From Haloarcula salinisoli (GTDB taxonomy: Archaea; Halobacteriota; Halobacteria; Halobacteriales; Haloarculaceae), in contig NZ_RKLQ01000001.1 in assembly GCF_019599405.1 (NCBI RefSeq), positions 186,001-250,000 of the forward strand: a DNA stretch of 64,000 nt. Reading direction: 5' to 3'. Numbering within the stretch: the stretch's first letter is position 1; the number at the start of each line of letters is the position of its first letter. Below, piece after piece: positions 1-64,000 of this stretch. A program made the translations under genes and the position numbers. The notes beneath the pieces are model-generated. The model ran no database searches, was not told where the DNA came from, and saw nothing but the letters and a program-made list of their open reading frames with translations.

Positions 1-248
1 AGTGTCGCCCCGTCGAAGCCGTCGACTCGCGACCCGTTCAGGACGTTCGCCCGGTCGGCGACGGGGCCGTCGGCGGCGACGAGTCGCTCTGCCGTGGCCG
101 CGGCGACCCGGCGCTCGTCGGGCGTCCGCTCGGCGCTCGCGATGGCCGAGTCGGCCAGCCCGAGCCCGAGCGCCGTCACCAGCGTCAGCAGGACCAGTGC
201 GACGGCGACGGCGGGCAGCGTCGTCTGCGCCCGGGTCGAGGGCGTCAT
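1..248 (-). CDS. Pilin-like secreted/membrane protein (3' end beyond window)
   Basis: Only the N-terminal 82 or so residues are inside the window; the gene runs off the left edge. The start ATG overlaps the stop of the upstream gene in an ATGA arrangement, so it is the fifth gene of the pilus operon. A short polar N-terminus (MTPSTRAQTTLP) is followed by a hydrophobic helix rich in Ala, Val and Leu and then an acidic, Arg-rich stretch. This is the layout of haloarchaeal pilin-like DUF72xx proteins, which are processed or anchored through the N-terminal helix. Function is inferred from position in the operon. Confidence 0.7.
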   Translation of the reverse strand, partial: MTPSTRAQTTLPAVAVALVLLTLVTALGLGLADSAIASAERTPDERRVAAATAERLVAADGPVADRANVLNGSRVDGFDGAT

Positions 249-691
249 CCTCGCGCCCCCAGTCTGATAGTCAGGTTTCCGCGCGACCCACTGACAGTGA
301 CGACGGTGTCGGCCCCGGAGTACCACGTTCCCGTGACGTTCCCGACCCGGTCGGGCAGCACCGGTCGCGCCTGGCCGCCGACCTCGTCGTCGGGGTGGGA
401 AAGCAGCAGATGGCTGCCGTTGGCCCGGATACTGTACGGGGACCCGTCGATGGTCCCGGGGAGGTCGACCCGCTGGCTGGCGGCTACGTTCCGGCCCCGC
501 GGCGGGACAGCCCGCTCTACCTCGGCAGTCGCTTCCGCTAGTGCCCGCTCGCCCAGCTGTGCTCCTACGGCCCCCTGATAGGCCGGAATCGACCCGCCGT
601 ACAGCACCGTCGTCAACAGCGTGATGTACAGCACCACGATAGACAGCGAGAGCAGCTTCTCGACGACCGTGCTGAGCCCGCGGTTATCCAC
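245..691 (-). CDS. Type IV pilin-like protein
   Basis: 148 residues. The N-terminus (MDNRGLSTVVEKLLS) resembles archaeal class III signal peptides: a short charged segment and then a roughly 20-residue hydrophobic helix (LSIVVLYITLLTTVLYGG). The rest is a small, probably beta-rich extracellular domain. It overlaps the preceding gene (stop of 684-1403) by 8 bp and the following gene by 4 bp, so translation is probably coupled. The operon also carries the ATPase and membrane platform of a type IV pilus system, so a minor pilin or assembly accessory role is likely. I do not recognise an exact family. Confidence 0.75.
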   Translation of the reverse strand: MDNRGLSTVVEKLLSLSIVVLYITLLTTVLYGGSIPAYQGAVGAQLGERALAEATAEVERAVPPRGRNVAASQRVDLPGTIDGSPYSIRANGSHLLLSHPDDEVGGQARPVLPDRVGNVTGTWYSGADTVVTVSGSRGNLTIRLGARG

Positions 692-1403
692 CTGTCACCT
701 CCGTGTTCGTCCGGTGGACGACCAGCTGGAGCTCCTGTTGGCCCGCGACGCCGGCGATAACACTGGGCACGCCGTCGCCGTCGATATCCCGCGTGGACGT
801 CGACAGCCCGCGCTCGCGAAGATATCGGGCCACCGGGTCGGGTGTAGCCGTCTCGATAGCGATGCGGTAGTCCGCCCGCGGGAGCGCCGTCCGGTTGTGG
901 GTGACGTTGGTCCGCAGCCGGGCGGTGACACCGCCGCTTCCGCTGACGGTCGACCCGCGCTCGCCCAGCGTGACGGCTCCGACCACCAGCGTATCGGTGT
1001 CCCGCGTGACAGTCACCGGCGACCCCCGAACCAGCCACGCGTTGCCTGGCTTCCCTCGCGTGATGGCGCCGCCGACGAAGCCGACGCGGTTCGCCCCCGA
1101 GGTGTAGACCAGCCCGCCGATATCGACCTCTCGCCGGACACCGCTGGTGTTCAGGATGCGGAGCTGGCGGTCCACCGTTGCGAGTTCACCCTCGCTGAAC
1201 TGCACGTCCACGCGGTTCGGCCCGGTCTGCTCGACCGGGCGGAACTCGCTATCGAGTGCGTTCGCGACACGGCGTTCGTCGGCCGTCGCCGTCTGGCCGT
1301 CGATGATGCTTCCGACCACGGTCGTCAGCCCGCCCAGCGCGATGGTCGTGATACCGAGCAGGAGGACGATACCGACGACGTGGGACTGGGCGCGGCCGGT
1401 CAC
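684..1403 (-). CDS. Type IV pilin-like protein with N-terminal SHVVGIVLLLGIT-type helix
   Basis: 239 residues from a GTG start that overlaps the stop of the platform gene (GTGA). This start gives the N-terminus VTGRAQSHVVGIVLLLGIT, the 'aQsh-v-gi-lll' pattern common in haloarchaeal pilin-like (DUF7289-type) proteins; longer upstream starts would bury it. One membrane helix is followed by a Thr/Val-rich extracellular domain of about 200 residues. It is the third gene of the operon and is presumably a substrate or accessory of the pilus machine encoded upstream. Confidence 0.8.
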   Translation of the reverse strand: MTGRAQSHVVGIVLLLGITTIALGGLTTVVGSIIDGQTATADERRVANALDSEFRPVEQTGPNRVDVQFSEGELATVDRQLRILNTSGVRREVDIGGLVYTSGANRVGFVGGAITRGKPGNAWLVRGSPVTVTRDTDTLVVGAVTLGERGSTVSGSGGVTARLRTNVTHNRTALPRADYRIAIETATPDPVARYLRERGLSTSTRDIDGDGVPSVIAGVAGQQELQLVVHRTNTEVTGG

Positions 1404-3289
1404 AGCAGCCCCACCCCCGCGTAGATGGCGTAGGCCGAAAGCACCAGTGCGCCCGAGTGGAGTAGCGCCTCGTAGAACCCCCGGCTCGCCGTCCCGGCGA
1501 ACCAGCCCGAGGCCAGCATCGTCGCCTGGGTCACGACGTAGAACCGGTAGCGCTCCCTCGCGGGGTCGATGGCCGACGGGTCGAAGGCAACGGTCCGACT
1601 GCTGGCGACCGTCGAGAGCTGGGCGAACTCCGAGAGGACGTAGACGTTCATCGCGACGGTGATACCGACCACCAGTAAGGCGGTGGTCCAGCCGACAGCG
1701 ACGTACACTAAAAGTGCTGACCGGAGCGATTTCCGCTGGTGGTAGAGCCGACCGATCTCGGTCTGGAGCGTCTCGAAGACGTCTTCGGCGTCGGTACCCG
1801 CGTCCAGCGCCCCGACGACCAGCCCGATGGTCTGTTCGGCCATCGGCGTCCCGACGCGGTCGACGAACTGGTCGAGCGCGGCCGCCCGGCGGTCGGCGGC
1901 CGCCTCGTTCGGGCTGTCGGCCAGCGAGAGTGTAAAGGAAAGCGCTTCGACATCCTCGGCCAGTGCGCCCAGCTGGACCTCCTCGGCGACCCGTCGCACG
2001 GCCTCGGGAAACGGCCGCCCGAGCGCGACGTGGCCGGCCACCGCGTGCACGAAGTCCTGTATCTCCCGGTCTTTCGCGTCGTCGCGGCGAGCGCGGCGGA
2101 CGGCCACCAGCCCGACGGGGAGACTGGCGCCGACGTACGACAACAAGAGGACGTTCACGGGTCGGTACCCCAGCCACCAGAGCCCGGAAGCGAGTACCAG
2201 CCCGAGGGGGAGACAGATCACCAGCGCGCTGGCGGGGTTCGACGTGCCCGTCCGGAGGACACCGACGAGGCTGTCAGGCAACCCGTAGCTCGGTGCGGCA
2301 GTGTTCCGTGGCCGCAGGCTCGTGACGATGAACGCGGCGACGATTCCGGTCGACAGCACGAACACAGCGCTGCTGTAGACGACGACCGAGCGGACGGAGG
2401 TCGCGCCCAGCGGCGTCGTGATGGGCTGGGACAGCCGCGGCGAGAGCACACCCATCACCGTGACAATGAGGACGACCAGCGCCGGAATCACCAGCAGGAC
2501 GACGAAAAGCTCCGCCAGGAGCTCCAGATAGCCGGTCGCCCGCTCGTGCCGGCGGCTCTGTTCGTGTGAGAGCAGGCGTCCTTCCATCTCCAGATACCCC
2601 TCCAGCGAGTCGGGACTCTGGTTGGCGTGTTCGCGAAATTTCAGCAGGAACGGCGCCAGCAGGTCCCGCGAGGGCGTCTCGCTCGCGACCCGTTCGAGCC
2701 CGACGTCGAGGCTTCCGGTGAGCGTCCCGCGGTTGAGCGCACGGCGAAACTCCACGGCCGTCTCCCCGTAGGCCTCCTGCTCGGCGACGGCGCGGAGCAT
2801 TTCGGTTCTGTCGTGAGTCCCCGACGCGAGCACGCGGAGATATCTGACGGCGCCGGGCAGCGTCGTCGCGATGTCGGCCGCACGGGCCTGGGCGACCCAC
2901 GAGAGGTAGCGGTTGCCAAGCGCCAGGACGGCCCACCGCGAGCCGACGCCGACCGCGAGTGCGAGCACGAGTGCGACGGCCAGCCGGGAGACGGGGGGTA
3001 ACGCCAGCCGGTTGAGGACCGGGACGGACTGTCCCAGTGCCGTGGTGAGGCGGTCGAAGGTGCTCGCCGGCAGCGCCAGCGCCAGTGCGCCTGTCGACAG
3101 ACTCGTGAGGACGAGCACGAGCCACGCCAGTCCGTACACTCGCGCGAGATACAGCCCGAACCCGGTGTCGGGGTGGGCCGCCCGGTAGCGCTCTCTGGTC
3201 GTCGTGTGTCGGTCGTCGTCCGTATGGTGGGCAAAGAGCGCGTAGAGCCCGCGGTCTACCAGGCCGAGGCTTTGCCCCTCAGTCGTCAT
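1400..3289 (-). CDS. Type IV pilus/secretion membrane platform protein (T2SF/PilC-TadC-like)
   Basis: 629 residues from the ATG reading MTTEGQSLG, which lies just inside the 3' end of the ATPase gene (11 bp overlap). The protein has two T2SF-like halves: a cytoplasmic helical domain, a pair of membrane segments (around LAELFVVLLVIPALVVLIVT), more membrane segments in the middle, a second helical domain, and C-terminal membrane segments. This matches the duplicated FlaJ/PilC3-type platform of archaeal pili, which anchors the ATPase at the membrane and passes on its motion. Gene order ATPase-platform-pilins is the usual archaeal one. Confidence 0.88.
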   Translation of the reverse strand: MTTEGQSLGLVDRGLYALFAHHTDDDRHTTTRERYRAAHPDTGFGLYLARVYGLAWLVLVLTSLSTGALALALPASTFDRLTTALGQSVPVLNRLALPPVSRLAVALVLALAVGVGSRWAVLALGNRYLSWVAQARAADIATTLPGAVRYLRVLASGTHDRTEMLRAVAEQEAYGETAVEFRRALNRGTLTGSLDVGLERVASETPSRDLLAPFLLKFREHANQSPDSLEGYLEMEGRLLSHEQSRRHERATGYLELLAELFVVLLVIPALVVLIVTVMGVLSPRLSQPITTPLGATSVRSVVVYSSAVFVLSTGIVAAFIVTSLRPRNTAAPSYGLPDSLVGVLRTGTSNPASALVICLPLGLVLASGLWWLGYRPVNVLLLSYVGASLPVGLVAVRRARRDDAKDREIQDFVHAVAGHVALGRPFPEAVRRVAEEVQLGALAEDVEALSFTLSLADSPNEAAADRRAAALDQFVDRVGTPMAEQTIGLVVGALDAGTDAEDVFETLQTEIGRLYHQRKSLRSALLVYVAVGWTTALLVVGITVAMNVYVLSEFAQLSTVASSRTVAFDPSAIDPARERYRFYVVTQATMLASGWFAGTASRGFYEALLHSGALVLSAYAIYAGVGLL

Positions 3290-5498
3290 CGGTCTCGACC
3301 TCCAGATGCAGCGGGTCCGTCTCGCCGCCCTGTCGGCGGAGGCGCTCGACCGTCGCGGCCTCATTAGTCTCCAGGTCGGCGAGGACGCCGAACAGCTCCT
3401 GGAAGTCAGTTATATCCTCCCTGACGAGATACTGCACGTATCTGTGGCGGCGGTGGAAGGTCTCTTCGACGGTCTCGACCGATTCGTCTCGGAGCCGTGC
3501 CAGCCGGTCGAAGATACCCGTTTCGACGCGTCTGTGACTGTCGCCCAGCTGCGGGTGGTCGTACGCCAGATCGAACGAGCCGTCGGGGCGGTGCCGACAG
3601 AGTGTGTTGTAATGAATCCGTTCGCCGTCTTTCTCGATGGTTCCACCCCGGTCGCCGTCGAGTGGCTCGTCGAGGAACTCGACGACCTCGCCGACGTAGC
3701 GCTCGCCGCCGACGTGACGCGGGAAGGCGACGAGGTCGATTTCGCTCAGCAGGTAGGTCGGAACGCCCTTCTCGATGATGCGGTTGACGAGTGTCTCGAC
3801 GTCGGCCGCGTGGGTGGTGCCCAGCACCCCGTGTCCCGTGTTCAGCGTCTCGGCGAACGTCTCGAAGGAGGCCTGGGTGTTTATCTCGGCGATGACCTCG
3901 ACGTCAGGGTTGAGGTAGTTGCACTGGGTCATGAGGTCGGCCATCGTCACCCGGCGGTGGTCGCGCTCGTGGTCTCGGGTCGTGAGAGAGACGCCCGTCT
4001 CGTGTGGAATCTGGACCTCGCGAGACCCCTCGTCGATGCTGATTGGACGGTCCCGATAGGGGATAAAGGGCATGTGGGCGTTCATCAGCGTCGTCTTGCC
4101 GGCCCCGGTCGGCCCCGAGAACAGGACGACGCCGTGGGACTCGTAGAGGAGCCAGAGCAAGGCGACCAGTTCCGTCGGCATCGAGTCCCGTTTGACGAGG
4201 TCGACCGGTGTCATGGCGTCGGCGGACTGCTTCCGGATTGAGATGTGCGGGCCATCTTCGCTGATAGTGGGGAGGGCGACCGCACAGCGGATGGTCTCCT
4301 CGGCGTCGTGGATGCCATCGCCCTCGGGGTCGATGTTGACCTTCGCGCTGGGGTTCGAGGCGTTGAGTTCGGTGCCGTCGTCGGCCGCTAGTTGTGTCAC
4401 GACGTTGACGAACGCCGACTCGTCCTCGAAGGTGAGGTTGGTCGGGACGCGGCCGTCGTGGCCCAGGTCCGCCCTCGGCAGCACCTTCACACGCTCGCCG
4501 ACGCGGTTGGCCTCGATATCCTCCAGCGTGTGGTCGCGGATGGGGACGGTGAGCTTGCCGTAGCCCACCAGGTCACGCAGCACGTAGTACAACAGGTCGT
4601 CGCGGCGGTCGTCGGCGAATCGCTGGTCCAGCGGCGGGACCGCGAGGTCGAGTTCCGCCAGCGCCGACCGCGCCCGGTAGGCCACCGCGTCGAGCCACTC
4701 GGTCGTGTTACGGACCGTCAGCTGTCGCGCGAGCAGCGACGTGGCCCGCTCGCGGACGAATCCAACGCGGTCCTCGACGACGCCGTCGACGCTGGTCTCC
4801 CACACCCGCTCTTTGCAGGCCGCGATGAGCTCTTCGTCGCCCGGGAGCAGGTCCGGTTCCCGGACGGCGTACTTCGTGGTGAAGGGGTCACTGCCCAGCA
4901 GGTGTTCCCGGTAGACGATGACGGGTATCTCGAACCCCTGGAAGGTGACGGTGTGGCACTCGACGCGCTCGCTGGCGAAGCGCTCGATGAACTCGGGGTC
5001 CTCGAGCTCGGTCGCCGCGGGGGCGTAGTCCTCCGTGTGGACGACGACGCTGTCTTCGGTCACGTCGGCGACGTCGATGCGGTCGTCCAGCGCGTAGGGG
5101 GTCAACTCGTCAAGACACGCCAGCGAGCACAGGGCGTGGTAGGCGACGCGCCGACGGCTCGCGGGCGAACGATCGATGAGCCGGTCGATGACCCGCCGGT
5201 GTTTCGGCTCGAACCCCTGTTCCATCCGTTCGACGGCACCCTCCCGCGTGCGTGGCCGCTCGATGTTGGCGCCGTCGAAGTGGGACTCGACAGTTTCCAG
5301 CGCGTCGCGGTCGCTCGGCGAGAGCACCGGTTCCCGGACCTCGTAGCGGAAGCCGTCGGCCTGGCGGACGGTCACGACGACGCCCGGATGGATCTCGTCC
5401 TGTTCGCGCACGTCCGGCGCGTACCACGCGTCGGGGTCGTCTGGCGGGACCGGTGCCGGGACTGTCGGTCGTTGCTCCCCGGCTGCTCGCGAACTCAT
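3279..5498 (-). CDS. Type II/IV secretion system ATPase (PilB/FlaI-like)
   Basis: 739 residues. The C-terminal half carries Walker A (GPTGAGKTTLMN, about residues 461-472), an acidic Walker B region and the Asp/His boxes typical of the FlaI/GspE superfamily. An N-terminal domain of about 250 residues precedes it. The enzyme would power assembly of type IV pili or a related surface structure together with the platform protein downstream. It is the first gene of the operon; an A/T-rich TATA-like element lies about 25 bp upstream of the ATG. Confidence 0.9.
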   Translation of the reverse strand: MSSRAAGEQRPTVPAPVPPDDPDAWYAPDVREQDEIHPGVVVTVRQADGFRYEVREPVLSPSDRDALETVESHFDGANIERPRTREGAVERMEQGFEPKHRRVIDRLIDRSPASRRRVAYHALCSLACLDELTPYALDDRIDVADVTEDSVVVHTEDYAPAATELEDPEFIERFASERVECHTVTFQGFEIPVIVYREHLLGSDPFTTKYAVREPDLLPGDEELIAACKERVWETSVDGVVEDRVGFVRERATSLLARQLTVRNTTEWLDAVAYRARSALAELDLAVPPLDQRFADDRRDDLLYYVLRDLVGYGKLTVPIRDHTLEDIEANRVGERVKVLPRADLGHDGRVPTNLTFEDESAFVNVVTQLAADDGTELNASNPSAKVNIDPEGDGIHDAEETIRCAVALPTISEDGPHISIRKQSADAMTPVDLVKRDSMPTELVALLWLLYESHGVVLFSGPTGAGKTTLMNAHMPFIPYRDRPISIDEGSREVQIPHETGVSLTTRDHERDHRRVTMADLMTQCNYLNPDVEVIAEINTQASFETFAETLNTGHGVLGTTHAADVETLVNRIIEKGVPTYLLSEIDLVAFPRHVGGERYVGEVVEFLDEPLDGDRGGTIEKDGERIHYNTLCRHRPDGSFDLAYDHPQLGDSHRRVETGIFDRLARLRDESVETVEETFHRRHRYVQYLVREDITDFQELFGVLADLETNEAATVERLRRQGGETDPLHLEVETDDD

Positions 5499-5520
5499 TT
5501 GGCGGGTTTGGCCGAGTGTC

Positions 5521-5530
5521 GGTATTTAAA
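5521..5530 (-). promoter_or_regulatory. TATA-like promoter element of the pilus operon
   Basis: The plus strand reads ggtatttaaa, which gives TTTAAATA on the minus strand. It lies 23-32 bp upstream of the ATPase ATG, the spacing expected for a leaderless haloarchaeal transcript. Confidence 0.5.
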
Positions 5531-5538
5531 ATTCCACC

Positions 5539-5867
5539 CTATCTAGTTTGAATATATAATTCTGGCGCCCGCTCGGTTGTATTTGGTCGGCACACGAGGT
5601 ACGTCTGATGCCGGATATTGTGCCGTATTTCCCGGGATAGTGCTCCAGTGCGAACCAACCCAGTACAAGGATCACCCATGCCGTCCCAGAACGGCGTGAC
5701 GAGGAGCTGAGGTGTCGTCACGGCGACGAGTAGCGCCGAAACGATGGGGACGTACTCACCACAGTCGAACCGTCGCCAGCCTCGCCGTACTGGGCTCTGT
5801 ACCCGTCGGCCCAACTGCGGGACAACTATCCGACAGATTCAGGTCGGTGGTTGCTGCACGTCCCGGT
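5539..5867. other. Intergenic stretch with a doubtful short minus-strand reading frame
   Basis: About 370 bp separate the pilus operon from the next plus-strand gene. A minus-strand frame of about 90 codons (5539-5814) contains a hydrophobic segment (YVPIVSALLVAVTTPQLLV) but starts only at a TTG codon and shows no recognisable domain. It could be a small membrane protein or a decayed fragment. I see no RNA gene here. Confidence 0.2.
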
Positions 5868-6743
5868 ATGTCCTCCGCCGAACCGCCTGCCACGGGGAAG
5901 CAGGCACGCGTCGCCGCCCTGCAGTGGGGTCTGGTTCAGACGTTCGTCCTCGACACGCTGGCTCGATTCCTCCGGAACTACTACCGGGCGACGACCACGG
6001 CCTTCTTCCCCCCGGACTGGGTGAGTTCGCTGCAGTTCGCCACGCCGCTTGGCCTGGTCGTCGGCGCTGTCGGCGGCTACCGCTGGGTCACGAGTGGGCC
6101 CGGGGCGACGACCGCCGCGGCCCACCGCGACCGCGTCGTGTTCGTCGGCGCGCTACTCGTCGGGTGGGCCCTCGCGATAGTGCCGACGCTCGCCGCCCAG
6201 TGGCTGCTGGGTGAGGCGTTCTTCACCGTTCCGTACTTCGTCATCCCGACCCTGTCCGCTATCTCGGCGGCGCTGGGCGCCGTCGCGGTCACCTACCGCG
6301 TCGACCCGGCGGCGCTGCGACGGCGTCGAGCGCGACTGCTCGGCGCGGTCCAGGGCGCGTTCGTCGGCCTCGCGCTCGGGCTGGTCGGCTTTATCCTGTA
6401 CAGCAACTACCTCATCGCGACACGGGATAATTTCTCGGTGGACGGCAGTCCCGGCATCGTCCTCGGCGTCGTGGTCGGCGCGCTCGTCGGCTACGCGCTG
6501 GCCGACCGACTCCGAAGCGGCGACCGCGCCGCGGAGTTTCTCGTCCTCTTCGTCTGCTCGCTGACCGTTCTCAGCCTGGGGCTCTCGCTCGGACAGACGG
6601 CCCTCGCGGCGGTCGGTGTCCCCGTCGGATTCGGCTGGTCTGGCGCGTCGCTGGGCCTGTCGACGGTCGCGTCACTCCTGCTTTCGGGCTATCTGGCCTA
6701 TGGCGCAGAGACTGCCGTCTATCGGCGCTTCGTCGACGGCTGA
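5868..6743 (+). CDS. Multi-spanning membrane protein of unknown function
   Basis: 291 residues from the ATG reading MSSAEPPATGKQ. Upstream in-frame codons look non-coding, with basic composition unlike haloarchaeal proteins. After an N-terminal amphipathic segment there are about seven hydrophobic stretches, several Gly/Ala-rich (for example GIVLGVVVGALVGYALADRL). I recognise no catalytic motif. It stands alone between the divergent pilus operon and a convergent oxidoreductase gene, so context gives no function. Confidence 0.7.
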   Translation: MSSAEPPATGKQARVAALQWGLVQTFVLDTLARFLRNYYRATTTAFFPPDWVSSLQFATPLGLVVGAVGGYRWVTSGPGATTAAAHRDRVVFVGALLVGWALAIVPTLAAQWLLGEAFFTVPYFVIPTLSAISAALGAVAVTYRVDPAALRRRRARLLGAVQGAFVGLALGLVGFILYSNYLIATRDNFSVDGSPGIVLGVVVGALVGYALADRLRSGDRAAEFLVLFVCSLTVLSLGLSLGQTALAAVGVPVGFGWSGASLGLSTVASLLLSGYLAYGAETAVYRRFVDG

Positions 6744-6803
6744 ACGACCAGTTCGACCAGGCCGGGGACGGGGCGCTCGCGTCTGGCGACGCCCCCACCG
6801 GCC

Positions 6804-7823
6804 TTAGCTCCGCTCGCCGACTTTCACGAGCTGCTTCCCGACGTTCTCGCCCTCGAACAGCCCGAGGAAGGCGTCGGGGGCCGCTTCCAGCCCCTCGGTG
6901 ACGGTCTCCTCGTACTGTAGCTGGCCGGTCTGGATGAACCCGCCCAGCCGCTCCAGTGCGTGGTCCCAGCGGTCCTGATAGTCGCCGACGAGAAAGCCCT
7001 CGACGCTGGCGCGAGTCTGGATGAGCTGAGTGAGCTTGCGCGGGCCGGTCGGCTGTTCGGTCGCGTTGTAGAGGGAAATCTGTCCACAGACCGCGACCCG
7101 CGCGTCTCGGTTCAGTTGCCCCCAGACGGCGTCGGTGATGGGGCCGCCGACGTTGTCGAAGTAGCAGTCGACGCCGTCGGGACAGCGCTCTGTGAGCGCA
7201 ACTGTTAGGTCGTCGGTGGTGTCGTAGTTGACCGCGGCGTCGAAGCCAAGGTCGTCGGTGAGCCAGTCACATTTCTCGTCGCTGCCGGCGACGCCGACGA
7301 CGCGGGCACCCGCTATCGAGGCGACCTGGCCCGCGACGGAGCCGACGGCGCCCGCGGCCGCCGAGACGACGACGGTGTCGCCGGGGTCGGGGTCGGCGAC
7401 GTCGGTCATGCCGAAGTAGCCGGTGATGCCGGGCATCCCCAGCACGCCCAGCGCGGTCGAGACCGGCGCAAGCTCCGGGTCTACCTGCCGCAACTCGTCA
7501 CCGTCGGCGACGGCGTGGTCGGCCCACAGGAGGTTGCCGGTCGCCACGTCGCCGGCTTCGAAGCCGTCGTGGTTCGATTCGACGACCTCGCCGACGACGC
7601 CGGCCTCCATCGGCTCGTCGACGCCCCACGGCTCCGCGTAGGACTCCGCGTCGCGCATCCGGCCGCGCATGTAGGGGTCGACAGAGAGGTACAGCGTCCG
7701 GACGAGCACCTCGCCGGGGCCGGGTTCGGGGCGGGAAACGGTCACCAGTTCGAAGTTCTCGTCTGTGGGTTCGCCGGTCGGTCGGCTCGCGAGTCGCCAC
7801 TGTCTGGTCTGGTCGGAGGTCAC
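6804..7823 (-). CDS. NADP-dependent oxidoreductase, MDR superfamily (leukotriene B4 dehydrogenase/CurA-like)
   Basis: 339 residues from a GTG start (VTSDQTRQWRLASRP); further upstream the frame becomes basic and lies in a pseudogene remnant. The N-terminal GroES-like domain (EVLVRTLYLSVDPYMRGRM) and the Rossmann domain (VSAAAGAVGSVAGQVA, then YFDNVGG) are characteristic of zinc-independent medium-chain reductases acting on enones, quinones or prostaglandin-like substrates. No structural zinc ligands are evident. The gene is monocistronic, and its physiological substrate cannot be inferred. Confidence 0.9.
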   Translation of the reverse strand: MTSDQTRQWRLASRPTGEPTDENFELVTVSRPEPGPGEVLVRTLYLSVDPYMRGRMRDAESYAEPWGVDEPMEAGVVGEVVESNHDGFEAGDVATGNLLWADHAVADGDELRQVDPELAPVSTALGVLGMPGITGYFGMTDVADPDPGDTVVVSAAAGAVGSVAGQVASIAGARVVGVAGSDEKCDWLTDDLGFDAAVNYDTTDDLTVALTERCPDGVDCYFDNVGGPITDAVWGQLNRDARVAVCGQISLYNATEQPTGPRKLTQLIQTRASVEGFLVGDYQDRWDHALERLGGFIQTGQLQYEETVTEGLEAAPDAFLGLFEGENVGKQLVKVGERS

Positions 7824-7889
7824 GTTCGCCGGTCGTGCTCGCGAGGGGTGAAGGTTCGCTTCTGTGTCGCCGACCGTCCCGTCGGGGCG

Positions 7890-8022
7890 CGGTGAGGGCG
7901 TAGAGTTTCTCCGCCGGGATACGTGACACCGTCGACGACGGCGGGCGCGCGGTGGCCAGCGCCGCTGGACTGGTCGGTCTCGTAGCGCCACACGTCGCTA
8001 CCGTCGGCGGCCGTGATTCCAG
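7890..8022 (-). pseudogene. Decayed C-terminal fragment of a PQQ-type beta-propeller gene
   Basis: On the minus strand one frame reads GITAADGSDVWRYETD then APAVVDGV, and the next frame continues IPAEKLYALTAP. These are the last blade and end of a PQQ/WD40-like propeller of the type encoded intact at 11518-12753, whose end reads FFPAERLYAIAG. The switch of frame in the middle shows a frameshift, and no start or upstream blades remain. It lies just upstream of the oxidoreductase start. Confidence 0.65.
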
Positions 8023-8061
8023 TCCGTGACACTTAATTGTAGTTATATATGTAGTAAATAT

Positions 8062-9582
8062 ATGTCTGCTCTGTGGAACTCTAGCCTCGTCGGTGGCACG
8101 GTGCTGGCCGTCGTACTGGTCGCATGCATCGTCTCCACAGGTGTCGCCGCCACCGGTCTCCTGACCGAACAGGGCCCTCCGGGAGCATCGGCCGAGACGG
8201 CTACTGCCCAGGGGACGACGACGCCCACGGCGACACCCGACGGAACGGCGACGCCTGATGGAACGGCGACACCCACGGCGACACCCGACGGAACGGCGAC
8301 GCCTGATGGAACGGCGACACCCGACGGAACGGCGACGCCTGATGGAACGGCGACACCCGACGGAACGGCGACGCCGACAGCCGGAAACGGAACCGATGCC
8401 GAAACCAGTGGGCCACCCCTGGTCGTGGAGAACCTGTCTGCCCCAGCGGACGTCCGCGCGGGTGCGACGATGACGGTAAACGTCACTGTACGCAACTCCG
8501 GGACGGAGAACGCGACCGGTCCGGTACGGTACACCTTCGAGGCGGAGGCGGTCGAGTCCCGAACTGTCACCGTCGCCCCCGAATCGTCGAAGACGCTGTC
8601 GTTCGAGATCTCGACGGCTGCCCTGGACAACGGCTCGCTGTCACCGGGCAGCTACGTCCACGGCGTGCGGAACGCGTCCGGTGATGGCATCCCGAGACGG
8701 ATCAGGGTGACTCCGGACGCGGACCTGCGGATGGAGGGATTCGACGCGCCGGTGGAGGTGTCGCGTTCCACTGAGGTCATCGTCCTCGCGACGGCGGTCA
8801 ACCCGGCGAATACGTCGATAACGCGTCGCGTGACCTACCAGTTCGCCGGCCGGGCGGTCACAACGAAGACGGTCACTGTCCCAGGTCGAGGCGACAGGCA
8901 GGTCGCGTTCGCGGTCAACGTCTCTACGATCGAGCGGGCGGGCGTGACAGTGACCAACGGGACGACCTACAACCACGCCGTCGTGGCCGCCGGTGGCGCG
9001 TCTACCGGTGACGCTATCCGCGTCCGGCAGGGGCCAAGCGCCGACGCGTCCGTACTGGCCGTCGAGGCGTTCGAGGCACCCAGCGCCGTCCGCCCGGGGG
9101 ATACCGTCGCGGTGAACGTGACGGTGCGGAACGTCGGGAGCGTCCCGTTCGAGGGACAGCTCGCGTATCGACTGGATGGCACCGTCGTCGCGACCAACTG
9201 GGTCGGCATCTCGTCCGACAGACAGCAGACGGTTCGCTTCCGCTTGCCGTACGACCGGGTCGAGCGGGCTGCTATCCCGGTGTCGAGCCGACAGACGACC
9301 CACGGTGTCTGGGCCGGGAACACGTCACTCCAGACCCGTCCGGTCACTGTCGACCCGCCGACGTCGACTGCGACGCCGACGCGGACGGTGACACCGACGT
9401 TTGAGCCACTGCAGACCGAGACCGCGACGGCTTCGAACGCGACGTCGTCGAATAGCACGACCTGTGAGCGGGGGTTCCTCACCGCCTGTGGCGGCTCCCC
9501 CCTCGACCAGTCGACGCTGACCCTGCTCGGGGCCATCTCGTCGATGCTGGGTATCATCTTCGAGCTGGTGCGGGGGAACTAA
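8062..9582 (+). CDS. Secreted CARDB-domain surface protein with TATPDG repeats
   Basis: 506 residues from the ATG reading MSALWNSS. An N-terminal hydrophobic helix (residues about 10-35) acts as signal or anchor. A Thr/Pro-rich repeat stalk built on TATPDG follows (about residues 52-110), then three CARDB/Ig-like beta domains, each opening with a 'V.AG.T..VNVTVRNSG' pattern, and a second Thr-rich linker. A C-terminal hydrophobic segment (LTLLGAISSMLGIIFELV) may anchor it. The many N-x-T/S sites suggest a glycosylated cell-surface protein. The downstream bPH2 protein starts 2 bp after its stop, so the two are probably co-transcribed. Confidence 0.8.
   Translation: MSALWNSSLVGGTVLAVVLVACIVSTGVAATGLLTEQGPPGASAETATAQGTTTPTATPDGTATPDGTATPTATPDGTATPDGTATPDGTATPDGTATPDGTATPTAGNGTDAETSGPPLVVENLSAPADVRAGATMTVNVTVRNSGTENATGPVRYTFEAEAVESRTVTVAPESSKTLSFEISTAALDNGSLSPGSYVHGVRNASGDGIPRRIRVTPDADLRMEGFDAPVEVSRSTEVIVLATAVNPANTSITRRVTYQFAGRAVTTKTVTVPGRGDRQVAFAVNVSTIERAGVTVTNGTTYNHAVVAAGGASTGDAIRVRQGPSADASVLAVEAFEAPSAVRPGDTVAVNVTVRNVGSVPFEGQLAYRLDGTVVATNWVGISSDRQQTVRFRLPYDRVERAAIPVSSRQTTHGVWAGNTSLQTRPVTVDPPTSTATPTRTVTPTFEPLQTETATASNATSSNSTTCERGFLTACGGSPLDQSTLTLLGAISSMLGIIFELVRGN
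8218..8388 (+). repeat. In-frame minisatellite, 18-bp units in a 36-bp higher-order pattern
   Basis: Units encoding TATPDG repeat seven times, with two truncated units. The codons alternate CCC-GAC and CCT-GAT from one unit to the next, so the true repeat is 36 bp. This encodes the Thr/Pro stalk of the CARDB protein. Confidence 0.9.
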
Positions 9583-9584
9583 CC

Positions 9585-10331
9585 ATGGCTCGTGGCATGC
9601 CCGCCGTCTGGAGTACGGTGTTTGGGCTTCCAATCGTCGTCTTCGGCGTGCTCCTGTTCGGGTTTCAGTCCCTGCTCCCTCTGCCCGCCGAGCCGGGGAC
9701 GCCGGCCATCGTCGGCGCTGTCATCGCCGCTTTCGGGCTGTTCATCATCGCCACCGGCGTATACGTTCACTACGTCGTCGCTCCGACGGCCCCCCGGATG
9801 CGAGATGGGGAACAGGTCGTCGACGAGCGTGACCCGGCCCAGCGGAACGCACTGGGACAGGCGGTCGTGGGACTCCCGGTCCTCGCCACTGGTGGCTATC
9901 TGCTGTACTTCACGGCACTGCCGCTCGTGTACCCGACGGTCGCGTTTGCCGTCGGTCTGTACCTGTTTTCGACGGGACTCCACCGCTACTGGCGAAACAC
10001 GCTGACGACCTACTTCGTGACGACCCAGCGCGTTCTCGAGGAGTACCGCTTCATCTCGTTGCGACGCAACGAGGTGCCCCACAGTAAGGTCCGTGCCGTC
10101 GAAGAGCGACGGTCGGCGTGGGACTCCCTGTTCGGGCTGGGCAACGTGGCCGTCCGGTCCGGGTCCGGTGGGCAGTTGACCGTCGCCGTCGAAGAGGTGT
10201 ACGAATCGGGTGCTCTCGCCGAGACGATTCGCGACCAGGTGGGTCCGGACGCGTCCGCCGCGGCGGAGACAGACACGGGCCCGGCCGGCGCGCCAGCAGA
10301 GCGGACCGAGGGCTCGACGAACGACGGCTGA
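9585..10331 (+). CDS. Membrane protein with bacterial PH-like (bPH2) domain
   Basis: 248 residues. Two pairs of hydrophobic helices occupy roughly residues 10-60 and 85-130. They are followed by a bPH2-like domain (YFVTTQRVLEEYRFISLRR, then VPHSKVRAVE and GLGNVAVRSGSG) and an acidic, disordered C-terminal tail. bPH2 proteins are membrane-associated modules of unclear role. It starts 2 bp after the CARDB gene stop and is therefore probably translated from the same mRNA. Confidence 0.75.
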   Translation: MARGMPAVWSTVFGLPIVVFGVLLFGFQSLLPLPAEPGTPAIVGAVIAAFGLFIIATGVYVHYVVAPTAPRMRDGEQVVDERDPAQRNALGQAVVGLPVLATGGYLLYFTALPLVYPTVAFAVGLYLFSTGLHRYWRNTLTTYFVTTQRVLEEYRFISLRRNEVPHSKVRAVEERRSAWDSLFGLGNVAVRSGSGGQLTVAVEEVYESGALAETIRDQVGPDASAAAETDTGPAGAPAERTEGSTNDG

Positions 10332-10367
10332 ACGGACCGTTCGATTCCAACCACGGGCTGAAAACCG

Positions 10368-10442
10368 TCCCGACAGCGAGAACAGCTTCTCCGCGAGCAC
10401 GTAGGCCACACCGTCGACGACGGCGATACCGGAGTCGCGGTC
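10368..10442 (-). pseudogene. Second decayed PQQ-propeller C-terminal tail
   Basis: Directly after the DUF2267 stop codon, in another frame, the minus strand reads DRDSGIAVVDGVAYVLAEK and then LFSLSG. This matches the terminal blade of PQQ-like propellers (compare VVDGV...AEKLYAL of the fragment at 7890-8022 and FFPAERLYAIAG of the intact gene at 11518-12753). It has no start codon and no native stop, so it is a relic rather than a gene. Confidence 0.6.
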
Positions 10443-10857
10443 AGCTGTGCTCGTGCCACCCGCCGGCGTCGACGACCTCGAAGAGGTTCCCCCAGTCCTC
10501 CTTGCTCTCGGGGAGTTCGTCACGGAGCTGCTGGAAATCCGACTCGGGGACCACCTCGTGAACGAGGTCCACGACGACGCGGGCGTGGTAGGCCGCGTCG
10601 GCGCGGTCCGCGCCCGATATATCGCTGACAAGAGTGAGATACTCGGGCCAGTCGAAGCGCTGGCCGTGTTCGTGGACGCCGCCGGTCATGTACCACTTTA
10701 TCTCCATGGGCAGCGAGGCGGCCAGGTCCTCGGCGTGGCCCGCCGGGAGCCGCTCGCCCAGCGGCAACAGCGCCGCCCGAATCGCCCGGAGGGTCTGGCC
10801 GGTCCCGGCCAGTTCCAGTCTGTGCTGTACCGTGCCGGTGAACTCGTCGAAGTCCAT
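10441..10857 (-). CDS. DUF2267 family protein
   Basis: 138 residues, all-helical and acidic. It shows the DUF2267 pattern: MDFDEFTGTVQHRLELAG at the N-terminus, RAIRAALLPLGERLPAGHAE in the middle, and LPMEIKWYMTGG. The family is widespread in halophiles and often lies near stress genes; its biochemical role is not established. A TATA box (10882-10889) lies 25-32 bp upstream of the ATG, so the mRNA is likely leaderless. Confidence 0.85.
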   Translation of the reverse strand: MDFDEFTGTVQHRLELAGTGQTLRAIRAALLPLGERLPAGHAEDLAASLPMEIKWYMTGGVHEHGQRFDWPEYLTLVSDISGADRADAAYHARVVVDLVHEVVPESDFQQLRDELPESKEDWGNLFEVVDAGGWHEHS

Positions 10858-10881
10858 ACCGGAATAGTTGTTGGAGAATTG

Positions 10882-10889
10882 TTATATAA
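10882..10889 (-). promoter_or_regulatory. TATA box of the DUF2267 gene
   Basis: TTATATAA sits 25-32 bp upstream of the ATG at 10857, typical of leaderless haloarchaeal promoters. Confidence 0.55.
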
Positions 10890-11077
10890 GTTCGGCCGGA
10901 CGGAATCGACGAGTGGTCCGACGCCGAAACCGGTGTGGTTTGCGCCCAATCCGGAGGATATCTGGCGGTTCAGTTCGCCGAAATAGCCGGGCACCCATCC
11001 GGCCGACCACCGCTAACCCACCCCTATCTGCCGGAACAGAGACGGTACTTTTGTTGCCTCACTGCCAATTCTATGTC

Positions 11078-11500
11078 ATGTACGACAAAGTTCTCGTGCC
11101 GACCGATGGGAGCGACCACGCGGACCGCGGCGTCGACTACGGGATGGACCTCGCGGCCGAAAACGACGCGCAGCTACACGTTCTCTTCGTCGTCGACGAG
11201 TCGGTCTACGGTGGGACGCCGGCGCTCAGCAGCTACGAGGCGTTTCTGGAGGAGCTAGAGGAGCAGGCCGAAGCGCTCACCGAAGATATCGTCGAGGACG
11301 CGACCGAGCGCGGTATCGACACCACGCTTTCTGTCCGCCGCGGCGTCCCCCACGACACCATCTGTCACTACGCCGACCAGGAGGACATCGACGTCATCGT
11401 CATGGGCAAACGCGGCGCTGCGGGGGTCGAATCGCCCCACATCGGCTCGGTGACGAACCGTGTGCTCCGCCAGGCACCCGTCCCGGTCATTCCGGTCTGA
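11078..11500 (+). CDS. Universal stress protein (UspA family)
   Basis: 140 residues from the ATG reading MYDKVLVPTDGSDHA. The fold signature is complete: N-terminal VLVPTDGS, and near the C-terminus the ATP-binding pattern VMGKRGAAGVE...GSVTNRVLR followed by PVPVIPV. It therefore belongs to the ATP-binding type of UspA. The exact role in stress response is not given by the sequence. Monocistronic, convergent with the propeller lipoprotein gene. Confidence 0.93.
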   Translation: MYDKVLVPTDGSDHADRGVDYGMDLAAENDAQLHVLFVVDESVYGGTPALSSYEAFLEELEEQAEALTEDIVEDATERGIDTTLSVRRGVPHDTICHYADQEDIDVIVMGKRGAAGVESPHIGSVTNRVLRQAPVPVIPV

Positions 11501-11517
11501 CCTGCGGACTCGACGCT

Positions 11518-12753
11518 CTATCCCGCGATGGCGTACAGCCGCTCGGCGGGGAAAAAGGCCACGTTGTCGGCGATGACCGGCGCGGCCCCTTGCGGACTGG
11601 TCCGCTGCTCGGTCCCGTAGGTCCACTCGGAGCTCCCGTCACTCGCCGCCCGACAGGTCAGTTGCCCGATGCCGAACAGGTAGATGTAGCCGTCGGCGAG
11701 GACAGGCGTGCCGTTGACGCCCATCTCGACGGTGTAGCGTTGCTGGCTCCCGGTGAGGCTCAGCGCCGTCAGCCCCCTGTCGGCGACGGCGTAGATGGTG
11801 TCGTCGGTCACCGCAGGCGGGTTGGTGACCGCCGGCGACTCCAGGTTGCCGTACGTCTCGACGTCGTTGCTCCACAGTTCGCTCCCGTCGGCCCGGTCGA
11901 ACACGCGGACGGTGGTCCCGGAGCCGACGACGACCCGCTCTCCGGTGACCGTCGCCGGCGCTGTGACGCCGTACTCGGCGCGCCAGCGCGTCTCCCCGGT
12001 TGTCGCGTCGACCGCCTGCAACGCCTCTCCGCCAGTGTAGACGGTCTCGCCGTCGACGGCGGGGGTCACCGGGTCCGTACCAGCGTCGACCGAGGTCGAC
12101 CACTCCAGCGAGCCGTCGCCGACCGAGAGGGCATAGAGGGCGCTGCTCCCGTTCTCCCGGCCGACGACGTAGACGGTGTCGCCATCGACGGCGATACCAG
12201 ACGTGGCCGGGCGGTCGAACGACCACTGCTCGATGCCGGTCGCGGCGTCCAGCCCGACCAGTTCGTCGCCGACTGTCGCCAGGACCAGTTCGTCGGTCAC
12301 GGCAGTGGGGCCGGCGGCGTTCGTTCCCCGGTACATCGTCGCCCACTGCCTGGTCCCGTCGACGGCGTCGACCGCGTAGACGAACGTCCCGCTGTCACCG
12401 GTGCTATCGATACGTCCCTCGGTCAGGTAGAGCCGGCCGTCACGCAGCGACGGCGACCCCATTCGGTGGCCGGGGGTGAAGCTGGACCGTCCGAACTCGA
12501 ACAGCGACGTGATCGCTCCCGTCGGCCCGGCGATGTCCGGGACGGTCCCCGTGTTCGCGGCGTCGTACTGGTACTGCGGGTACGTGTTCTCGACGGTTTC
12601 GGGAACCTTGACCTCAGCCCCTTCGACCCCGGTTCCGGTCGAATTGTTGCCGTTGCCCTCGGTATCGCGGCCGAGCAACCCCGGGCAGCCGGCGAGTGCT
12701 CCAGTCACGACGCTACCCACCCCCGCGAGAAACGAGCGTCGTCGACTGTCCAT
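11518..12753 (-). CDS. PQQ-like beta-propeller Tat lipoprotein
   Basis: 411 residues. The N-terminus MDSRRRSFLAGVGSVVTG then ALAGC contains a twin-arginine signal and a lipobox, so it is exported folded and lipid-anchored. The rest is a series of propeller blades with recurring 'A.D..DG...W' and 'VDGDTVYVV' motifs. PQQ-like propellers of haloarchaea are usually binding or scaffold proteins, and no PQQ-ligating enzyme residues can be claimed. An AT-rich promoter (about 12774-12784) lies at the distance expected for a leaderless transcript. Two broken copies of such a tail lie upstream at 7.9 and 10.4 kb. Confidence 0.88.
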   Translation of the reverse strand: MDSRRRSFLAGVGSVVTGALAGCPGLLGRDTEGNGNNSTGTGVEGAEVKVPETVENTYPQYQYDAANTGTVPDIAGPTGAITSLFEFGRSSFTPGHRMGSPSLRDGRLYLTEGRIDSTGDSGTFVYAVDAVDGTRQWATMYRGTNAAGPTAVTDELVLATVGDELVGLDAATGIEQWSFDRPATSGIAVDGDTVYVVGRENGSSALYALSVGDGSLEWSTSVDAGTDPVTPAVDGETVYTGGEALQAVDATTGETRWRAEYGVTAPATVTGERVVVGSGTTVRVFDRADGSELWSNDVETYGNLESPAVTNPPAVTDDTIYAVADRGLTALSLTGSQQRYTVEMGVNGTPVLADGYIYLFGIGQLTCRAASDGSSEWTYGTEQRTSPQGAAPVIADNVAFFPAERLYAIAG

Positions 12754-12859
12754 GTTCCGACAGCCACGTCTACAAATAAAAACACTTCGTCCTGTCCACG
12801 ACTCGACAGGCGCGCGGTAAGGTCCATCTACCAAACCGAGCGCTGCCGCTGGGTCGGCC

Positions 12860-13486
12860 ATGGCGGACCCGATTCGCCGGGAGGCCGACGAGACCGACAG
12901 GCTCCTCGCGTTGAGTGACGGCGTCATCGCCATCGTCATCACGCTGCTCGTGCTCGACCTGACCGTCCCGTCGGTCCCGCGTGACGAGCAACTGGCGCTG
13001 TTGCCGACCGCGATCGCCCAGCAGTGGCCGGAGTTTCTGGGGTTCGTCCTGAGTTTCCTCGTCGTCGGGTTCTACTGGGTCCTCCACCGTCGGACGTTCG
13101 TCCATATCGAGCGCCACGACCGCGGGGTCGTCTACCTGAATCTCTGTTTTCTGTTGCTGGTCGCGTTCGTCCCCTACGCGACGAACGTGTTCACGGCCTA
13201 TCCCGGGCGCTTTGGCGTGCCGTTCCTCTCGGCCGTGCTGGCGCTCACCGGTTGCTCGCTCGCCGCGCTGTGGATATACGCCGACCGGCGCGAGGTCCTC
13301 GACGCCGGCCTCCGCTCTCGGACCGTCCAGATTCAGGCCGCTCGCTTCTTGGCCTCCCCGTCGGTGTTCACGCTCGCCGCCATCGTCGGTCGCTACCGTC
13401 CGCTGTTCGGGATGGCGGCCTGGCTGTTCCTGATACCGATAAACGGCGCGTTGCAGTCGCGACTCGTGGCCAGTCTCGACGGTTAA
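12860..13486 (+). CDS. TMEM175 (DUF1211) family putative potassium channel
   Basis: 208 residues. The diagnostic motif of the first helix is present: RLLALSDGVIAIVITLLVL, equivalent to the (R/K)..FSDGVFAI..TLL.L signature that lines the pore in TMEM175. About six hydrophobic segments follow. Prokaryotic family members form K+-permeable leak channels, plausible for a salt-in halophile. Function is inferred from the family. Confidence 0.85.
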   Translation: MADPIRREADETDRLLALSDGVIAIVITLLVLDLTVPSVPRDEQLALLPTAIAQQWPEFLGFVLSFLVVGFYWVLHRRTFVHIERHDRGVVYLNLCFLLLVAFVPYATNVFTAYPGRFGVPFLSAVLALTGCSLAALWIYADRREVLDAGLRSRTVQIQAARFLASPSVFTLAAIVGRYRPLFGMAAWLFLIPINGALQSRLVASLDG

Positions 13487-13516
13487 TCTCACTCGGCGAC
13501 CTGCCAGCCGAAAGTG

Positions 13517-13535
13517 ACAATAGTTTAACTATTGT
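13517..13535. promoter_or_regulatory. 19-bp perfect palindrome over the promoter of the AI-2E transporter gene
   Basis: ACAATAGTTTAACTATTGT is two 9-bp arms around one central base. It lies 19-37 bp upstream of the ATG at 13554, where the TATA box of a leaderless transcript should be, and contains TTTAACTA as a possible TATA. A dimeric regulator bound here would block transcription factor access, so it is a candidate operator. Confidence 0.55.
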
Positions 13536-13553
13536 TGCCGGCGTAGTTCTCCC

Positions 13554-14717
13554 ATGGATACCGAACGAACTGCGGTTCGCGAGCGGTTCGGAGCGCCGGG
13601 TATCGTGTGGTGGTTACTCGGCCTCGCCGTCTTCGGGGTGCTCGCGTGGGTGGGCCTCAGCTACATCGGGTGGCTCGTCTTCGGCCTCTTTACGTACTAC
13701 GTTGCCCGACCGATAGCGCGTCGCATCGAGACCCGTGTCGGCTCCCCGACGCTGTCGGCCGGGCTCACGCTCGCGTTCATCATCGTCCCGATCGTCCTCT
13801 TTATCGCCGCCTTCCTCTCGATTGCGGTGGGACAGGCGCTCCAGTTACTCGGCGGCCAGCCCGCCCAGCAACTGCTCGCCAGACTCCCGATTCAGACCCA
13901 GACGCTCCCGACCGACCCGGTCCAGGTCGCCGTCGTCGTGTTGCAGGACCCGGCGGTCTCGACGGCGCTGGGCCAGTTCGGGGTCGCCGTCGGCGCGGCG
14001 GGCGCGACGCTTTTCAACGTCTTCCTGGCGCTCATCTTCGCGTTCTTCCTGCTGACCAGCGACGAGGCGCTGGCCGGCTGGTTCCGGACGAACGTCTTCG
14101 GCGCCGACTCGCTGGCCGCCGGCTACCTCCGCCGGGTGGACGCTGGGCTCACCTCCATCTACTTCGGCTACACGCTGACCATCTTCGTCGTCATCGTCCT
14201 CGCGGCAGTCATCTACACGGTTTTCAACGCGGTGGCGCCGGGGGACCTGACGATTCCCCAGGCGGTGTTGCTCGCGGTCATCACCGGCATCTTCACGCTC
14301 ATCCCGCTGCTGGGACGCTCTATCATCTACGCGTTCATCGTCGCGCTGCTGGCGGTACAGGCACTGGCCGTCGACACGGCGCTACTGTGGGTCCCGATCG
14401 CCTTCTTCGCCCTGATGGTACTCGTCTTCGACAACGTCATCCGGACCTACGTCCGGCCGTACCTCTCCGGGAAGGCCTACCACATGGCGCTCGTGATGTT
14501 CGCGTACCTGCTCGGCCCCGCGCTCTTTGGCTGGTACGGTATCTTCCTGGGGCCGCTGGTGATGGTGGTGACAGTCGAGTTCATCACCGACATCCTCCCC
14601 CGGCTGTCCGGCGTCGCACCCGAGGCCCCCGATGGGGCCGACGCAGACGACCTCGCGGAGCCGCCGGTCGAGGAGACCGACACCGCCGACCGCGGCGGTG
14701 AGACTCCCTCCGACTGA
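13554..14717 (+). CDS. AI-2E family transporter (UPF0118), paralogue 1
   Basis: 387 residues with about eight hydrophobic segments in the PerM/UPF0118 pattern: an N-terminal hairpin (WWLLGLAVFGVLAWVGL), a long soluble section, and a C-terminal helix block including TGIFTLIPLLGRSIIYAF and LVFDNVIRTYVRPYLSGK. The family includes the AI-2 exporter TqsA and PerM-like permeases of unknown substrate; quorum signalling should not be assumed. The C-terminus is acidic. A second paralogue lies at 15321-16343. Upstream there is a perfect palindrome over the promoter. Confidence 0.88.
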   Translation: MDTERTAVRERFGAPGIVWWLLGLAVFGVLAWVGLSYIGWLVFGLFTYYVARPIARRIETRVGSPTLSAGLTLAFIIVPIVLFIAAFLSIAVGQALQLLGGQPAQQLLARLPIQTQTLPTDPVQVAVVVLQDPAVSTALGQFGVAVGAAGATLFNVFLALIFAFFLLTSDEALAGWFRTNVFGADSLAAGYLRRVDAGLTSIYFGYTLTIFVVIVLAAVIYTVFNAVAPGDLTIPQAVLLAVITGIFTLIPLLGRSIIYAFIVALLAVQALAVDTALLWVPIAFFALMVLVFDNVIRTYVRPYLSGKAYHMALVMFAYLLGPALFGWYGIFLGPLVMVVTVEFITDILPRLSGVAPEAPDGADADDLAEPPVEETDTADRGGETPSD

Positions 14718-14772
14718 CCCCGTTTCACCGATTCGACACCGATTTTTTCTGACGGGCCATAGCTCCGCGTAG

Positions 14773-15318
14773 ATGTCACCGAGAGACCGGCTCCGGGAGC
14801 TACTGACGTGTGACGAGGCGGCGTTTCCGGCGTCGGCTCGGTCGTTCCTCGCGGCACACGACGGCGACCCCGAACGGGTCGCAGAGGCCGAGGCTGACCT
14901 GGCCGAACTCGTCGACCTGCCGTCGGGAGCGGTGGCGGCGCTGTCGGCCCACGAACGGGACCTCTGCCGTCGGCTGTGGGTCCTCGACCGCGCCCCGCTC
15001 GGTATCACGCTCGCGGGGCCAGTGTATCAGGACAACCCCGTCGTCTACGTCAACGAGACCTTCCGGGCGCTGACGGGCTACTCGCTGTCGGCGGTCCGGG
15101 GCGAGAACCTCCGCCTGCTGCAGGGTCCCGACACCGAGTCCGCGGCCGTCGACGCGCTGTCCGAGGCCGTCGAGATATGGGAACCCGTGACCGTCGAGCT
15201 GTGGAACTACCGCGCCGACGGCGAGCGGTTTCGCAACCGCGTCTCGCTGGTCCCGCTCCCAGACGACGACGGGATGCTCGCGAACTGGGCCGGGTTGCAG
15301 GAACGCGTCGACGGGTAG
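14773..15318 (+). CDS. LOV-like PAS domain protein lacking the photoactive cysteine
   Basis: 181 residues. An acidic N-terminal helical region (1-70) is followed by one PAS domain of LOV type (71-178): APLGITLAGPVYQDNPVVYV, FRALTGYSLSAVRGENLRLLQ, then NYRADGERFRN and a terminal Gln in AGLQ. In LOV photoreceptors the motif is GxNCRFLQ; here residue 113 is Leu instead of the adduct-forming Cys. The flavin-contacting Asn and Gln positions (about N145, N155, Q176) seem retained. There is no output domain, so it may act through a partner or as a flavin/redox sensor. Confidence 0.8.
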   Translation: MSPRDRLRELLTCDEAAFPASARSFLAAHDGDPERVAEAEADLAELVDLPSGAVAALSAHERDLCRRLWVLDRAPLGITLAGPVYQDNPVVYVNETFRALTGYSLSAVRGENLRLLQGPDTESAAVDALSEAVEIWEPVTVELWNYRADGERFRNRVSLVPLPDDDGMLANWAGLQERVDG

Positions 15319-15320
15319 GG

Positions 15321-16343
15321 TCAGCGCGAATCGGTCGGTCCGTCGGACACGCCGGCGAGAACGTCGACGAGGGTCTTCGCCAGTCCGAGAACGACGGGGC
15401 CGACGAACAGCCCGACGAAGCCAAACAGCGAGACGCCGCCGAAGATGCCCAGGACGAGCACGGCCGCGTTGAGGTCGGTGCCCCGCTGCATCACGAGCGG
15501 GCGGACGAGGTTGTCGGAGCCGCTGACGACGACGGCGCCGTACACCAGCAGGGCGATAGCGGCCGGGACTCGACCCACGAGCAGCAGATAGCCGACCGCC
15601 GGAACCCAGACGATGGAGGCACCGATTATCGGTAGCAGCGACAGGAGGAACGTCGCCACGCCCCAGAAGACGACGTTCTCGACGCCGATGAAGAGGAAGC
15701 CGACGACGGTCAACACCGCCTGGACGCCGGCCACGGCGACGTTGCCGACGACCGCCGCCCACAGCAGTGCGTCCGTGCGAGCGACCAGCCGGTCCATCGT
15801 CGCCGGGTCCAGCGGCGTGGCCCCGCGGAGCCACGCGACGAACCGCTCGCCGTCCCGGAGCAGGTAGAAGAGCGCGAACAGGAAGACGACGGTCCCCACG
15901 AGAAACCCCGGGATACCGCCGAGCACGCCCAGCGCCCCGCCGAGGAGCCCGAGAACCCCGGTCCGGAGCGCGTCCGTGACCGGCCCGGTGAGCGCGTCCG
16001 GCATCGGTACCAGCCCGAGCCAGGGCCGGAGGTCCGCCTGGACAGCCGCGGCGTCGGGAAGCGACGCCGTCCGTGCCACGGCCAGTGCCTGCTCCGCTGC
16101 GACGCCCACGACGACGGCAAAGGGCACGACCGCTATCACCACCGTCACGAGTATCGTGGCGGTCGTGCCGACGGTCGGGCCCAGCCGCGCCGCGAGTCGT
16201 TCCTTCACCGGCGCGACCAGGTACGCGACCAGGCCGGCAGCGAGCAGCGCCTGGAGGAACGGCACGACGAGGAGGACGGCGAGCGCCCCGACGACCAGCA
16301 GTAGCGCTCGGAGGAAGGTCGCGCCCCCGTCGGCACTACTCAT
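15321..16343 (-). CDS. AI-2E family transporter (UPF0118), paralogue 2
   Basis: 340 residues with the same family layout as the gene at 13554: N-terminal hydrophobic hairpin (LLLVVGALAVLLVVPFLQ), central soluble portion, and C-terminal helices including SLLPIIGASIVWVPAVGYLL and SDNLVRPLVMQRG. It is more hydrophobic and shorter at the C-terminus. Substrate unknown. Its stop is 2 bp from the stop of the convergent PAS gene. Confidence 0.88.
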   Translation of the reverse strand: MSSADGGATFLRALLLVVGALAVLLVVPFLQALLAAGLVAYLVAPVKERLAARLGPTVGTTATILVTVVIAVVPFAVVVGVAAEQALAVARTASLPDAAAVQADLRPWLGLVPMPDALTGPVTDALRTGVLGLLGGALGVLGGIPGFLVGTVVFLFALFYLLRDGERFVAWLRGATPLDPATMDRLVARTDALLWAAVVGNVAVAGVQAVLTVVGFLFIGVENVVFWGVATFLLSLLPIIGASIVWVPAVGYLLLVGRVPAAIALLVYGAVVVSGSDNLVRPLVMQRGTDLNAAVLVLGIFGGVSLFGFVGLFVGPVVLGLAKTLVDVLAGVSDGPTDSR

Positions 16344-16527
16344 CGGCCGACCGCGACCGACGCCGCTCGTTCGACCATCTGTCTGTCGTCCGGTCCCAGT
16401 GGACGGGTTTTGTTATCGACCGCTAGCTCGCCGTTGGGCGACCTTACCGCGGGGGAGTCGCGTGTCTGGCCGGGCCAGGCCGAGACGGTAGCGACGGGTC
16501 TTTGGCCCGGTCGGCCCACCGCTCCGT

Positions 16528-17001
16528 ATGGCACCGCCCGACGACGGGACCGGAAAGCAGCGGCCACACGCCGACTTCGCCCCGTCGCTGTCGCTGTACT
16601 TCGACGCGAGTGTCCACTACGGGCCCGACAACGCGACGCCGACCTCGGCAGCCGTTGGGTTTCTCGTCGAGAGCGGGGCGACGACACACATCGAGCGGTC
16701 GGTGCCGGTCGACGCGTTCGTCTCGACGGCCCACCTGGAGTACCGGGCACTGCTGGAGGCCGTGCGAGCGGTCGCCGAGACGGGCGAGCGCGTGGCCTCG
16801 CTCCATATCCACGGCGACGCCGACGCCGTGATTCGCGCGGTCGACCCCGACCACCCGGCGACCCCGGGCGACCGGGTCTGTCGGACGAGGGTCGACGCCA
16901 TCCGCGACGCCGTCGCGGAGATTCCGGTCGTCACCTACCGGGTCGTCGGCCGCGGCGAGAACGAGCGCGCGCACCGACTCGCGCGTGCGGGCCACCGGTG
17001 A
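16528..17001 (+). CDS. RNase H-like domain protein
   Basis: 157 residues. An RNase H fold is suggested by LSLYFDASVHYGPDNA (first acidic residue on strand 1), HLEYRALLEAV (conserved Glu), LHIHGDADAVIRAV (third acidic residue) and a final helix with GENERAHRLARAG. In active RNase HI-type enzymes the last motif normally carries Asp (N..AD.LA), whereas here it is His, so catalysis is uncertain. Role could be RNA/DNA hybrid removal or a non-catalytic derivative. Confidence 0.7.
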   Translation: MAPPDDGTGKQRPHADFAPSLSLYFDASVHYGPDNATPTSAAVGFLVESGATTHIERSVPVDAFVSTAHLEYRALLEAVRAVAETGERVASLHIHGDADAVIRAVDPDHPATPGDRVCRTRVDAIRDAVAEIPVVTYRVVGRGENERAHRLARAGHR

Positions 17002-17023
17002 CCCCTGGGCACCACTGAGCAGA

Positions 17024-17034
17024 TAGTATAAGTA
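17024..17034 (+). promoter_or_regulatory. TATA box of the lipid kinase gene
   Basis: TAGTATAAGTA lies 23-33 bp upstream of the ATG at 17057, which supports that start and a leaderless transcript. Confidence 0.55.
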
Positions 17035-17056
17035 CGGGTGCCCGTTGCGTGTAGAT

Positions 17057-17959
17057 ATGCAAGTTGGCTCGCGCCGCGCCGTCCTCAACCCCGTCAGCGG
17101 TGACGGCGGTCACGCCGACGCCGTCGAGCGACTGCTCTCGGCCCGTGGCTTCGCCGTTGCCCGGACCGAAGGCCCGGGCGACGCGCTCGAGCTCGGCCGA
17201 GCCGCCGGCGAGGCAGGCGCCACCGAAGTCGCCGTCGCCGGCGGGGACGGGACGGTCAACGAGGTCGTCCGGGGGCTGGCCCGGGCCGACCACCTCGAGG
17301 CGGTGACGCTGTCGGTGATTCCGGTCGGGACCGCGAACCTGCTGGCGGGGACTATCGGCGTCGACGACCGCCAGCAGGCCATCGAGGTCGCAGACACCGG
17401 CGACGTGCGGAGCATCGACGTGGGCTTTGCGGACGAGGAGCCGTTTCTCGTCTCCTGTATCGCCGGGTTGCCGGCCGAGGCGAGCCTGGCGGCCTCCAGC
17501 GACCTGAAGTCACGGTTCGGGACGCTGGCCTTTCTCGTGACCGGCGCCCAGGAGGCCATCGAGTTCGACGGGCTGGACATCACCATCGAGGCCGTGGGCG
17601 AAGACGGCCCCGTTAGCTGGTCCGGTTCGGCGACGTGTCTGCTCGTGGGCAACGCCCGGAAGTTCGTCGAACGGGGCGGGCAAGCGGCGATGGAAGACGG
17701 ACTGCTCGACGTCGCCATCGTCGAACGGATGCCGACCGGCAACCTCGTCGCCGAGGCCATCGGCCACCGGCTGCTGGCGGCCGACACCGAGGGCGTCACG
17801 CACGTCCGTGCGACGGCGCTGTCCGTCGACGGCCACGGCGACCCGGTCACCTTCAGCCGGGACGGTGAAGTCGCCGAGCACGAGCGGCTGGATATCCGGG
17901 TCCGGAAACGGACACTCGACCTCAGAGTCGGCCCGGACTACGACCCCGACCCGCGGTGA
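17057..17959 (+). CDS. Diacylglycerol/lipid kinase family protein
   Basis: 300 residues from the ATG reading MQVGSRRAVLNPVSG. The DAGK catalytic signature is clear: NPVSGDGG at residues 11-18, VAVAGGDGTVNEVVRGL (GGDGT nucleotide-binding loop) and IPVGTANLLAGTIGV. The C-terminal half is the beta-rich domain of YegS/DgkB-like kinases. The likely reaction is ATP-dependent phosphorylation of a lipid or isoprenoid alcohol; the archaeal substrate is unknown. Confidence 0.9.
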   Translation: MQVGSRRAVLNPVSGDGGHADAVERLLSARGFAVARTEGPGDALELGRAAGEAGATEVAVAGGDGTVNEVVRGLARADHLEAVTLSVIPVGTANLLAGTIGVDDRQQAIEVADTGDVRSIDVGFADEEPFLVSCIAGLPAEASLAASSDLKSRFGTLAFLVTGAQEAIEFDGLDITIEAVGEDGPVSWSGSATCLLVGNARKFVERGGQAAMEDGLLDVAIVERMPTGNLVAEAIGHRLLAADTEGVTHVRATALSVDGHGDPVTFSRDGEVAEHERLDIRVRKRTLDLRVGPDYDPDPR

Positions 17960-18161
17960 CTCATCTCACCCGGAGACTGGTCCAGAAGCTGGCTGCCCCG
18001 CGCTACTGGCCACAGGACACTTTGTTTCATCACCGGGCGGCCAGTACAACCAGAAGCTTCAGTATCGCGTGTCCTATGTAGGTCCGTATGAACGCTTCGT
18101 GCTGTGCTGTGCGACGACACCCGGCGGTTCGTCGCCTCTACGGTCCTCTTCGACAGCGGTC

Positions 18162-18168
18162 GGAGGTG
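18162..18168 (+). promoter_or_regulatory. Strong Shine-Dalgarno site before the sulfatase-family gene
   Basis: GGAGGTG lies 6 bp before the ATG at 18175. Such a strong site is unusual in this mostly leaderless region and fixes the start. Confidence 0.6.
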
Positions 18169-18174
18169 CGCTAG

Positions 18175-19590
18175 ATGCCGGCCGCGGTGGACAACGTCGT
18201 TCTCGTCACCATCGACTCCCTGCGACAGGACGCACTCGGGGGCGAGGACAGCGCGTCGCCGGTGCTCGACGACCTCGCTGCCCGCGGGGTCGACTTCGAG
18301 AACGCCATGGCTCAGGGCAACTGGACGCCGTTCTCCTTTCCCTCTATACATGGCTCCCGCCCGGTGTTCGAGGAAGGGCCCGACATCGGTGTGGCCTCGA
18401 CGCCGACGCTGGCCGAGCAGCTTTCCGACGCCGGGCTGCGAACCGGCGGGTTCAACGCCGCCAACGGCTTCCTGACCGACCACTGGGGGTACGACCGCGG
18501 CTTCGACGAGTTCGAGCCGTTCGTCGACGGGAGCGGTTTCCTCGCCAGGCATCCGACCATCCAGGGGTGGGTACAGCTGGGTACCTCGCCGTTCCGGCGG
18601 GCCGCGAGCGTCCTCGGCGGCGGCGACGACGACCGGCCAGTCGCCGACGCGTCCCGGATGGGGGAACTCGAAGACCACGCGACCGACTTTCTGGAGACTT
18701 CCCACGACGGCTTCTTCCTGTGGGTCCACTACATGGACACACACACCCCATACGTCCCGGCCCCGCGACACCTCCGGGAAGTGTCGGACACCCACTTTGG
18801 CCTGTTCGGGATGCTGTGGTCGCACTTCCGGACGGGGATGGGGTGGGACGTCGACGAGCGCACCCTCGGGACGCTCCGGACGCTGTACGACGGAACCGTC
18901 AGGCAGGTCGACGCGAGCGTGGGTCGGCTGCTTGAGACCCTGGAGGCCGAGGGTATCGCCGACGACACCGCAATCGTCGTCGCGGGCGACCACGGCGAGG
19001 AGTTCCTGGACCACGGCCACCTCTCGCATTACCCCAAACTCTACCGCGAACTCATCGACGTACCCCTCTTCGTCACCCACCCCGACGGGGAGAGCGGGAC
19101 CGTCCACGAACCCGTCGGGCTCGACGTGATTCCACCGACGGTGTGTGACCTGCTCGGCGTCGACCCGGCCGACGCGTGGGCGGGCGCCAGTGTGGCCAGC
19201 GTCCTCGACGGCGAGGCTATCGACGGACGTGGCCCGATTATCTCCGTCGCAGTCCGGGGCGAGAGCGTGACGACCCAGCCGATTCCCCGCCACCGCGATG
19301 ACGGCGAACTGCTCGTCAGCGCCCGAGACGCCCGCTGGACGTATATCGAACACACGAAATCGGACCACCGCGAGCTGTACGATCGGCGCAGCGACCCAGA
19401 CGAACAGGTCGACCTCTGTGCCGACGAGACCGACGGCGAGGCCCCGCCGCCCGTCGTCGACCGCCTGTCCGCGGCCGTCGCCGACCACGTCGACAGGCTG
19501 GACTCGGCGCCAGAAGGGGGTCAGCGCGGCGATTCCGGCGGTGAATCCGAGGAAATAACCGCACGGTTAAAGGCACTCGGCTATAAATAG
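18175..19590 (+). CDS. Sulfatase/alkaline phosphatase superfamily hydrolase
   Basis: 471 residues. The metal-binding N-terminus reads NVVLVTIDSLRQDAL and the second site AGDHGEEFLDHGHLSHYP, both typical of the alkaline phosphatase superfamily. Where arylsulfatases have a formylglycine motif (C/S-x-P-x-R), this protein has GNWTPFSFPSIHG, so a Thr may be the nucleophile, as in phosphoglycerol or phosphoethanolamine transferase relatives. There is no signal peptide. It is followed after 6 bp by a GtrA membrane protein, so an operon role in glycan or polar lipid modification is plausible. Confidence 0.8.
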   Translation: MPAAVDNVVLVTIDSLRQDALGGEDSASPVLDDLAARGVDFENAMAQGNWTPFSFPSIHGSRPVFEEGPDIGVASTPTLAEQLSDAGLRTGGFNAANGFLTDHWGYDRGFDEFEPFVDGSGFLARHPTIQGWVQLGTSPFRRAASVLGGGDDDRPVADASRMGELEDHATDFLETSHDGFFLWVHYMDTHTPYVPAPRHLREVSDTHFGLFGMLWSHFRTGMGWDVDERTLGTLRTLYDGTVRQVDASVGRLLETLEAEGIADDTAIVVAGDHGEEFLDHGHLSHYPKLYRELIDVPLFVTHPDGESGTVHEPVGLDVIPPTVCDLLGVDPADAWAGASVASVLDGEAIDGRGPIISVAVRGESVTTQPIPRHRDDGELLVSARDARWTYIEHTKSDHRELYDRRSDPDEQVDLCADETDGEAPPPVVDRLSAAVADHVDRLDSAPEGGQRGDSGGESEEITARLKALGYK

Positions 19591-19596
19591 CGCTCC

Positions 19597-20007
19597 ATGT
19601 CGTTTGGCGTCGCCACGTCGCCGCGACGGGAGCGACTCGTTCGGTTCTTCCTCGTGGGCTGTACGGCCGCGAGCATTCAGCTCGCGCTCCTGTGGCTGTT
19701 CGTGGACCTCGGTGGCGTGAACTACCTCGTCGGTGCCTTCGTCGCCATCGAACTGACCATCCTGTTTCAGTACGTGCTCAACAACGCCTGGACGTTCCAC
19801 CGGTCGCGTCACTCCTCGATGCGGGAGTATCTCGTCGGGCTGGGCAAGACGAACCTCGTCAGGGGGACGGCCATCCCGCTGCAGCTGGGTATCCTCTACG
19901 TGCTGGTGACGCTCGGGACCGCGGAGTATCTCGTCGGCAACGCCGTCGCCATCGGCGTGACGGGGCTGTACCGGTACGCGCTCGACTCCGCCTGGACCTG
20001 GAACTAG
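19597..20007 (+). CDS. GtrA family membrane protein
   Basis: 136 residues with four predicted membrane helices and the GtrA features RFFLVGCTAASIQLALLWL at the N-terminus and VLNNAWTFHRS, with a second 'SAWTWN' at the very end. GtrA-like proteins are linked to flipping lipid-linked sugars for cell-surface glycans. It begins 6 bp after the sulfatase-superfamily gene and is likely co-transcribed with it. Confidence 0.88.
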   Translation: MSFGVATSPRRERLVRFFLVGCTAASIQLALLWLFVDLGGVNYLVGAFVAIELTILFQYVLNNAWTFHRSRHSSMREYLVGLGKTNLVRGTAIPLQLGILYVLVTLGTAEYLVGNAVAIGVTGLYRYALDSAWTWN

Positions 20008-20039
20008 GCGTTTTTACCGCGGGCGACCGCAGACGGGCC

Positions 20040-22022
20040 ATGGACGATTCGGTACGTGTCGGCGTCGACGTCGGCGGCACCTTCACCGACGTAGTTGTTC
20101 TCGGTCCCGACGGGCTGACGACTGCGAAGGTCCCCTCGACGACGCCACAGCACGAGGGTGTCGTCGCGGGTATCGAGGCTGCCTGTGGGACCGCCGATAT
20201 CGACCCTGATGACGTCGACCGATTTCGCCACGCGATGACCGTCGCGACGAACGCCTTACTCGAAACGGACGGTGCCGAGACGGCGCTGGTGACGACGGCC
20301 GGCTTCGGGGACGCCCTCGCCATCGGCCGGCAGGCTCGGCCCGACCTGTACGACCAGTCGGTCGCCCGGCCAGACCCGCTCGTGCCCGACGCGCGGCGGT
20401 ACGAACTCGACGAGCGAACCACGCCCGACGGTGTCGAGCAGCCGGTCGACCCCGACGCGGTCCGGGACCTCGCAGACGATATCGACGCCGACGCGGTCGC
20501 GGTGTCGCTGCTACACGCCTACGCCCACCCCGAGAACGAGCGTCGCGTCGCCGAGATTCTGCGCGGGGAACTCGAGGTGCCCGTCTCGGCGAGCCACGAG
20601 GTACTCGGCGCGTTCCGGGAGTACGAACGCACCGCGACGACGGTAGCCGACGCCTTCGTGACGCCGGTGCTCTCGACCTATCTCGGGCAACTCGAAACCG
20701 AGGCCCGCGAGCTGGGGCTGCCCGAGCCCCGCGTGATGCAGTCCAACGGCGGTATCGCCGACATCGGGACCGTCAGGGACACCGCCGTGACGACGGCGCT
20801 GTCGGGCCCGGCTGCGGGCGTCGTCGGTGCCAGCGCGTTCGAACCCGACGACGCCGACGGTCTCGTGACCTTCGACATGGGCGGGACCTCCAGTGACGTC
20901 TCGCTGGTTCGGGACGGCGGGGTCGAGCGGACGACCGACGCCGACGTGGGCGACCGACCAGTTCGCGTGCCGATGGTCGACGTCGAGACCGTCGGCGCCG
21001 GTGGGGGCTCTATCGCGTGGGTCGATTCGGGGGGCGCGCTGCGGGTCGGCCCCGAGTCGGCCGGTGCGGAGCCGGGGCCGGCCTGTTACGGACGGGGCGG
21101 GTCCGACCCGACCGTGACCGACGCCGCGCTCGCGCTGGGGTATCTCGGTCCCGAGACCACGCTCGGGGGCGACGTCGCGCTCGACGTCGACGCGGCTCGC
21201 GATGCGCTGGCCGACCTCGCGGCCGAGGCCGACCTGGACGGGCCACTCGACGCTGCCCGCGGGGTCTACCGGGTCGCCAACGCGACGATGACCCGGACCA
21301 TCCGCTCCGTGACGGCCGAACGTGGCCACGACCCCCGCGACTTCGCCATCGCGGCCTTCGGTGGCGCGGGGCCGATGCACGCCGCCGCCCTGGCCGACCG
21401 GCTGGGCGTCGAGACGGTCGTCGTCCCGCGGGCCAGCGGCGTCCTCTCGGCGCTGGGACTGCTGGCGGCCGACGAACGCCACGACGCCGTCCGAACCTAC
21501 CGGACGACCCTCGACGCGGCCGACCCCGAAGCCGTCCGCGGGGTGCTCGAGGACCTCGAAGCCCGGGTTCTGGACGAAACAGCTGCCCCCGGAGCCGCCA
21601 CCGTCTCTTTCGAGGCCGACTGCCGCTACGTCGGCCAGAGCCACGAACTCGGCGTGCGCGTCGAGGGTGTCGACCGCGAGGCGCTGGCCGACCGCTTCCA
21701 CGCGGCCCACGAGCGGGCCCACGGCTACCGGCTGGACGCGGCCGTCGAACTCGTCACGCTGCGGGCGACCGCGACCGTCGACCACGAGCTACCCGCTCTC
21801 AGTCACGAGCGCGGAGTGGACGATGACCGACGAACCCGCGATGTTTCCTTCGGCGGCGAGTTCCGCGAGACGCCGGTGCTGTCGTGGGACGGGCTCTCGC
21901 CCGGCGCCACGCTGGCTGGCCCGGCCATCGTCGCCGGCGGCGAGAGCACTGTCGTCGTCCCGCCCGGCTGGTCACTGGCAGTCGACGAGTGGGGGACGCT
22001 TCGACTGGAGGCAAGCCAATGA
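20040..22022 (+). CDS. hyuA: Hydantoinase/oxoprolinase A-type subunit
   Basis: 660 residues. The start ATG gives MDDSVRVGVDVGGTFTDVV, the actin-like ATPase phosphate-1 motif of the family. Further signatures are TNALLETDGAETALVTTAGF, FDMGGTSSDVSLV and FGGAGPMHAAALADRLG. Together with the next gene it would make an ATP-dependent hydantoinase, N-methylhydantoinase or 5-oxoprolinase-type complex; the exact substrate cannot be fixed. Its stop overlaps the start of hyuB in ATGA. Confidence 0.93.
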   Translation: MDDSVRVGVDVGGTFTDVVVLGPDGLTTAKVPSTTPQHEGVVAGIEAACGTADIDPDDVDRFRHAMTVATNALLETDGAETALVTTAGFGDALAIGRQARPDLYDQSVARPDPLVPDARRYELDERTTPDGVEQPVDPDAVRDLADDIDADAVAVSLLHAYAHPENERRVAEILRGELEVPVSASHEVLGAFREYERTATTVADAFVTPVLSTYLGQLETEARELGLPEPRVMQSNGGIADIGTVRDTAVTTALSGPAAGVVGASAFEPDDADGLVTFDMGGTSSDVSLVRDGGVERTTDADVGDRPVRVPMVDVETVGAGGGSIAWVDSGGALRVGPESAGAEPGPACYGRGGSDPTVTDAALALGYLGPETTLGGDVALDVDAARDALADLAAEADLDGPLDAARGVYRVANATMTRTIRSVTAERGHDPRDFAIAAFGGAGPMHAAALADRLGVETVVVPRASGVLSALGLLAADERHDAVRTYRTTLDAADPEAVRGVLEDLEARVLDETAAPGAATVSFEADCRYVGQSHELGVRVEGVDREALADRFHAAHERAHGYRLDAAVELVTLRATATVDHELPALSHERGVDDDRRTRDVSFGGEFRETPVLSWDGLSPGATLAGPAIVAGGESTVVVPPGWSLAVDEWGTLRLEASQ

Positions 22023-23572
22023 CTGCCGACGACACCGACCACGACATCGACGCGATAGAACTGGAGATACTGCGGAACCAGCTCGAGAGTGTCGCCGAGG
22101 AGATGGGCGAGGTGCTCGTCAGGGGCGCGTTCTCGCCGAACATCACCGAGCGACGGGACTGTTCGACGGCGCTGTTCGACGCCGACGGCCGACTCGTGGC
22201 CCAGGCCGAGCACATCCCGGTCCACCTGGGCGCGATGCCCGAGGCCGTCGACGCCGTGCTGACACACGACCCCGAGCCCGGGGACGTGTTCGTCCTGAAC
22301 GACCCCTTCGCCGGCGGCACTCACCTCCCGGACGTGACGCTAGTTTCGCCAGTCGTTCCGAACGACCGTATCGTCGGCTACGCCGTCTCTCGGGCCCACC
22401 ACGCCGACGTGGGCGGGATGGCACCGGGGAGCATGCCCGCGGGTGCCCGGGACATCCAGCAGGAAGGACTCCGTATTCCGCCGACCCGGCTCGTCGCCGG
22501 TGGCGAGCGCGTCGACGCCGTCTGGGACCTCATCACGGCCAACGTCCGAAACCCGGCCCAGCGACGGGCCGACCTGCGGGCCCAGCTAGGTGCGAACGAA
22601 CGGGGTGCCGAGCGCGTCGGCGAACTGCTTGCCGATCACGGCGAGGTGCTCCTTGCGGCGTTTGACGCCGTCCGGACCTACTCCCGCAAACGTGTCGAGG
22701 CCGAACTGGCTGCGTTCCCCAATGGGACCTACACAGCGACCGACCAGCTGGAGGGCGACGGCGTCACCGACGCCGACGTCCCCATCGAGGTGACAGTGAC
22801 CGTCGACGGTCACTCGCTCTCGGTCGACTTCTCGGGCACCGCGCCCCAGGTCGCGGGCAACGTCAACGCGCCGCTGTCGGTCGCCAAGAGCGCGGTGTAC
22901 TTCGCGGTCCGGTCGGTCACCGACCCCGACGTCCCGCCCAACGCGGGCTGTTACGACCCCATCGAGGTCCACGCGCCCGCGGGGACGGTGCTCAACCCCG
23001 AGCCCCCCGCGGCCGTCGTCGGCGGCAACGTCGAGACGAGCCAGCGCGTCGCCGACGTGGTCTTTCGCGCGTTAGCCGAGGCGGTCCCCGAGCGCGTCCC
23101 CGCCGCCGGCCAGGGAACGATGAACAACCTCGTCGTCGGCGGAAGCGACTTCAGCTACTACGAGACCATCGGCGGCGGGATGGGTGCCAGCAGCGACGGA
23201 GACGGTCCCAGTGGCGTCCAGGTTGGGATGACGAACACGCTGAACACGCCCGTCGAGGCGCTGGAGGTCGCCTACCCGCTCCGGGTCGAGGAGTACTCAC
23301 TTCGCCGGGGCAGCGGCGGGGCCGGGCAACAGTCTGGCGGCGACGGGCTCGTCCGGGAACTCACCGTCGAGACCGACGCCACCGTCTCCCTGCTGACCGA
23401 GCGCCGGCGGACGGCGCCGTGGGGGCTGGCCGGCGGCGAGGACGGTGCGACCGGGCGTAACTTCGTCGACGGCGAGGCCGTCCCTGCGAAGGTGACCCGC
23501 GAGGTCGACGCCGGCACGACGGTCCGAATCGAGACGCCGGGCGGTGGCGGCTACGGCGAGCCCGAGGACTGA
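22019..23572 (+). CDS. hyuB: Hydantoinase/oxoprolinase B-type subunit
   Basis: 517 residues starting at the ATGA overlap. Family motifs are [55 protein letters not shown], and the Gly-rich end [15 protein letters not shown]. HyuB-type subunits carry the metal-dependent part of the ring-opening reaction partnered with HyuA. Both genes are intact and acidic like their neighbours, so no sign of recent transfer. Confidence 0.93.
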
Positions 23573-23644
23573 GACTGCTGTGTGCTACCGAGTCACTCGG
23601 CCAATCGAAACGCCTAAAGAGCAGACGGCGGAACGTGCAAGTGA

Positions 23645-23729
23645 GCCGAGGTAGCCTAGCCTGGCCAAGGCGGTTGCCTCGAAAGCAACTGTCCTCACGG
23701 ACTCAGGAGTTCAAATCTCCTCCTCGGCG
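23645..23729 (+). tRNA. tRNA-Ser (anticodon CGA)
   Basis: An 85-nt cloverleaf is visible. The acceptor arm GCCGAGG pairs with CCTCGGC before discriminator G. The anticodon stem GTTGC/GCAAC (23673-23677 and 23685-23689) encloses CTCGAAA with anticodon CGA at 23680-23682. A long class II variable arm (GTCCTCACGGAC) and a TpsiC arm with GTTCAAATC follow. The long variable arm and CGA anticodon identify serine (codon UCG). No intron is seen. The 3' 20 bp are repeated 132 bp further on. Confidence 0.96.
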
Positions 23730-23859
23730 TTTTGCTGGCGCAAACCGACGAGCGAAGCGAGTCGGCAGCGCCAGCAAACAACTTCCTGGAGATTTGAATG
23801 AGACCAGTCGCGCACAGCGGAGCGAGCACGTCTGGGCGTAGTTCAAATCTCCTCCTCGG
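23708..23859. repeat. Duplicated tRNA-Ser 3' end and flanking hairpin module
   Basis: AGTTCAAATCTCCTCCTCGG occurs at the end of the tRNA (23708-23727) and again exactly at 23840-23859, with an inverted partial copy (GGAGATTTGAA) near 23789-23798. Each direct copy is followed by a GACGAGCG(A/T)AGCGAGTC hairpin-like stretch and a GCCAGCG or GGCAGCGCCAGC segment. This fits either a partial tandem duplication or an attachment-site scar. Confidence 0.7.
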
Positions 23860-23923
23860 TGTGCAGCACAATCGACGAGCGTAGCGAGTCGCCAGCGCCG
23901 GCACTGACGAGCCACACGGACGC

Positions 23924-24829
23924 TCACTCCTCGCTGTCGTACTGGCTGTCCGCGAAGGGTCGCCACTGGTTCTCTCCGTCCTGTAGATTGACCGAGATGG
24001 CCTCGTAGCGGGACTGGCTCTTCCACTTTTCGAGGAACTTCTCCGGAGTGTCGACACCCGATTCGACCGTCTCGACCGTCTCGTCTTCCAGCGGGAAGGC
24101 CGCCAGCGCGTCGATACCGCGCTGCTCGAGGTACACCTCCTTCTTGCGGCCGGCCTTCTCCACGCGGACGTACTCGCCCTCGGTGAGCGGGTCGATGATG
24201 TGGGACTCCAGCAGCCGGTAGAGCCCCTCGTCGGATTTGGCTTCGGTGCTGGCGATAAAGGGGAGTTCCTCCCGCTGGGCGAAGGTGATGAGCTCCTTCT
24301 TCGTGGCCCCGTCCTCGCCGTAGAGGTACGCCAGCATCCGGAGCTGTTCCTCGGTCGGGCCCTGGAGTTCGAACACCGGGAGTTCAGTTATCTCACCCGA
24401 GTCCGGGAACACCGGCTCCTCGGGGGTCCAGACCTCCTCGGCGTCCAGGTCGGCCGTGCTAGACCGGACGTAGAACGGGGTCGCGTCGGCGGTCTGGGCG
24501 GCCATCATCCCCGCGATGGAGGCTATCTGACTCCCGGTGGAGACGTTGATGTAGACGTCGTCGTCCTCGTGGTCTTTGACGGCCTGGCTGAACGCCTGGA
24601 CGGCGCTGTCGAGGTCGTAGAGGTCCGCCTCCCGAATCTCCAGTTCGATGCGTTCGGCCGCTTCGAGGTCGTCGAGCATCTCGCGCTCGAACTCGGGGAT
24701 ACCGTCGGGCAACACACCCTCGCCGAACAGCATGACGACCTTGTCCGCTTTCAGGTCGTATATCGGCTCGACCACACGGGCCACTTCCCACCCTTGCGCG
24801 ACGATGTGGACCCGGTCCGTTACCTCCAT
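23924..24829 (-). CDS. CARF-like domain/winged-helix regulator (HFX_2341/DUF6293-type), paralogue 1
   Basis: 301 residues. The N-terminal Rossmann-like domain starts VTDRVHIVAQGWEVARVVEP and includes DVYINVSTGSQIASIAGMM (about 91-109), which resembles the ligand loop of CARF domains (N-x-TGG/S). A winged-helix region (about 150-250: LRMLAYLYGEDGATKKELI, then EGEYVRVEKAGRKKEVYLEQ) follows. The fold suggests a transcription factor that senses a nucleotide-like second messenger. No CRISPR locus is present. A near-identical gene lies directly upstream, each with its own promoter. Confidence 0.75.
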   Translation of the reverse strand: MEVTDRVHIVAQGWEVARVVEPIYDLKADKVVMLFGEGVLPDGIPEFEREMLDDLEAAERIELEIREADLYDLDSAVQAFSQAVKDHEDDDVYINVSTGSQIASIAGMMAAQTADATPFYVRSSTADLDAEEVWTPEEPVFPDSGEITELPVFELQGPTEEQLRMLAYLYGEDGATKKELITFAQREELPFIASTEAKSDEGLYRLLESHIIDPLTEGEYVRVEKAGRKKEVYLEQRGIDALAAFPLEDETVETVESGVDTPEKFLEKWKSQSRYEAISVNLQDGENQWRPFADSQYDSEE

Positions 24830-24852
24830 TGAGAAGTCGTAGCACGTCGGCT

Positions 24853-24866
24853 GATTTGTAAGTATC
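24853..24866 (-). promoter_or_regulatory. Conserved promoter element of CARF-like paralogue 1
   Basis: The plus strand reads GATTTGTAAGTATCGT, that is TTACAAATC as TATA-like core on the minus strand, 24-32 bp upstream of the ATG. The same core with the flanking ACGA occurs at the same distance before paralogue 2. Confidence 0.5.
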
Positions 24867-24871
24867 GTGTC

Positions 24872-25717
24872 CTACTCTTTCTCCGAGTTCCCGGCCCGCT
24901 GGTAGGAGGACGTCGTCTCCCTGGTTGGCAGTCTCGGGAAGTTCGGTGGGCCATAGACCGCGTCTTGCTCGACTGTTTCCAGCGTCTCCGCATCGAGTGG
25001 GAAGGCCGCCAGCGCGTCGACGCCCCGCTGTTCGATGCAGACCTCTTTCTTGCGACCGACTTTCTCGACGCTGACGTAGTCGCCCTCGGTGAGCGGGTCG
25101 ATGATATGCGACTCCAGCAGCCGATAGCGACCTTCGTCGGACTTGGCCTCGGTATTGGCGATGAAGGGCAGTTCCTGGTCTTCGGCGAACTGGATGAGCT
25201 CCTTCTTGGTCGCGCTGTCTCGCCCGTGGAGGTGGGCGAGCACGCGGAGCTGTTCTGTCGAGGGGCCCTCCAGTTCGAACACCGGTAGCTCGGTCGTTTT
25301 GCCGGCTTCCGGTATGACGGGTTCATCGGGGATCGACGCGTCGTCCTCGAATCCCGGCTGCACGTAGAACGGCGTGGCGTCGGCGGTCTGGGCAGCTATC
25401 ATCCCCGCGATGGCCGCGAGCGAACTCCCGGTGGAGACGTTGATGTAGACGTCGTCGCCCTCGTGGTCCTTGACGGCCTGACTGAACACCTGGACGGCGC
25501 TGTCGAAGTCGTAGAGGTTCGCCCGACGCATCTCGAACTCCAGTCGGTCCATCGACTCGAGGTCCGCAATCATCTCCTCTTCGAACTCCGCGAGCCAGGC
25601 GTCGTTCAGGGGGCCGATGAGCACTACTTTGTCGGCTTTGAGTTCGAACAGCGGGTCGACGATGCGCGCCACTTCCCAGCCGTGGGCGACGACGTGGACC
25701 CGGTCGGTGACCTCCAT
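24872..25717 (-). CDS. CARF-like domain/winged-helix regulator (HFX_2341/DUF6293-type), paralogue 2
   Basis: 281 residues, closely related to the gene that follows: VTDRVHVVAHGWEVARIVDP at the N-terminus, DVYINVSTGSSLAAIAGMI as the CARF-like loop, and a winged helix with RDSATKKELIQFAEDQELPF and EGDYVSVEKVGRKKEVCIEQ. The segment between the domains and the C-terminal tail differ most. The two genes are separated by about 40 bp that includes a promoter, so the pair arose by tandem duplication and can be expressed independently. Confidence 0.75.
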   Translation of the reverse strand: MEVTDRVHVVAHGWEVARIVDPLFELKADKVVLIGPLNDAWLAEFEEEMIADLESMDRLEFEMRRANLYDFDSAVQVFSQAVKDHEGDDVYINVSTGSSLAAIAGMIAAQTADATPFYVQPGFEDDASIPDEPVIPEAGKTTELPVFELEGPSTEQLRVLAHLHGRDSATKKELIQFAEDQELPFIANTEAKSDEGRYRLLESHIIDPLTEGDYVSVEKVGRKKEVCIEQRGVDALAAFPLDAETLETVEQDAVYGPPNFPRLPTRETTSSYQRAGNSEKE

Positions 25718-25740
25718 TACTCGCTTTCAGTGGGTCGGTG

Positions 25741-25755
25741 GATTTGTAACTGTCG
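25741..25755 (-). promoter_or_regulatory. Conserved promoter element of CARF-like paralogue 2
   Basis: GATTTGTAACTGTCGT on the plus strand lies 24 bp upstream of the ATG at 25717, matching the element before paralogue 1 in both sequence and spacing. Confidence 0.5.
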
Positions 25756-25946
25756 TATATTTCCCCTTGTCAGCGGCCGAACCCGCCGCTCGTGACAGAC
25801 GAACCGAAACTCCGGCGCTGGTGGCCGATAGGTTTCGAGGTTCCGTTAGCAATCCTCGAATCGGTACTGCCAGAGACAGTAAAATCACTAATGATACTAA
25901 CTCCTCTACCCCTAGAACTAAGACACTAACACGTCAGCGTTAGCGT

Positions 25947-26480
25947 ATGCGACGCAGAAAACTGTTGACCGCGACCGCAATCGGCATCGCAGGCATCGCT
26001 GGCTGTTCGAGTGATTCCGGTGGTGACGGGACCGCGACCGGTAACGGAACCGAGGCGGCGAGCGCGACGCCCGCCGAAACCGCTACGGGGAGTATGGGCG
26101 ACAGCGGGGCCATGGACCTCTCGACGCCTGAAGCCACAGTCCGGACGTTCTACGACACGCTGTATGGCAACGACGACATCGAGGGTGCAAACGAGCTCTA
26201 CCACCCCGAGAGCGAAGCGCCGGCGATCAAGGAAGAGGACTTCTCGGATTTCAACGGCGTCTCCGCGATAACCGCGGATGTCCAGTCGACGGAGGTCGTC
26301 TCCGAGTCCGAGACGGAGACGGAGGTCCACGCCACAGTCGACTACAACTCGCCGGCGGGGCCGGCCACCCTGACTGACTGGTTCACGCTCGCGCCGTCCG
26401 ACGGCGAGTGGCTCATCCTGACCTGGTTTCCGGAGACCGTCCGGAACCAGGGCACGCCGACGCCGACTCCGAGCAACTGA
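25947..26480 (+). CDS. Tat lipoprotein with NTF2/DUF4878-like domain
   Basis: 177 residues. MRRRKLLTATAIGIAGIAGC is a Tat signal with lipobox, followed by a Ser/Thr/Gly-rich linker. The domain from about residue 60 (TPEATVRTFYDTLYGNDDIE, then DWFTLAPSDGEWLILTW) resembles the DUF4878/SnoaL-like NTF2 fold found in small lipoproteins. Such domains bind small ligands or proteins; no specific function is evident. The C-terminus is a TPTPTPSN tail. Confidence 0.75.
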   Translation: MRRRKLLTATAIGIAGIAGCSSDSGGDGTATGNGTEAASATPAETATGSMGDSGAMDLSTPEATVRTFYDTLYGNDDIEGANELYHPESEAPAIKEEDFSDFNGVSAITADVQSTEVVSESETETEVHATVDYNSPAGPATLTDWFTLAPSDGEWLILTWFPETVRNQGTPTPTPSN

Positions 26481-26690
26481 TACGGACTGTCGTCGCTATT
26501 TCCTGTTGTCGGCCGACCGGGGGGTCGGTGGCACCCGGAACGAACCAGCACCACTCCGTGCGAACACCCGAGCGGTCCCCGTTCTGCGATATCCTCCGCA
26601 TCATTGTCAGCCACCCCCAGCCGAACCGCTCGGTGGCCATCGAGGCTGGGACACGTTGGCCGTGCAGCCCGAAATCTGCAAAAATCGCGA

Positions 26691-28337
26691 TTACAGCGCC
26701 GTCTCGTGGATGTGGTCGGCGGCTTTCAGCGAGAGGGCCATAATCGTCAGCGTGGGATTCGACGCACCGCCGGTGACGAAGACGCCGCCACTGGAGATGT
26801 AGAGGTTCTCCAGGTCGTGTGTCTGCAGATTGGGGTCGACGACGCTCTCCTGTGGGTCGGTCCCCATTCGCGTCCCGCCCATCGGGTGGTAGCCACCTTT
26901 CCCCAGCGGGGTTAGTTCGTCGTGTTCGGTGGTCATCGTCCCGTCGGCGTAGACGACGTTGCCGCCCAGCTCCTCGATGAGCGAGCGCGCGGCTTCGAGT
27001 CCCGTCTCCTGGCCTTTCCGGGCGTAGTCGCCGGGTTCCACCTGGACGTCCGGAACCGGGTTCCCGTGGTTGTCCGTCGTGGACCGGTCGAGGGTGATGC
27101 GGTTGTCCTCGCGGGGAAGCATCTCGGTGCTCATGTTCACGCCGATGGTACTCCCGTACTGGTTACCGACCGTCTCGAGGAGTTCGTCGCCGATGGCGTC
27201 CTGTCTCATCGCGATCGTCGCCGGCGAGGCACTGATGGTGTTCAGCGGGAACATGTTGACACAGCCGTTCTCCGGCGGGTTGTCGTCGTAGAACTGGTGG
27301 ATGGCCGTCGTGACCTGCGGGCCGAACGCACCCGGAATGGTCTCCTCGCCGGGGAGGAAGCCGATGACGCCGGCGGGCGGGTGGCCCATGAAGTACTTGC
27401 CAACGGTTCCACTGGAGTTGGCCAGCCCGTCGGGATACTGCGACGAGTCCGAGAGCAAGAGGAGCCGGGGCGTCTCGTAGGCCCCGGCCGCGGCGACGAA
27501 CACGTCCGCTGTCTGGCGATGGGTCTCCCCGTCCGGGGTCTTGTAGACGGCCTCGGTTATCTCTTCACCGTCGGGCCCGTGTTCGAGGCGCTGGACCGGC
27601 ACCCGGTCTATCACTGTGGCACCTTCTGTTTCGGCCTTGTCGACGTGGATGTCGGCGCTGTACTTCCCGCCGGACGGACAGACGAACTGGCAGGTGCCGT
27701 ACCCCTGACACGCGTTGCGGTCGTACTCGCCCCTGTTTATCGCCGTCGGCATCTCCTGGACTGTGATGTCCAGTGCCTCCCCGGCCTCCTCGAACAGCTC
27801 TCTGGGGCGGCTCTTCTGGAACGGGTCCATCGGGAACGGTTCCTCCCTGGGCGGCTGGTAGGGAGCGTCCTCGTCGCCAGTGACGCCGATCTCCTGTTCC
27901 GCTCGCGCGTAGTAGGGCCGCAGGTCGTCGTAGCTGATGGGCCAGTCCCGTCCGATACCGTAGCGGCTCTGCATCTCGAAGTCCTTCTCGAACAGCCGCG
28001 GGACGAGCGCCCCCCAGTGGAGGCTGGTGCCACCGACACCCTTCACCCGGCGCTGGTTCACCGGCCAGGAGTGGGCCCCCGAGGCGGAGTACGCGTCCCG
28101 CTCCCCACCCATGTCCCAGATCTCGTTGTCGCCCGGCTCAGGCCGGAGCTGCGTCTTCATCCGGTCGACTCGTTCCTCCTTGTCGAACCGCGGGCCGGCT
28201 TCGAGTATCACCACGTCGTGGCCGCGTTTCGCCAGCGAGTGCGAGAGTATGGCCCCCGCCGGCCCCGCGCCGACCACGCAGACATCGGCGCCGTCGACTG
28301 GTGTCCTGTCCGTGTTGTCTGACTGCGTATCGCTCAT
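26691..28337 (-). CDS. GMC family FAD-dependent dehydrogenase, catalytic subunit 1
   Basis: 548 residues. The ADP-binding motif VVGAGPAGAILSHSLAKRGH lies at residues 21-40; the family motifs GGTSLHWGALVPR and the C-terminal HPMGGTRMGTDP and GGASNPTLTIMALSL are complete. Cys210, Cys216 and Cys220 (ACQGYGTCQFVC) are spaced C-x5-C-x3-C like the iron-sulfur ligands described for FAD-dependent glucose dehydrogenase alpha subunits. It has no signal peptide. It starts in an ATGA overlap with the paralogous gene upstream. A sugar or polyol dehydrogenase is likely. Confidence 0.9.
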   Translation of the reverse strand: MSDTQSDNTDRTPVDGADVCVVGAGPAGAILSHSLAKRGHDVVILEAGPRFDKEERVDRMKTQLRPEPGDNEIWDMGGERDAYSASGAHSWPVNQRRVKGVGGTSLHWGALVPRLFEKDFEMQSRYGIGRDWPISYDDLRPYYARAEQEIGVTGDEDAPYQPPREEPFPMDPFQKSRPRELFEEAGEALDITVQEMPTAINRGEYDRNACQGYGTCQFVCPSGGKYSADIHVDKAETEGATVIDRVPVQRLEHGPDGEEITEAVYKTPDGETHRQTADVFVAAAGAYETPRLLLLSDSSQYPDGLANSSGTVGKYFMGHPPAGVIGFLPGEETIPGAFGPQVTTAIHQFYDDNPPENGCVNMFPLNTISASPATIAMRQDAIGDELLETVGNQYGSTIGVNMSTEMLPREDNRITLDRSTTDNHGNPVPDVQVEPGDYARKGQETGLEAARSLIEELGGNVVYADGTMTTEHDELTPLGKGGYHPMGGTRMGTDPQESVVDPNLQTHDLENLYISSGGVFVTGGASNPTLTIMALSLKAADHIHETAL

Positions 28338-29980
28338 TGTAGCTCCTCGTGGATGTGGTCGGCGGCTTTCAGCGAGAGCGCCATGATGGTCAGCGTCGGA
28401 TTCGACGCACCGCCGGTGACGAAGACGCCGCCACCGGAGATGTAGAGGTTGTCCAGATCATGGGTCTTCAGTGTCGGGTCGACGACGCTCTCTTCCGGGT
28501 CAGTCCCCATCCGGGTGCCGCCCATCGGATGGTAGCCGGCCTTGGCATCTTCGATATACTCAGCGTCGGGCGTGTGCGAGCCCTGCGAGAGGACGACGTT
28601 GCCGCCGAGTTCCTCGACCATGTCTGTCATTGCCTGGACGGCCTTCTCTGTCGCGTCCCGGACGTACTGGCCCGCGGTCATGTTGACCTCGGGCACCGGG
28701 TTCCCCCTGTCGTCCGTCTTGGACTCGTCGAGTGTGATGCGGTTGTCCTCGCGGGGGAGCATCTCCGCCGAGATGCTCGTCCCGATGGTGCCACCATACT
28801 GGATTTCGAGGTCCGCGAGCAAATCGTCGCCGAGTTTGTCGCTCCGCATCGCGACCTCGGGTAACGATGGTTCAGCGCCGTTGAGCAGCATCATGTTGAT
28901 ACCACCGACCGGGTCCTCGCCGTCGTCGTAGAACTGGAAGATACCCGACGAGACGACTGGTCCGTACGCTCCGGGGTTCGTATCGCGGTCGGACAGGAAC
29001 CCGATGACGAACCCGCCCCCGTGGTCCATGAAGTACTTGCCCACTGTGCCACTGGAGTTTGCCAGCCCGTCCGGATACTGGTCGGATTCCGAGAGGAGGA
29101 GCAGACGGGGCGTCTCGTAGGTGCCGGCCGCCGCGACGAACGTATCGGCTTCCTGTCTGTAGGTCTCGCCGTCTGGGGTCTCGTAGACGGCCGCCGTAAT
29201 CTCCTCGCCGGCGGGGCCGTGTTCGAGACGCTGGACCGGCACTTCCGTCAGCACTGTCGCACCTTCTTCCTCGGCTTTCCGGACGTGGATATCGGCGCTG
29301 TACTTCCCGCCGGAGGGACAGACGTGTTCACACGTGCCGTAGCCCTGACACTGGTCGCGGTCGTACGCGCCGGTGTTGATGGCCATCGGCATCGGCTGGA
29401 CATCGATGTCCAGCGCCTCGCCAGCTTCTTTGCATAGTTTGTCGGCGGTGCTCTCCGGGAGCGGGTCCATCGGATACCCCTCCTCGCGCGGGGCCTGGTG
29501 CGGTGCCTCGTCGGGCCCCGCCACGCCGATTTCCTGTTCCGCTCGCGCGTAGTAGGGCCGCAGGTCCTCGTAGCTGATAGGCCAGTCTTTCCCGACGCCG
29601 TGGCGGCTCTGCATCTCGAAGTCCCGTTCCCGGAACCGGGGGACGACAGAGCCCCAGTGGAGGCTCGTGCCACCGACGCCCTTGACGCGGCGCTTGTTGA
29701 GCGGCATATCGCGGTCACTGGAATCGGTGTAGGCGTCCCGTTCGCCACCCATATCCCAGATCTCGTTGACGCCACGTTCCGGGTGGATCTGGCGTTTCAT
29801 CCGCTCGACTCGTTTCTCCATGTCGAAGCGGGGGCCGGCTTCGAGTATCACCACGTCGTGACCGCGTTTCGCCAGCGAGTGCGAGAGCAACGCCCCCGCC
29901 GGCCCGGCTCCGACGACGCAGACGTCGGTGCCGTCCACTGGTGTCTTGTCCGCGCCGCCATCGGACTGTGCGTCACTCAT
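28334..29980 (-). CDS. GMC family FAD-dependent dehydrogenase, catalytic subunit 2
   Basis: 548 residues from the ATG that aligns with its paralogue (MSDAQSDGG); a GTG 6 bp upstream (29986) would overlap the previous stop and is the alternative. FAD motif VVGAGPAGALLSHSLAKRGH, GGTSLHWGSVVPR, the Cys cluster QCQGYGTCEHVCPSG (C-x5-C-x3-C) and HPMGGTRMGTDP are all present. It is very similar to the next gene over the whole length, with divergence in the substrate-domain middle section, suggesting different substrates. No signal peptide. Confidence 0.9.
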   Translation of the reverse strand: MSDAQSDGGADKTPVDGTDVCVVGAGPAGALLSHSLAKRGHDVVILEAGPRFDMEKRVERMKRQIHPERGVNEIWDMGGERDAYTDSSDRDMPLNKRRVKGVGGTSLHWGSVVPRFRERDFEMQSRHGVGKDWPISYEDLRPYYARAEQEIGVAGPDEAPHQAPREEGYPMDPLPESTADKLCKEAGEALDIDVQPMPMAINTGAYDRDQCQGYGTCEHVCPSGGKYSADIHVRKAEEEGATVLTEVPVQRLEHGPAGEEITAAVYETPDGETYRQEADTFVAAAGTYETPRLLLLSESDQYPDGLANSSGTVGKYFMDHGGGFVIGFLSDRDTNPGAYGPVVSSGIFQFYDDGEDPVGGINMMLLNGAEPSLPEVAMRSDKLGDDLLADLEIQYGGTIGTSISAEMLPREDNRITLDESKTDDRGNPVPEVNMTAGQYVRDATEKAVQAMTDMVEELGGNVVLSQGSHTPDAEYIEDAKAGYHPMGGTRMGTDPEESVVDPTLKTHDLDNLYISGGGVFVTGGASNPTLTIMALSLKAADHIHEELQ

Positions 29981-29982
29981 CG

Positions 29983-30531
29983 TCACGTATCTCCCTTGTA
30001 CCCGTAGCCACCGGGGAACCCTCTGGGGTTGGGGTTACCCACCAGTTCGCCGCCGGTCGGCGAGGCGTAGAACGCAAAGAGCAGCTCGTCGATGAGGTGG
30101 TAGTTCACCCGCTCGACGTCCGTGCCGTCCTGGACGGAGTCGCCCGAGCGGAGCTCAGTGTCCTCGATGAGACCCACGCGCTGGTCGGTGCTCAGTTCAG
30201 CGAAGCTGCTCCCGTGGGTGTCCTGAGCGAGGCTATCGAGCGTCTCGCTGCCGGTCTGTACCTCGCTTCTGTAGGACTCCTCGTCGACCATCCGACTGTA
30301 CAGGTAGGTCCCGAGGAACTCCTCGGTCACCTCGGTCTCGGAGGGGTACAGCACCTCTCCGAGGGCCATCATCGCGTCCGATTCGATTGCCAGTTCGCCG
30401 CCGCTGGATGTCCCCGTTCCCGTCGATGTCCCCGCGTCCGTCCCGTCGCCGCCGAGTGACTCACAGCCCGCCATCGCCGCGATGCCGGCCGTGCTGAGCG
30501 CGCCGAGGGCGTCACGCCGTGTCAACTTCAT
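29983..30531 (-). CDS. Gluconate 2-dehydrogenase subunit 3 (gamma)-like Tat lipoprotein
   Basis: 182 residues from the ATG reading MKLTRRDALGAL; an ATG at 30546 is possible, but the TATA box fits the later start better. TRRDALGALSTAGIAAMAGC is a Tat signal with lipobox. The mature part is the gamma-subunit family: LGEVLYPSETEVTEEF, ELSTDQRVGLIEDTE and a C-terminal NPNPRGFPGGYGY motif. In bacterial relatives this small subunit carries the Tat signal that escorts the signal-less flavoprotein. It is the first gene of the operon with two GMC subunits. No cytochrome subunit is encoded nearby. Confidence 0.88.
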   Translation of the reverse strand: MKLTRRDALGALSTAGIAAMAGCESLGGDGTDAGTSTGTGTSSGGELAIESDAMMALGEVLYPSETEVTEEFLGTYLYSRMVDEESYRSEVQTGSETLDSLAQDTHGSSFAELSTDQRVGLIEDTELRSGDSVQDGTDVERVNYHLIDELLFAFYASPTGGELVGNPNPRGFPGGYGYKGDT

Positions 30532-30558
30532 GTGTACGTCTGTCACGCGAACGCCACC

Positions 30559-30570
30559 ACTATAAATATT
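30559..30570 (-). promoter_or_regulatory. TATA box of the GMC dehydrogenase operon
   Basis: The plus strand ACTATAAATATT gives AATATTTATAGT on the minus strand. It is 28-39 bp upstream of the ATG at 30531 and favours that start over the ATG at 30546. Confidence 0.5.
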
Positions 30571-30749
30571 TTCACTACTAACTAGGGTCTGTTAGTAACG
30601 CAGCTATATTGTAGCGAACGGCGGACCGATGGTTCTCTGGGGTGTCGAACGACCGGCGGAGAATCCGCTCAGACGGTCAGGCGGCAGCTATCTCCGGGAT
30701 TTCGCGGACACGTACCGGCAAATCACCGGTACATCAGTACAACGGAGTC

Positions 30750-32612
30750 TCAGACGCCGGCGACGAGGAAGATGAGGACGCTGACGGCCATCACCGCGAG
30801 GATGAACGCCGCCGCGAGCGCGCCACCCATCGACACCATCGCGTTGGCCGTCGAGGCCAGTGTCTCGGTGCGGTCGTTGCCAAACACCGTGACTTCGGCC
30901 CGTTCGCTCGCCATCCCGGCCTCGACCGGTTCGAGGTCGTCGATGGCCTCGCCGACCAGCGCCGTTATCTGTTCGACCACCTCGTCTTCGGGGATGACCT
31001 GGCCGACCTGGTTCTCGGCCTCCATCGTGTTGACGATGTGAGTGTCGCTGGTCATTACCTCCACCGCGTCGACGCCCTCGACGGCGTCGAGGATCCGCTC
31101 GCGCAGGCCGGGCTCCATGTTGTTCCCGTCGACGAGGACGTAGGCCGTACGGGTCTCGCCGACCTCGAAGACGGCGACCCGGATGCCCAGCGGGCCGATA
31201 CCCTCTTCGGGGACCCAGTCCGTCTCCGCCCAGGCGACGCCACAGCTGAGCTGCCCCCGCTCGGCGTCGGCCAGCATCTCGCCGAGCTGGCTGGCCCCGT
31301 GTATCATGTCGAAGGAACGCTGGCTCCCGGGGACGACGTGGCCCAGGTCCTCGCCCTCCAGCCCGTCGTTGCAGTTGTGGGCGTCGACGAGCAACACGTC
31401 GTCGAGTCCGCCGCTGCGGGCCTCCGCCATCGCCGAGAGGCCGACCGCGTAGTCCACGTCGTCGGCACAGCCCGGCGAGTAGGTGGTCACGACCATGGCG
31501 TCCTCGCCGAAGGCCTGCCCGAGCAGGCTCGCCTCACCCTCCTCGTGACGGTGGCCCGCCGTCGCCTCGGCGCTGTAGTCGATGTCCTCGAAGGCGCTCT
31601 CGGCGGCGTCGAGAATCGTGTCGACCTCGCTCTCGGTGACGAGGTTGAAGTCGTGGCCGGCGGTGGCATGGGGCGGGAAGGCGACCCCGTCGGCGACCTC
31701 GGCGACCCGTTTCGGGAGGTTGCCGCCGCCTATCTCACCCATCGGCCCGGGGTGTATCATCGGCAGGACGAAGCGGGCCTTCTCCTCGCCGTCGGGCCGC
31801 CGGACCGCGAGGACGGTGACAGGGACGATGGCCTCCTCGCCGATGTCCTCGAAGAACGTCTCCAGTTCGTCCGACCCCTCCGCGAGGTAGCCGACGAAGC
31901 CCCGCAGGAAATCCAGCGCCGAGACGCCAAGCGAGGAGCGCCACGGCCGGTCGATGGCGACCAGGAACACCCACACGGCCCCCGCGTACAACAGGCAGAT
32001 GACCGCAAGCAGGACGAAATCAGCCGGGATAAACCCCTGCAACGCCGGCGGCGCCTGCTCCGTGCGGGCCAGCAAGTCCTGGAGCTGAGGGTCGTCGAGG
32101 ATGTAGGTGGTCGCCCCGCCGTACACCGCGAGCATCGCCGCTGCGGCGGCGGTCTGGACGCTGGCCGGCACGACCGCTTGCAGGAAGCTGTACCGGGAGA
32201 CGGCAAGCAGGATGAGCAGCCGGAACGCGAAGATAGAGGCTAACGCGACCAGCAGGACGTCGAAGACGAAGTTCGCGCCGAGCCGGGCGCTGAGGACCGC
32301 GATGACGCCCGCCACCGTCAGGAAGGCGATGGTGATACACTCACAGACGAGCGCGAGCAGCGAGGCCCGGTTCGGGGTGAGCTGGCCGCCCATCCGGCGG
32401 TCGACCCACGGCGTCACCGCGCCGGCGATGGCCGTCGGCAGCCCGATGAAGAAGATTCCCTGCCAGGCGTCGTCGAGCACGAACCGCGAGTCGAAGGCCG
32501 CGACGCCGGTCAGCGCCGCGATGAACAGGGCAAAGGCGAGGCTAGCGTACCAGTTCGGGGCCCGGAAGATAAAGCGGGAGAGGCTCGCAAGGTTCCCCTG
32601 TGTGGCAGTCAT
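30750..32612 (-). CDS. DUF2070 family membrane protein
   Basis: 620 residues. The N-terminal third contains about seven hydrophobic helices (for example WYASLAFALFIAALTGVAAF). A large soluble domain follows with the conserved IHPGPMGEIGGGNLPKRVAE, HNCNDGLEGEDLGHV and YVLVDGNNMEPGLRERIL, and one C-terminal helical pair. This is the archaea-specific DUF2070 family, whose function is unknown; conserved His/Asp motifs in the soluble domain suggest a metal-dependent activity. A TATA box (32635-32644) is 23-32 bp upstream of the ATG. Confidence 0.9.
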   Translation of the reverse strand: MTATQGNLASLSRFIFRAPNWYASLAFALFIAALTGVAAFDSRFVLDDAWQGIFFIGLPTAIAGAVTPWVDRRMGGQLTPNRASLLALVCECITIAFLTVAGVIAVLSARLGANFVFDVLLVALASIFAFRLLILLAVSRYSFLQAVVPASVQTAAAAAMLAVYGGATTYILDDPQLQDLLARTEQAPPALQGFIPADFVLLAVICLLYAGAVWVFLVAIDRPWRSSLGVSALDFLRGFVGYLAEGSDELETFFEDIGEEAIVPVTVLAVRRPDGEEKARFVLPMIHPGPMGEIGGGNLPKRVAEVADGVAFPPHATAGHDFNLVTESEVDTILDAAESAFEDIDYSAEATAGHRHEEGEASLLGQAFGEDAMVVTTYSPGCADDVDYAVGLSAMAEARSGGLDDVLLVDAHNCNDGLEGEDLGHVVPGSQRSFDMIHGASQLGEMLADAERGQLSCGVAWAETDWVPEEGIGPLGIRVAVFEVGETRTAYVLVDGNNMEPGLRERILDAVEGVDAVEVMTSDTHIVNTMEAENQVGQVIPEDEVVEQITALVGEAIDDLEPVEAGMASERAEVTVFGNDRTETLASTANAMVSMGGALAAAFILAVMAVSVLIFLVAGV

Positions 32613-32634
32613 TTATTTATCACATCCAGCCGGG

Positions 32635-32644
32635 CTATATAAAT
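32635..32644 (-). promoter_or_regulatory. TATA box of the DUF2070 gene
   Basis: CTATATAAAT lies 23-32 bp upstream of the ATG at 32612, at leaderless spacing. Confidence 0.55.
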
Positions 32645-32692
32645 CCAGCCGCTCCAATCGACGTCCTCGAAACCGACCGACAGCGGGCTGCC

Positions 32693-33262
32693 TTACTGCC
32701 GTGGCGCCGACTGCTGGTCACAGACGGCGAGGAAGTTCTCGAAGACGGCTTCGCCCTCTTCGGTGTGGGCGACCTCCGGGTGCCACTGGACGCCGAACAG
32801 GTTGCGCTCGGTGTCGCTCATCGCCTCGACGCCACAGACGTCGGAGGTCGCGGTGCGGGCAAAGCCTTCGGGCACCTCCTTCACTTCGTCGGCGTGGCTC
32901 GCCCAGACGCGGGTCTCCGGGGCGAGCGAACCGATGAGCGGGTCCTCGTCGTCCAGAATCTCGACGGTCACGTCGGCGTAGCCGCCGTACTCGCCGCCGC
33001 CGACACGGCCGCCCAGCTGGTCGGCGATGAGCTGCATCCCCAGACAGATACCCAGTACTGGAACGTCCAGGTCGAGGTAGTCGGGGCAGTTGCCGATGTC
33101 GTCCATGTCCGGACCCCCCGAGAGGACGATGCCGTCGGCGTCGATCTCCTCGGGCGGCGTGTCGTTGTCAAGCAGTTCCACGTCCACGCCCATGTCCCGG
33201 AGTGCTCGCTGCTCCAGATGGGTGAACTGGCCGTGGTTGTCGATGACGACGATGTGGGTCAT
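32693..33262 (-). CDS. guaAA: GMP synthase (glutamine-hydrolysing) subunit A
   Basis: 189 residues, a single class I glutamine amidotransferase domain: VVIDNHGQFTHLEQRALRD at the N-terminus, nucleophile Cys in VLGICLGMQLIADQLGG, and the His-Glu pair in FGVQWHPEVAHTEEGE. In archaea this glutaminase is separate from the ATP pyrophosphatase subunit GuaAB, which is not in this window. It supplies ammonia for XMP to GMP conversion. The promoter CTATATAT (33288-33295) is 26-33 bp upstream. Confidence 0.93.
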   Translation of the reverse strand: MTHIVVIDNHGQFTHLEQRALRDMGVDVELLDNDTPPEEIDADGIVLSGGPDMDDIGNCPDYLDLDVPVLGICLGMQLIADQLGGRVGGGEYGGYADVTVEILDDEDPLIGSLAPETRVWASHADEVKEVPEGFARTATSDVCGVEAMSDTERNLFGVQWHPEVAHTEEGEAVFENFLAVCDQQSAPRQ

Positions 33263-33439
33263 TGGTAGCCGACAGGCTAGCTGGGCCTATATATCTCCTG
33301 ATACACCGATGGGGCATGGTGTCACCCTCTTCGCATCCGGTTAATACGCGGTAACTGGAAAGTTCAGGCTCTGGTGGGCGTGGCTCATATCCGCATTTTC
33401 GAGTCGCAATTAATACACGTCGCACTGACATCTACGTGT

Positions 33440-33994
33440 ATGTCAGAAGATACCATACAGCAAACCAGACGCGGTGTCCTACACAGAGCAGGCGCTGTGC
33501 TGGCCGGTGGCCTCGCGGTCAGCTCGACTGCTGGCTCGGCCGCAGCGGCCGACGATGGCTTCGAGGTGACCACCCTGGACCCCGGCTGGGCGTCCGAGAG
33601 CGCAGCGTATCTGCTCGGTGAGATAACCACGCTCGACGACGGTCACGTGAGCCGCTGGTACTTCGAGTACGGCGTCGCGGGCGAGGGGCTCCCCAACGAG
33701 ACGCTCGACCGCAACTGTACCGACCGATTCGGCCGGTGCCAGGAGGAGGGCGAGACCCTCGACAAGTACCTCTACAGCCTCCAGGCGGGGACCTCCTACG
33801 AGGTACAGATCGTCGCTGAGACGGGCGATGGCCGCCTCGCAAAAGGCGGCGTCGTCGAGTTTACGACCGACGGCGGGGGCGGAGGCGGGGGCGGGGGGAA
33901 CGACGACTCGACGGACGATTCGTCGGACGACTCGACCGACGACTCCACCGACCCGAGCTGCAAAAACAACGCCGACAAGAAAAAGAAGTGCTGA
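33440..33994 (+). CDS. Tat-secreted protein with fibronectin-like domain and acidic/Lys tail
   Basis: 184 residues from the ATG reading MSEDTIQQTRRGVLH. A Tat signal (TRRGVLHRAGAVLAGGLAV, then AGSAAAADD) without lipobox points to export and cleavage. A single beta-rich domain (about 45-140) shows GTSYEVQIVAETGDGRLAKG, a fibronectin-type III-like pattern, with a Cys pair (CTDRFGRC). A run of nine glycines, Asp/Ser repeats, and a basic end KNNADKKKKC follow. The Lys-rich tail is unusual for a halophile protein. Function unknown. Confidence 0.75.
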   Translation: MSEDTIQQTRRGVLHRAGAVLAGGLAVSSTAGSAAAADDGFEVTTLDPGWASESAAYLLGEITTLDDGHVSRWYFEYGVAGEGLPNETLDRNCTDRFGRCQEEGETLDKYLYSLQAGTSYEVQIVAETGDGRLAKGGVVEFTTDGGGGGGGGGNDDSTDDSSDDSTDDSTDPSCKNNADKKKKC

Positions 33995-34147
33995 TGTCAG
34001 GGTTCACTCGGCCACGCTCGGTCGGCTGAGTATCGGGACGAACCAGGTGGCGTGGGAATCGGGTCGACTCTCGACCGGCCGTGCTGCTAGCTGGGGCCGC
34101 TGACGCGCGGTGTCGGCCCGGTCCACGATTCTCGGACGTGACCGCTG

Positions 34148-34759
34148 CTACTCGTCGTCGCTGTCGTACCGGTCGGCAGCGGATTCGAACCCCATCTCGG
34201 AGTGTTCCTGGCTCTTTCGCCCCTCCTGCTCGGCGATGGCCTCCGGGTCGGGGGCGGCGTCGTCGTCGATGCGCGCCCAGGAGTTGTGAACCTTCGCGTG
34301 ACACCACCGACAGAGGAAGACGGTTATCTCGTGGCTCAGCTCGTCCTCACTGGCCGACTCGCCGTAGGAGAGGTGGTGTTCCTCCAGCAGCGGCCGCGAG
34401 TCGTCGAACGCGTTGCGGCGCTCTTCGAGCCCACAGCGGATACACTCGCGGTCCCGATTGCGACAGCGGAAGTGCGGGCAGTCGCTCCAGTCCCACTCGA
34501 CCTCGTCCGCTCGCGGGTCGCACTGCTCCCCGCTCTCCTGTTCCGAGACGCGTGGCGTCTCGCGAGGCTCGTCATCTGGTCCCACTGCGGCCGGACAGCG
34601 AAAGTTCTCGGCGCTGCGGGCGTTCGCAAACTCCGGGTCGTGGTGGCCGTGTTCGCGCGCCCACCGGCACTTCCCTTCGTCGGTGACGAAGTCACATCGG
34701 TCGACGTAGTCGTAGGGGTCGGAGACGCCGACGCTCGTCCCGCCCGGTGCCTTCTCCAT
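34148..34759 (-). CDS. HNH-like zinc-binding protein (haloarchaeal, DUF7097-like)
   Basis: 203 residues with two Cys/His clusters. The first is near the N-terminus (CDFVTDEGKCRWAREHGHHD). The second resembles a degenerate HNH fold: CIRCGLEERR, then LEEHHLSYG and FLCRWCHAKVHNSWARI, giving C-x2-C...HH...C-x2-CH-x3-H. Such clusters bind zinc and could support nuclease activity, but the canonical catalytic Asn cannot be placed with certainty. No signal peptide. No obvious operon partner. Confidence 0.65.
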   Translation of the reverse strand: MEKAPGGTSVGVSDPYDYVDRCDFVTDEGKCRWAREHGHHDPEFANARSAENFRCPAAVGPDDEPRETPRVSEQESGEQCDPRADEVEWDWSDCPHFRCRNRDRECIRCGLEERRNAFDDSRPLLEEHHLSYGESASEDELSHEITVFLCRWCHAKVHNSWARIDDDAAPDPEAIAEQEGRKSQEHSEMGFESAADRYDSDDE

Positions 34760-34897
34760 GCCTGTCGCCTCTGACCGCCAGCTACCTGTATCTGGCTCTC
34801 CACCGTTTTCATCGTGGGTTCGTGCTGCTCACCCTCGCCGGCAGCGTCATTTTCCGAGTCGTTGACCACGCAACTGCCACCACCTGTGTCAGCGACA

Positions 34898-35599
34898 TTA
34901 CTTCCACTCTTCCGGGTCCCCTTCCTCGAACTCGCCTTTCGCCTCCCGGTCGCGCGGCCAGAGCACGATTACGATGGCAGTTATATAGTAGAGCGCGATG
35001 AGAGCGACGACGACAACGCCGGGGACGGCGGCGATGGCGGCGGTCGTCAGTGGCTCCTCGTTCGGTGCGAACGCCGTGATTCGGAACAGCCACGCGACGA
35101 GCAACACGGCCAGCAACGGGAGGTAAATTCGCCGAAGACGGTTCGCCAGCGCTTCCGATATCGATACCTTCAGCGTCGGTGTCCGGTAATCCCGACTGAG
35201 TTTGCCCCGCCAGTCCTCGTGTTTGAGCCCCTCTGACGGTTCGAGTGCGTCCGCCAGCAAGTTCTGCTGGAAGAGGCGCACCCGTGACCGATAGATATCG
35301 TAGTCGCGATACCGCCGTGCTTCGATCGACAGGAACAGCGAGACAGCCAGCATCCCGACGATGATGATGTAATGTGGGTTATCGCCACTGGAGAAGGCCC
35401 AGGTGAGAATCGCAGCCACGACCGTTACCCCCCAGGTCGTCGTCTGGTCGAGGCGCGATCGCCACGTCGTCTCCCGGTCCAGTTCCCCGCGATAGGCATC
35501 GCCCAGTATCGACACCATCTCCGTGCTCTGTCCGGTTATCTCGCTGCCGAGCCTGGGTTCCGATGCCTGGTCTGACTCGTCTGGCGGTTCATCGACCAT
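34898..35599 (-). CDS. DUF2270 family membrane protein
   Basis: 233 residues. After an acidic N-terminal tail comes the family core MVSILGDAYRGELDRETTWRSRLD-like helix, a membrane hairpin (WGVTVVAAILTWAFSS, YIIIVGMLAVSLFLSIEARRY), the RDYDIYRSRVRLFQQNLLA motif, then two or three more membrane segments. It is the DUF2270 family of predicted integral membrane proteins; function unknown. Confidence 0.85.
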   Translation of the reverse strand: MVDEPPDESDQASEPRLGSEITGQSTEMVSILGDAYRGELDRETTWRSRLDQTTTWGVTVVAAILTWAFSSGDNPHYIIIVGMLAVSLFLSIEARRYRDYDIYRSRVRLFQQNLLADALEPSEGLKHEDWRGKLSRDYRTPTLKVSISEALANRLRRIYLPLLAVLLVAWLFRITAFAPNEEPLTTAAIAAVPGVVVVALIALYYITAIVIVLWPRDREAKGEFEEGDPEEWK

Positions 35600-35817
35600 A
35601 CAGAGCGGTACGATACCAGCAGTGAAACTAGTTCAACTGCCTGACCTTTCGTGGAGCGACCCAGAGCCGCCCATCGCTGCCCAGGCCGAATTCTCTCTAC
35701 AAGTTTTCCCGTCTGTCGTCGTGGTCACTCGTCGCGACACTACCGAACTCGCTACCGTTCGAGACACACCGGACGCGCCGACGGAACGCTTACGTGGCGA
35801 CGTACCCACGCGAGCGT

Positions 35818-36183
35818 ATGCGCGTCGTCCACGACCCTGACGGGGAAAGTCACGTCCTCGCCACCAACGTCCACACGGCCGACTCGATGCTCGAAAAGTC
35901 GAAGGGCCTGATGTTCCGCCGGTCGATTCCGGACGACTACGCGCTGATATTTCGATTCGAACCCTCCTGGCCCTTCGGCGCGGTGCGCCGCCGGGTCATC
36001 CACATGCTGTTCGTTCGCTTCCCGACAGACGTGGTCTGGCTGGCCGACGACGAGGTCCGCAAAGCCAGGACGATGTATCCGTGGCGTTCCATCGACTACG
36101 CGAAGGCCGACACCGTCATCGAACTGCCGGCGGGGAGCGCCGACGACGTCGATGTGGGCGATACGGTGGTCGTGGAGTCCTGA
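35818..36183 (+). CDS. DUF192 family protein
   Basis: 121 residues from the ATG reading MRVVHDPDGES (a GTG 24 bp upstream is the alternative). DUF192 signatures are present: TADSMLEKSKGLMFRRSIP at the front, HMLFVRFPTDVVWLADDEVRK and ELPAGSADDVDVGDTV. Many members are extracytoplasmic, but no signal is visible here. Function of the family is unknown. Confidence 0.85.
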   Translation: MRVVHDPDGESHVLATNVHTADSMLEKSKGLMFRRSIPDDYALIFRFEPSWPFGAVRRRVIHMLFVRFPTDVVWLADDEVRKARTMYPWRSIDYAKADTVIELPAGSADDVDVGDTVVVES

Positions 36184-36237
36184 CACCGGACCGCATCCGC
36201 CAGACTAAAGACCATGAACGTCCCAGTACCCTATACT

Positions 36238-36309
36238 ATGTCGGAACACCCGACGGAGGATAGAGGAAGTCGCCGCGAGGCGACTGGGTGTGAAATTCGC
36301 CCCGAGTGA
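36238..36309 (+). CDS. Putative leader peptide ORF (23 aa) upstream of the LeuA/CimA-type gene
   Basis: A 23-codon ORF from ATG to TGA (begins MSEHPTEDRGS, ends GCEIRPE). A 7-bp hairpin with a GCGA loop is embedded in its codons 11-16. Its stop overlaps the start of a second mini-ORF. Whether it is translated depends on where transcription starts: CTATACTA immediately before the ATG could itself be a TATA box, which would put the TSS inside this ORF. Confidence 0.4.
   Translation: MSEHPTEDRGSRREATGCEIRPE
36268..36285 (+). promoter_or_regulatory. Perfect hairpin in the synthase leader
   Basis: AGTCGCC and GGCGACT form a 7-bp stem around a GCGA (GNRA-type) tetraloop. It lies 41 bp upstream of the likely GTG start of the synthase. 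In mRNA it would be stable and could act as an attenuation or translation-control element. Confidence 0.55.
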
Positions 36310-36329
36310 TGGAAGTGAATCTTCTGTGA
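36309..36329 (+). CDS. Putative mini leader ORF MEVNLL
   Basis: Six codons (ATG GAA GTG AAT CTT CTG) then TGA. The ATG overlaps the stop of the upstream leader ORF (TGATG) and the TGA overlaps the GTG start of the synthase (GTGA). Three of five codons after the ATG are Val or Leu. The SD-like GGAAGTGA (36311-36318) for the main gene lies inside it, so its translation could control access to that site. Confidence 0.45.
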   Translation: MEVNLL

Positions 36330-37870
36330 GCCACTACACACTGTTCGGGGACCACCCAGCGACGCGTCCCCTCGACGAGGTAGACGGCGTACAGTTCCTG
36401 GACACCACGCTGCGCGACGGCGAGCAAGCGCCCGGGGTCTCCCTGACCCCCGACGACAAGGCAGCCATCGCCCGCTCGCTCGATTCGGCAGACATCGACG
36501 TCATCGAGGCCGGCAGCGCCTGTACTGGTCCCGGCGAGCGCGAGACTATCTCGCGGGTCGCACAACTGGACCTGGATGCCACGGTGACGAGCTTCTGTCG
36601 GGGCATCCAGAACGACATCGACCTCGCCCTGGAGTGTGGCGTCGACGGCATCGACCTCGTCGTCCCGGCGAGTGACCGCCACGTCGAGGACAAGGTCGGC
36701 ACCTCCCGCGAGGACAACGTCCAGTCGACGGTCGAACTCGTCGAGTACGCCAAGGACCACGGGCTGTGGGTCGAGGTCATCGGCGAGGACGGCTCCCGGG
36801 CAGACCTCGACTATCTCGAAGAGCTGCTCGCGGCGGCGCTCGACGCCGGCGCGGACCGTATCTGCTGGGCCGACACCGTCGGCCACGCGACGCCGGACCG
36901 CGCCCTCGAATGCGTCTCCCGGCTCTCAGAGCTGGGCCCGGTGAGCACCCACACCCACGACGACCTTGGGCTGGCTGTGATGAACGCCCTCGTGTCGGTC
37001 GCTGCGGGTGCGGACCTGGTTCACGGGACGATAAACGGCATCGGCGAACGGGCCGGCAACGTCGCCCTCGAAGAGGTCGCCATCGCCTTAGACCACGGCT
37101 ACGGCGTCGAGTCGATGGACCTCACGGAGGTGTACGACCTCGCGAAGCTCATCGCCAACCGCACCGGTATCCAGCTGGCGCCCAACAAGGCCGTCGTCGG
37201 TCAGAACGCCTTCACTCACGAGTCGGGCATCCACACCGACGGCACCCTGAAAGACGACGCGATGTACGAGCCCTACCCGCCCGAGAAGGTCGGCCGCGAG
37301 CGCCGCCTCGCCCTGGGTAAACACGCCGGTCGCGCCGGCGTCGAGGCCGCACTCGACGAACACGACGTCGAGGCGACCGACGACCAGCTCGACGAGATCG
37401 TCGGTCGCGTGAAGGAACTGGGTGACCGCGGCAAGCGGGTCACCGACGCCGACCTGCTGACGATCGCCGACGAGGTCACGGGCCAGTCCCAGGACCGCCG
37501 CGTCGAACTGCTCGGGCTGACTGCGGTCTCGGGCTCCGATACGCCGACCGCGAGCGTGCGCCTCTCCGTCGACGGCGAGGAGCGCAAGGCCGCAGCCGTC
37601 GGCTCCGGCCCCGTCGACGCCGCGATGAACGCGACCGAAGACGCCCTCTCTCACACCGCCAACGCCACCCTCGAAGACTACCACGTCGACGCCATCACCG
37701 GCGGGACGGACGCCATCGTCACCGTCGAGATAGAGATGTCACGCGGGGACGACAGCGTCGCCGTCTCGGCCAGCGATTCCGACATTACACGGGCCTCCGT
37801 GCGGGCGATGGTCGACGCGATGGACCGCCTCGTCTCTGACGACAGCGAGACGCTGGTCGCCGACGACTAG
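36326..37870 (+). CDS. 2-isopropylmalate / (R)-citramalate synthase family enzyme
   Basis: 514 residues from the GTG giving VSHYTLFGDHPATRP; a GTG at 36290 would add 12 residues. The DRE-TIM barrel motifs are clear: VQFLDTTLRDGEQAPGVSL, THTHDDLGLAVMNAL and NGIGERAGNVALEEV, then NAFTHESGIHTDG. The C-terminal 120 residues are the LeuA allosteric (feedback) domain. It condenses acetyl-CoA with a 2-oxoacid to start leucine or (via citramalate) isoleucine synthesis; sequence alone does not decide which. It is preceded by an unusual leader of overlapping mini-ORFs. Confidence 0.9.
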   Translation: MSHYTLFGDHPATRPLDEVDGVQFLDTTLRDGEQAPGVSLTPDDKAAIARSLDSADIDVIEAGSACTGPGERETISRVAQLDLDATVTSFCRGIQNDIDLALECGVDGIDLVVPASDRHVEDKVGTSREDNVQSTVELVEYAKDHGLWVEVIGEDGSRADLDYLEELLAAALDAGADRICWADTVGHATPDRALECVSRLSELGPVSTHTHDDLGLAVMNALVSVAAGADLVHGTINGIGERAGNVALEEVAIALDHGYGVESMDLTEVYDLAKLIANRTGIQLAPNKAVVGQNAFTHESGIHTDGTLKDDAMYEPYPPEKVGRERRLALGKHAGRAGVEAALDEHDVEATDDQLDEIVGRVKELGDRGKRVTDADLLTIADEVTGQSQDRRVELLGLTAVSGSDTPTASVRLSVDGEERKAAAVGSGPVDAAMNATEDALSHTANATLEDYHVDAITGGTDAIVTVEIEMSRGDDSVAVSASDSDITRASVRAMVDAMDRLVSDDSETLVADD

Positions 37871-37907
37871 CGGACGAATTCAGCAGAAGCTGGGACCGTT
37901 TTCCGCG

Positions 37908-38198
37908 TTACACTCGCGCTTCGGCAGTCGAGGGCTCCTCGTGGAACTGCTCGACAGTCACTCGGCGCTGTGCCGACACTTCCACCTGACAGCCGGCCAT
38001 GAAGAACTGGACCGTCCCGCAGGCGTCCTGCCCGGCGGCGGTAAACAGCGCGTCTAACGCGTCCGGGTCGATGCAGTCGTAGAGGCGTTCGTTCAGATCG
38101 AGCGGGTCGACACCCTTCTGCTCCGCGACGGCGACGACGACGGCGTGGCTCAGCGGCTCCGTTTCTGGGACGATCCGGTCATTGAGATTGCCTGTCAT
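37908..38198 (-). CDS. HalOD1 output domain protein
   Basis: 96 residues from the ATG reading MTGNLNDRIVPETEP. HalOD1 features are LSHAVVVAVAEQKGVDPLDL, then ERLYDCIDPDALDALF and VQFFMAGCQVEVSA. HalOD1 is a small haloarchaeal domain usually found as the output of signalling proteins. It lies just after the stop of the synthase gene and next to a bat-type regulator, but on the opposite strand from the former. Confidence 0.85.
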   Translation of the reverse strand: MTGNLNDRIVPETEPLSHAVVVAVAEQKGVDPLDLNERLYDCIDPDALDALFTAAGQDACGTVQFFMAGCQVEVSAQRRVTVEQFHEEPSTAEARV

Positions 38199-38308
38199 TA
38201 TTTGAACTCGCTGTCTCTCCCTACCGATGGGACCATGAAGCCGGTTCTGGCTACCCTGATAGCCACGCCCGCGGGGCGACACTACGAGTATAGTTCTGTG
38301 ACTCGCTG

Positions 38309-40372
38309 TCACGCTACGTCTTCGAAGACCAGCTCGAGCAGCTTCCGCTGACTGACTCTGAGATGGCGGTTTACCGTCGGCTGTGCGACCCCGAGCATCT
38401 CGGCGACTCCCTCACCGGTCGTCTCCCGGGGCCACTCGAAGAAGCCACTACCGTAGGCTGTCTGGAGCGCTTCGAGCTGGCGGTCAGTCAGGACGGCCTC
38501 GAGCGAGCGACGTATCCCATCGCGAGACCGGGTCTCTGCCGGCTGCTGGCGCCGCGCCGTCAGCGTGATGTCCGCGTGGCCGTTCGCCAGCCGGTCGAGG
38601 AACGCGCGCACGTCGGCGTCGGCGGCGAGCGTGACCGTCAGCGACATCTCCTCATCCGTGACACACGCCGTGTCGAGGTGCCCGCCGTGGCGGACCACCC
38701 GACCGACGACGGTCGGCTCGCGGGCGACCAGCTCGTAGCGGTCCCCGTCGGCGACGGCCGCCAGCGAGTCGACGCCACAGACAGCTCTGGCGGCCCCGCC
38801 GACGGCGTCGCCGTCGAAGCCCGGAACCGTAAGGAACAGTCGCGTCCGCTCCCCATCGACCGGAATCGCCTCCGTACAGCACACCGTCGCCCCGAGTGTG
38901 CCAGCCAGTCGCTCCAGTGTGGCGTCCGGCTCGGTGACGCGCAAGTCCAGTTCGACGACGGTGTCGGCGGCCAGATGGGCCTGGCGCTCCCGGTCGCGGA
39001 CGGCCGTCGCGACACTGTCGCCGAGTTCGGTGAACACCGACCTGAGCGAGTCGTCCCACTCGACGGGCTGGTCGGCGTAGGCCGTCAGCACGCCGTAGCT
39101 GACACTGTCGGTCCGGAGCGGGACGCTGACGGCCGCCTGGAAGTCCCGAGCGATGGCCGCCCTGCACCAGTGGTGCCCCCCGATATCCTCGGCCACGGCG
39201 TCGACGGTCGTCGGCTGGTTCGAGGCGACTGTCTGGACGGCCGGCGGGGCCTGTGGGTCGTCGGTCGAGAGCGAGACGGTCTCCAGGTAGTCCGACCCGG
39301 CGCCCGACCAGGCCCGGGGCTCGACCCCGCCGTCCCTGACCCGTCCGACCCACGCGAACGACAGCCAGTCCGACGCCGTCAGTGCCGTACAGATTCCCGA
39401 CTCGATATCGCCGACGGTGTCGGCGTCCACGAGTACCCGGTGGACTCGGCGCACCAGCGACAGTTCCCGTTCCAGCTCGGTGACGCGTTCGGCCTGCTCG
39501 CGGTGGGTCGCGTCGCGCTCCCGGAGCGTCGCTTCCCGGTCGACCCGTCCGAGCGCGGCGACTGCTCTCTCGGCGAGCCGGTCGACCCTACCGCGCGTGC
39601 GTTCGTCGCCTGGTCCAGGGCGCCGCTCGCAGTCTTGACGGTCGCGCTGGTCCGTACCGCAGACGGTGTGGAGCACGCCGTAGTCCCCCAGCGGCTGGTA
39701 GCGGTCGCCGCTCTCGACCGTCGTGGCCGTCCCCTCGAGAAACACCTCGCGGACGATACCGTCGTCGGCGCCACCGACCGGCGCTCGCGCGTCGGCGCCC
39801 GGCCGTCCGTCGACGCCCGCCGGCCACAGCACGTTCCGGCAGGCGTCGAACAGATACAGCGTCGCGCCCGACAGCCCGAGTACGTCGGTCGCCGTCTCGA
39901 CGATGCATTCGGCGACGGCTTCCCTGCTCTCGGCGCCGAGCAGGTCCGGTGTCGCCCGCTGCAGGTCGGTCACCGCTGTCCGGTTCCGCTGTAGTTCGAC
40001 GCGGCGGTCGACCCCTCGGTCCCGGCCAACACAGAGGATATGTGTGCCATGGCGGTCGAACCCGAACTCGGCCCACCGCTCGGGGGCAGTCCCGATTCGG
40101 ACCGATACGTACTCGCCGGACTGCTCGATAGTCTCCGCTACTGTCTCGGCGGTCAGTCCCGGGAGGACCGCTGTGAGTGGCTTGCCGACGGGTGTGTCGT
40201 CGGCGCCGACGAGCGTCGCGAACGCGTCGTTGGTCGATACGATAGTCAGCGATCCGTCCAGTACGACCGCTGGCTCGGCCAGTCGCGTTATCAGAAGGTC
40301 GAGTAACCCTAGCGGTGATGCCGACGCGTCGGTCGCGTGGTCCACCCGTGGCTCCGCACCTGAGTTTTCCAT
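38309..40372 (-). CDS. PAS-GAF-HTH_10 (bacterioopsin-activator-like) regulator
   Basis: 687 residues. Domains in order: PAS (about 25-120, VVLDGSLTIVSTNDAFATLVG), GAF-like (about 140-280), a coiled-coil (EQAERVTELERELSLVRR), a second GAF (about 315-470), the bat-specific beta-rich domain (to about 610), and the C-terminal helix-turn-helix LTDRQLEALQTAYGSGFFEW...EGVAEMLGVAQPTVNRHLR. This is the haloarchaeal bat/GAF-HTH_10 class of sensors controlling transcription. The signal is unknown. Neighbouring HalOD1 gene may belong to the same pathway. Confidence 0.9.
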   Translation of the reverse strand: MENSGAEPRVDHATDASASPLGLLDLLITRLAEPAVVLDGSLTIVSTNDAFATLVGADDTPVGKPLTAVLPGLTAETVAETIEQSGEYVSVRIGTAPERWAEFGFDRHGTHILCVGRDRGVDRRVELQRNRTAVTDLQRATPDLLGAESREAVAECIVETATDVLGLSGATLYLFDACRNVLWPAGVDGRPGADARAPVGGADDGIVREVFLEGTATTVESGDRYQPLGDYGVLHTVCGTDQRDRQDCERRPGPGDERTRGRVDRLAERAVAALGRVDREATLRERDATHREQAERVTELERELSLVRRVHRVLVDADTVGDIESGICTALTASDWLSFAWVGRVRDGGVEPRAWSGAGSDYLETVSLSTDDPQAPPAVQTVASNQPTTVDAVAEDIGGHHWCRAAIARDFQAAVSVPLRTDSVSYGVLTAYADQPVEWDDSLRSVFTELGDSVATAVRDRERQAHLAADTVVELDLRVTEPDATLERLAGTLGATVCCTEAIPVDGERTRLFLTVPGFDGDAVGGAARAVCGVDSLAAVADGDRYELVAREPTVVGRVVRHGGHLDTACVTDEEMSLTVTLAADADVRAFLDRLANGHADITLTARRQQPAETRSRDGIRRSLEAVLTDRQLEALQTAYGSGFFEWPRETTGEGVAEMLGVAQPTVNRHLRVSQRKLLELVFEDVA

Positions 40373-40473
40373 AGACGCTTCAGGAACCTGAGCGTGGAAA
40401 GCATAGTCTCAGCTTCGCTCCCGGCTCCGTACCAGACCGGTGCAGGTAGTCACGCCGGCTGTGGCGGTCGCCC

Positions 40474-40917
40474 CTACAGCTCCTCGTCGGCGTCGAACTC
40501 CTCGGGCGAGCGGCCGGCTACGTCGATTACTTCGTCCGAGACTATCAACGGACAGTCCACCCGCAGGGCGATGGCGATACCGTCGGACGGGCGGGCGTCG
40601 AACACCATCTCTTTGCGCCGGTCCTCGAGGTACTGTTCGGTGTCTATCTTCGCGTAGAAGGTCCCGTCGGTGAGGTCGTCGATGCGCACACGGTCGATGG
40701 CCCCACCGAACTCCGCGACCATCTCGACCAGCAGGTCGTGGGTCAGCGGCCGTTCGAAGGGTTCGCCGTCGATGGCGAGTTGCATCGACTGGGCCTGGTC
40801 GGTGCTGACGAATATCGGGACGATCTCCTCGCGCGCACGCAAGAGTACCACCGGCGTCCCCGACCCTTCTTCGCTGACACCGACGCCGACCCCCTCGACC
40901 GTGGCCTCGTGTTCCAT
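40474..40917 (-). CDS. Bifunctional nuclease (BFN/DUF151) family protein
   Basis: 147 residues. BFN-domain features are PVVLLRAREEIVPIFVSTDQ, QLAIDGEPFERPLTHDLLVE and the end of the domain FDARPSDGIAIALRVDCPLI. Plant and bacterial homologues show RNase and DNase activity. The ATG follows an AT-rich promoter-like tract at about 40941-40950. Confidence 0.9.
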   Translation of the reverse strand: MEHEATVEGVGVGVSEEGSGTPVVLLRAREEIVPIFVSTDQAQSMQLAIDGEPFERPLTHDLLVEMVAEFGGAIDRVRIDDLTDGTFYAKIDTEQYLEDRRKEMVFDARPSDGIAIALRVDCPLIVSDEVIDVAGRSPEEFDADEEL

Positions 40918-40993
40918 ATAAATCTGCTTCGGCGTGTAGGTATGAAAAACTAGCCCGCTGTCGTTTTACCGGACGAGGGCGTGTGTCTCTTCT

Positions 40994-41275
40994 GTGACCG
41001 ACGAGGGGTATCTGGTCGCCGTGAAACCGTCGGCGCGCCGTGTGAGCGCACGCGCCGGCCGGTGGGTCAACCGCGAGGGCCCCACTCGACTGTTCGACTC
41101 GAAGCCCCTGGCTCGGGAGTGGGCGCGGGCCTGCTCCAGTGCCGGCGCGACGGTGTGGGTCCAGGACGCCCCCGCCTGGGCCGCCGGCGACGCCGACGGC
41201 TACCTGGTCGGCCGCCGCTTTCGCGACGCGGGCGCCGAGCGGTCGGGCCAGCAGGCGACTATCACGGACCGGTAG
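40994..41275 (+). CDS. Small conserved haloarchaeal protein of unknown function
   Basis: 93 residues from a GTG start (VTDEGYLVAVKPSARR). It is rich in Arg and Ala and has no membrane helix; motifs GRWVNREGPTRLFDSKPLA and REWARACS suggest a compact nucleic-acid-binding or structural fold, but I do not recognise the family. It is followed after about 40 bp by a membrane protein gene. Confidence 0.55.
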   Translation: MTDEGYLVAVKPSARRVSARAGRWVNREGPTRLFDSKPLAREWARACSSAGATVWVQDAPAWAAGDADGYLVGRRFRDAGAERSGQQATITDR

Positions 41276-41316
41276 GGGAACGCGATACTTTTGCCCCTGG
41301 CGGCCCCAGAGACGGT

Positions 41317-41595
41317 ATGGACGACACCGCTGAGTCCGGCCTCGACCAGCCCACCGAGCGGACGACGGCGGACCTGCTGGAGGACGACGACGAGGGTCTC
41401 GTCGAGGGGATGAGCCGCAAGAAGGCCACGCTGTTCATCGCGCCCTTTGTCGCCATCGGTCTGTTCGACCTCGTCCTCCTGCTCGGGTGGGGGCTGGACC
41501 CGCTGTGGGGATTCATGATTTTGCCGCCGATTCTGTTCGTCAGCGTACTGGGCTGGATCGCGTTCAGAACCGGGTTCGCGAGCGATAGAACGTGA
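41317..41595 (+). CDS. Small two-helix membrane protein
   Basis: 92 residues from the ATG reading MDDTAESGLDQP. A 40-residue acidic N-terminal tail precedes two hydrophobic helices (TLFIAPFVAIGLFDLVLLLG and GFMILPPILFVSVLGWIAF). Function unknown. A strong hairpin lies 19 bp beyond the stop. Confidence 0.65.
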   Translation: MDDTAESGLDQPTERTTADLLEDDDEGLVEGMSRKKATLFIAPFVAIGLFDLVLLLGWGLDPLWGFMILPPILFVSVLGWIAFRTGFASDRT

Positions 41596-41613
41596 CGTGA
41601 CAATCGCACGAGC

Positions 41614-41648
41614 TGTGACGGTTCGCACGAATCGTGCGAACCGGTCAC
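41614..41648. terminator. Bidirectional hairpin between convergent genes
   Basis: An 11-bp perfect inverted repeat, GGTTCGCACGA and TCGTGCGAACC, around one base at 41631. GTGAC on the left and GTCAC on the right extend it with one bulged G. Located between the stops of two convergent genes, it probably marks transcript ends or mRNA 3' stability. It lacks a U-run. Confidence 0.5.
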
Positions 41649-41661
41649 CTCGATAGCGACG

Positions 41662-41898
41662 TCAGTCCGTCAGCAGCTCGTCGACGGCGCCGCGCGCGGC
41701 CAGTGCCGCGTCGTCGGCGACCCGCTCCTCGTCGGCGCTCGCGTCGGGTGCCTTGACGTATATGTCCACGTCGAGCACCCGCTCTTCGAAGGTGACTGTC
41801 ACGTCGTAGTCCTCGACCTCGCTCACGCTGAGCCGAGCAAAAATGACGTCTTCGGCCGCGTCGGCGGCCGTCTCTACGACCTCGTCGTCGGTCGCCAT
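41662..41898 (-). CDS. DUF3194 family protein
   Basis: 78 residues from the ATG reading MATDDEVVETAADAAED. It is the archaeal DUF3194 family: small, acidic, with the pattern FARLSVSEVEDYDVTVTFEE and EERVLDVDIYVKAPD. It is encoded next to prefoldin beta (gap 4 bp) as in many archaea, suggesting a link to that chaperone or to the same operon's function. Precise role unknown. Confidence 0.82.
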   Translation of the reverse strand: MATDDEVVETAADAAEDVIFARLSVSEVEDYDVTVTFEERVLDVDIYVKAPDASADEERVADDAALAARGAVDELLTD

Positions 41899-41902
41899 TG
41901 CC

Positions 41903-42277
41903 TTATGCGCCGGCGCCGGGGCCGCCTGCCGGGCCGCCACCGAGCATCTGCTGGAGCTCGCTCTGGAGCTCCTCGAACTGCTCCTGGACGCGCTCTTCCT
42001 GCTTTTCGAGGGTCTCGACGCGGACTTCGAGGTTGCTGACCTTCTCTTCGAGGTCCTCGCGGGCCTCGTCGAGGTCCGTCTTCACGAGCAGCTCGCCGAC
42101 CTCTCGGTACATCGTGGTGTCGGCGTCGACGTCGTCGAGCTCGTCTAGTGCGGTCTCGGACTCCTGCAGCTCCGACTCGGCCGTCTGTTTCTGTGTCGCG
42201 ACCTGCTGTGCGGTCTCCTGAAGGTCCTGCAGCTCCTCGAGCTTCTCCTGTGCTTCCGGCGGAAGGTTACCCTGCAT
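41903..42277 (-). CDS. pfdB: Prefoldin subunit beta
   Basis: 124 residues. The N-terminus [20 protein letters not shown] begins the first coiled-coil, followed by a central beta segment ([20 protein letters not shown]) and the second coiled-coil to [11 protein letters not shown]. This is the beta subunit of the alpha2-beta4 jellyfish chaperone that passes unfolded proteins to the thermosome. It is followed at 4 bp by DUF3194. Confidence 0.95.
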
Positions 42278-42390
42278 ACTCGCCCGGTCGGGGTCCGCAC
42301 TGTTAAACCCACGCTTTCAGTTTCCCGGCCACGCAAAGCGCCCAGAACCCGATACCGTCACTGTGGCCCCGTTGCGGGCTGGTCAGCGTA

Positions 42391-42425
42391 CTACTCCGCC
42401 ACTTCGCCTACCGCCCGCTCGCTCA
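42391..42425 (-). pseudogene. Duplicated 3' tail of the PIN-like gene
   Basis: Minus-strand codons read SERAVGEVAE then stop, nearly the same as the true end of the neighbouring gene (RERAVGEIAE then stop at 42440). Only the last ten or so codons are repeated, about 50 bp further downstream. Confidence 0.5.
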
Positions 42426-42439
42426 CGGCTGTACGGAGT

Positions 42440-42952
42440 TCACTCCGCAATCTCCCCGACCGCCCGCTCGCGCAGCTCCCCGGTCAGGTGCATCCCATGT
42501 TGATCGATGCGCCGGACGATACGCTTTGCCTGGGTCGGGCTCAGGTATTTGTCTTCGATGGCGGCACGAACGACCACGCCGAAGCTGCTCGTGACTTCGG
42601 CGCCCAGTCCCTGCGCGGTGCGGCGGACGGTGCGGTCCTCGGAGACGACGGCGACGGCCGAGCGGTCCCGCTGGTCCCGGTGAGCCAGCACGCCCGCGAG
42701 TATCGTCTCCGCCGGGCCCACGTCTTTCGCCCCGAGGACGGCCCGCGCGCCGTCGAGGAACGCCTCGTCGACACCCGTCTCGACCCCGCTGTCGAGGTAC
42801 TCTCCGAGGTTCGTTGCGGCCGGCTCGACGTCCACGGCGTCGGCGACCGGGGCCGGGACGACGACGTCGCCGTCGAACGCCGAAAGCAAGGCGAGTTCGC
42901 CCACCTGCCCCAGGCTGTACAGTGACGTTGGGCCGACGTAGATGCGTGTCAT
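42440..42952 (-). CDS. PIN-like (DUF3368-type) putative toxin
   Basis: 170 residues. The layout follows DUF3368 PIN domains: LYSLGQVGELALLSAFDGDV, the second acidic motif in VGPAETILAGVL, and the region AVAVVSEDRTVRRTAQGLG. The first acidic residue usual in PIN domains (D in D-x-S-P-L) is missing: the N-terminus reads MTRIYVGPTSLY. It overlaps the upstream UPF0175 gene by 4 bp, a toxin-antitoxin arrangement, but the toxin may be inactive or use another residue. Confidence 0.75.
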   Translation of the reverse strand: MTRIYVGPTSLYSLGQVGELALLSAFDGDVVVPAPVADAVDVEPAATNLGEYLDSGVETGVDEAFLDGARAVLGAKDVGPAETILAGVLAHRDQRDRSAVAVVSEDRTVRRTAQGLGAEVTSSFGVVVRAAIEDKYLSPTQAKRIVRRIDQHGMHLTGELRERAVGEIAE

Positions 42953-43251
42953 AGCTCGGCGGCGGTGTCGGCGTCGAGCTCCAGGTCCGACAGCTGGAGC
43001 TGTGTCGTCAGGTTCCGTTCGCGGGCCACGTCCAGCCACTCGGCGATAGAGCAGTCCGCTATCTGTGCGGCCTCGGCCGTGGAGACGTCCCCGGACTGGT
43101 ACCGTTCGACGGCGACCCGCACGCGCAGCGTCTCCAGACCCTCGCCGAGGGCCTTCCGGATGGTCGTCGACCGGTCCTCCGAGAGCAGGTCGGCCACGTC
43201 GTCGAGCTCCGCCTTCTCTTCGTCGCCGAGTCGTGCGCTAATGGTCGGCAT
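42949..43251 (-). CDS. UPF0175 family antitoxin-like protein
   Basis: 100 residues. A ribbon-helix-helix-like N-terminus (MPTISARLGDEEKAELDDVA) is followed by SLEERSTTIRKALGEGL-like helices and the UPF0175 pattern AVERYQSGDVSTAEAAQIA then CSIAEWLDVARER. UPF0175 proteins serve as partners of DUF3368 PIN toxins. Its stop overlaps the start of the PIN gene, so they are translated together. Confidence 0.82.
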   Translation of the reverse strand: MPTISARLGDEEKAELDDVADLLSEDRSTTIRKALGEGLETLRVRVAVERYQSGDVSTAEAAQIADCSIAEWLDVARERNLTTQLQLSDLELDADTAAEL

Positions 43252-43362
43252 CGTATACGTACTAATATATCGTATACATACATCAATGTAGGGGGCGACC
43301 CACGACGGCCGCGCTGTGCCGAACCGTCAACGCTTACCCGTCGGGGGCTCCCATGCATCCCA

Positions 43363-44199
43363 ATGAGCGACGACGCACGGGCGTTCGTGCCGGGCCACGT
43401 GACCGGCTTCTTCACCGTGGACCGGGGCGACGACCCGACGAAGACGGGCTCCCGCGGTGGCGGCATCGCGCTCTCGGACGGCGTCTCGGTGACGGTCGAA
43501 CCAGCCACCGAGACGACGGTCGAACTCAATGGCGAGGCGGTCGAGATGGACGCCGTCGAGCGCGTCCTTTCGGCACTGCGGGCAGAGGCACACGTCTCCG
43601 CCGAGACGCCGCTCCCGCTGGGCGCCGGCTTCGGCGTCTCCGGAGCGATGGCCCTCGGAACGGCGCTGGCGACCAACGCCGCCCTCGACCGCGGGCTCTC
43701 GTACAACGAACTCGTCACCATCGCCCATGGTGCGGACGTACAGGCGGGCACCGGGCTCGGCGACGTGGTCGCGCAGGCGCGGGGCGGGGTCCCGCTGCGG
43801 CTGGAACCCGGCGGCCCCCAGTACAACTACGTCGACGCCGTCCCCGAGCGGGCCCGCGTGGAGTACTACACGCTGGGCGAACTGTCGACGCCGGACGTCG
43901 TCGGCGGCGACACCGAGGCCCTGACGACCGCCGGCGAGCGCGCGCTCTCGATGGTCGTCAAAGAACCGACGCTGCCGACGGTCATGCGGGCAGCCCGGCA
44001 GTTCTCCCGCGAGGCGGAACTGCTGACCGACGACGTGGAGGCGGTCGTCGCGGACGTCATCGAGGCCGACGGCGACGCCGCGATGGCGATGCTGGGCGAG
44101 ACGGTGTTCGCGCTGGGGTCCGGGCTGACCGACGCCGGCTACGACGCCCGCTCGTGTGCGACCTACCCCGCGGGCGCGACGCTGGACAGCGAGGGGTGA
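43363..44199 (+). CDS. Pantoate kinase (GHMP kinase family)
   Basis: 278 residues. GHMP motifs are FVPGHVTGFFTVDRGDD at the N-terminus, TPLPLGAGFGVSGAMALGTA (ATP loop) and HGADVQAGTGLGDVVAQARG. This is the archaeal pantoate kinase, which phosphorylates pantoate to 4-phosphopantoate for coenzyme A. The next plus-strand gene encodes the second enzyme of the same archaea-specific route, which confirms the assignment. Confidence 0.92.
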   Translation: MSDDARAFVPGHVTGFFTVDRGDDPTKTGSRGGGIALSDGVSVTVEPATETTVELNGEAVEMDAVERVLSALRAEAHVSAETPLPLGAGFGVSGAMALGTALATNAALDRGLSYNELVTIAHGADVQAGTGLGDVVAQARGGVPLRLEPGGPQYNYVDAVPERARVEYYTLGELSTPDVVGGDTEALTTAGERALSMVVKEPTLPTVMRAARQFSREAELLTDDVEAVVADVIEADGDAAMAMLGETVFALGSGLTDAGYDARSCATYPAGATLDSEG

Positions 44200-44294
44200 C
44201 CGACGGACGCCCGGTGAATCGCCACACCGGAACCGTGCTATCTCGTGACGCAGGTACGGAGGACTTTTCTACACGTACCAACAGTAGGAAGCAT

Positions 44295-45038
44295 ATGAGC
44301 GACGACGTCGACGTGCCAGAGAGTCACCCGCGGTACGAGTCACTGCTGACTCGCCACCGCATCGAGGCGGGAGTCGATATGGGAATCACCTCCCGACAGG
44401 GGCTTATCGCACAGGGACGGGGCGAAGCGTACGATTACCTGCTGGGCGAGGAGACCATCGACAGCGCCGACCGGGCCGAGCGGGCGGCCGCCGCGTACCT
44501 CCTCTCGGCGGAACACGCGGTCATCTCGGTCAACGGCAACGCCGCGGCGCTCGTTCCGGGTGAACTGGTCGAGCTGAGCGAGGTGACGGGGGCCGACCTC
44601 GAAGTGAACCTGTTCAACCGGACCGAGGAGCGCATCGAACGCATCGCCGAGTATCTCAAGCAGCACGGCGCCGAGGCGGTCAGGGGACTGACCGCCGACG
44701 GTCGGATTCCGGGGCTGGACCACGAGCGCGCGAAGGTCGACGCCGACGGCATCGGCGACGCCGACGTGGTGCTGGTTCCCCTAGAGGACGGCGACCGCGC
44801 CGAGGCGCTGGGCGAGATGGGCAAGACCGAACTCGTCGTCGACCTCAACCCCCTCTCGCGGTCGGCACAGGTCGCGACGGTCCCTATCGTCGACAACATC
44901 ATCCGGGCTATTCCGGCCATCACCGAGCACGCGCGAGAGCTGCACGAGGACCGGGACGCACAGCGGACGGCCATCGACAGTTTCGACGCCAGTACGGCGC
45001 TTACCGACGCCGAAGCGGCGATTCGAGGGGGTGCCTGA
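44295..45038 (+). CDS. 4-phosphopantoate--beta-alanine ligase (phosphopantothenate synthetase)
   Basis: 247 residues. Family signatures include HPRYESLLTRHRIEAGVDMG, then GLIAQGRGEAYDYLLGE, FNRTEERIERIAEYL and VDLNPLSRSAQVATVPIVDN. It joins 4-phosphopantoate and beta-alanine using ATP. It follows pantoate kinase with a 95-bp spacer and precedes the double AAA+ ATPase by 1 bp. Confidence 0.92.
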   Translation: MSDDVDVPESHPRYESLLTRHRIEAGVDMGITSRQGLIAQGRGEAYDYLLGEETIDSADRAERAAAAYLLSAEHAVISVNGNAAALVPGELVELSEVTGADLEVNLFNRTEERIERIAEYLKQHGAEAVRGLTADGRIPGLDHERAKVDADGIGDADVVLVPLEDGDRAEALGEMGKTELVVDLNPLSRSAQVATVPIVDNIIRAIPAITEHARELHEDRDAQRTAIDSFDASTALTDAEAAIRGGA

Positions 45039-45039
45039 G

Positions 45040-47610
45040 ATGGGGCTGGCACCGTACATCTACACCGACCGCCGTCTCCCCGACGAGGAGACGGTCCGGG
45101 AGACGCTTTCCGGGCGGTCGCTGACGAAGTTTGGTGACGACGAACAGCTCGAACGCCTCCATCGGGTGTTCTACCCGGTCTTCCGCGTCGAGTACCGCTA
45201 CGAGACCGACGAAGGGCAGTTGTTCGGGACGGAGGAGAAGACGGCCACGGCGCTACTGGACGGCTTATGGGAGGACAACGACGCCGAGCTGTCCCGGTAC
45301 GCCGAGGGGACCGACGAGCTGGTCCGGCGGGCGACCAACGACTACGACTTCGGTGCCAACACGCCCAATCTCGGCCGGTCGGTCCTCATGCAGTTCCAGG
45401 TGCCGACCGACGAGGCCGAGTCACTGCTCCCGCGACGTATCGAGGAGTACCGCGAGCAGCGGGGCACCACTGCCAACGTCTTCCTGCGGAAGCTTCGGGA
45501 GTCGTACGGCCTCCCCGGTGATTTCGACCCCGAGGGGTTCGGCGGGGTCACCGGCATCGAACGCTGTTACCTCCCGTTCTGGCTCGCCGAGTTCCACTCG
45601 CCGCATTCGGACGACATCGCGCTGGTCTCCTTCCGCGACCCGGAGTCGTCGGCCGAGGAGATGCGCCAGCACGGCTGGCTCTCGGCCTTCGTCAGCGAGC
45701 AGCCCCGGCGGCTGGCCACGTTCGGCTACGAGGCCGACCCAGACCGCGTCGAGCGGGCGATTCGTGAGCGCATCGGGCAGACGGGCGGTGGCGCCGGTGG
45801 CAGCGGAGAGAGCACTTCCGGTGGCAGCGGTGGCGAGCCAACCGGCGAGGGCTCCTCGGGTGCCCCGACGGTCAACCGCCAGGGCGCGAGTGACGGCCAG
45901 TCCGACGGCGAACCCGAGGTCGTCCAGCCCGACGGCGTCGATATGGAGGCCGAGAGCGTCGTCGACCCGGACCCCGACCGAAGTTTCGCCGACGTCGGCG
46001 GGATGAGCGACCTGCTCGATACGCTCAACCACAAGGTCGTCCGCCCGCTGGCGGACCCCGATGCCTTCGAAGAGTACGGCATCGGCGTCGTCAACGGCGT
46101 CTTGCTGCACGGCCCGCCGGGCTGTGGGAAGACCCACGTCGCCGGCGCGCTGGCCGGCGAGGTCGACCACGCCTTCATCGAGGTCAGCCCCTCCGACGTG
46201 ACGAGCAAGTACATGGGCGAACCGGCCCAGAAGGTCGAGGAGCTGTTCGCCATCGCGCGAGCGAACGCCCCCTGTGTGCTGTTCATCGACGAGATAGACG
46301 GTATCGCCGGCGACCGCGACGGCGACTCGAACATGAACTCCAGCGAGCAGCAGCTGGTGAACCAGCTCCTGACCGAACTGGAGGGCATCGCCGAGGAGGA
46401 CGTCGTCGTCCTCGGTGCGACGAACCTCGTCGACGACGTCGACGGGGCCATCCGCCGGTCGGGCCGCTTCGACGAGCGCGTCGAGGTGCCCGAGCCCGAC
46501 GCCGAGGCCCGCCGGTCGATTCTCAAGCTCCACCTGGCCGGCCGGCCCACCGCCGAGGACCTGGACCTCGAACCCGTCGTCGAGGCGACCGCGGGCTACG
46601 CCGCCAGCGATCTCGAACTGCTGGCCGAGAACGCCGCTCGGGCGGCGCTGCGGGAGGACGCCCCGATCGGGACCGACCACCTGCAGGCCGAAGCCGAGGA
46701 GTCCTCGACGAGCATCCCGGACTGGATAGACCCGGCCGACGCCGCCGAGGGCGGGGTCGTCCAGCCGGACGGCGTCGACCTGCAGGCGACGAACCTCGTC
46801 GAGCCCGAGCCCGGCCGCGATTTCACCTCCGTCGGCGGGATGGAGGAGCTGAAAGAGCGCCTCCAGAACACCGTCATCGAGCCGGTCCAGAACAGCGAGG
46901 CCTACGACGAGTACGGCATCGACGTGCTCTCTGGCCTCCTGCTCTACGGCCCGCCGGGCTGTGGGAAGACTCACCTCGCGGGCGCGCTGGCTGGTGAACT
47001 CGGCCACAGCTTCATCGAGGTGACGCCAGCGGACCTCTCCAGCAAGTGGATGGGCGAACCGGCCAGCAACGTCGCCGACCTGTTCGAAATCGCGCGGGCG
47101 AACGCACCGTGTATCCTCTTCATCGACGAGATAGACGGCGTCGCCGGCTCCCGGCGCGGGTCGACCAGCGACAACCAGCAACAGCTTGTCAACCAGCTCC
47201 TGACCGAGGTCGAGGGCGCCGCCGAACACGACGTCGTGACGGTGGGTGCGACCAACTTCGTCGAGGACGTCGACAGCGCGCTGCGCCGCTCGGGCCGCTT
47301 CGACGAGCGTGTGGAGGTGCCGCCGCCGGACGCGACAGCCCGCCGGCAGATTCTGGAGATTCACCTCTCGGACCGCCCCATCGCCGACGACATCGATTGG
47401 GACGCCGTTATCGAACCGACCGAGGGCTACGCCGCCAGCGACATCGAGCTGCTGGCCGAGGACGCCGCCCGCCACGCGCTGCGGGACGGCTCCGAGATAC
47501 AGCAGCAACATCTGGAGACGGCGGTGTGGGAGACCCACTCCAGCATCGAGGACTGGGGCGAGGCCGACCGCTACGCGGAGAACGACCTCACGTCAGAACT
47601 GGGACGCTAG
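45040..47610 (+). CDS. Double AAA+ ATPase (Cdc48-like) with unrecognised N-terminal domain
   Basis: 856 residues. Two tandem AAA+ modules, each introduced by VVQPDGVD, have Walker A GPPGCGKTH (about 358 and 637), Walker B VLFIDEIDG or ILFIDEIDG, and RRSGRFDERVEVP with Arg finger. The N-terminal 245 residues (APYIYTDRRLPDEETVRETL, then VFYPVFRVEYRYETDEGQLF) are not the Cdc48 N domain. A Gly/Ser-rich linker (about 248-290) follows. It begins 1 bp after the CoA gene stop. A protein-unfolding or membrane-linked role is inferred only from the AAA+ class. Confidence 0.85.
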   Translation: MGLAPYIYTDRRLPDEETVRETLSGRSLTKFGDDEQLERLHRVFYPVFRVEYRYETDEGQLFGTEEKTATALLDGLWEDNDAELSRYAEGTDELVRRATNDYDFGANTPNLGRSVLMQFQVPTDEAESLLPRRIEEYREQRGTTANVFLRKLRESYGLPGDFDPEGFGGVTGIERCYLPFWLAEFHSPHSDDIALVSFRDPESSAEEMRQHGWLSAFVSEQPRRLATFGYEADPDRVERAIRERIGQTGGGAGGSGESTSGGSGGEPTGEGSSGAPTVNRQGASDGQSDGEPEVVQPDGVDMEAESVVDPDPDRSFADVGGMSDLLDTLNHKVVRPLADPDAFEEYGIGVVNGVLLHGPPGCGKTHVAGALAGEVDHAFIEVSPSDVTSKYMGEPAQKVEELFAIARANAPCVLFIDEIDGIAGDRDGDSNMNSSEQQLVNQLLTELEGIAEEDVVVLGATNLVDDVDGAIRRSGRFDERVEVPEPDAEARRSILKLHLAGRPTAEDLDLEPVVEATAGYAASDLELLAENAARAALREDAPIGTDHLQAEAEESSTSIPDWIDPADAAEGGVVQPDGVDLQATNLVEPEPGRDFTSVGGMEELKERLQNTVIEPVQNSEAYDEYGIDVLSGLLLYGPPGCGKTHLAGALAGELGHSFIEVTPADLSSKWMGEPASNVADLFEIARANAPCILFIDEIDGVAGSRRGSTSDNQQQLVNQLLTEVEGAAEHDVVTVGATNFVEDVDSALRRSGRFDERVEVPPPDATARRQILEIHLSDRPIADDIDWDAVIEPTEGYAASDIELLAEDAARHALRDGSEIQQQHLETAVWETHSSIEDWGEADRYAENDLTSELGR

Positions 47611-47802
47611 CCCCGCTTCGACGGCTGGCGACCGCGCGGCGACGCTCGCGACGACACCCGAACAAAACGCCGCGAGACCGGCTGCGCCCGCCACGTCGGT
47701 CCGCCCCCATTGCCCGTCGTCATCTGCTACCGTGAGCAGTACCGTGACGCTGATTGCACCCGAGAGAACGCCGTTGATGAGCGACTTCTGCCAGTGGTTC
47801 AT
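47593..47802 (-). CDS. Small membrane protein, paralogue 1
   Basis: 69 residues from the ATG reading MNHWQKSLINGVLSG. One or two hydrophobic helices and the motif ADDDGQWGRTDVAGAAGLAA are shared with the gene at 49783-49959. It overlaps the 3' end of the AAA+ gene by 18 bp in convergent orientation. Function unknown. Confidence 0.6.
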   Translation of the reverse strand: MNHWQKSLINGVLSGAISVTVLLTVADDDGQWGRTDVAGAAGLAAFCSGVVASVAARSPAVEAGLASQF

Positions 47803-47862
47803 ACGAACACGTATGGGTGCTGACATCTAGTGCCTTGTGCCGGTCCCGCTGGCGACGCCCCG

Positions 47863-48693
47863 CTAGTAGTCTCCCAGCACACCCAGTTTCCGTGCCCGTC
47901 GCGTCGTGTACTGGAAGACCAGATAGCCGCCGCCCAGATAGCCGACCGCAGTGGCAAGCAGTAGCCCGAGGTCGGCGGGGGAAAACTCCCAGAGCCGCGT
48001 CCCGTCCAGCATCGCACGCTGGAGCAAGGCGCTGCCGTGGGCCAGCGGCAGCGCCCGCGTCCAGCCCAGTTCGAACACGGGCGCTGAGATGAGCACGATG
48101 AACCCGAACTGCAGGAGGTTCAGCCAGTTGCCGACCTGCTTGTACAGCACGGTGATTCCACCCGCGGCAAAGCCAAGCCCCAGCACCGAGACGATACTGA
48201 GCCCGGCGATAGTGACCACTGTGAAGACGTTCAGACTGAGTGTGGTGCCGGTGACGAGTATCATCACGAACAGGATGAACGTCGACGTGAGGAAGGTTCG
48301 GACGAGCTTCGCGACGCCTTTCAGCAGCGCGACGGGCGCGAAGCCAAAGGGCGTCATCACGTGTCGTTCCAGAGTCCCCCACTGGACCTCGCTCCCGATA
48401 TCGTTCGAAATCGAGGAGTAGGCGCCGACCGAGAGCGTCCAGAGGAAGTAGCCGACAATGATGCCCTCGATGGAGTCGGTGAGCGCCCGGCCGGCGACCA
48501 TCCGGCCGCCGTAGAACAGCAGGCCGAAGAAAAACAACGCGATGACGATGCCGCCGACGGCGTTGGCCGGATAGCGAACGAAGACGAGGTACTCACGGTA
48601 GAGGACGGCCCGGACGAGGTGATAATAACCCGCTGGGCGGGGCCCGTCGCCGTCGGACGAGCTCGCCGGTCCGTCGCCGCTGTGCGAACTCAT
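47863..48693 (-). CDS. ABC-2 type exporter permease
   Basis: 276 residues with six membrane helices in the ABC-2 pattern: REYLVFVRYPANAVGGIVIA, GYFLWTLSVGAYSSISNDIG, the FGFAPVALLKGVAKLVRTFL helix, and others up to YLGGGYLVFQY. It lies downstream of, and overlaps by 4 bp with, its ATP-binding partner. The substrate is not evident; possible roles include lipid, polysaccharide or drug export. Confidence 0.88.
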   Translation of the reverse strand: MSSHSGDGPASSSDGDGPRPAGYYHLVRAVLYREYLVFVRYPANAVGGIVIALFFFGLLFYGGRMVAGRALTDSIEGIIVGYFLWTLSVGAYSSISNDIGSEVQWGTLERHVMTPFGFAPVALLKGVAKLVRTFLTSTFILFVMILVTGTTLSLNVFTVVTIAGLSIVSVLGLGFAAGGITVLYKQVGNWLNLLQFGFIVLISAPVFELGWTRALPLAHGSALLQRAMLDGTRLWEFSPADLGLLLATAVGYLGGGYLVFQYTTRRARKLGVLGDY

Positions 48694-49739
48694 CGTCTCC
48701 CCCCGGTAATCTCGACGAACACGTCTTCGAGGTCCGGTTCGACGGTCGTCACCTCTTCCAGTGTCACGTCGTGGTTCCGCAGGTGTGCCATCAGCGCGTA
48801 GAGGTCGTCGCTGTCGGCCCGCACCTCGAGGCGTGTGTCGGCCCCACGGCGCTCGATAGTCGTGACGGTGAACCGCTCGCGCAACGCCGCCGTCAGTGTC
48901 TCGTCGAAGTCACCGCTCGTCAACTGGACGGTGTGGGTGTCGTCGGTCCGGGCGAGCGCGTCGACGCTGTCGTCGGCCACAATCGACCCCTCCGAGACGA
49001 TGACGACGCGGTCACACACCGTCTCGACGACGTCCATATCGTGGCTGCTGAGCACCACCGTGAGTTCCTCCTCGGTCGCGAGCCGCCGGAGTTCCCGCTG
49101 GAGGGTGCGAGAGCTCTCTACGTCCAGACCCAGCGTCGGTTCGTCCAGGAAGACGACGTCCGCGCCGCCGGCCAGCACGCTCGCGAGCGAGACCTTCTGT
49201 TTCATCCCCCGCGAGAGGTCACGGACCGCCACGTCGGCCTTCGCCGTGAGGTCCAGCCGCTCCAGCAGCCGGTCGTGGCGCGCCGCGACGGAGTCGGGGT
49301 CCACGCCGCTGATGGTCGCGAAGTACCGGAGGTTCTCCCGGACGGTGAGCCGCCAGTAGTCGTTTCGGGCCCCCTCGAGCATCGCGTCGACCTGCGCGTA
49401 GGCGGCCCGCGGGTCCGCACGCGTGTCGATGCCGCCGATATGGACGCTGCCTTCGTCGGGCAGTACCATCCCGAGAACGCACTTGATGAGCGTCGTCTTG
49501 CCGGCGCCGTTGGGCCCGAGAAGCCCGACGATGGAGCCCCGCTCGATGGCGACGGAGACGCCGTCGACGGCCGTCACCGCGTCCTCGCCCGTCCCGAAGG
49601 TCTTCCGGAGCCCGTCTACGGCGACGGCGGGGGGCTCCGTTTCGCCGTTCCCGTGTTCCTCGCGGGTCCCAGTGTCCGACCGTGCGGCCGAGTCGTCCGC
49701 AGCACCGTCCCGTACGACCCCGTCCTCTCGGGTTGTCAT
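48690..49739 (-). CDS. ABC transporter ATP-binding protein
   Basis: 349 residues from the ATG reading MTTREDGVVRD; a GTG 6 bp upstream is possible. Walker A GLLGPNGAGKTTLIKCVLG, signature LSRGMKQKVSLASVL and Walker B VVFLDEPTLGLD are intact. The C-terminal extension (about 260-349) is a DrrA/CcmA-like regulatory domain. It overlaps its permease. Together they form a two-gene exporter flanked by two paralogous small membrane proteins. Confidence 0.92.
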   Translation of the reverse strand: MTTREDGVVRDGAADDSAARSDTGTREEHGNGETEPPAVAVDGLRKTFGTGEDAVTAVDGVSVAIERGSIVGLLGPNGAGKTTLIKCVLGMVLPDEGSVHIGGIDTRADPRAAYAQVDAMLEGARNDYWRLTVRENLRYFATISGVDPDSVAARHDRLLERLDLTAKADVAVRDLSRGMKQKVSLASVLAGGADVVFLDEPTLGLDVESSRTLQRELRRLATEEELTVVLSSHDMDVVETVCDRVVIVSEGSIVADDSVDALARTDDTHTVQLTSGDFDETLTAALRERFTVTTIERRGADTRLEVRADSDDLYALMAHLRNHDVTLEEVTTVEPDLEDVFVEITGGRR

Positions 49740-49782
49740 CGGCACGGCTAGGGCGCCGAGATGGATAAGCTACAGCCGCGCG

Positions 49783-49959
49783 CTACTTCGCGAAGTAGCT
49801 GGTGAACAGCCCGGAGAAAAAGCCCGAGATGCCGGCGGCCAGGGCCATATCGGAGAGGTCCCACGGACCGTCGTCGTCGTCGGCCATCCAGACCGTGATA
49901 GCGACGCTGATTACGAGCGAGACGACACCGTTGACGAGATGGTCTTTCCACTGACCCAT
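49783..49959 (-). CDS. Small membrane protein, paralogue 2
   Basis: 58 residues from the ATG reading MGQWKDHLVNGVVSL. The pattern ADDDDGPWDLSDMALAAGIS and a hydrophobic helix match paralogue 1 at 47593-47802. The pair brackets the ABC exporter genes, both on the minus strand. This one lies upstream of the ATPase, about 40 bp away. Function unknown. Confidence 0.6.
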   Translation of the reverse strand: MGQWKDHLVNGVVSLVISVAITVWMADDDDGPWDLSDMALAAGISGFFSGLFTSYFAK

Positions 49960-50037
49960 GCCGACACGGTACGTGGTGGCCCCTATAGTCAGTTGTGCCG
50001 TCGAGAGGGTCTTCCGTGACAGTCCCGTACATCTGGT

Positions 50038-50643
50038 ATGCCCCTCTCGGACCGCGAGCGGTCGAAGCTCGACTCGGGCGACGACACTGCGTTCTACGAT
50101 AGCCCCCGGTTCGTGACCCACGCCGACGACCCCTTCCAGACGCGACTGACCGAGCTGTACGCCGACGTGCTCGAACCGGGCGACCGCGTCCTCGACGCGA
50201 TGAGTAGCTGGGTGTCCCATCTCCCGACGTATTCCTTCGAGCGCGTCGTCGGCCACGGCCTCAACGAGGCCGAACTCGCCGAGAACGACCGGCTTGACGA
50301 GTGGTTCCTGCAGGATTTTAACCGCGACCAGTCGCTCCCGCTTGCCGAGGACAGTTGCGACGCGGTTCTGTGTGCGCTGTCGGTCCAGTATCTCCAGTAT
50401 CCCGAGGCGGTCTTCTCGGAGTTCGCTCGCGTGCTCGCGCCGGCGGGTGTCCTCGTCGTGACCTTCACCAACCGGATGTTTCCTACGAAGGCGGTCCGGG
50501 CGTGGCGCACGGCGTCGATGGACGGCCGGGCCAGCCTCGTCGATTCGTACTGTCGGGCCGCGGGCCTCACCGTGACTGACGTGTACCGCGAACAGCCTGG
50601 ACAGGACCCCTTCTACGCCGTCCTCGCGCGACAGGAGAGCTAA
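50038..50643 (+). CDS. SAM-dependent methyltransferase-like protein
   Basis: 201 residues. A Rossmann-type class I fold is suggested by EPGDRVLDAMSSWVSHLP (motif I region, unusual, without G-x-G-x-G), VVGHGLNEAELAEN, then AVLCALSVQYLQYPEAVFSE and VLAPAGVLVVTFTNRM. The altered motif I raises doubt about SAM binding. Monocistronic; substrate unknown. Confidence 0.75.
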   Translation: MPLSDRERSKLDSGDDTAFYDSPRFVTHADDPFQTRLTELYADVLEPGDRVLDAMSSWVSHLPTYSFERVVGHGLNEAELAENDRLDEWFLQDFNRDQSLPLAEDSCDAVLCALSVQYLQYPEAVFSEFARVLAPAGVLVVTFTNRMFPTKAVRAWRTASMDGRASLVDSYCRAAGLTVTDVYREQPGQDPFYAVLARQES

Positions 50644-50651
50644 GGCGCCGG

Positions 50652-50969
50652 CTACCCGTCACAGCAGACGGTGTAGCGGACCTCGCTGTCGAGTAGCGAC
50701 CCGATTCGCTCGGTCAGGGCGTCGACGGTCTCGAACGGCCCGAACTTGCTCACGGTGGCGCCGTCGGCCGCGAGTTCGAGCGTCCAGTGGTCGACGCCCG
50801 CCGGGCCGTCCCGGCGATGGACGACGAGCCGGCGGTCCGGGAGGGCGACTGTCACCTGGTCCGTCGAGTCCTCACTGAGGGCCCACTCGACGCCGTCACC
50901 GAGACGCTCCGCCACCGTCGTTTCGATTCGAGCGGTGAGGTCTCCGTCGGCCGTCGCGCCATCCGTCAT
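50652..50969 (-). CDS. Conserved haloarchaeal protein of unknown function
   Basis: 105 residues from the ATG reading MTDGATADGDLTARIE. It looks like an alpha/beta domain with VTVALPDRRLVVHRRDG and DHWTLELAADGATVSKFGPF, ending in a Cys pair (VRYTVCCDG). No membrane helix or signal. I do not recognise the family. Confidence 0.6.
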   Translation of the reverse strand: MTDGATADGDLTARIETTVAERLGDGVEWALSEDSTDQVTVALPDRRLVVHRRDGPAGVDHWTLELAADGATVSKFGPFETVDALTERIGSLLDSEVRYTVCCDG

Positions 50970-51046
50970 ACCCCGACTCGGCGCTCGCAGGGGGAAAACG
51001 TCACGGTGGGATGCCTTCTTGTCCGCCGGGCCCCTCAGTCCAGCTA

Positions 51047-51841
51047 ATGCCCGTCTATCCCTCGGTCCGCGACCACGCCGTTTCCCTGTGCGAGCGGGCC
51101 GGCTACGACGTGACGGTCCGGCCCGAACGGAGCCTCGACGGCCCGCCGGCGCTGGCCGAGCCGACCGCCGACGCCGTGGGGCTCGTCGAGCCCAGCGACC
51201 CCCGTCCCGTCGCCATCGAACCGCTGACGGAGGCCGATATCGGCCCCGCGGGGCTGGTCCCGCGCTTTGCCGACGCCCTCCGCGAGGACCGCGACTGCCT
51301 CTTCGTCGTCCCCTCCACCGAGGATACCGGGACGACGCTGACCCAGGTCGTCGCCACGGTGCTTGGCGAGCCGGCCTGTGTCGCCGCCGACGAGCCCGAC
51401 GGTCGGCAGTTCTACAAGGGCCCCGACCGGGTGCCCCTGTCGGACGGCAGCTACGCCTGCGCCCGCGCCCCGGCGTCGGACCTCCAGTGGCGCGAGGTCC
51501 GCGTCGACGAGGGGCGGCCGCGGCTGGAGCTCTCCGTCGGCACCGAAATCGTCGCCGTCTTCGAGCACGTCGACGCGCTCGCCGCGCCGGAACGGCACGC
51601 CTTCCAGTACGCCTATCGGCGGGCCGACGACGGCCGCTTCGAGGTGACCGAGGGCGACGAGGTCGTCGAGCGGTTCCCCGGCCCGACGGCGATGCGCCGG
51701 GGCGGCTACGCGCCGGTCCCGATGCCGCTCGTCCCGGAACACCTCCTGCCCGAGGATGCGGACCGCTCCCGGTGGGCCGTCTGCCAGCCCGACGGCGGCG
51801 CGGATATCCTGACCGAAGCCGGGCTGGTCGCCTGGGCATAG
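51047..51841 (+). CDS. Conserved haloarchaeal protein of unknown function
   Basis: 264 residues from the ATG reading MPVYPSVRDHAVSLC. An N-terminal alpha/beta part (YDVTVRPERSLDGPP, CLFVVPSTEDTGTTLTQVVA) is followed by an acidic beta-rich part (FQYAYRRADDGRFEVTEGDE). It may belong to a haloarchaea-specific family; no catalytic residues or signal are visible. Divergent from the small gene at 50652-50969. Confidence 0.65.
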   Translation: MPVYPSVRDHAVSLCERAGYDVTVRPERSLDGPPALAEPTADAVGLVEPSDPRPVAIEPLTEADIGPAGLVPRFADALREDRDCLFVVPSTEDTGTTLTQVVATVLGEPACVAADEPDGRQFYKGPDRVPLSDGSYACARAPASDLQWREVRVDEGRPRLELSVGTEIVAVFEHVDALAAPERHAFQYAYRRADDGRFEVTEGDEVVERFPGPTAMRRGGYAPVPMPLVPEHLLPEDADRSRWAVCQPDGGADILTEAGLVAWA

Positions 51842-51871
51842 GATACTACCGAACGAGCGGAGACCTGCCGA

Positions 51872-52351
51872 CTACGTCGAGTCGGTCGGTGTCCAGCTCT
51901 CGACGACGCTGTATATCTCGATGCGGTCTTGCTCGTCGAGATGGCGCGCTTGGACGCGGTCGTAGACCTGTGCCTGATTGAAATCCTCGCGGTCGACGTC
52001 ATCTTTGATACAGCCGTAGGAACCGCTATCGAGCTGTTCGCTACAAAATCTGGCCAGGTATGCGACTTCGTGGTACTCGCGGTGGAGTGTCTCGTGGAAC
52101 GACTCCGAGACGGTCGGCGCTTTCGGGTTGTCGACGTACTCCTCCCACCGGTCGGCGACGGAGCCCTGTCTGCCCCCATTTTCGTCGTCACGGGCGGCAA
52201 CCAGGACATCTTCGAACTCTTCGTTCGGTTCCTGCTGTCCCTGGATATGTTTCAAATAGATATACCCTCGGTGGCCACGGAGCGAGCTACAGCCAGCGAG
52301 TCCGATAGCACCCAGAGCAAGGCTGGAGAGGAGTGTTCTTCTGTGGGACAT
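51872..52351 (-). CDS. Tat/Sec lipoprotein of unknown function
   Basis: 159 residues from the ATG reading MSHRRTLLSSLALGA; IGLAGC forms the lipobox and the RR pair suggests Tat export. The mature part is helical and acidic, with two Cys (RFCSEQLDSGSYGCIKD) likely forming a disulfide. A GGATATAAG box on the minus strand (52374-52382) lies 23-31 bp upstream, supporting this start and a leaderless mRNA. Function unknown. Confidence 0.7.
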   Translation of the reverse strand: MSHRRTLLSSLALGAIGLAGCSSLRGHRGYIYLKHIQGQQEPNEEFEDVLVAARDDENGGRQGSVADRWEEYVDNPKAPTVSESFHETLHREYHEVAYLARFCSEQLDSGSYGCIKDDVDREDFNQAQVYDRVQARHLDEQDRIEIYSVVESWTPTDST

Positions 52352-52530
52352 AGGGGTTGTTTTTCCGACACTTCTTATATCCTTTCTGCCTTCGTAATTT
52401 AGCGGACAACGAACTGGCCGAACTTCGAATCCTTCGGCTTCACGCCCGCCGTCTCGTGCCGTCGTTCGAGACACCGGCCAGTCCTGACACCAAAACGACT
52501 TTCTACCACGCTCGAATACCACTAGGTGAT

Positions 52531-53454
52531 ATGGAGGACTTTGACCAGTTCAGCGACGTCGGCGAGGCACAGGTGACCCGCGCAATCGGCCAGGAGTGGA
52601 CCGAGGAGTTCATGGACTACTCCGATACGGAGGTCATCATCATCGGCGGTGGCCCCTCCGGCCTGATGGCCGCGAAGGAGCTCTCCGAGCGCGGTGTCGA
52701 AGTGATGGTCGTCGAGAAGAACAACTACCTCGGGGGCGGCTTCTGGCTCGGCGGCTTCCTGATGAACAAGGTCACCGTGCGCGACCCGGCTCAGGAGATT
52801 CTGGCGGACCTCGACGTGGACTACCTCCAGTCCGAGGAGAGCGAGGGCCTCTACGTCGCCAACGGACCCGAGGCCTGTTCGGGTCTCATCAAGGCTGCCT
52901 GTGACGCCGGTGCGAAGATGCAGAACATGACCGAGTTCACTGACATCGTCATCCGCGACGACCACCGCGTCGGCGGCATCGTGATGAACTGGACGCCGGT
53001 CCACGCGCTGCCCCGGGAAATCACCTGTGTCGACCCCATCGCCGTCGAGTCCGACATCGTCATCGACGCGACGGGCCACGACGCGATGGCGGTCAAGAAG
53101 CTCGACGAGCGGGGCGTCCTCGAGGGCGAGGGCCCCGAAGCTGGCGACACCGGGATGGACCAGACCGGTGGCGACACCTACGGCGCACCGGGCCACGACT
53201 CGCCGGGCCACGACTCGATGTGGGTCGGCGAGAGCGAGGACGCCGTCGTCGAACACACCGGGAAGGTCCACGACGGCCTCATCGCGACCGGCATGGCGAC
53301 GGCGACCACCCACGGCCTCCCGCGCATGGGCCCGACCTTCGGCGCCATGCTCGTCTCCGGGAAGAAGGCCGCCCAGGCCGCACTGGACGAGTTGCAGGTC
53401 GACGCGCCCGACGTGACGCTGTCGACGAGTGGTCCGGCGCCCGCTGACGACTAG
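52531..53454 (+). CDS. thi4: Thiazole synthase Thi4 (HET-thiamine precursor)
   Basis: 307 residues from the ATG reading [13 protein letters not shown]. An FAD/NAD-type Rossmann motif ([20 protein letters not shown]) is followed by [15 protein letters not shown] and the C-terminal [20 protein letters not shown]. Cys166 in [11 protein letters not shown] matches the sulfur-donating, suicidal cysteine of yeast and Haloferax Thi4, unlike methanogen forms that carry His there. It makes the thiazole part of thiamine from NAD and glycine. No TPP riboswitch was seen upstream; the nearby ThiR gene is the likely regulator. A hairpin-rich spacer follows the stop. Confidence 0.93.
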
Positions 53455-53800
53455 AGAGATGTCGAACGGAGTGAGACATCTCTTACAAGTCGAGCGGGCG
53501 TAGCCCGCGAGACGAGCGAGGTTCTGACCGCAGGGAAGAACCTCGACAAAGCGCAGCGGGGAGAGCGATGCGCGATGCGCATCGCCAGCGAGCGGTGAAA
53601 CCGCGAGCGTAGCGACCCGCGAGCAGCGGGACGTCGACCGAAGGGAGAAATCTCGTTTCAGTCGAACGGCGCTTTGCACCGTGAGACGAGCGAGACCTCT
53701 CGGTAACCGCGAACGGCGAGCGTAGCGACCAGCCAGCAGAGAGACTTCTTGCTTCCTTCGAAGCCTCCGACAGTCGAACGGAGTGACCCAGTGAGAACCC
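53455..53800. repeat. Array of hairpin modules downstream of thi4
   Basis: Starting at the thi4 stop: 9-bp stems with 11-nt loops at 53455-53483 (AGAGATGTC/GACATCTCT) and 53517-53545 (CGAGGTTCT/AGAACCTCG); GCGGGC-GTA-GCCCGC at 53494-53508; GCGATGCGC-GAT-GCGCATCGC at 53565-53585; shorter ones near 53592-53604, 53616-53630 and 53750. GTCGAACGGAGTGA occurs at 53461 and 53773, and GAGCGTAGCGACC twice. The two 11-nt loops share the pattern GA(A/C)CG(G/C)AG(T/G)GA. Confidence 0.75.
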
Positions 53801-53895
53801 TCGTTCGAGTCGACTGCGGTCCCAGCTTTCCGCCGGGCGCTGCCCTGGAAGCCATTATTTCTATTGAAACACTTATATCACGATAATACATACAC
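53801..53895. other. Intergenic AT-rich stretch
   Basis: Between the hairpin array and the next gene the sequence becomes AT-rich (acttatatcacgataatac) and contains probable TATA elements. No gene seen. Confidence 0.4.
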
Positions 53896-53916
53896 ATTTC
53901 CGACTCAGACGGAAAT
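53896..53916. promoter_or_regulatory. Inverted repeat between promoter and start codon
   Basis: ATTTCCG and CGGAAAT form a perfect 7-bp inverted repeat with a 7-bp spacer, directly between the TATA-like ATAATACATA (53883-53892) and the ATG at 53919. It is a candidate operator or a 5' mRNA hairpin. Confidence 0.45.
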
Positions 53917-53918
53917 AG

Positions 53919-54458
53919 ATGTATGATTACCACACTATGCCGAACGAAACCGAACAGACGACCGACCATGATTCGGGCGGTGACACCGGCGGCCTCGAAG
54001 TCTCACTCTGGGTCAGGCGGCCGGTGTGTGGGCCGCGGACGACGGTCATCGACCGGCTGAGCGCGTTGCGGACGGCCGGTGCGCTCGACGATTTCTCGGT
54101 GACGGCCTGGCCGGAAGAGATCGCTCTGACCGGCGACGACACGCAAGACGACCTGCTCGAGACGATTGCAGGCTTCGAGGACTGGGCCGCCGACCGCGGG
54201 CTGAGCCTGCGGCCGCCCTTCGAGACGCGGACGACCTCGCTGCTGGTCGGGGACAGCGAGGACGTGCTGCGGACGCCGATGCTGCTCGCGGCCGCCTACG
54301 AGGACGGCGACCTCGTGGGTATCTACCCCTGTACGGACGGGACGAAAACCTGGACGATTCCGGCGTTCCTCGACGCGCTGGAGGCCGACGAGAAACGGAC
54401 CCCGACAGGCGCGGGCACCGACGCGGTGCTGCCGGCGACGGAACGACCGACGAGCTAG
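53919..54458 (+). CDS. Conserved haloarchaeal protein of unknown function
   Basis: 179 residues from the first ATG after the TATA-like element (MYDYHTMPNETEQ; an ATG at 53937 is the alternative). An alpha/beta domain, EVSLWVRRPVCGPRTTVIDR then ALDDFSVTAWPEEIA, ends with LVGIYPCTDGTKTWTIPAFL and an acidic tail. It resembles small haloarchaeal proteins sometimes labelled HTH-containing, but I cannot support a DNA-binding motif. Its last 4 bp overlap the 3' end of the convergent metallopeptidase gene. Confidence 0.65.
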   Translation: MYDYHTMPNETEQTTDHDSGGDTGGLEVSLWVRRPVCGPRTTVIDRLSALRTAGALDDFSVTAWPEEIALTGDDTQDDLLETIAGFEDWAADRGLSLRPPFETRTTSLLVGDSEDVLRTPMLLAAAYEDGDLVGIYPCTDGTKTWTIPAFLDALEADEKRTPTGAGTDAVLPATERPTS

Positions 54459-55705
54459 TCCTCCGACGCGGAGACGATGACACTCACGGTTCCGTCAGTG
54501 GCCCGAAGGTCGGCTGCGTTCGCGAATTCGGCGTCACCGAACACGACTGCGACGGTCGTGTCGTCGAGCGCCCGGTAGTTGAACGCTGCGTCGCTGTTCT
54601 GCCTGCGGGTGTACGTGTAGTCCAGGAGCGCATCTTCGAGTTCGTCGGTCTCGGTCTCGTTGTCCCAGCGCATGACCCAGACCCATCCGTAGCGGCTGTC
54701 GTTCGTGGCGTGCTGGAAGGCGAGGAGCCGGTCGTTGCCCCAGCCGGCCGCCGCGGCGGCCGCCCGCTCGCGGTCGAGTTCCGTATCCAGCGTGGCGCGC
54801 GTGCTCATCTCACCGAGGGTGTCGTTCCGGACGAACTCCCAGCTGCTCCGGTCGGCCGTCTGGTGCCGGACTGTAAGGTTCGCCGGCGGCTCCTCGCTCG
54901 GCGTCTCGTTGTGGATGACCTGTTCGGTCGTCCGCGGCGCGTTCTCGTAGGCTGCCGAGAGGTTCGCGGGGTCGTCGATGCGGTACTCGACGTACTGGCT
55001 CCCGAAGACGTAGGGCGCCAGCGCCGATCGGTAGGTCGCGGAGCCGTTGCGGTACAGCCCGCGGGCGTAGGCGGTGTTGCTCTGGATGTCCAGATACCGC
55101 TCGGTGTAGGCGTCGGCGACGAAGACGGCGCCGCCCTCGACGAGGGTTCGTCGGGTCAGCAGCAGGTCGGTGGTCGGCCGCGGCCCATCCAGGCGCCCCT
55201 GCCACGGGAACATGGTGGTCCGTTGCTGGACGAGGTGGGCGTACTCGTGGGCGAGGACCCGCTCGGTCTTGGCCGCTGACCCATCACCCGGATGGACGTA
55301 GACGGCGCCCTGCAGCGTGACGCCGGTCGGCTCGCTCCAGTCCGCCGAGACGTTCTCGAAGCCAAGCGCCCGGTTCAGCGGGAGGGCACCGACCTGCTGG
55401 ACGCTTCCCCGCCACTCGCTGAGGTTCCGCACACGGACTGGCCACGGGTCGACGTCGGTGCCGGTCACTGCTTCGACCCGGTTGAACGTCAGCGTCGCGT
55501 TGACCGGCAAGGTTCCGTTCTCGACGGTGACGGCGTCGTCGACTGTCACCGATGCCGGCCCAGTGGGGGTGGGAGACGCCGTCGGGCTCTCGTTCGATGG
55601 CGATGCCGTGGTGGTGTCCGACTCGCCAAGCGGGACGCCGGCACATCCTGCGAGGACGAGGAGCGTGACGACCGCCAGGGTCGGGACGAGCTCGCCGGTG
55701 GACAT
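54455..55705 (-). CDS. Zinc metallopeptidase-like lipoprotein (HEXXH)
   Basis: 416 residues from the ATG reading MSTGELVPTLAVV; LLVLAGC is a lipobox without an RR pair, so Sec export. The zincin motif VLAHEYAHLVQQRT (HEYAH) lies around residue 158, with a possible third ligand in TLVEGGAVFVADAYTERY. A Thr/Ser/Pro linker follows the lipid anchor. It is an extracellular, membrane-anchored peptidase of gluzincin type. The C-terminal third is acidic with many N-x-S/T sites. Confidence 0.8.
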   Translation of the reverse strand: MSTGELVPTLAVVTLLVLAGCAGVPLGESDTTTASPSNESPTASPTPTGPASVTVDDAVTVENGTLPVNATLTFNRVEAVTGTDVDPWPVRVRNLSEWRGSVQQVGALPLNRALGFENVSADWSEPTGVTLQGAVYVHPGDGSAAKTERVLAHEYAHLVQQRTTMFPWQGRLDGPRPTTDLLLTRRTLVEGGAVFVADAYTERYLDIQSNTAYARGLYRNGSATYRSALAPYVFGSQYVEYRIDDPANLSAAYENAPRTTEQVIHNETPSEEPPANLTVRHQTADRSSWEFVRNDTLGEMSTRATLDTELDRERAAAAAAGWGNDRLLAFQHATNDSRYGWVWVMRWDNETETDELEDALLDYTYTRRQNSDAAFNYRALDDTTVAVVFGDAEFANAADLRATDGTVSVIVSASED

Positions 55706-55740
55706 ACGATAACAGACTGACAGATGATACAAAGCGGTTA

Positions 55741-56409
55741 CTATCCGGTGTCATCGGGCACGGTACCGGACACCAGTCCCAGGTAGCCGCCCCCGAAGGT
55801 CTCGTAGCGCCGGTCGACCGTGCGCTCGGTGAGTCGCCGCCGGGCCGCCGCCACGCGAGCCTCGAAGGCGTCGGCGTGGGAGCCGCCGGAGAGCCGCGTG
55901 CCTGGACTCGATAGCCGGACGAATCCCTCGAAGGCGAGGTTCAGGGGTGCGCCCAGTACGGCGTCGCTGCGCTGGAAGTTCAGCAGCGCGACCCGTCCGC
56001 CCGGAACCACGCAGTCACACCAGGCGTCCACCGCGGCCGCGGGGTCTGGGAAGATGCCGGCCACGAACGCCCCCAGCACGGCGTCGACGCGCCGCACCGG
56101 CGGTCGGGTGGCGTCGGCCCGGAGGTAGTCCACGCCGGCGCCGGTCCGCTCGGGATGGCGCCGCGCCGTCCGTAGCATCTCGGCGGTGATGTCGAGCCCG
56201 ACGACCCGGCCGCCGGGGCCGACCCGCTCGCGTAGCTCGGGGACGTTCGCACCGGTTCCCACCCCCATCTCGACGACAGTGTCGCCCGGCGCGAGGTCGA
56301 GAGCGTCGACGGCGCCGCCTCGCCAGGAGCGCAGTCCGGGGAGCCTGGCGACGCGGTCGTAGACGGTCGCCCACCGCTCGTAGAACTCCCCGCTCGTCGG
56401 CGCTCTCAC
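55741..56409 (-). CDS. Class I SAM-dependent methyltransferase
   Basis: 222 residues from the GTG overlapping the ThiR stop (GTGA); a GTG 18 bp upstream is the alternative. Motif I VVEMGVGTGANVPEL, motif II VVGLDITAEMLRTAR, DAVLGAFVAGIF and PGGRVALLNFQRS define a UbiE-like methyltransferase. Coupled translation with ThiR may be coincidental. Substrate unknown. Confidence 0.88.
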   Translation of the reverse strand: MRAPTSGEFYERWATVYDRVARLPGLRSWRGGAVDALDLAPGDTVVEMGVGTGANVPELRERVGPGGRVVGLDITAEMLRTARRHPERTGAGVDYLRADATRPPVRRVDAVLGAFVAGIFPDPAAAVDAWCDCVVPGGRVALLNFQRSDAVLGAPLNLAFEGFVRLSSPGTRLSGGSHADAFEARVAAARRRLTERTVDRRYETFGGGYLGLVSGTVPDDTG

Positions 56410-57302
56410 AGGACGTCGCGAGCCCACTCGGCGACGGTCACGGCGTCCGGACCGAGCAGGTAGACCACCGGCTCGACGCCCATCCCGCCGGTCTGATAGA
56501 CGACGTCGGCCTCGGGGTCGTCTGCGAGCGCGTCGGCGATGGCCGGTTCGACGGCTACCTCCGCGTCGAACTCGACGGCGGTGTGGCCCGCCCCGACGAG
56601 TGACTCGACGACGGACTCGTCGTAGCGGACGTTCAGGCCCGCCACGGCCGGACTGCCCGCCGCACGCGCCGCCAGGACGACGGACGCGACGTGTTCGCTC
56701 ACGCCGAACTCCGGCTCGGCCGGGATGGTGGCCCGCCCCTTCACGTCGAGAATCCGGCCCGGCACGGCCGCCACGTCGTCGATGCCGTCGCCGTCGGGCA
56801 GGGTCTGCACGAGGTTCGAGCCGACCGCCGGGATGAGCGTCGCGAAGCCGCTCGTGTTCTCGAGCACTCTGAGCCCGCGCCGGACCGCGGACAGGGTCCG
56901 CTCTGCGGCCCGAAGCTGGGAGTCGGGGTCGTGGACCGCGAACTCGCCGTCGTAGTCCGCCAGTTCAGGAACGGCCTCCTCGTGGAGGCGGGCGAGCACA
57001 CCGCCCTGTTCGAGTTCGCGGACGAACACCTCCGTCTCGACGAGCGCCTGGACGGAGCTCATCTCCCCGCTTGCCAGCCCCTCGGCGATGCGTTCGACCA
57101 GCTCGGCCAGTCCGCGGTGGTCGAGCAACCGCTCGTTGCGCTCGACCTCGCCGTGGACGTACTTCGAGACCGCGCTCTGGCTGATGCCAAGCAGCTCCGC
57201 GACCGCCGACTGGGTGAGCCCCCGCTCGCGAAGCGCCTCGGCCAGCAGCGAGCGGTACGTCGGCAGGAACTCGTCGACGACGACCTCCTCGATGAAGCGC
57301 AT
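56406..57302 (-). CDS. Thiamine regulator ThiR (HTH-ThiN)
   Basis: 298 residues from the ATG reading MRFIEEVVVDEFLPTYR. A HTH of the XRE type (LTQSAVAELLGISQSAVSKY, about 30-50) is followed by a linker and the ThiN domain (about 120-298: FATLIPAVGSNLVQTLPDG, GRATIPAEPEFGVSEHVASV, and VYQTGGMGVEPVVYLLG). This HTH-ThiN fusion is the archaeal thiamine regulator ThiR, which senses thiamine phosphate. thi4 at 52531-53454 is a likely target. The gene begins 21 bp after the dcd stop, probably in one operon. Confidence 0.88.
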   Translation of the reverse strand: MRFIEEVVVDEFLPTYRSLLAEALRERGLTQSAVAELLGISQSAVSKYVHGEVERNERLLDHRGLAELVERIAEGLASGEMSSVQALVETEVFVRELEQGGVLARLHEEAVPELADYDGEFAVHDPDSQLRAAERTLSAVRRGLRVLENTSGFATLIPAVGSNLVQTLPDGDGIDDVAAVPGRILDVKGRATIPAEPEFGVSEHVASVVLAARAAGSPAVAGLNVRYDESVVESLVGAGHTAVEFDAEVAVEPAIADALADDPEADVVYQTGGMGVEPVVYLLGPDAVTVAEWARDVL

Positions 57303-57323
57303 GCTACCGACCACTCCCGTCGC

Positions 57324-57911
57324 TCATTGGTCCCCCCCAAACTCTCTATCACCCTGTATCTTGCTCGCCTGCGGCCCGGACTGGTCCTGGTACTTCGAGC
57401 CCCGTTCGGCGCCGTACGGGCGGTCGGCGGGCGTCTTCAACTCCGTGAAAGTGAGCTGGGAGATGCGCATCCCGGGTGTGAGCGCGACCGGTGCGGTCCC
57501 CAGGTTGGAGAGTTCCAGCGTTATCTGGCCCTTGTACCCGGGGTCACACAGTCCCGCAGTGGCGTGGACGACGATGGCGAGGCGGCCAAGCGAGGAGCGA
57601 CCCTCGACGTGGGCGATGAGGTCGGCGGGAATCTCGACGCGCTCGTGGGTGGTCCCCAGCACGAAGTCGCCGGGGTGGAGGATATACTCGCCGTCCTCGT
57701 CGATTTCGGTCAGTTCGACGTACTCGTCGACCTCGGCCTCGGCGTTGGGGTGGATACAGGGGATGTTGGCGTGCTGGAACTCCAGGAACTCACGGCCCAG
57801 CCGCAGGTCGACGCTGGCGGGCTGAATCTGGATGTCGGGGTCGTCGAGGGGCTCGACGACGAGGTCGCCCTCTTCGAGCCGGCGGAGGATGTCCGCATCG
57901 GAGAGTATCAT
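57324..57911 (-). CDS. dcd: dCTP deaminase
   Basis: 195 residues from the ATG reading [15 protein letters not shown]. Family motifs: [58 protein letters not shown] and [14 protein letters not shown]. It makes dUTP from dCTP, supplying thymidylate synthesis. A degenerate copy of residues 44-74 lies at 58660-58755. Confidence 0.95.
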
Positions 57912-58023
57912 TACCCGACGTAGCGGCGTGGGGGACCTAAAGTATCCTGTCTCGAAGTGGACCTGCGGGCCGCCCATTTCGGAGTGACCGAGACACTGCC
58001 GAGTTTCATTCACACGACAAAAC

Positions 58024-58035
58024 TTATTATATAAG
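58024..58035 (+). promoter_or_regulatory. TATA box of the ETP-repeat lipoprotein gene
   Basis: TTATTATATAAG lies 18-29 bp upstream of the ATG at 58053. Confidence 0.5.
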
Positions 58036-58052
58036 AGACACGCGGCTCGAAT

Positions 58053-58613
58053 ATGGACCGACGAGGCTTCTTTTCGGCGGCCGTAGCACTTATATCGACC
58101 GGCACCGCCGGGTGCCTCCGCCTGTCAGCCGAGGAAACGGCGACGGAGACACCCACTGGCGAGACGGACGTGGCGCCGACAGACGCAGCGTCGCCCACGG
58201 GCACACCGACGGACACAGAGACGCCGACAGAGACGGAGACGCCGGCGGAAACCGAGACGCCGGCGGAAACCGAGACGCCGACGGACGCGGAGACGCCGAC
58301 GGAAACCGAGACGCCGACAGGGACCCAGCTACAGTACGAGGGCGACATCCTCACGCTAGACAACGCCCCTTGGCAGGAGATTCAGGGGACCACTGACCGA
58401 GAGCCCAGCGCCGAACTCGATGTCGAGATAGACAGTGAGACGCCGAGTGACCCCTTCGTCAAGCGGGCGGCCCCGGTGGTCGCCGTCGACGGGACCTTTT
58501 CGGCCCGCGTCGACATGTCGGATACGGAAGAGGGGTCGGAGTTCACCGTTCGCGTCCGGGTAGACCCCGACGACGACGAGACGCTGACCGAGGCCCCCGG
58601 TCGCGTCGTCTAG
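58053..58613 (+). CDS. Tat lipoprotein with Glu-Thr-Pro repeat stalk
   Basis: 186 residues. [20 protein letters not shown] with Cys at 21 is a Tat lipobox signal. A low-complexity stalk of [16 protein letters not shown] type (about 27-90) follows and then a small beta domain ([20 protein letters not shown]-type and [19 protein letters not shown]). The repeats are 18-bp duplications, so stalk length may vary. Function unknown. Confidence 0.75.
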
Positions 58614-58659
58614 GCTGTCACGTTCTGTTGCAGAGCTTTCTGCTGGGCTTGCCTCGATT

Positions 58660-58755
58660 ACCGTCGTCATCGATTTCGGTCTCTTCGAAGTACTCGTCGA
58701 CCCCGTTTTCGCTGTTGGGGTGGATACAGGGGATATTGGCGTGTTGGAACTCCTC
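58660..58755 (-). pseudogene. Fragment of a dCTP deaminase gene
   Basis: In one minus-strand frame the translation reads [20 protein letters not shown] then EYFEETEIDDDGN, nearly the same as Dcd residues 44-74 ([20 protein letters not shown]), with similar DNA. No start and no further homology. The intact dcd is 0.9 kb away on the same strand. Confidence 0.75.
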
Positions 58756-58895
58756 ACCGTGACAGTGGCGCGAGACCGCCCCTCGACTATCCAGTCCGCG
58801 GGGTATGTTTCCGTGAAATTAAAAGAAAATAAACGTTTTAATTTAAGAAATATATTAATAGGTGCATTTTTATAATATGTTGATAGTTAGATGGT

Positions 58896-59462
58896 ATGCA
58901 ACGAAGAACGGTCCTCAGCGGCACGGCGGCCTCAATAACTGCGATACTTGCGGGCTGTTCCGGCGATACCAGCAGCGGTGATGGTAATAGCAACGGTGGT
59001 AACGGCGGTTCGACTCCCGAGCCACACGAAATCGGCGATACATTCACCGTCGGCAACGGCGACCAGACGGTGGAGTACATCGTCGAGTCGGCCACGGCGT
59101 ACAACGAGATTGGCGGCCAGTACTCCAGTGAGGAGGCCAGCGGGGTGTTTGCTGTCCTCGTGTTGAAAATGACCAACCAGACCGACGAGACGGTGGACAT
59201 CTCGTCGAACCATCTCAAGATGGTCAATGAGGAGGAACAGCAATTCGATGCTGACGCAGGGGCTGGCGTGTACGTTGACTCTGATCCTCGTATCGATGCC
59301 GAATCGATATCGTTCGAACAGTTGAATCCAGGCCTCAGTGTTTCAGGTGCCGTCGTTTTCGACCTCAACCCGGGAGCGACGTATCAATTGCTCGTCGAAC
59401 CAATCGGATACTTCTCGGACGCGTCGAGCCAACGCGTGAATATTGGAACTCTCGAGGAGTAA
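58896..59462 (+). CDS. DUF4352-like Tat lipoprotein
   Basis: 188 residues. MQRRTVLSGTAASITAILAG with Cys at 21 is a Tat lipobox. The mature part is an Ig-like DUF4352 domain: EIGDTFTVGNGDQTVEYIVE, GVFAVLVLKMTNQTDETVDI, then a conserved end. Family function is unknown, and many are surface lipoproteins. The gene is less GC-rich than its neighbours at the 3' end. TATA-like TTTTTATAATATG (58867-58879) lies upstream. Confidence 0.8.
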   Translation: MQRRTVLSGTAASITAILAGCSGDTSSGDGNSNGGNGGSTPEPHEIGDTFTVGNGDQTVEYIVESATAYNEIGGQYSSEEASGVFAVLVLKMTNQTDETVDISSNHLKMVNEEEQQFDADAGAGVYVDSDPRIDAESISFEQLNPGLSVSGAVVFDLNPGATYQLLVEPIGYFSDASSQRVNIGTLEE

Positions 59463-59695
59463 ATTGGCTGAGGCCGGGTAGATAGTGACTTTCACTTCAG
59501 CGTGGTACACCCGGAAGACACATTGAGTGGTCGTGTAGAGTTATTTTTCCTCTCGTCGGCACGACGGCAACACCGATAGCAACAGTGTGAACGCCAAGGG
59601 ATCAGACAGCCCACAAAGTTGATATCGAGCGTCTCAGTCCGTGCCCATCCGGTAAGTGCCCTGTGGTACGTGCAACCGCGGCGGGACTCCGACGG
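59463..59695. other. Intergenic stretch without recognised gene
   Basis: About 230 bp between the DUF4352 lipoprotein gene and the promoter of Pth2. A tract of T residues (gagttatttttcctc, about 59538-59552) could end transcription of the lipoprotein gene. No gene seen. Confidence 0.3.
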
Positions 59696-59726
59696 GGGTT
59701 TATGTACCGGTCGCTATGGTGGGAGT

Positions 59727-60065
59727 ATGAAGCAGGCCATCGTCGCGCGGGCCGACATCGGTATGGGCGAGGGGAAACTCGCCGCCCAGGTCGCCCACGC
59801 ATCGCTGTCGGCCTACGAGGACACCGGTCGGCAGGTCCGCAAGTCCTGGAAGGGCTCGGGCCAGAAGAAGGTCGTCCTCAAGGCGAACGGTGAGTCCGAG
59901 CTGTTCGAACTCGCCGACGCGGCCGAACGCGCTGGCCTGCCACATGCCGTCGTCAGAGACGCCGGCCACACGCAACTCGAACCCGGCACCGTCACCGCAC
60001 TCGCGGTGGGACCGGGGAAAGAGGACGTGGTCGACCGAATCACTGGCGACCTCTCGCTGTACTGA
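59727..60065 (+). CDS. pth2: Peptidyl-tRNA hydrolase, Pth2 type
   Basis: 112 residues from the ATG reading [21 protein letters not shown]. The motif [15 protein letters not shown] and the end [20 protein letters not shown] mark Pth2. It releases tRNA from prematurely ended peptidyl-tRNA. TATA-like GGTTTATGTAC lies about 25 bp upstream. It precedes the proteasome genes. Confidence 0.95.
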
Positions 60066-60134
60066 GGGCAGCGAGCGCCGAAGTAATTATATACCAGAAA
60101 CACTAACCTCAGGTGAACAACAGAGTACACCACA

Positions 60135-60869
60135 ATGCAAGGAAACGAACAGCAGGCCTACGACCGCGGGATAACCATCTTCTCCCCGGACGGACGCCTC
60201 TACCAGGTCGAGTACGCACGCGAGGCAGTCAAACGCGGTACCGCGAGCGTCGGCGTCCGCACCGCCGACGGCGTGGTGCTGGCAGCCGACCGCCACGCCC
60301 GGTCGCCGCTCATCGAGCGCGATAGCATCGAGAAGATCCACGAGATCGACGACCACGTCGGCGTCGCGAGCGCCGGCCACGTCGCCGACGCCCGCCAGCT
60401 CATCGACGTGGCGCGCCGACAGGCCCAGGTCAACCGCCTGCGCTACGACGAGCCTGCAAGCGTCGAGTCGCTGACCAAGGAGGTCACCGACTACATCCAG
60501 CAGTACACCCAGACGGGCGGCGCGCGCCCGTTCGGCGTCGCGCTGCTGGTCGCCGGTATCGAGGACGGCGAGCCCCGCCTCTTCGAAACCGACCCCTCCG
60601 GGACGCCCTACGAGTGGCAGGCCGTCGCCATCGGCGGCTCCCGCGAGGACATCCAGACGTACCTCGAAGACGAGTACACCGAGGAGATGGACCTCGAAGG
60701 CGGCGTCGAGCTCGCACTCCGGGCCCTGGCCTCGGTCAACGAGGACGGGCTCGACGCGACCGGCGTCGACATCGCGACTATCGACGTCGAGCACCAGCAG
60801 TTCAGCAAGCTCGACGAGGACGACATCGCCGAGCGGCTGAGCGAGTTCGAACTCGGAGGTGACGAATAA
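60135..60869 (+). CDS. psmA: 20S proteasome subunit alpha
   Basis: 244 residues. The alpha N-terminal signature YDRGITIFSPDGRLYQVEYA is exact, followed by RGTASVGVRTADGVVLAADRH. It forms the outer gating rings of the 20S core. AGGTGA (60112-60117) lies 18 bp upstream of the ATG, so this mRNA may have a short leader. Its stop overlaps psmB (TAATG). Confidence 0.97.
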   Translation: MQGNEQQAYDRGITIFSPDGRLYQVEYAREAVKRGTASVGVRTADGVVLAADRHARSPLIERDSIEKIHEIDDHVGVASAGHVADARQLIDVARRQAQVNRLRYDEPASVESLTKEVTDYIQQYTQTGGARPFGVALLVAGIEDGEPRLFETDPSGTPYEWQAVAIGGSREDIQTYLEDEYTEEMDLEGGVELALRALASVNEDGLDATGVDIATIDVEHQQFSKLDEDDIAERLSEFELGGDE

Positions 60870-61561
60870 TGTACGACCCAGAGAACCGTCTCACCGACGC
60901 CTACGAGCCCGAAGTCGGCACCATCCCATCCGACGCCGAGGGGCGTGACGAGGAGAACGTAACCAAGACCGGGACGACCACGGTCGGTATCTCGACCGAG
61001 GACGGCGTCGTCATCGCGACGGACCGACGCGCCTCGCTGGGCGGCCGGTTCGTCTCGAACAAGTCGGTCACCAAAGTCGAGCAGATTCACCCGACTGCGG
61101 CCATGACGCTGGTCGGCAGCGTCGGCGGCGCCCAGTCCTTTATCCGCTCGCTGCGCTCGGAAGCGAACCTCTATGAAGTCCGCCGTGACGAGCCACTCAG
61201 CATCCACGCGCTGGCGACGCTCGCGGGCAACTTCGCCCGGGGCGGCCCGTTCTTCGCCATCAACCCCATCATCGGCGGGGTCGACGAGGAGGGCAGCCAC
61301 GTCTACAGTGTCGACCCGGCCGGCGGCGTCCTGCAGGACGAGTATACGGTTACGGGCTCCGGGACGATGGTCGCGACCGGGACTATCGAGGGCAACTACG
61401 ACCCCGAGATGAGCATCGAGGAGGCCCGTGGCCTGGCCATCCGCGCCGTCCAGGCTGCGGCCGAACGTGACACCGGTTCCGGCAACGGAATCGTCCTCGC
61501 CGAGATCACCGACGAGGGCGTCGACATCGACCGCTTCGACGACTACGAGTCGGCCGAATAG
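60869..61561 (+). CDS. psmB: 20S proteasome subunit beta
   Basis: 230 residues. A 35-residue propeptide is followed by the catalytic threonine: KTG|TTTVGISTEDGVVIATDRR, so Thr36 becomes the N-terminal nucleophile after cleavage at Gly35. Asp and Lys of the catalytic triad regions (DRRAS, NKSVTKVEQI) are present. It starts in a TAATG overlap with psmA, so the two are co-translated. Confidence 0.97.
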   Translation: MYDPENRLTDAYEPEVGTIPSDAEGRDEENVTKTGTTTVGISTEDGVVIATDRRASLGGRFVSNKSVTKVEQIHPTAAMTLVGSVGGAQSFIRSLRSEANLYEVRRDEPLSIHALATLAGNFARGGPFFAINPIIGGVDEEGSHVYSVDPAGGVLQDEYTVTGSGTMVATGTIEGNYDPEMSIEEARGLAIRAVQAAAERDTGSGNGIVLAEITDEGVDIDRFDDYESAE

Positions 61562-61587
61562 CGGCCTTTTCGTTCGCTTTCCTCGCG

Positions 61588-61806
61588 CTATCGCGGTACC
61601 TCTACCCAGCCGGATATCCACGCGTCGTCGACCTCCGGGAGATGTGCGACTCTGATACCGCTGAACTCCTCTATCTCGACGTCGGAGTCCTCCCACCAGT
61701 CGGTCGGTCCGCCCTCGTCGGGTGCTGTTCGGTCGTGCTGTGTTCCGTCGTGGTCGACCACGTGAGGCCACCTGTCGGCAGTCGACGCGGCGCCGTTCTC
61801 GTTATC
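61588..61806 (-). pseudogene. Coding-like minus-strand segment without clear start (truncated gene or small CDS)
   Basis: The minus strand encodes an acidic, haloarchaeal-looking peptide ending PTDWWEDSDVEIEEFSGI, then RVAHLPEVDDAWISGWVEVPR and stop. Two in-frame TAG codons lie upstream after an ATG at 61860. A GTG at 61761 would give a 57-residue protein. Either a small gene or the 3' end of a broken one. Confidence 0.4.
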
Positions 61807-61883
61807 GTCCGCCTACGGGCCGGTTAGGGACCGACTCTATATTCGGCTATACAGCTCCATAGCGACCGGAGCGGTCTATTTGA

Positions 61884-61893
61884 TGGATATAAG
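61884..61893 (+). promoter_or_regulatory. TATA box of the MFS transporter gene
   Basis: TGGATATAAG lies 26-35 bp upstream of the ATG at 61919 and overlaps the earlier ATG at 61880, which rules out that earlier start. Confidence 0.55.
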
Positions 61894-61918
61894 TGCCGGG
61901 CCCAACTGGTTTCGCACG

Positions 61919-63265
61919 ATGGCAGCCGACCAGGCCGACGAGGCGGTCGACCCCCTCGACTCGTTCCGGCAGTTCTTCGCGCTGGAACGGGACGTGCTGG
62001 TCCTCTCACTGTCGATGCTGGCTTTCTCCCTGTCGTTCCAGATGACCAGTCGCTACCTCCCGGAGTATATGCGTGTCCTGGGTGCGAGTGCCGGCGTCAT
62101 CGGGCTGTACGGCAGCGTCGGCAACCTCATCAGCGCCGTCTACCCCTATCCAGGGGGTGCAGTCTCGGACCGGCTTGGCTCTCGCTTTGCCCTGACCGCC
62201 TTCGGCGTCCTCGCGACGGTGGGATTTGCCGTCTGGTATCTCGCCGCCGCCGTCGGCTCGCTCACCGTTGGCCCGGTGACCCTGCCCGCCTGGACGTTCG
62301 TCTTCGTCGGGCTCTTTCTGGCACAGGCCTGGAAGTCGTTCGGCCTGGGCGCGACCTTCGCCATCGTCAAGCAGGCCGTCCCACCCGACCGGCTGGCGAT
62401 GGGTTTCGCGAGTACCGAAGTGTTCCGCCGGCTGGGCTTTCTCTTTGGTCCGCTTATCGCCGCGGCGCTGCTCGCCGCGACGGCGACGTTCGTCGGCGGT
62501 TTCCAGGCGGTGCTGCTCGTGGCTATCGCCTTCGGTGCGGTCGCGACGGTCGCCCAGCACTACCTCTACGATGCGAGCGAGGACACGCTCGGCAAGTCCT
62601 TCGAGGGCGTCAGCCAGGTACTCACGGACCTGCGGGAGCTTCCGGCCCCCTTGCGACCCCTGCTGGTCGCGGACACCCTCGTGCGCTTCGCCAACGGGAT
62701 GGTGTACGTCTTCTTCGTCATCGTCGTCACTGAGTTCCTCGCTGTGGGCTTTTCGGGTTTCGGGCTCTCTCTGCGACCCGACGCCTTCTTCGGCATCCTG
62801 CTCGGGGTGGAGATGGTCGTCGCCATCCTCTCGATGGCGCCCGTCTCGAAGCTCGCGGAGTACGCCGGGCTCAAACCCGCCGTCACGCTGGGTTTTTCGG
62901 TGTATGCGCTCTTTCCCCTCCTCCTCATCTTCGCGCCGGCGAACCAGTGGGTCCTCCTCCTGCTGTTTGCCTACTCCGGGCTTCGGTTCGCTGGGCTGCC
63001 AGCACACAAGGCGCTCATCGTCGGGCCCGCCCAGCGTGACGCCGGCGGCCGCGTCACCGGGAGCTACTACCTCGTGCGGAACACGCTCGTGATTCCCAGC
63101 GCCGCCCTGGGCGGGTGGCTCTACGGGGCCGAGTGGGCAGTCGAGGTCGGTGGCTCGACGCTGCAGGCCGGCCCGCGACTGGCCTTCGCCACTGCGACCG
63201 CTATCGGCGTCCTCGGTGTCGCGTACTTCGTCGTCTTCGGGCAGGAGTTCGAACCGTACGAATGA
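61919..63265 (+). CDS. Major facilitator superfamily transporter
   Basis: 448 residues from the ATG reading MAADQADEAVDPLDSF. About 12 hydrophobic helices; the MFS loop 2-3 motif appears as GGAVSDRLGSRFALTAFG. Other parts: VRFANGMVYVFFVIVVTEF and SYYLVRNTLVIPSAALGGWL. The substrate is not evident. Promoter position supports this start. Confidence 0.9.
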   Translation: MAADQADEAVDPLDSFRQFFALERDVLVLSLSMLAFSLSFQMTSRYLPEYMRVLGASAGVIGLYGSVGNLISAVYPYPGGAVSDRLGSRFALTAFGVLATVGFAVWYLAAAVGSLTVGPVTLPAWTFVFVGLFLAQAWKSFGLGATFAIVKQAVPPDRLAMGFASTEVFRRLGFLFGPLIAAALLAATATFVGGFQAVLLVAIAFGAVATVAQHYLYDASEDTLGKSFEGVSQVLTDLRELPAPLRPLLVADTLVRFANGMVYVFFVIVVTEFLAVGFSGFGLSLRPDAFFGILLGVEMVVAILSMAPVSKLAEYAGLKPAVTLGFSVYALFPLLLIFAPANQWVLLLLFAYSGLRFAGLPAHKALIVGPAQRDAGGRVTGSYYLVRNTLVIPSAALGGWLYGAEWAVEVGGSTLQAGPRLAFATATAIGVLGVAYFVVFGQEFEPYE

Positions 63266-63298
63266 CTGCCCGTATTTTCGGTTGCTCTGGGTCGGCGA

Positions 63299-63874
63299 CT
63301 ACACCGATGCAGTCGCACAGCCTACCATGGTGCTTATGGTCTGTGTCTCGGCAGTGCCCTCTGGACCGACGAAGATGCTCGTGGTGGCATCGTTGCAGTC
63401 GAACCGCGATATCGTGACGGTCGTCTCCACGCCGCTCGCGGTGACGGTGACCTCGTAGCGGGCCGGTTCGGCGAGTTCTAGCTGGCAGATACCACCCGCC
63501 GGAAACGACAGCTCCTCCTCGACGGCCGGCCGGTCGGCAGTCCGGTCGCGGACCCGCACGGTCATGGTCTGTGACGCGTCGGCCTGGTTCTCGACGACGA
63601 CGTACCGCGGTTCGATGTCCGTCGGTCGAGCGACTGGATTGCCGACGACGTAGGTGACGAACGGGCTGGCGTCGGGTTCGAGCCCCTGGACAGCTGTCCA
63701 CTCCGGCTCCCCACCGTCACGCCGCGTGGCGTCGGTCACCGGCGGGCGCGGCGTCGGTGTGATCTCGGTGTCAGTGGGTGCCGGCTCCGTGTTTGTCGGT
63801 GTCGAGTCGCCGGGAGCGCCGACACAGCCGCTGAGTCCGAGCGCGAGGAGGGCCAGGTATCGGCGGCGGTCCAT
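63299..63874 (-). CDS. Lipoprotein of unknown function
   Basis: 191 residues from the ATG reading MDRRRYLALLALGLSGC, a short Tat-like/lipobox signal with Cys at 17. A Thr/Pro linker follows, then a beta-rich domain (YVVVENQADASQTMTVRVRD, VTVTASGVETTVTISRFDCN). Two C-terminal Cys could form a disulfide. Family not recognised. Confidence 0.75.
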   Translation of the reverse strand: MDRRRYLALLALGLSGCVGAPGDSTPTNTEPAPTDTEITPTPRPPVTDATRRDGGEPEWTAVQGLEPDASPFVTYVVGNPVARPTDIEPRYVVVENQADASQTMTVRVRDRTADRPAVEEELSFPAGGICQLELAEPARYEVTVTASGVETTVTISRFDCNDATTSIFVGPEGTAETQTISTMVGCATASV

Positions 63875-63977
63875 ATCGGTCGATTCAGCGGCGCCGGTAA
63901 GTGCTTTCCCCCAGTTGACAGCTCCGAGGGCCGACCGGAACGCCAACCCTAAGCGGCGAGCCGCGAACACTCTCCCA

Positions 63978-64000
63978 ATGCGCGAGGCCCACCCCATCGA
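63978..64000 (+). CDS. 5' end of a gene continuing beyond the window
   Basis: An ATG gives MREAHPI up to the last base. Its divergent position relative to the lipoprotein gene fits a gene start, but seven codons are too few to name it. Confidence 0.3.

What the first reader, a model, noticed from the sequence alone, without database searches (positions are those of the whole stretch)
53455..53800. Hairpin array in the spacer after thi4
At least six stem-loops lie in about 350 bp. Two have 9-bp stems with 11-nt loops of matching pattern GA(A/C)CG(G/C)AG(T/G)GA while the stems differ entirely, which indicates compensated evolution of the stems around a fixed loop. GTCGAACGGAGTGA and GAGCGTAGCGACC recur. 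Similar GAGCG(A/T)AGCGA modules sit after tRNA-Ser. This looks like a dispersed family of structured intergenic elements (REP-like or RNA-level).
Basis: partly seen in the sequence, partly recalled or inferred. Interest (0 to 1): 0.6.

Follow-up and report, generated by a model that had tools for sequence, protein, structure and literature searches.

The report
Capped hairpin arrays at stop codons
In a salt-loving archaeon, stretches of small hairpins that share one unusual cap lie directly at the stop codons of many genes; they form a widespread, fast-changing family of palindromic repeats, probably marking transcript ends, and the cap contains a sequence known from test-tube work as an exceptionally stable DNA mini-hairpin.

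Summary
The "11-nt loop" is itself folded: a tandem GA/GA mismatch, exactly 2 base pairs and mostly a GNA triloop. In an unbiased scan of 71 kb of this haloarchaeon's intergenic DNA, GA/GA made up 103 of the hairpins with a 2x2 mismatch (next type 4), and only loop lengths 3 and 11 were in clear excess. The genome holds 380 copies of GARCGNAGYGA against 96 for a reversed control; nearly all haloarchaeal families sampled show an excess. Stems covary strongly (276 double-changed cells, 95 expected). In this clade arrays are mostly sense-oriented and often begin at the stop codon (TAG|CGAG). Some capped hairpins precede CCTTTTT, terminator-like, always with the cap on the T strand. Arrays grow, shrink and change stems between species 94% identical. 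Stems stay almost wholly Watson-Crick, two caps are flipped, and the cap is absent from RNase P and SRP RNAs, suggesting the sequences are rewritten as DNA. The one Y1 transposase gene has no capped hairpin near it. Best reading: a REP-like palindromic family marking transcript 3' ends, a new variant of a known kind. Function is inferred, not shown. The same cap sits in scattered bacterial repeats.

The parts
53452..53800 (+). hairpin array that begins at the thi4 stop codon TAG (53452-53454), sense orientation
   Evidence: folding z about -5; first stem starts directly after the stop
53455..53483 (+). hairpin 1: 9-bp stem AGAGATGTC/GACATCTCT, cap GAACGGAGTGA (GA/GA, A-T, C-G, triloop GGA)
   Evidence: closest relative G002 has AGAGACTTC-GAGCGGAGCGA-GAAGTCTCT at the same place: three pairs changed, all on both sides
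53489..53513 (+). hairpin 2: GTC - GA/GA - GCGGGC GTA GCCCGC - GAC (same rule with a 6-bp inner stem)
   Evidence: sequence; first G002 copy GTC GA GCGGC GCA GCCGC GA GAC
53517..53545 (+). hairpin 3 (A type): CGAGGTTCT / cap GACCGCAGGGA / AGAACCTCG
   Evidence: member of the 101-sequence A alignment
53565..53585 (+). hairpin 4: 9-bp stem GCGATGCGC/GCGCATCGC, triloop GAT
53588..53608 (+). hairpin 5: GC - GA/GA - GCGGT GAA ACCGC - GC (GNA triloop)
   Evidence: first G002 copy GCGGC GAA GCCGT: T-A to C-G on both sides
53605..53615 (+). cap motif GAGCGTAGCGA without its own outer stem
53616..53630 (+). small hairpin CCCGC/GCGGG, 5-nt loop GAGCA
53636..53646 (+). cap motif GACCGAAGGGA, 2-bp outer stem
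53661..53687 (+). hairpin GTC - GA/GA - ACGGcGC TTT GCaCCGT - GAC
   Evidence: direct reading; alternatives
53718..53728 (+). cap motif GAGCGTAGCGA
53776..53786 (+). cap motif GAACGGAGTGA
23745..23765 (+). capped hairpin after tRNA-Ser: CCGAC/GAGCGAAGCGA/GTCGG
23873..23891 (+). second capped hairpin after tRNA-Ser: CGAC/GAGCGTAGCGA/GTCG
   Evidence: whole or split homologue in 31 of 32 genus genomes

Best explanation
The array is a REP-like cluster of 'GA-capped' palindromes placed at the 3' end of thi4. Each unit is an outer stem, a tandem GA/GA mismatch, two base pairs and a (mostly GNA) triloop. Shown here: the family, its structure rule, its covariation, its place at stop codons and before some T-tracts in sense orientation in this clade, and its rapid turnover. 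Inferred: (1) the hairpins act at transcript 3' ends (pausing or terminating RNA polymerase, closing the mRNA 3' end, insulating convergent neighbours, possibly slowing ribosomes at the stop codon); (2) their sequences are kept palindromic, swapped and flipped by DNA events (hairpin-templated copying or recombination between units), helped by a cap that is exceptionally stable as single-stranded DNA; (3) no dedicated transposase moves them.
For: Family and rule. Covariation: 276 double-changed cells vs 95 +/- 9.8 shuffled, 0/500; slid versions 17-58. 3'-end placement: exact motifs per kb of spacer about 3.6 convergent, 1.5 tandem, 0.4 divergent; tandem-spacer orientation 40 sense:10 antisense in G000, 11:0 in G002, by spacer 19 sense-only:5 antisense-only; TAG stops followed by CGAG 17/187 vs TGA 2/263 and TAA 0/89 in G000, 8/102 vs 2/143 and 0/61 in G002, TAG 1/167 in other haloarchaea. 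Terminator-like: 8 of the 10 hairpins before T5 in the G000 stretches carry a GA-mismatch cap on the T strand, plus one in G053; none reversed. Turnover: orthologous spacers 212 vs 20 bp, 95 vs 230 bp; a terminator-like hairpin replaced whole while CCTTTTTAGC is kept. DNA level: G.T 5 and A.C 1 of 352 stem cells; two reversed caps against 37 forward; cap absent from 30 RNase P and 30 SRP RNAs; GCGNAGC is the published stable DNA mini-hairpin, Tm of GCGAAGC 78 C (PMC4686876).
Against: No expression data for this organism. Most arrays, the thi4 one included, lack a T-tract. Outside this clade tandem-spacer orientation is not sense-biased (7:13). In the alignment the outer ends were fixed by the search pattern and about 30 G000/G002 rows were picked partly by pairing, which inflates covariation there; the other genus rows were not picked by pairing. 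G.T exceeds A.C slightly (12:3 over stem and cap), which leans to the GNA strand acting as RNA or single-stranded DNA. The G000 stretches were chosen near motif hits, and gene calls are from a home-made caller.
Confidence: 0.5

Rival explanations
1. Purely RNA-level 3'-UTR element: selection keeps terminator or mRNA-protecting hairpins, and the GA/GA-GNA cap is simply a stable RNA cap favoured at high salt.
For: Sense bias and stop-codon anchoring; cap always on the T strand in terminator-like hairpins; E. coli REPs within 15 nt of a stop codon stall ribosomes (cited in PMC12306157); hairpins upstream of 503 termination sites in Haloferax (PMC7237163).
Against: Cap absent from 60 RNase P/SRP RNAs; hardly any G.U in stems; tetraloops barely enriched in intergenic hairpins (74 vs 51); flipped caps; antisense copies outside the clade.
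Confidence: 0.25
2. Neutral by-product: hairpin-primed or template-switch DNA synthesis at very stable mini-hairpins keeps making perfect palindromes; position reflects only where insertions are tolerated.
For: Stable DNA cap, WC-perfect stems, whole-hairpin swaps and array growth or loss, scattered presence in unrelated bacteria.
Against: Does not by itself explain sense orientation, TAG|CGAG anchoring or the caps before T-tracts.
Confidence: 0.15
3. Non-autonomous mobile element (REP/RAYT, MITE or PATE) moved by a transposase.
For: Dispersed copies, presence/absence between close relatives; PATEs with near-terminal palindromes related to IS605 are known in Haloquadratum (PMC3119063); a separate inverted-repeat class in this genome carries the same cap.
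Against: Only one Y1 transposase gene, no capped hairpin in the 3.4 kb around it; no fixed ends or target duplications seen; at thi4 the nearest relatives show a graded series of hairpins rather than one clean empty site.
Confidence: 0.08
4. Chance or composition of GC-rich spacers.
For: High GC (67%).
Against: All controls are far exceeded.
Confidence: 0.01

Closest known systems
Bacterial CGTC-tagged REP elements (Di Nocera 2013, PMC3733652)
   Same: Short dispersed intergenic palindromes with 8-9 bp stems, found 3' of genes in convergent and unidirectional spacers, no transposase associated.
   Different: No CGTC tag or CCA tail seen here; reported loops are 4-5 nt and no GA/GA step is described in the passages read; the text search found no haloarchaeon.
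GTAG REP elements with RAYT transposases (PMC3733652)
   Same: Dispersed 3' palindromes, clusters, variable stems.
   Different: No GTAG tag was recognised and the single Y1 gene is not flanked by units.
Haloquadratum PATEs and SMRs (PMC3119063)
   Same: Transposase-free, palindrome-bearing repeats in haloarchaea.
   Different: Those have element boundaries, terminal repeats or IS605-like ends; the arrays here are tandem hairpins anchored at stop codons.
Haloarchaeal T-stretch terminators (PMC7237163)
   Same: Hairpins before T-tracts 3' of genes.
   Different: The published signal is the T stretch; no loop rule was reported in the text read.
d(GCGNAGC) DNA mini-hairpins (PMC4686876)
   Same: GC GNA GC core of the common GAGCGNAGCGA cap.
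   Different: Described as oligonucleotides; here it sits naturally on a GA/GA step over a variable stem.

Membership tests
REP elements (general) | short palindromes, many copies, intergenic | tested here: met
   380 exact copies of one motif form; 103/112 sampled copies intergenic
REP elements (general) | conserved family sequence in stem or tag | tested here: inconclusive
   A units share CGAGR/YCTCG ends, but the mid-stem is free and only the cap is common to all units
CGTC REPs | terminal CGTC tag and short CCA-type tail | tested here: not met
   A units start TAGCGAG; no CGTC tag in the listed units
GTAG REPs / RAYT | tyrosine transposase flanked by the repeats | tested here: not met
   one Y1_Tnp gene, no caps in its 3.4-kb locus
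PATE / MITE | defined ends, ITRs or IS605-like terminal palindromes | tested here: inconclusive
   none seen for arrays by reading; the separate GCCAGAAAGCCCC...GGGGCTTTCTGGC class has inverted ends
Intrinsic (T-tract) terminator | stable hairpin directly followed by at least five T | tested here: met
   met by a minority only: 8 capped hairpins in the G000 stretches; not by the thi4 array
Intrinsic (T-tract) terminator | terminates transcription in vivo | not testable with these tools
   no RNA data
Known Rfam family | match to a curated covariance model | tested here: not met
   no match in 53300-54000 up to E 1

The most novel reading that the evidence does not exclude
The GA/GA + 2 bp + GNA cap is a general signature of DNA hairpins across archaea and bacteria: unrelated intergenic palindromes converge on it because it folds very stably in single-stranded DNA, and palindromes are born and rewritten by copying around it. 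Some haloarchaea have then recruited such hairpins as stop-codon-anchored transcript ends.
Probability: 0.3. Interest if true: 0.8.

Novelty: new variant of a known kind. Interest (0 to 1): 0.58.

Why it matters
It gives a simple, searchable structural rule for a large class of haloarchaeal intergenic DNA that neither Rfam nor the papers read describe, links it to a DNA fold known mainly from oligonucleotide chemistry, and makes two open questions testable: how palindromes arise and stay perfect, and whether archaeal transcript ends use hairpins placed at the stop codon.

Tried and rejected
Replication-strand polarity: the first listing seemed to show one orientation over 1.3 Mb, but this came from the list being cut at 100 places; one search shows 65/65, mixed. 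The first thi4 comparison skipped up to 120 nt after the stop because the query carried a stop symbol, so its 'absent in 28 relatives' is not valid; redone. The first flip count was faulty and was redone. Orc1/Cdc6 positions added nothing. A literature search by literal motif returned mainly primer papers.

Full report
WHAT IS THERE. The spacer after thi4 (53455-53918) lies in a haloarchaeal genome (67% GC; G000, 4.03 Mb). The region folds about 5 standard deviations better than shuffles as DNA and as RNA.

THE LOOP IS A CAP. Read closely, GA(A/C)CG(G/C)AG(T/G)GA is GA/GA, then two base pairs, then a GNA triloop. RNA folding draws exactly that. To test it without assuming it, I scanned 71 kb of intergenic DNA for all hairpins. 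Only loop lengths 3 (216 vs 51 expected) and 11 (172 vs 34) are in clear excess. Among hairpins with a 2x2 internal mismatch over an outer stem of 4 bp or more, GA/GA occurs 103 times and the next type 4 times (each type also appears as its complement, TC/TC, on the other strand); the inner stem is exactly 2 bp in 100 of 103, and the triloop is GNA in 73. Longer inner stems occur too (53489-53513). In stretches from other haloarchaea GA/GA was also the commonest type wherever any type appeared in number.

HOW COMMON. GARCGNAGYGA: 380 vs 96 for the same pattern read backwards; GAACGNAGTGA: 130 vs 3. The latter is enriched in nearly all of 98 relatives across 17 families of the order, while in most other families of the phylum it is near control level. 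A-type hairpins (CGAGR...YCTCG) are found in all 32 genomes of the genus, 72 in G000 and 65 in G002, with 0-3 per control count.

COVARIATION. 101 distinct A hairpins from the genus align without gaps. 93% of cells pair; 276 cells have changes on both sides vs 95 +/- 9.8 in shuffles and 17-58 in slid structures. The mid-stem pairs show all four Watson-Crick types; the first cap pair shows G-C, C-G and A-T. Caveat: the outer ends were fixed by the search pattern, and about 30 G000/G002 rows were picked partly by pairing. Among 88 genuine rows stem cells are Watson-Crick in 326 of 352, with 5 G.T and 1 A.C.

WHERE. In 464 kb, 103 of 112 exact motifs are intergenic although intergenic DNA is 17% of the sample; per kb they favour convergent over tandem over divergent spacers. 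In tandem spacers orientation is 40 sense:10 antisense in G000 and 11:0 in G002, but 7:13 in other haloarchaea; counted by spacer in G000 and G002, 19 sense-only and 5 antisense-only. Arrays frequently start on the stop codon: TAG followed by CGAG 17/187 in G000 and 8/102 in G002, vs about 1% for TGA, none for TAA, and 1/167 TAG stops in other haloarchaea. Convergent genes can carry one array each, each in its own sense direction (L036). Hairpins in general peak in the first 10 nt after the stop in G000 (30 vs 10 shuffled). A small group sits directly before CCTTTTT: in the G000 stretches 8 of 10 such hairpins have a GA-mismatch cap, always on the T strand, plus one in another genus.

TURNOVER. 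Between G000 and G002 (flanks about 94% identical), 12 of 76 orthologous spacers hold cap motifs, 7 of them in only one species; lengths change from 212 to 20 bp or 95 to 230 bp. At thi4 the first hairpin of G002 differs from that of G000 at three pairs, each on both sides. G025 and G008 carry short, altered versions; G024 and others have different short hairpins or none evident. A terminator-like hairpin was replaced entirely while the T-tract stayed. Two A hairpins have the cap reversed in place, against 37 in the usual direction.

DNA OR RNA? For DNA: a common cap contains GCGNAGC, a mini-hairpin whose DNA form (GCGAAGC) melts at 78 C and resists nucleases (PMC4686876); stems stay Watson-Crick; flips and block swaps; the cap is absent from 30 RNase P and 30 SRP RNAs. 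For RNA: sense bias, stop-codon anchoring, cap on the T strand. The two fit together if DNA events write the sequence and transcript ends make use of it. That synthesis is inference.

OTHER ORGANISMS. The same cap occurs in bacterial and methanogen spacers, often with a second GA/GA step (GA GC GA AC GAA GT GA GC GA), for example in Methanosarcina spelaei. In 17 genomes picked because they hold one copy, it is enriched over control in some (Chloroflexi 1136 vs 288, Accumulibacter 347 vs 26) and not in others (Burkholderia 121 vs 132). That sample is biased.

KNOWN KINDS. Closest are REP elements, especially the transposase-free CGTC class (PMC3733652), and haloarchaeal PATEs/SMRs (PMC3119063). 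Tags, tails and element ends do not match, so I do not file it in either class. A 2025 survey reports REPs in archaea in general, with REPs close to stop codons linked to ribosome stalling in E. coli (PMC12306157). No Rfam match. The library searched holds open-licence papers only, so novelty is provisional.

CONFIDENCE. That this is a real dispersed family with the stated structure: about 0.95. That it acts at transcript 3' ends and is rewritten as DNA: about 0.5.

Noticed in passing
L033:1440-1760, L037:1480-1760, L048:14300-14560; also L034, L036, L043: A separate repeat class of about 250-300 bp with inverted ends GCCAGAAAGCCCC...GGGGCTTTCTGGC and an inner pair GCCCCTTTCAGTCCCACCC...GGGTGGGACTGAAAGGGGC; its arms carry the same GA cap in opposite orientations. 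Looks like a MITE or PATE.
   Followed up: partly
L040:4651, L041:8524, L041:9046, L043:8641, L046:1886: GAGCGNAGCGA or GAACGNAGTGA hairpins enclosed by long arms of the type GGATTCGAA...TTCGAATCC, which resemble a tRNA T-loop sequence.
   Followed up: no
L075, L081, L098 (Pseudomonas/Stutzerimonas): GCGAACGNAGTGAGC lies just upstream of GTTAGAGGC-like ends reminiscent of integron attC sites.
   Followed up: no
window 36249-36301: leuA-Halobacteria cis-regulatory RNA (Rfam RF03001, 70.9 bits).
   Followed up: no
L052:6200-6700 and 17600-18100: Tandem arrays of 100-200 bp units with identical capped hairpins, next to stretches of N; looks like recent local duplication.
   Followed up: no
G026 (genus relative), whole genome: Often uses the cap GAGTGAAACGA (inner pairs G-C, T-A), a compensated variant.
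   Followed up: no
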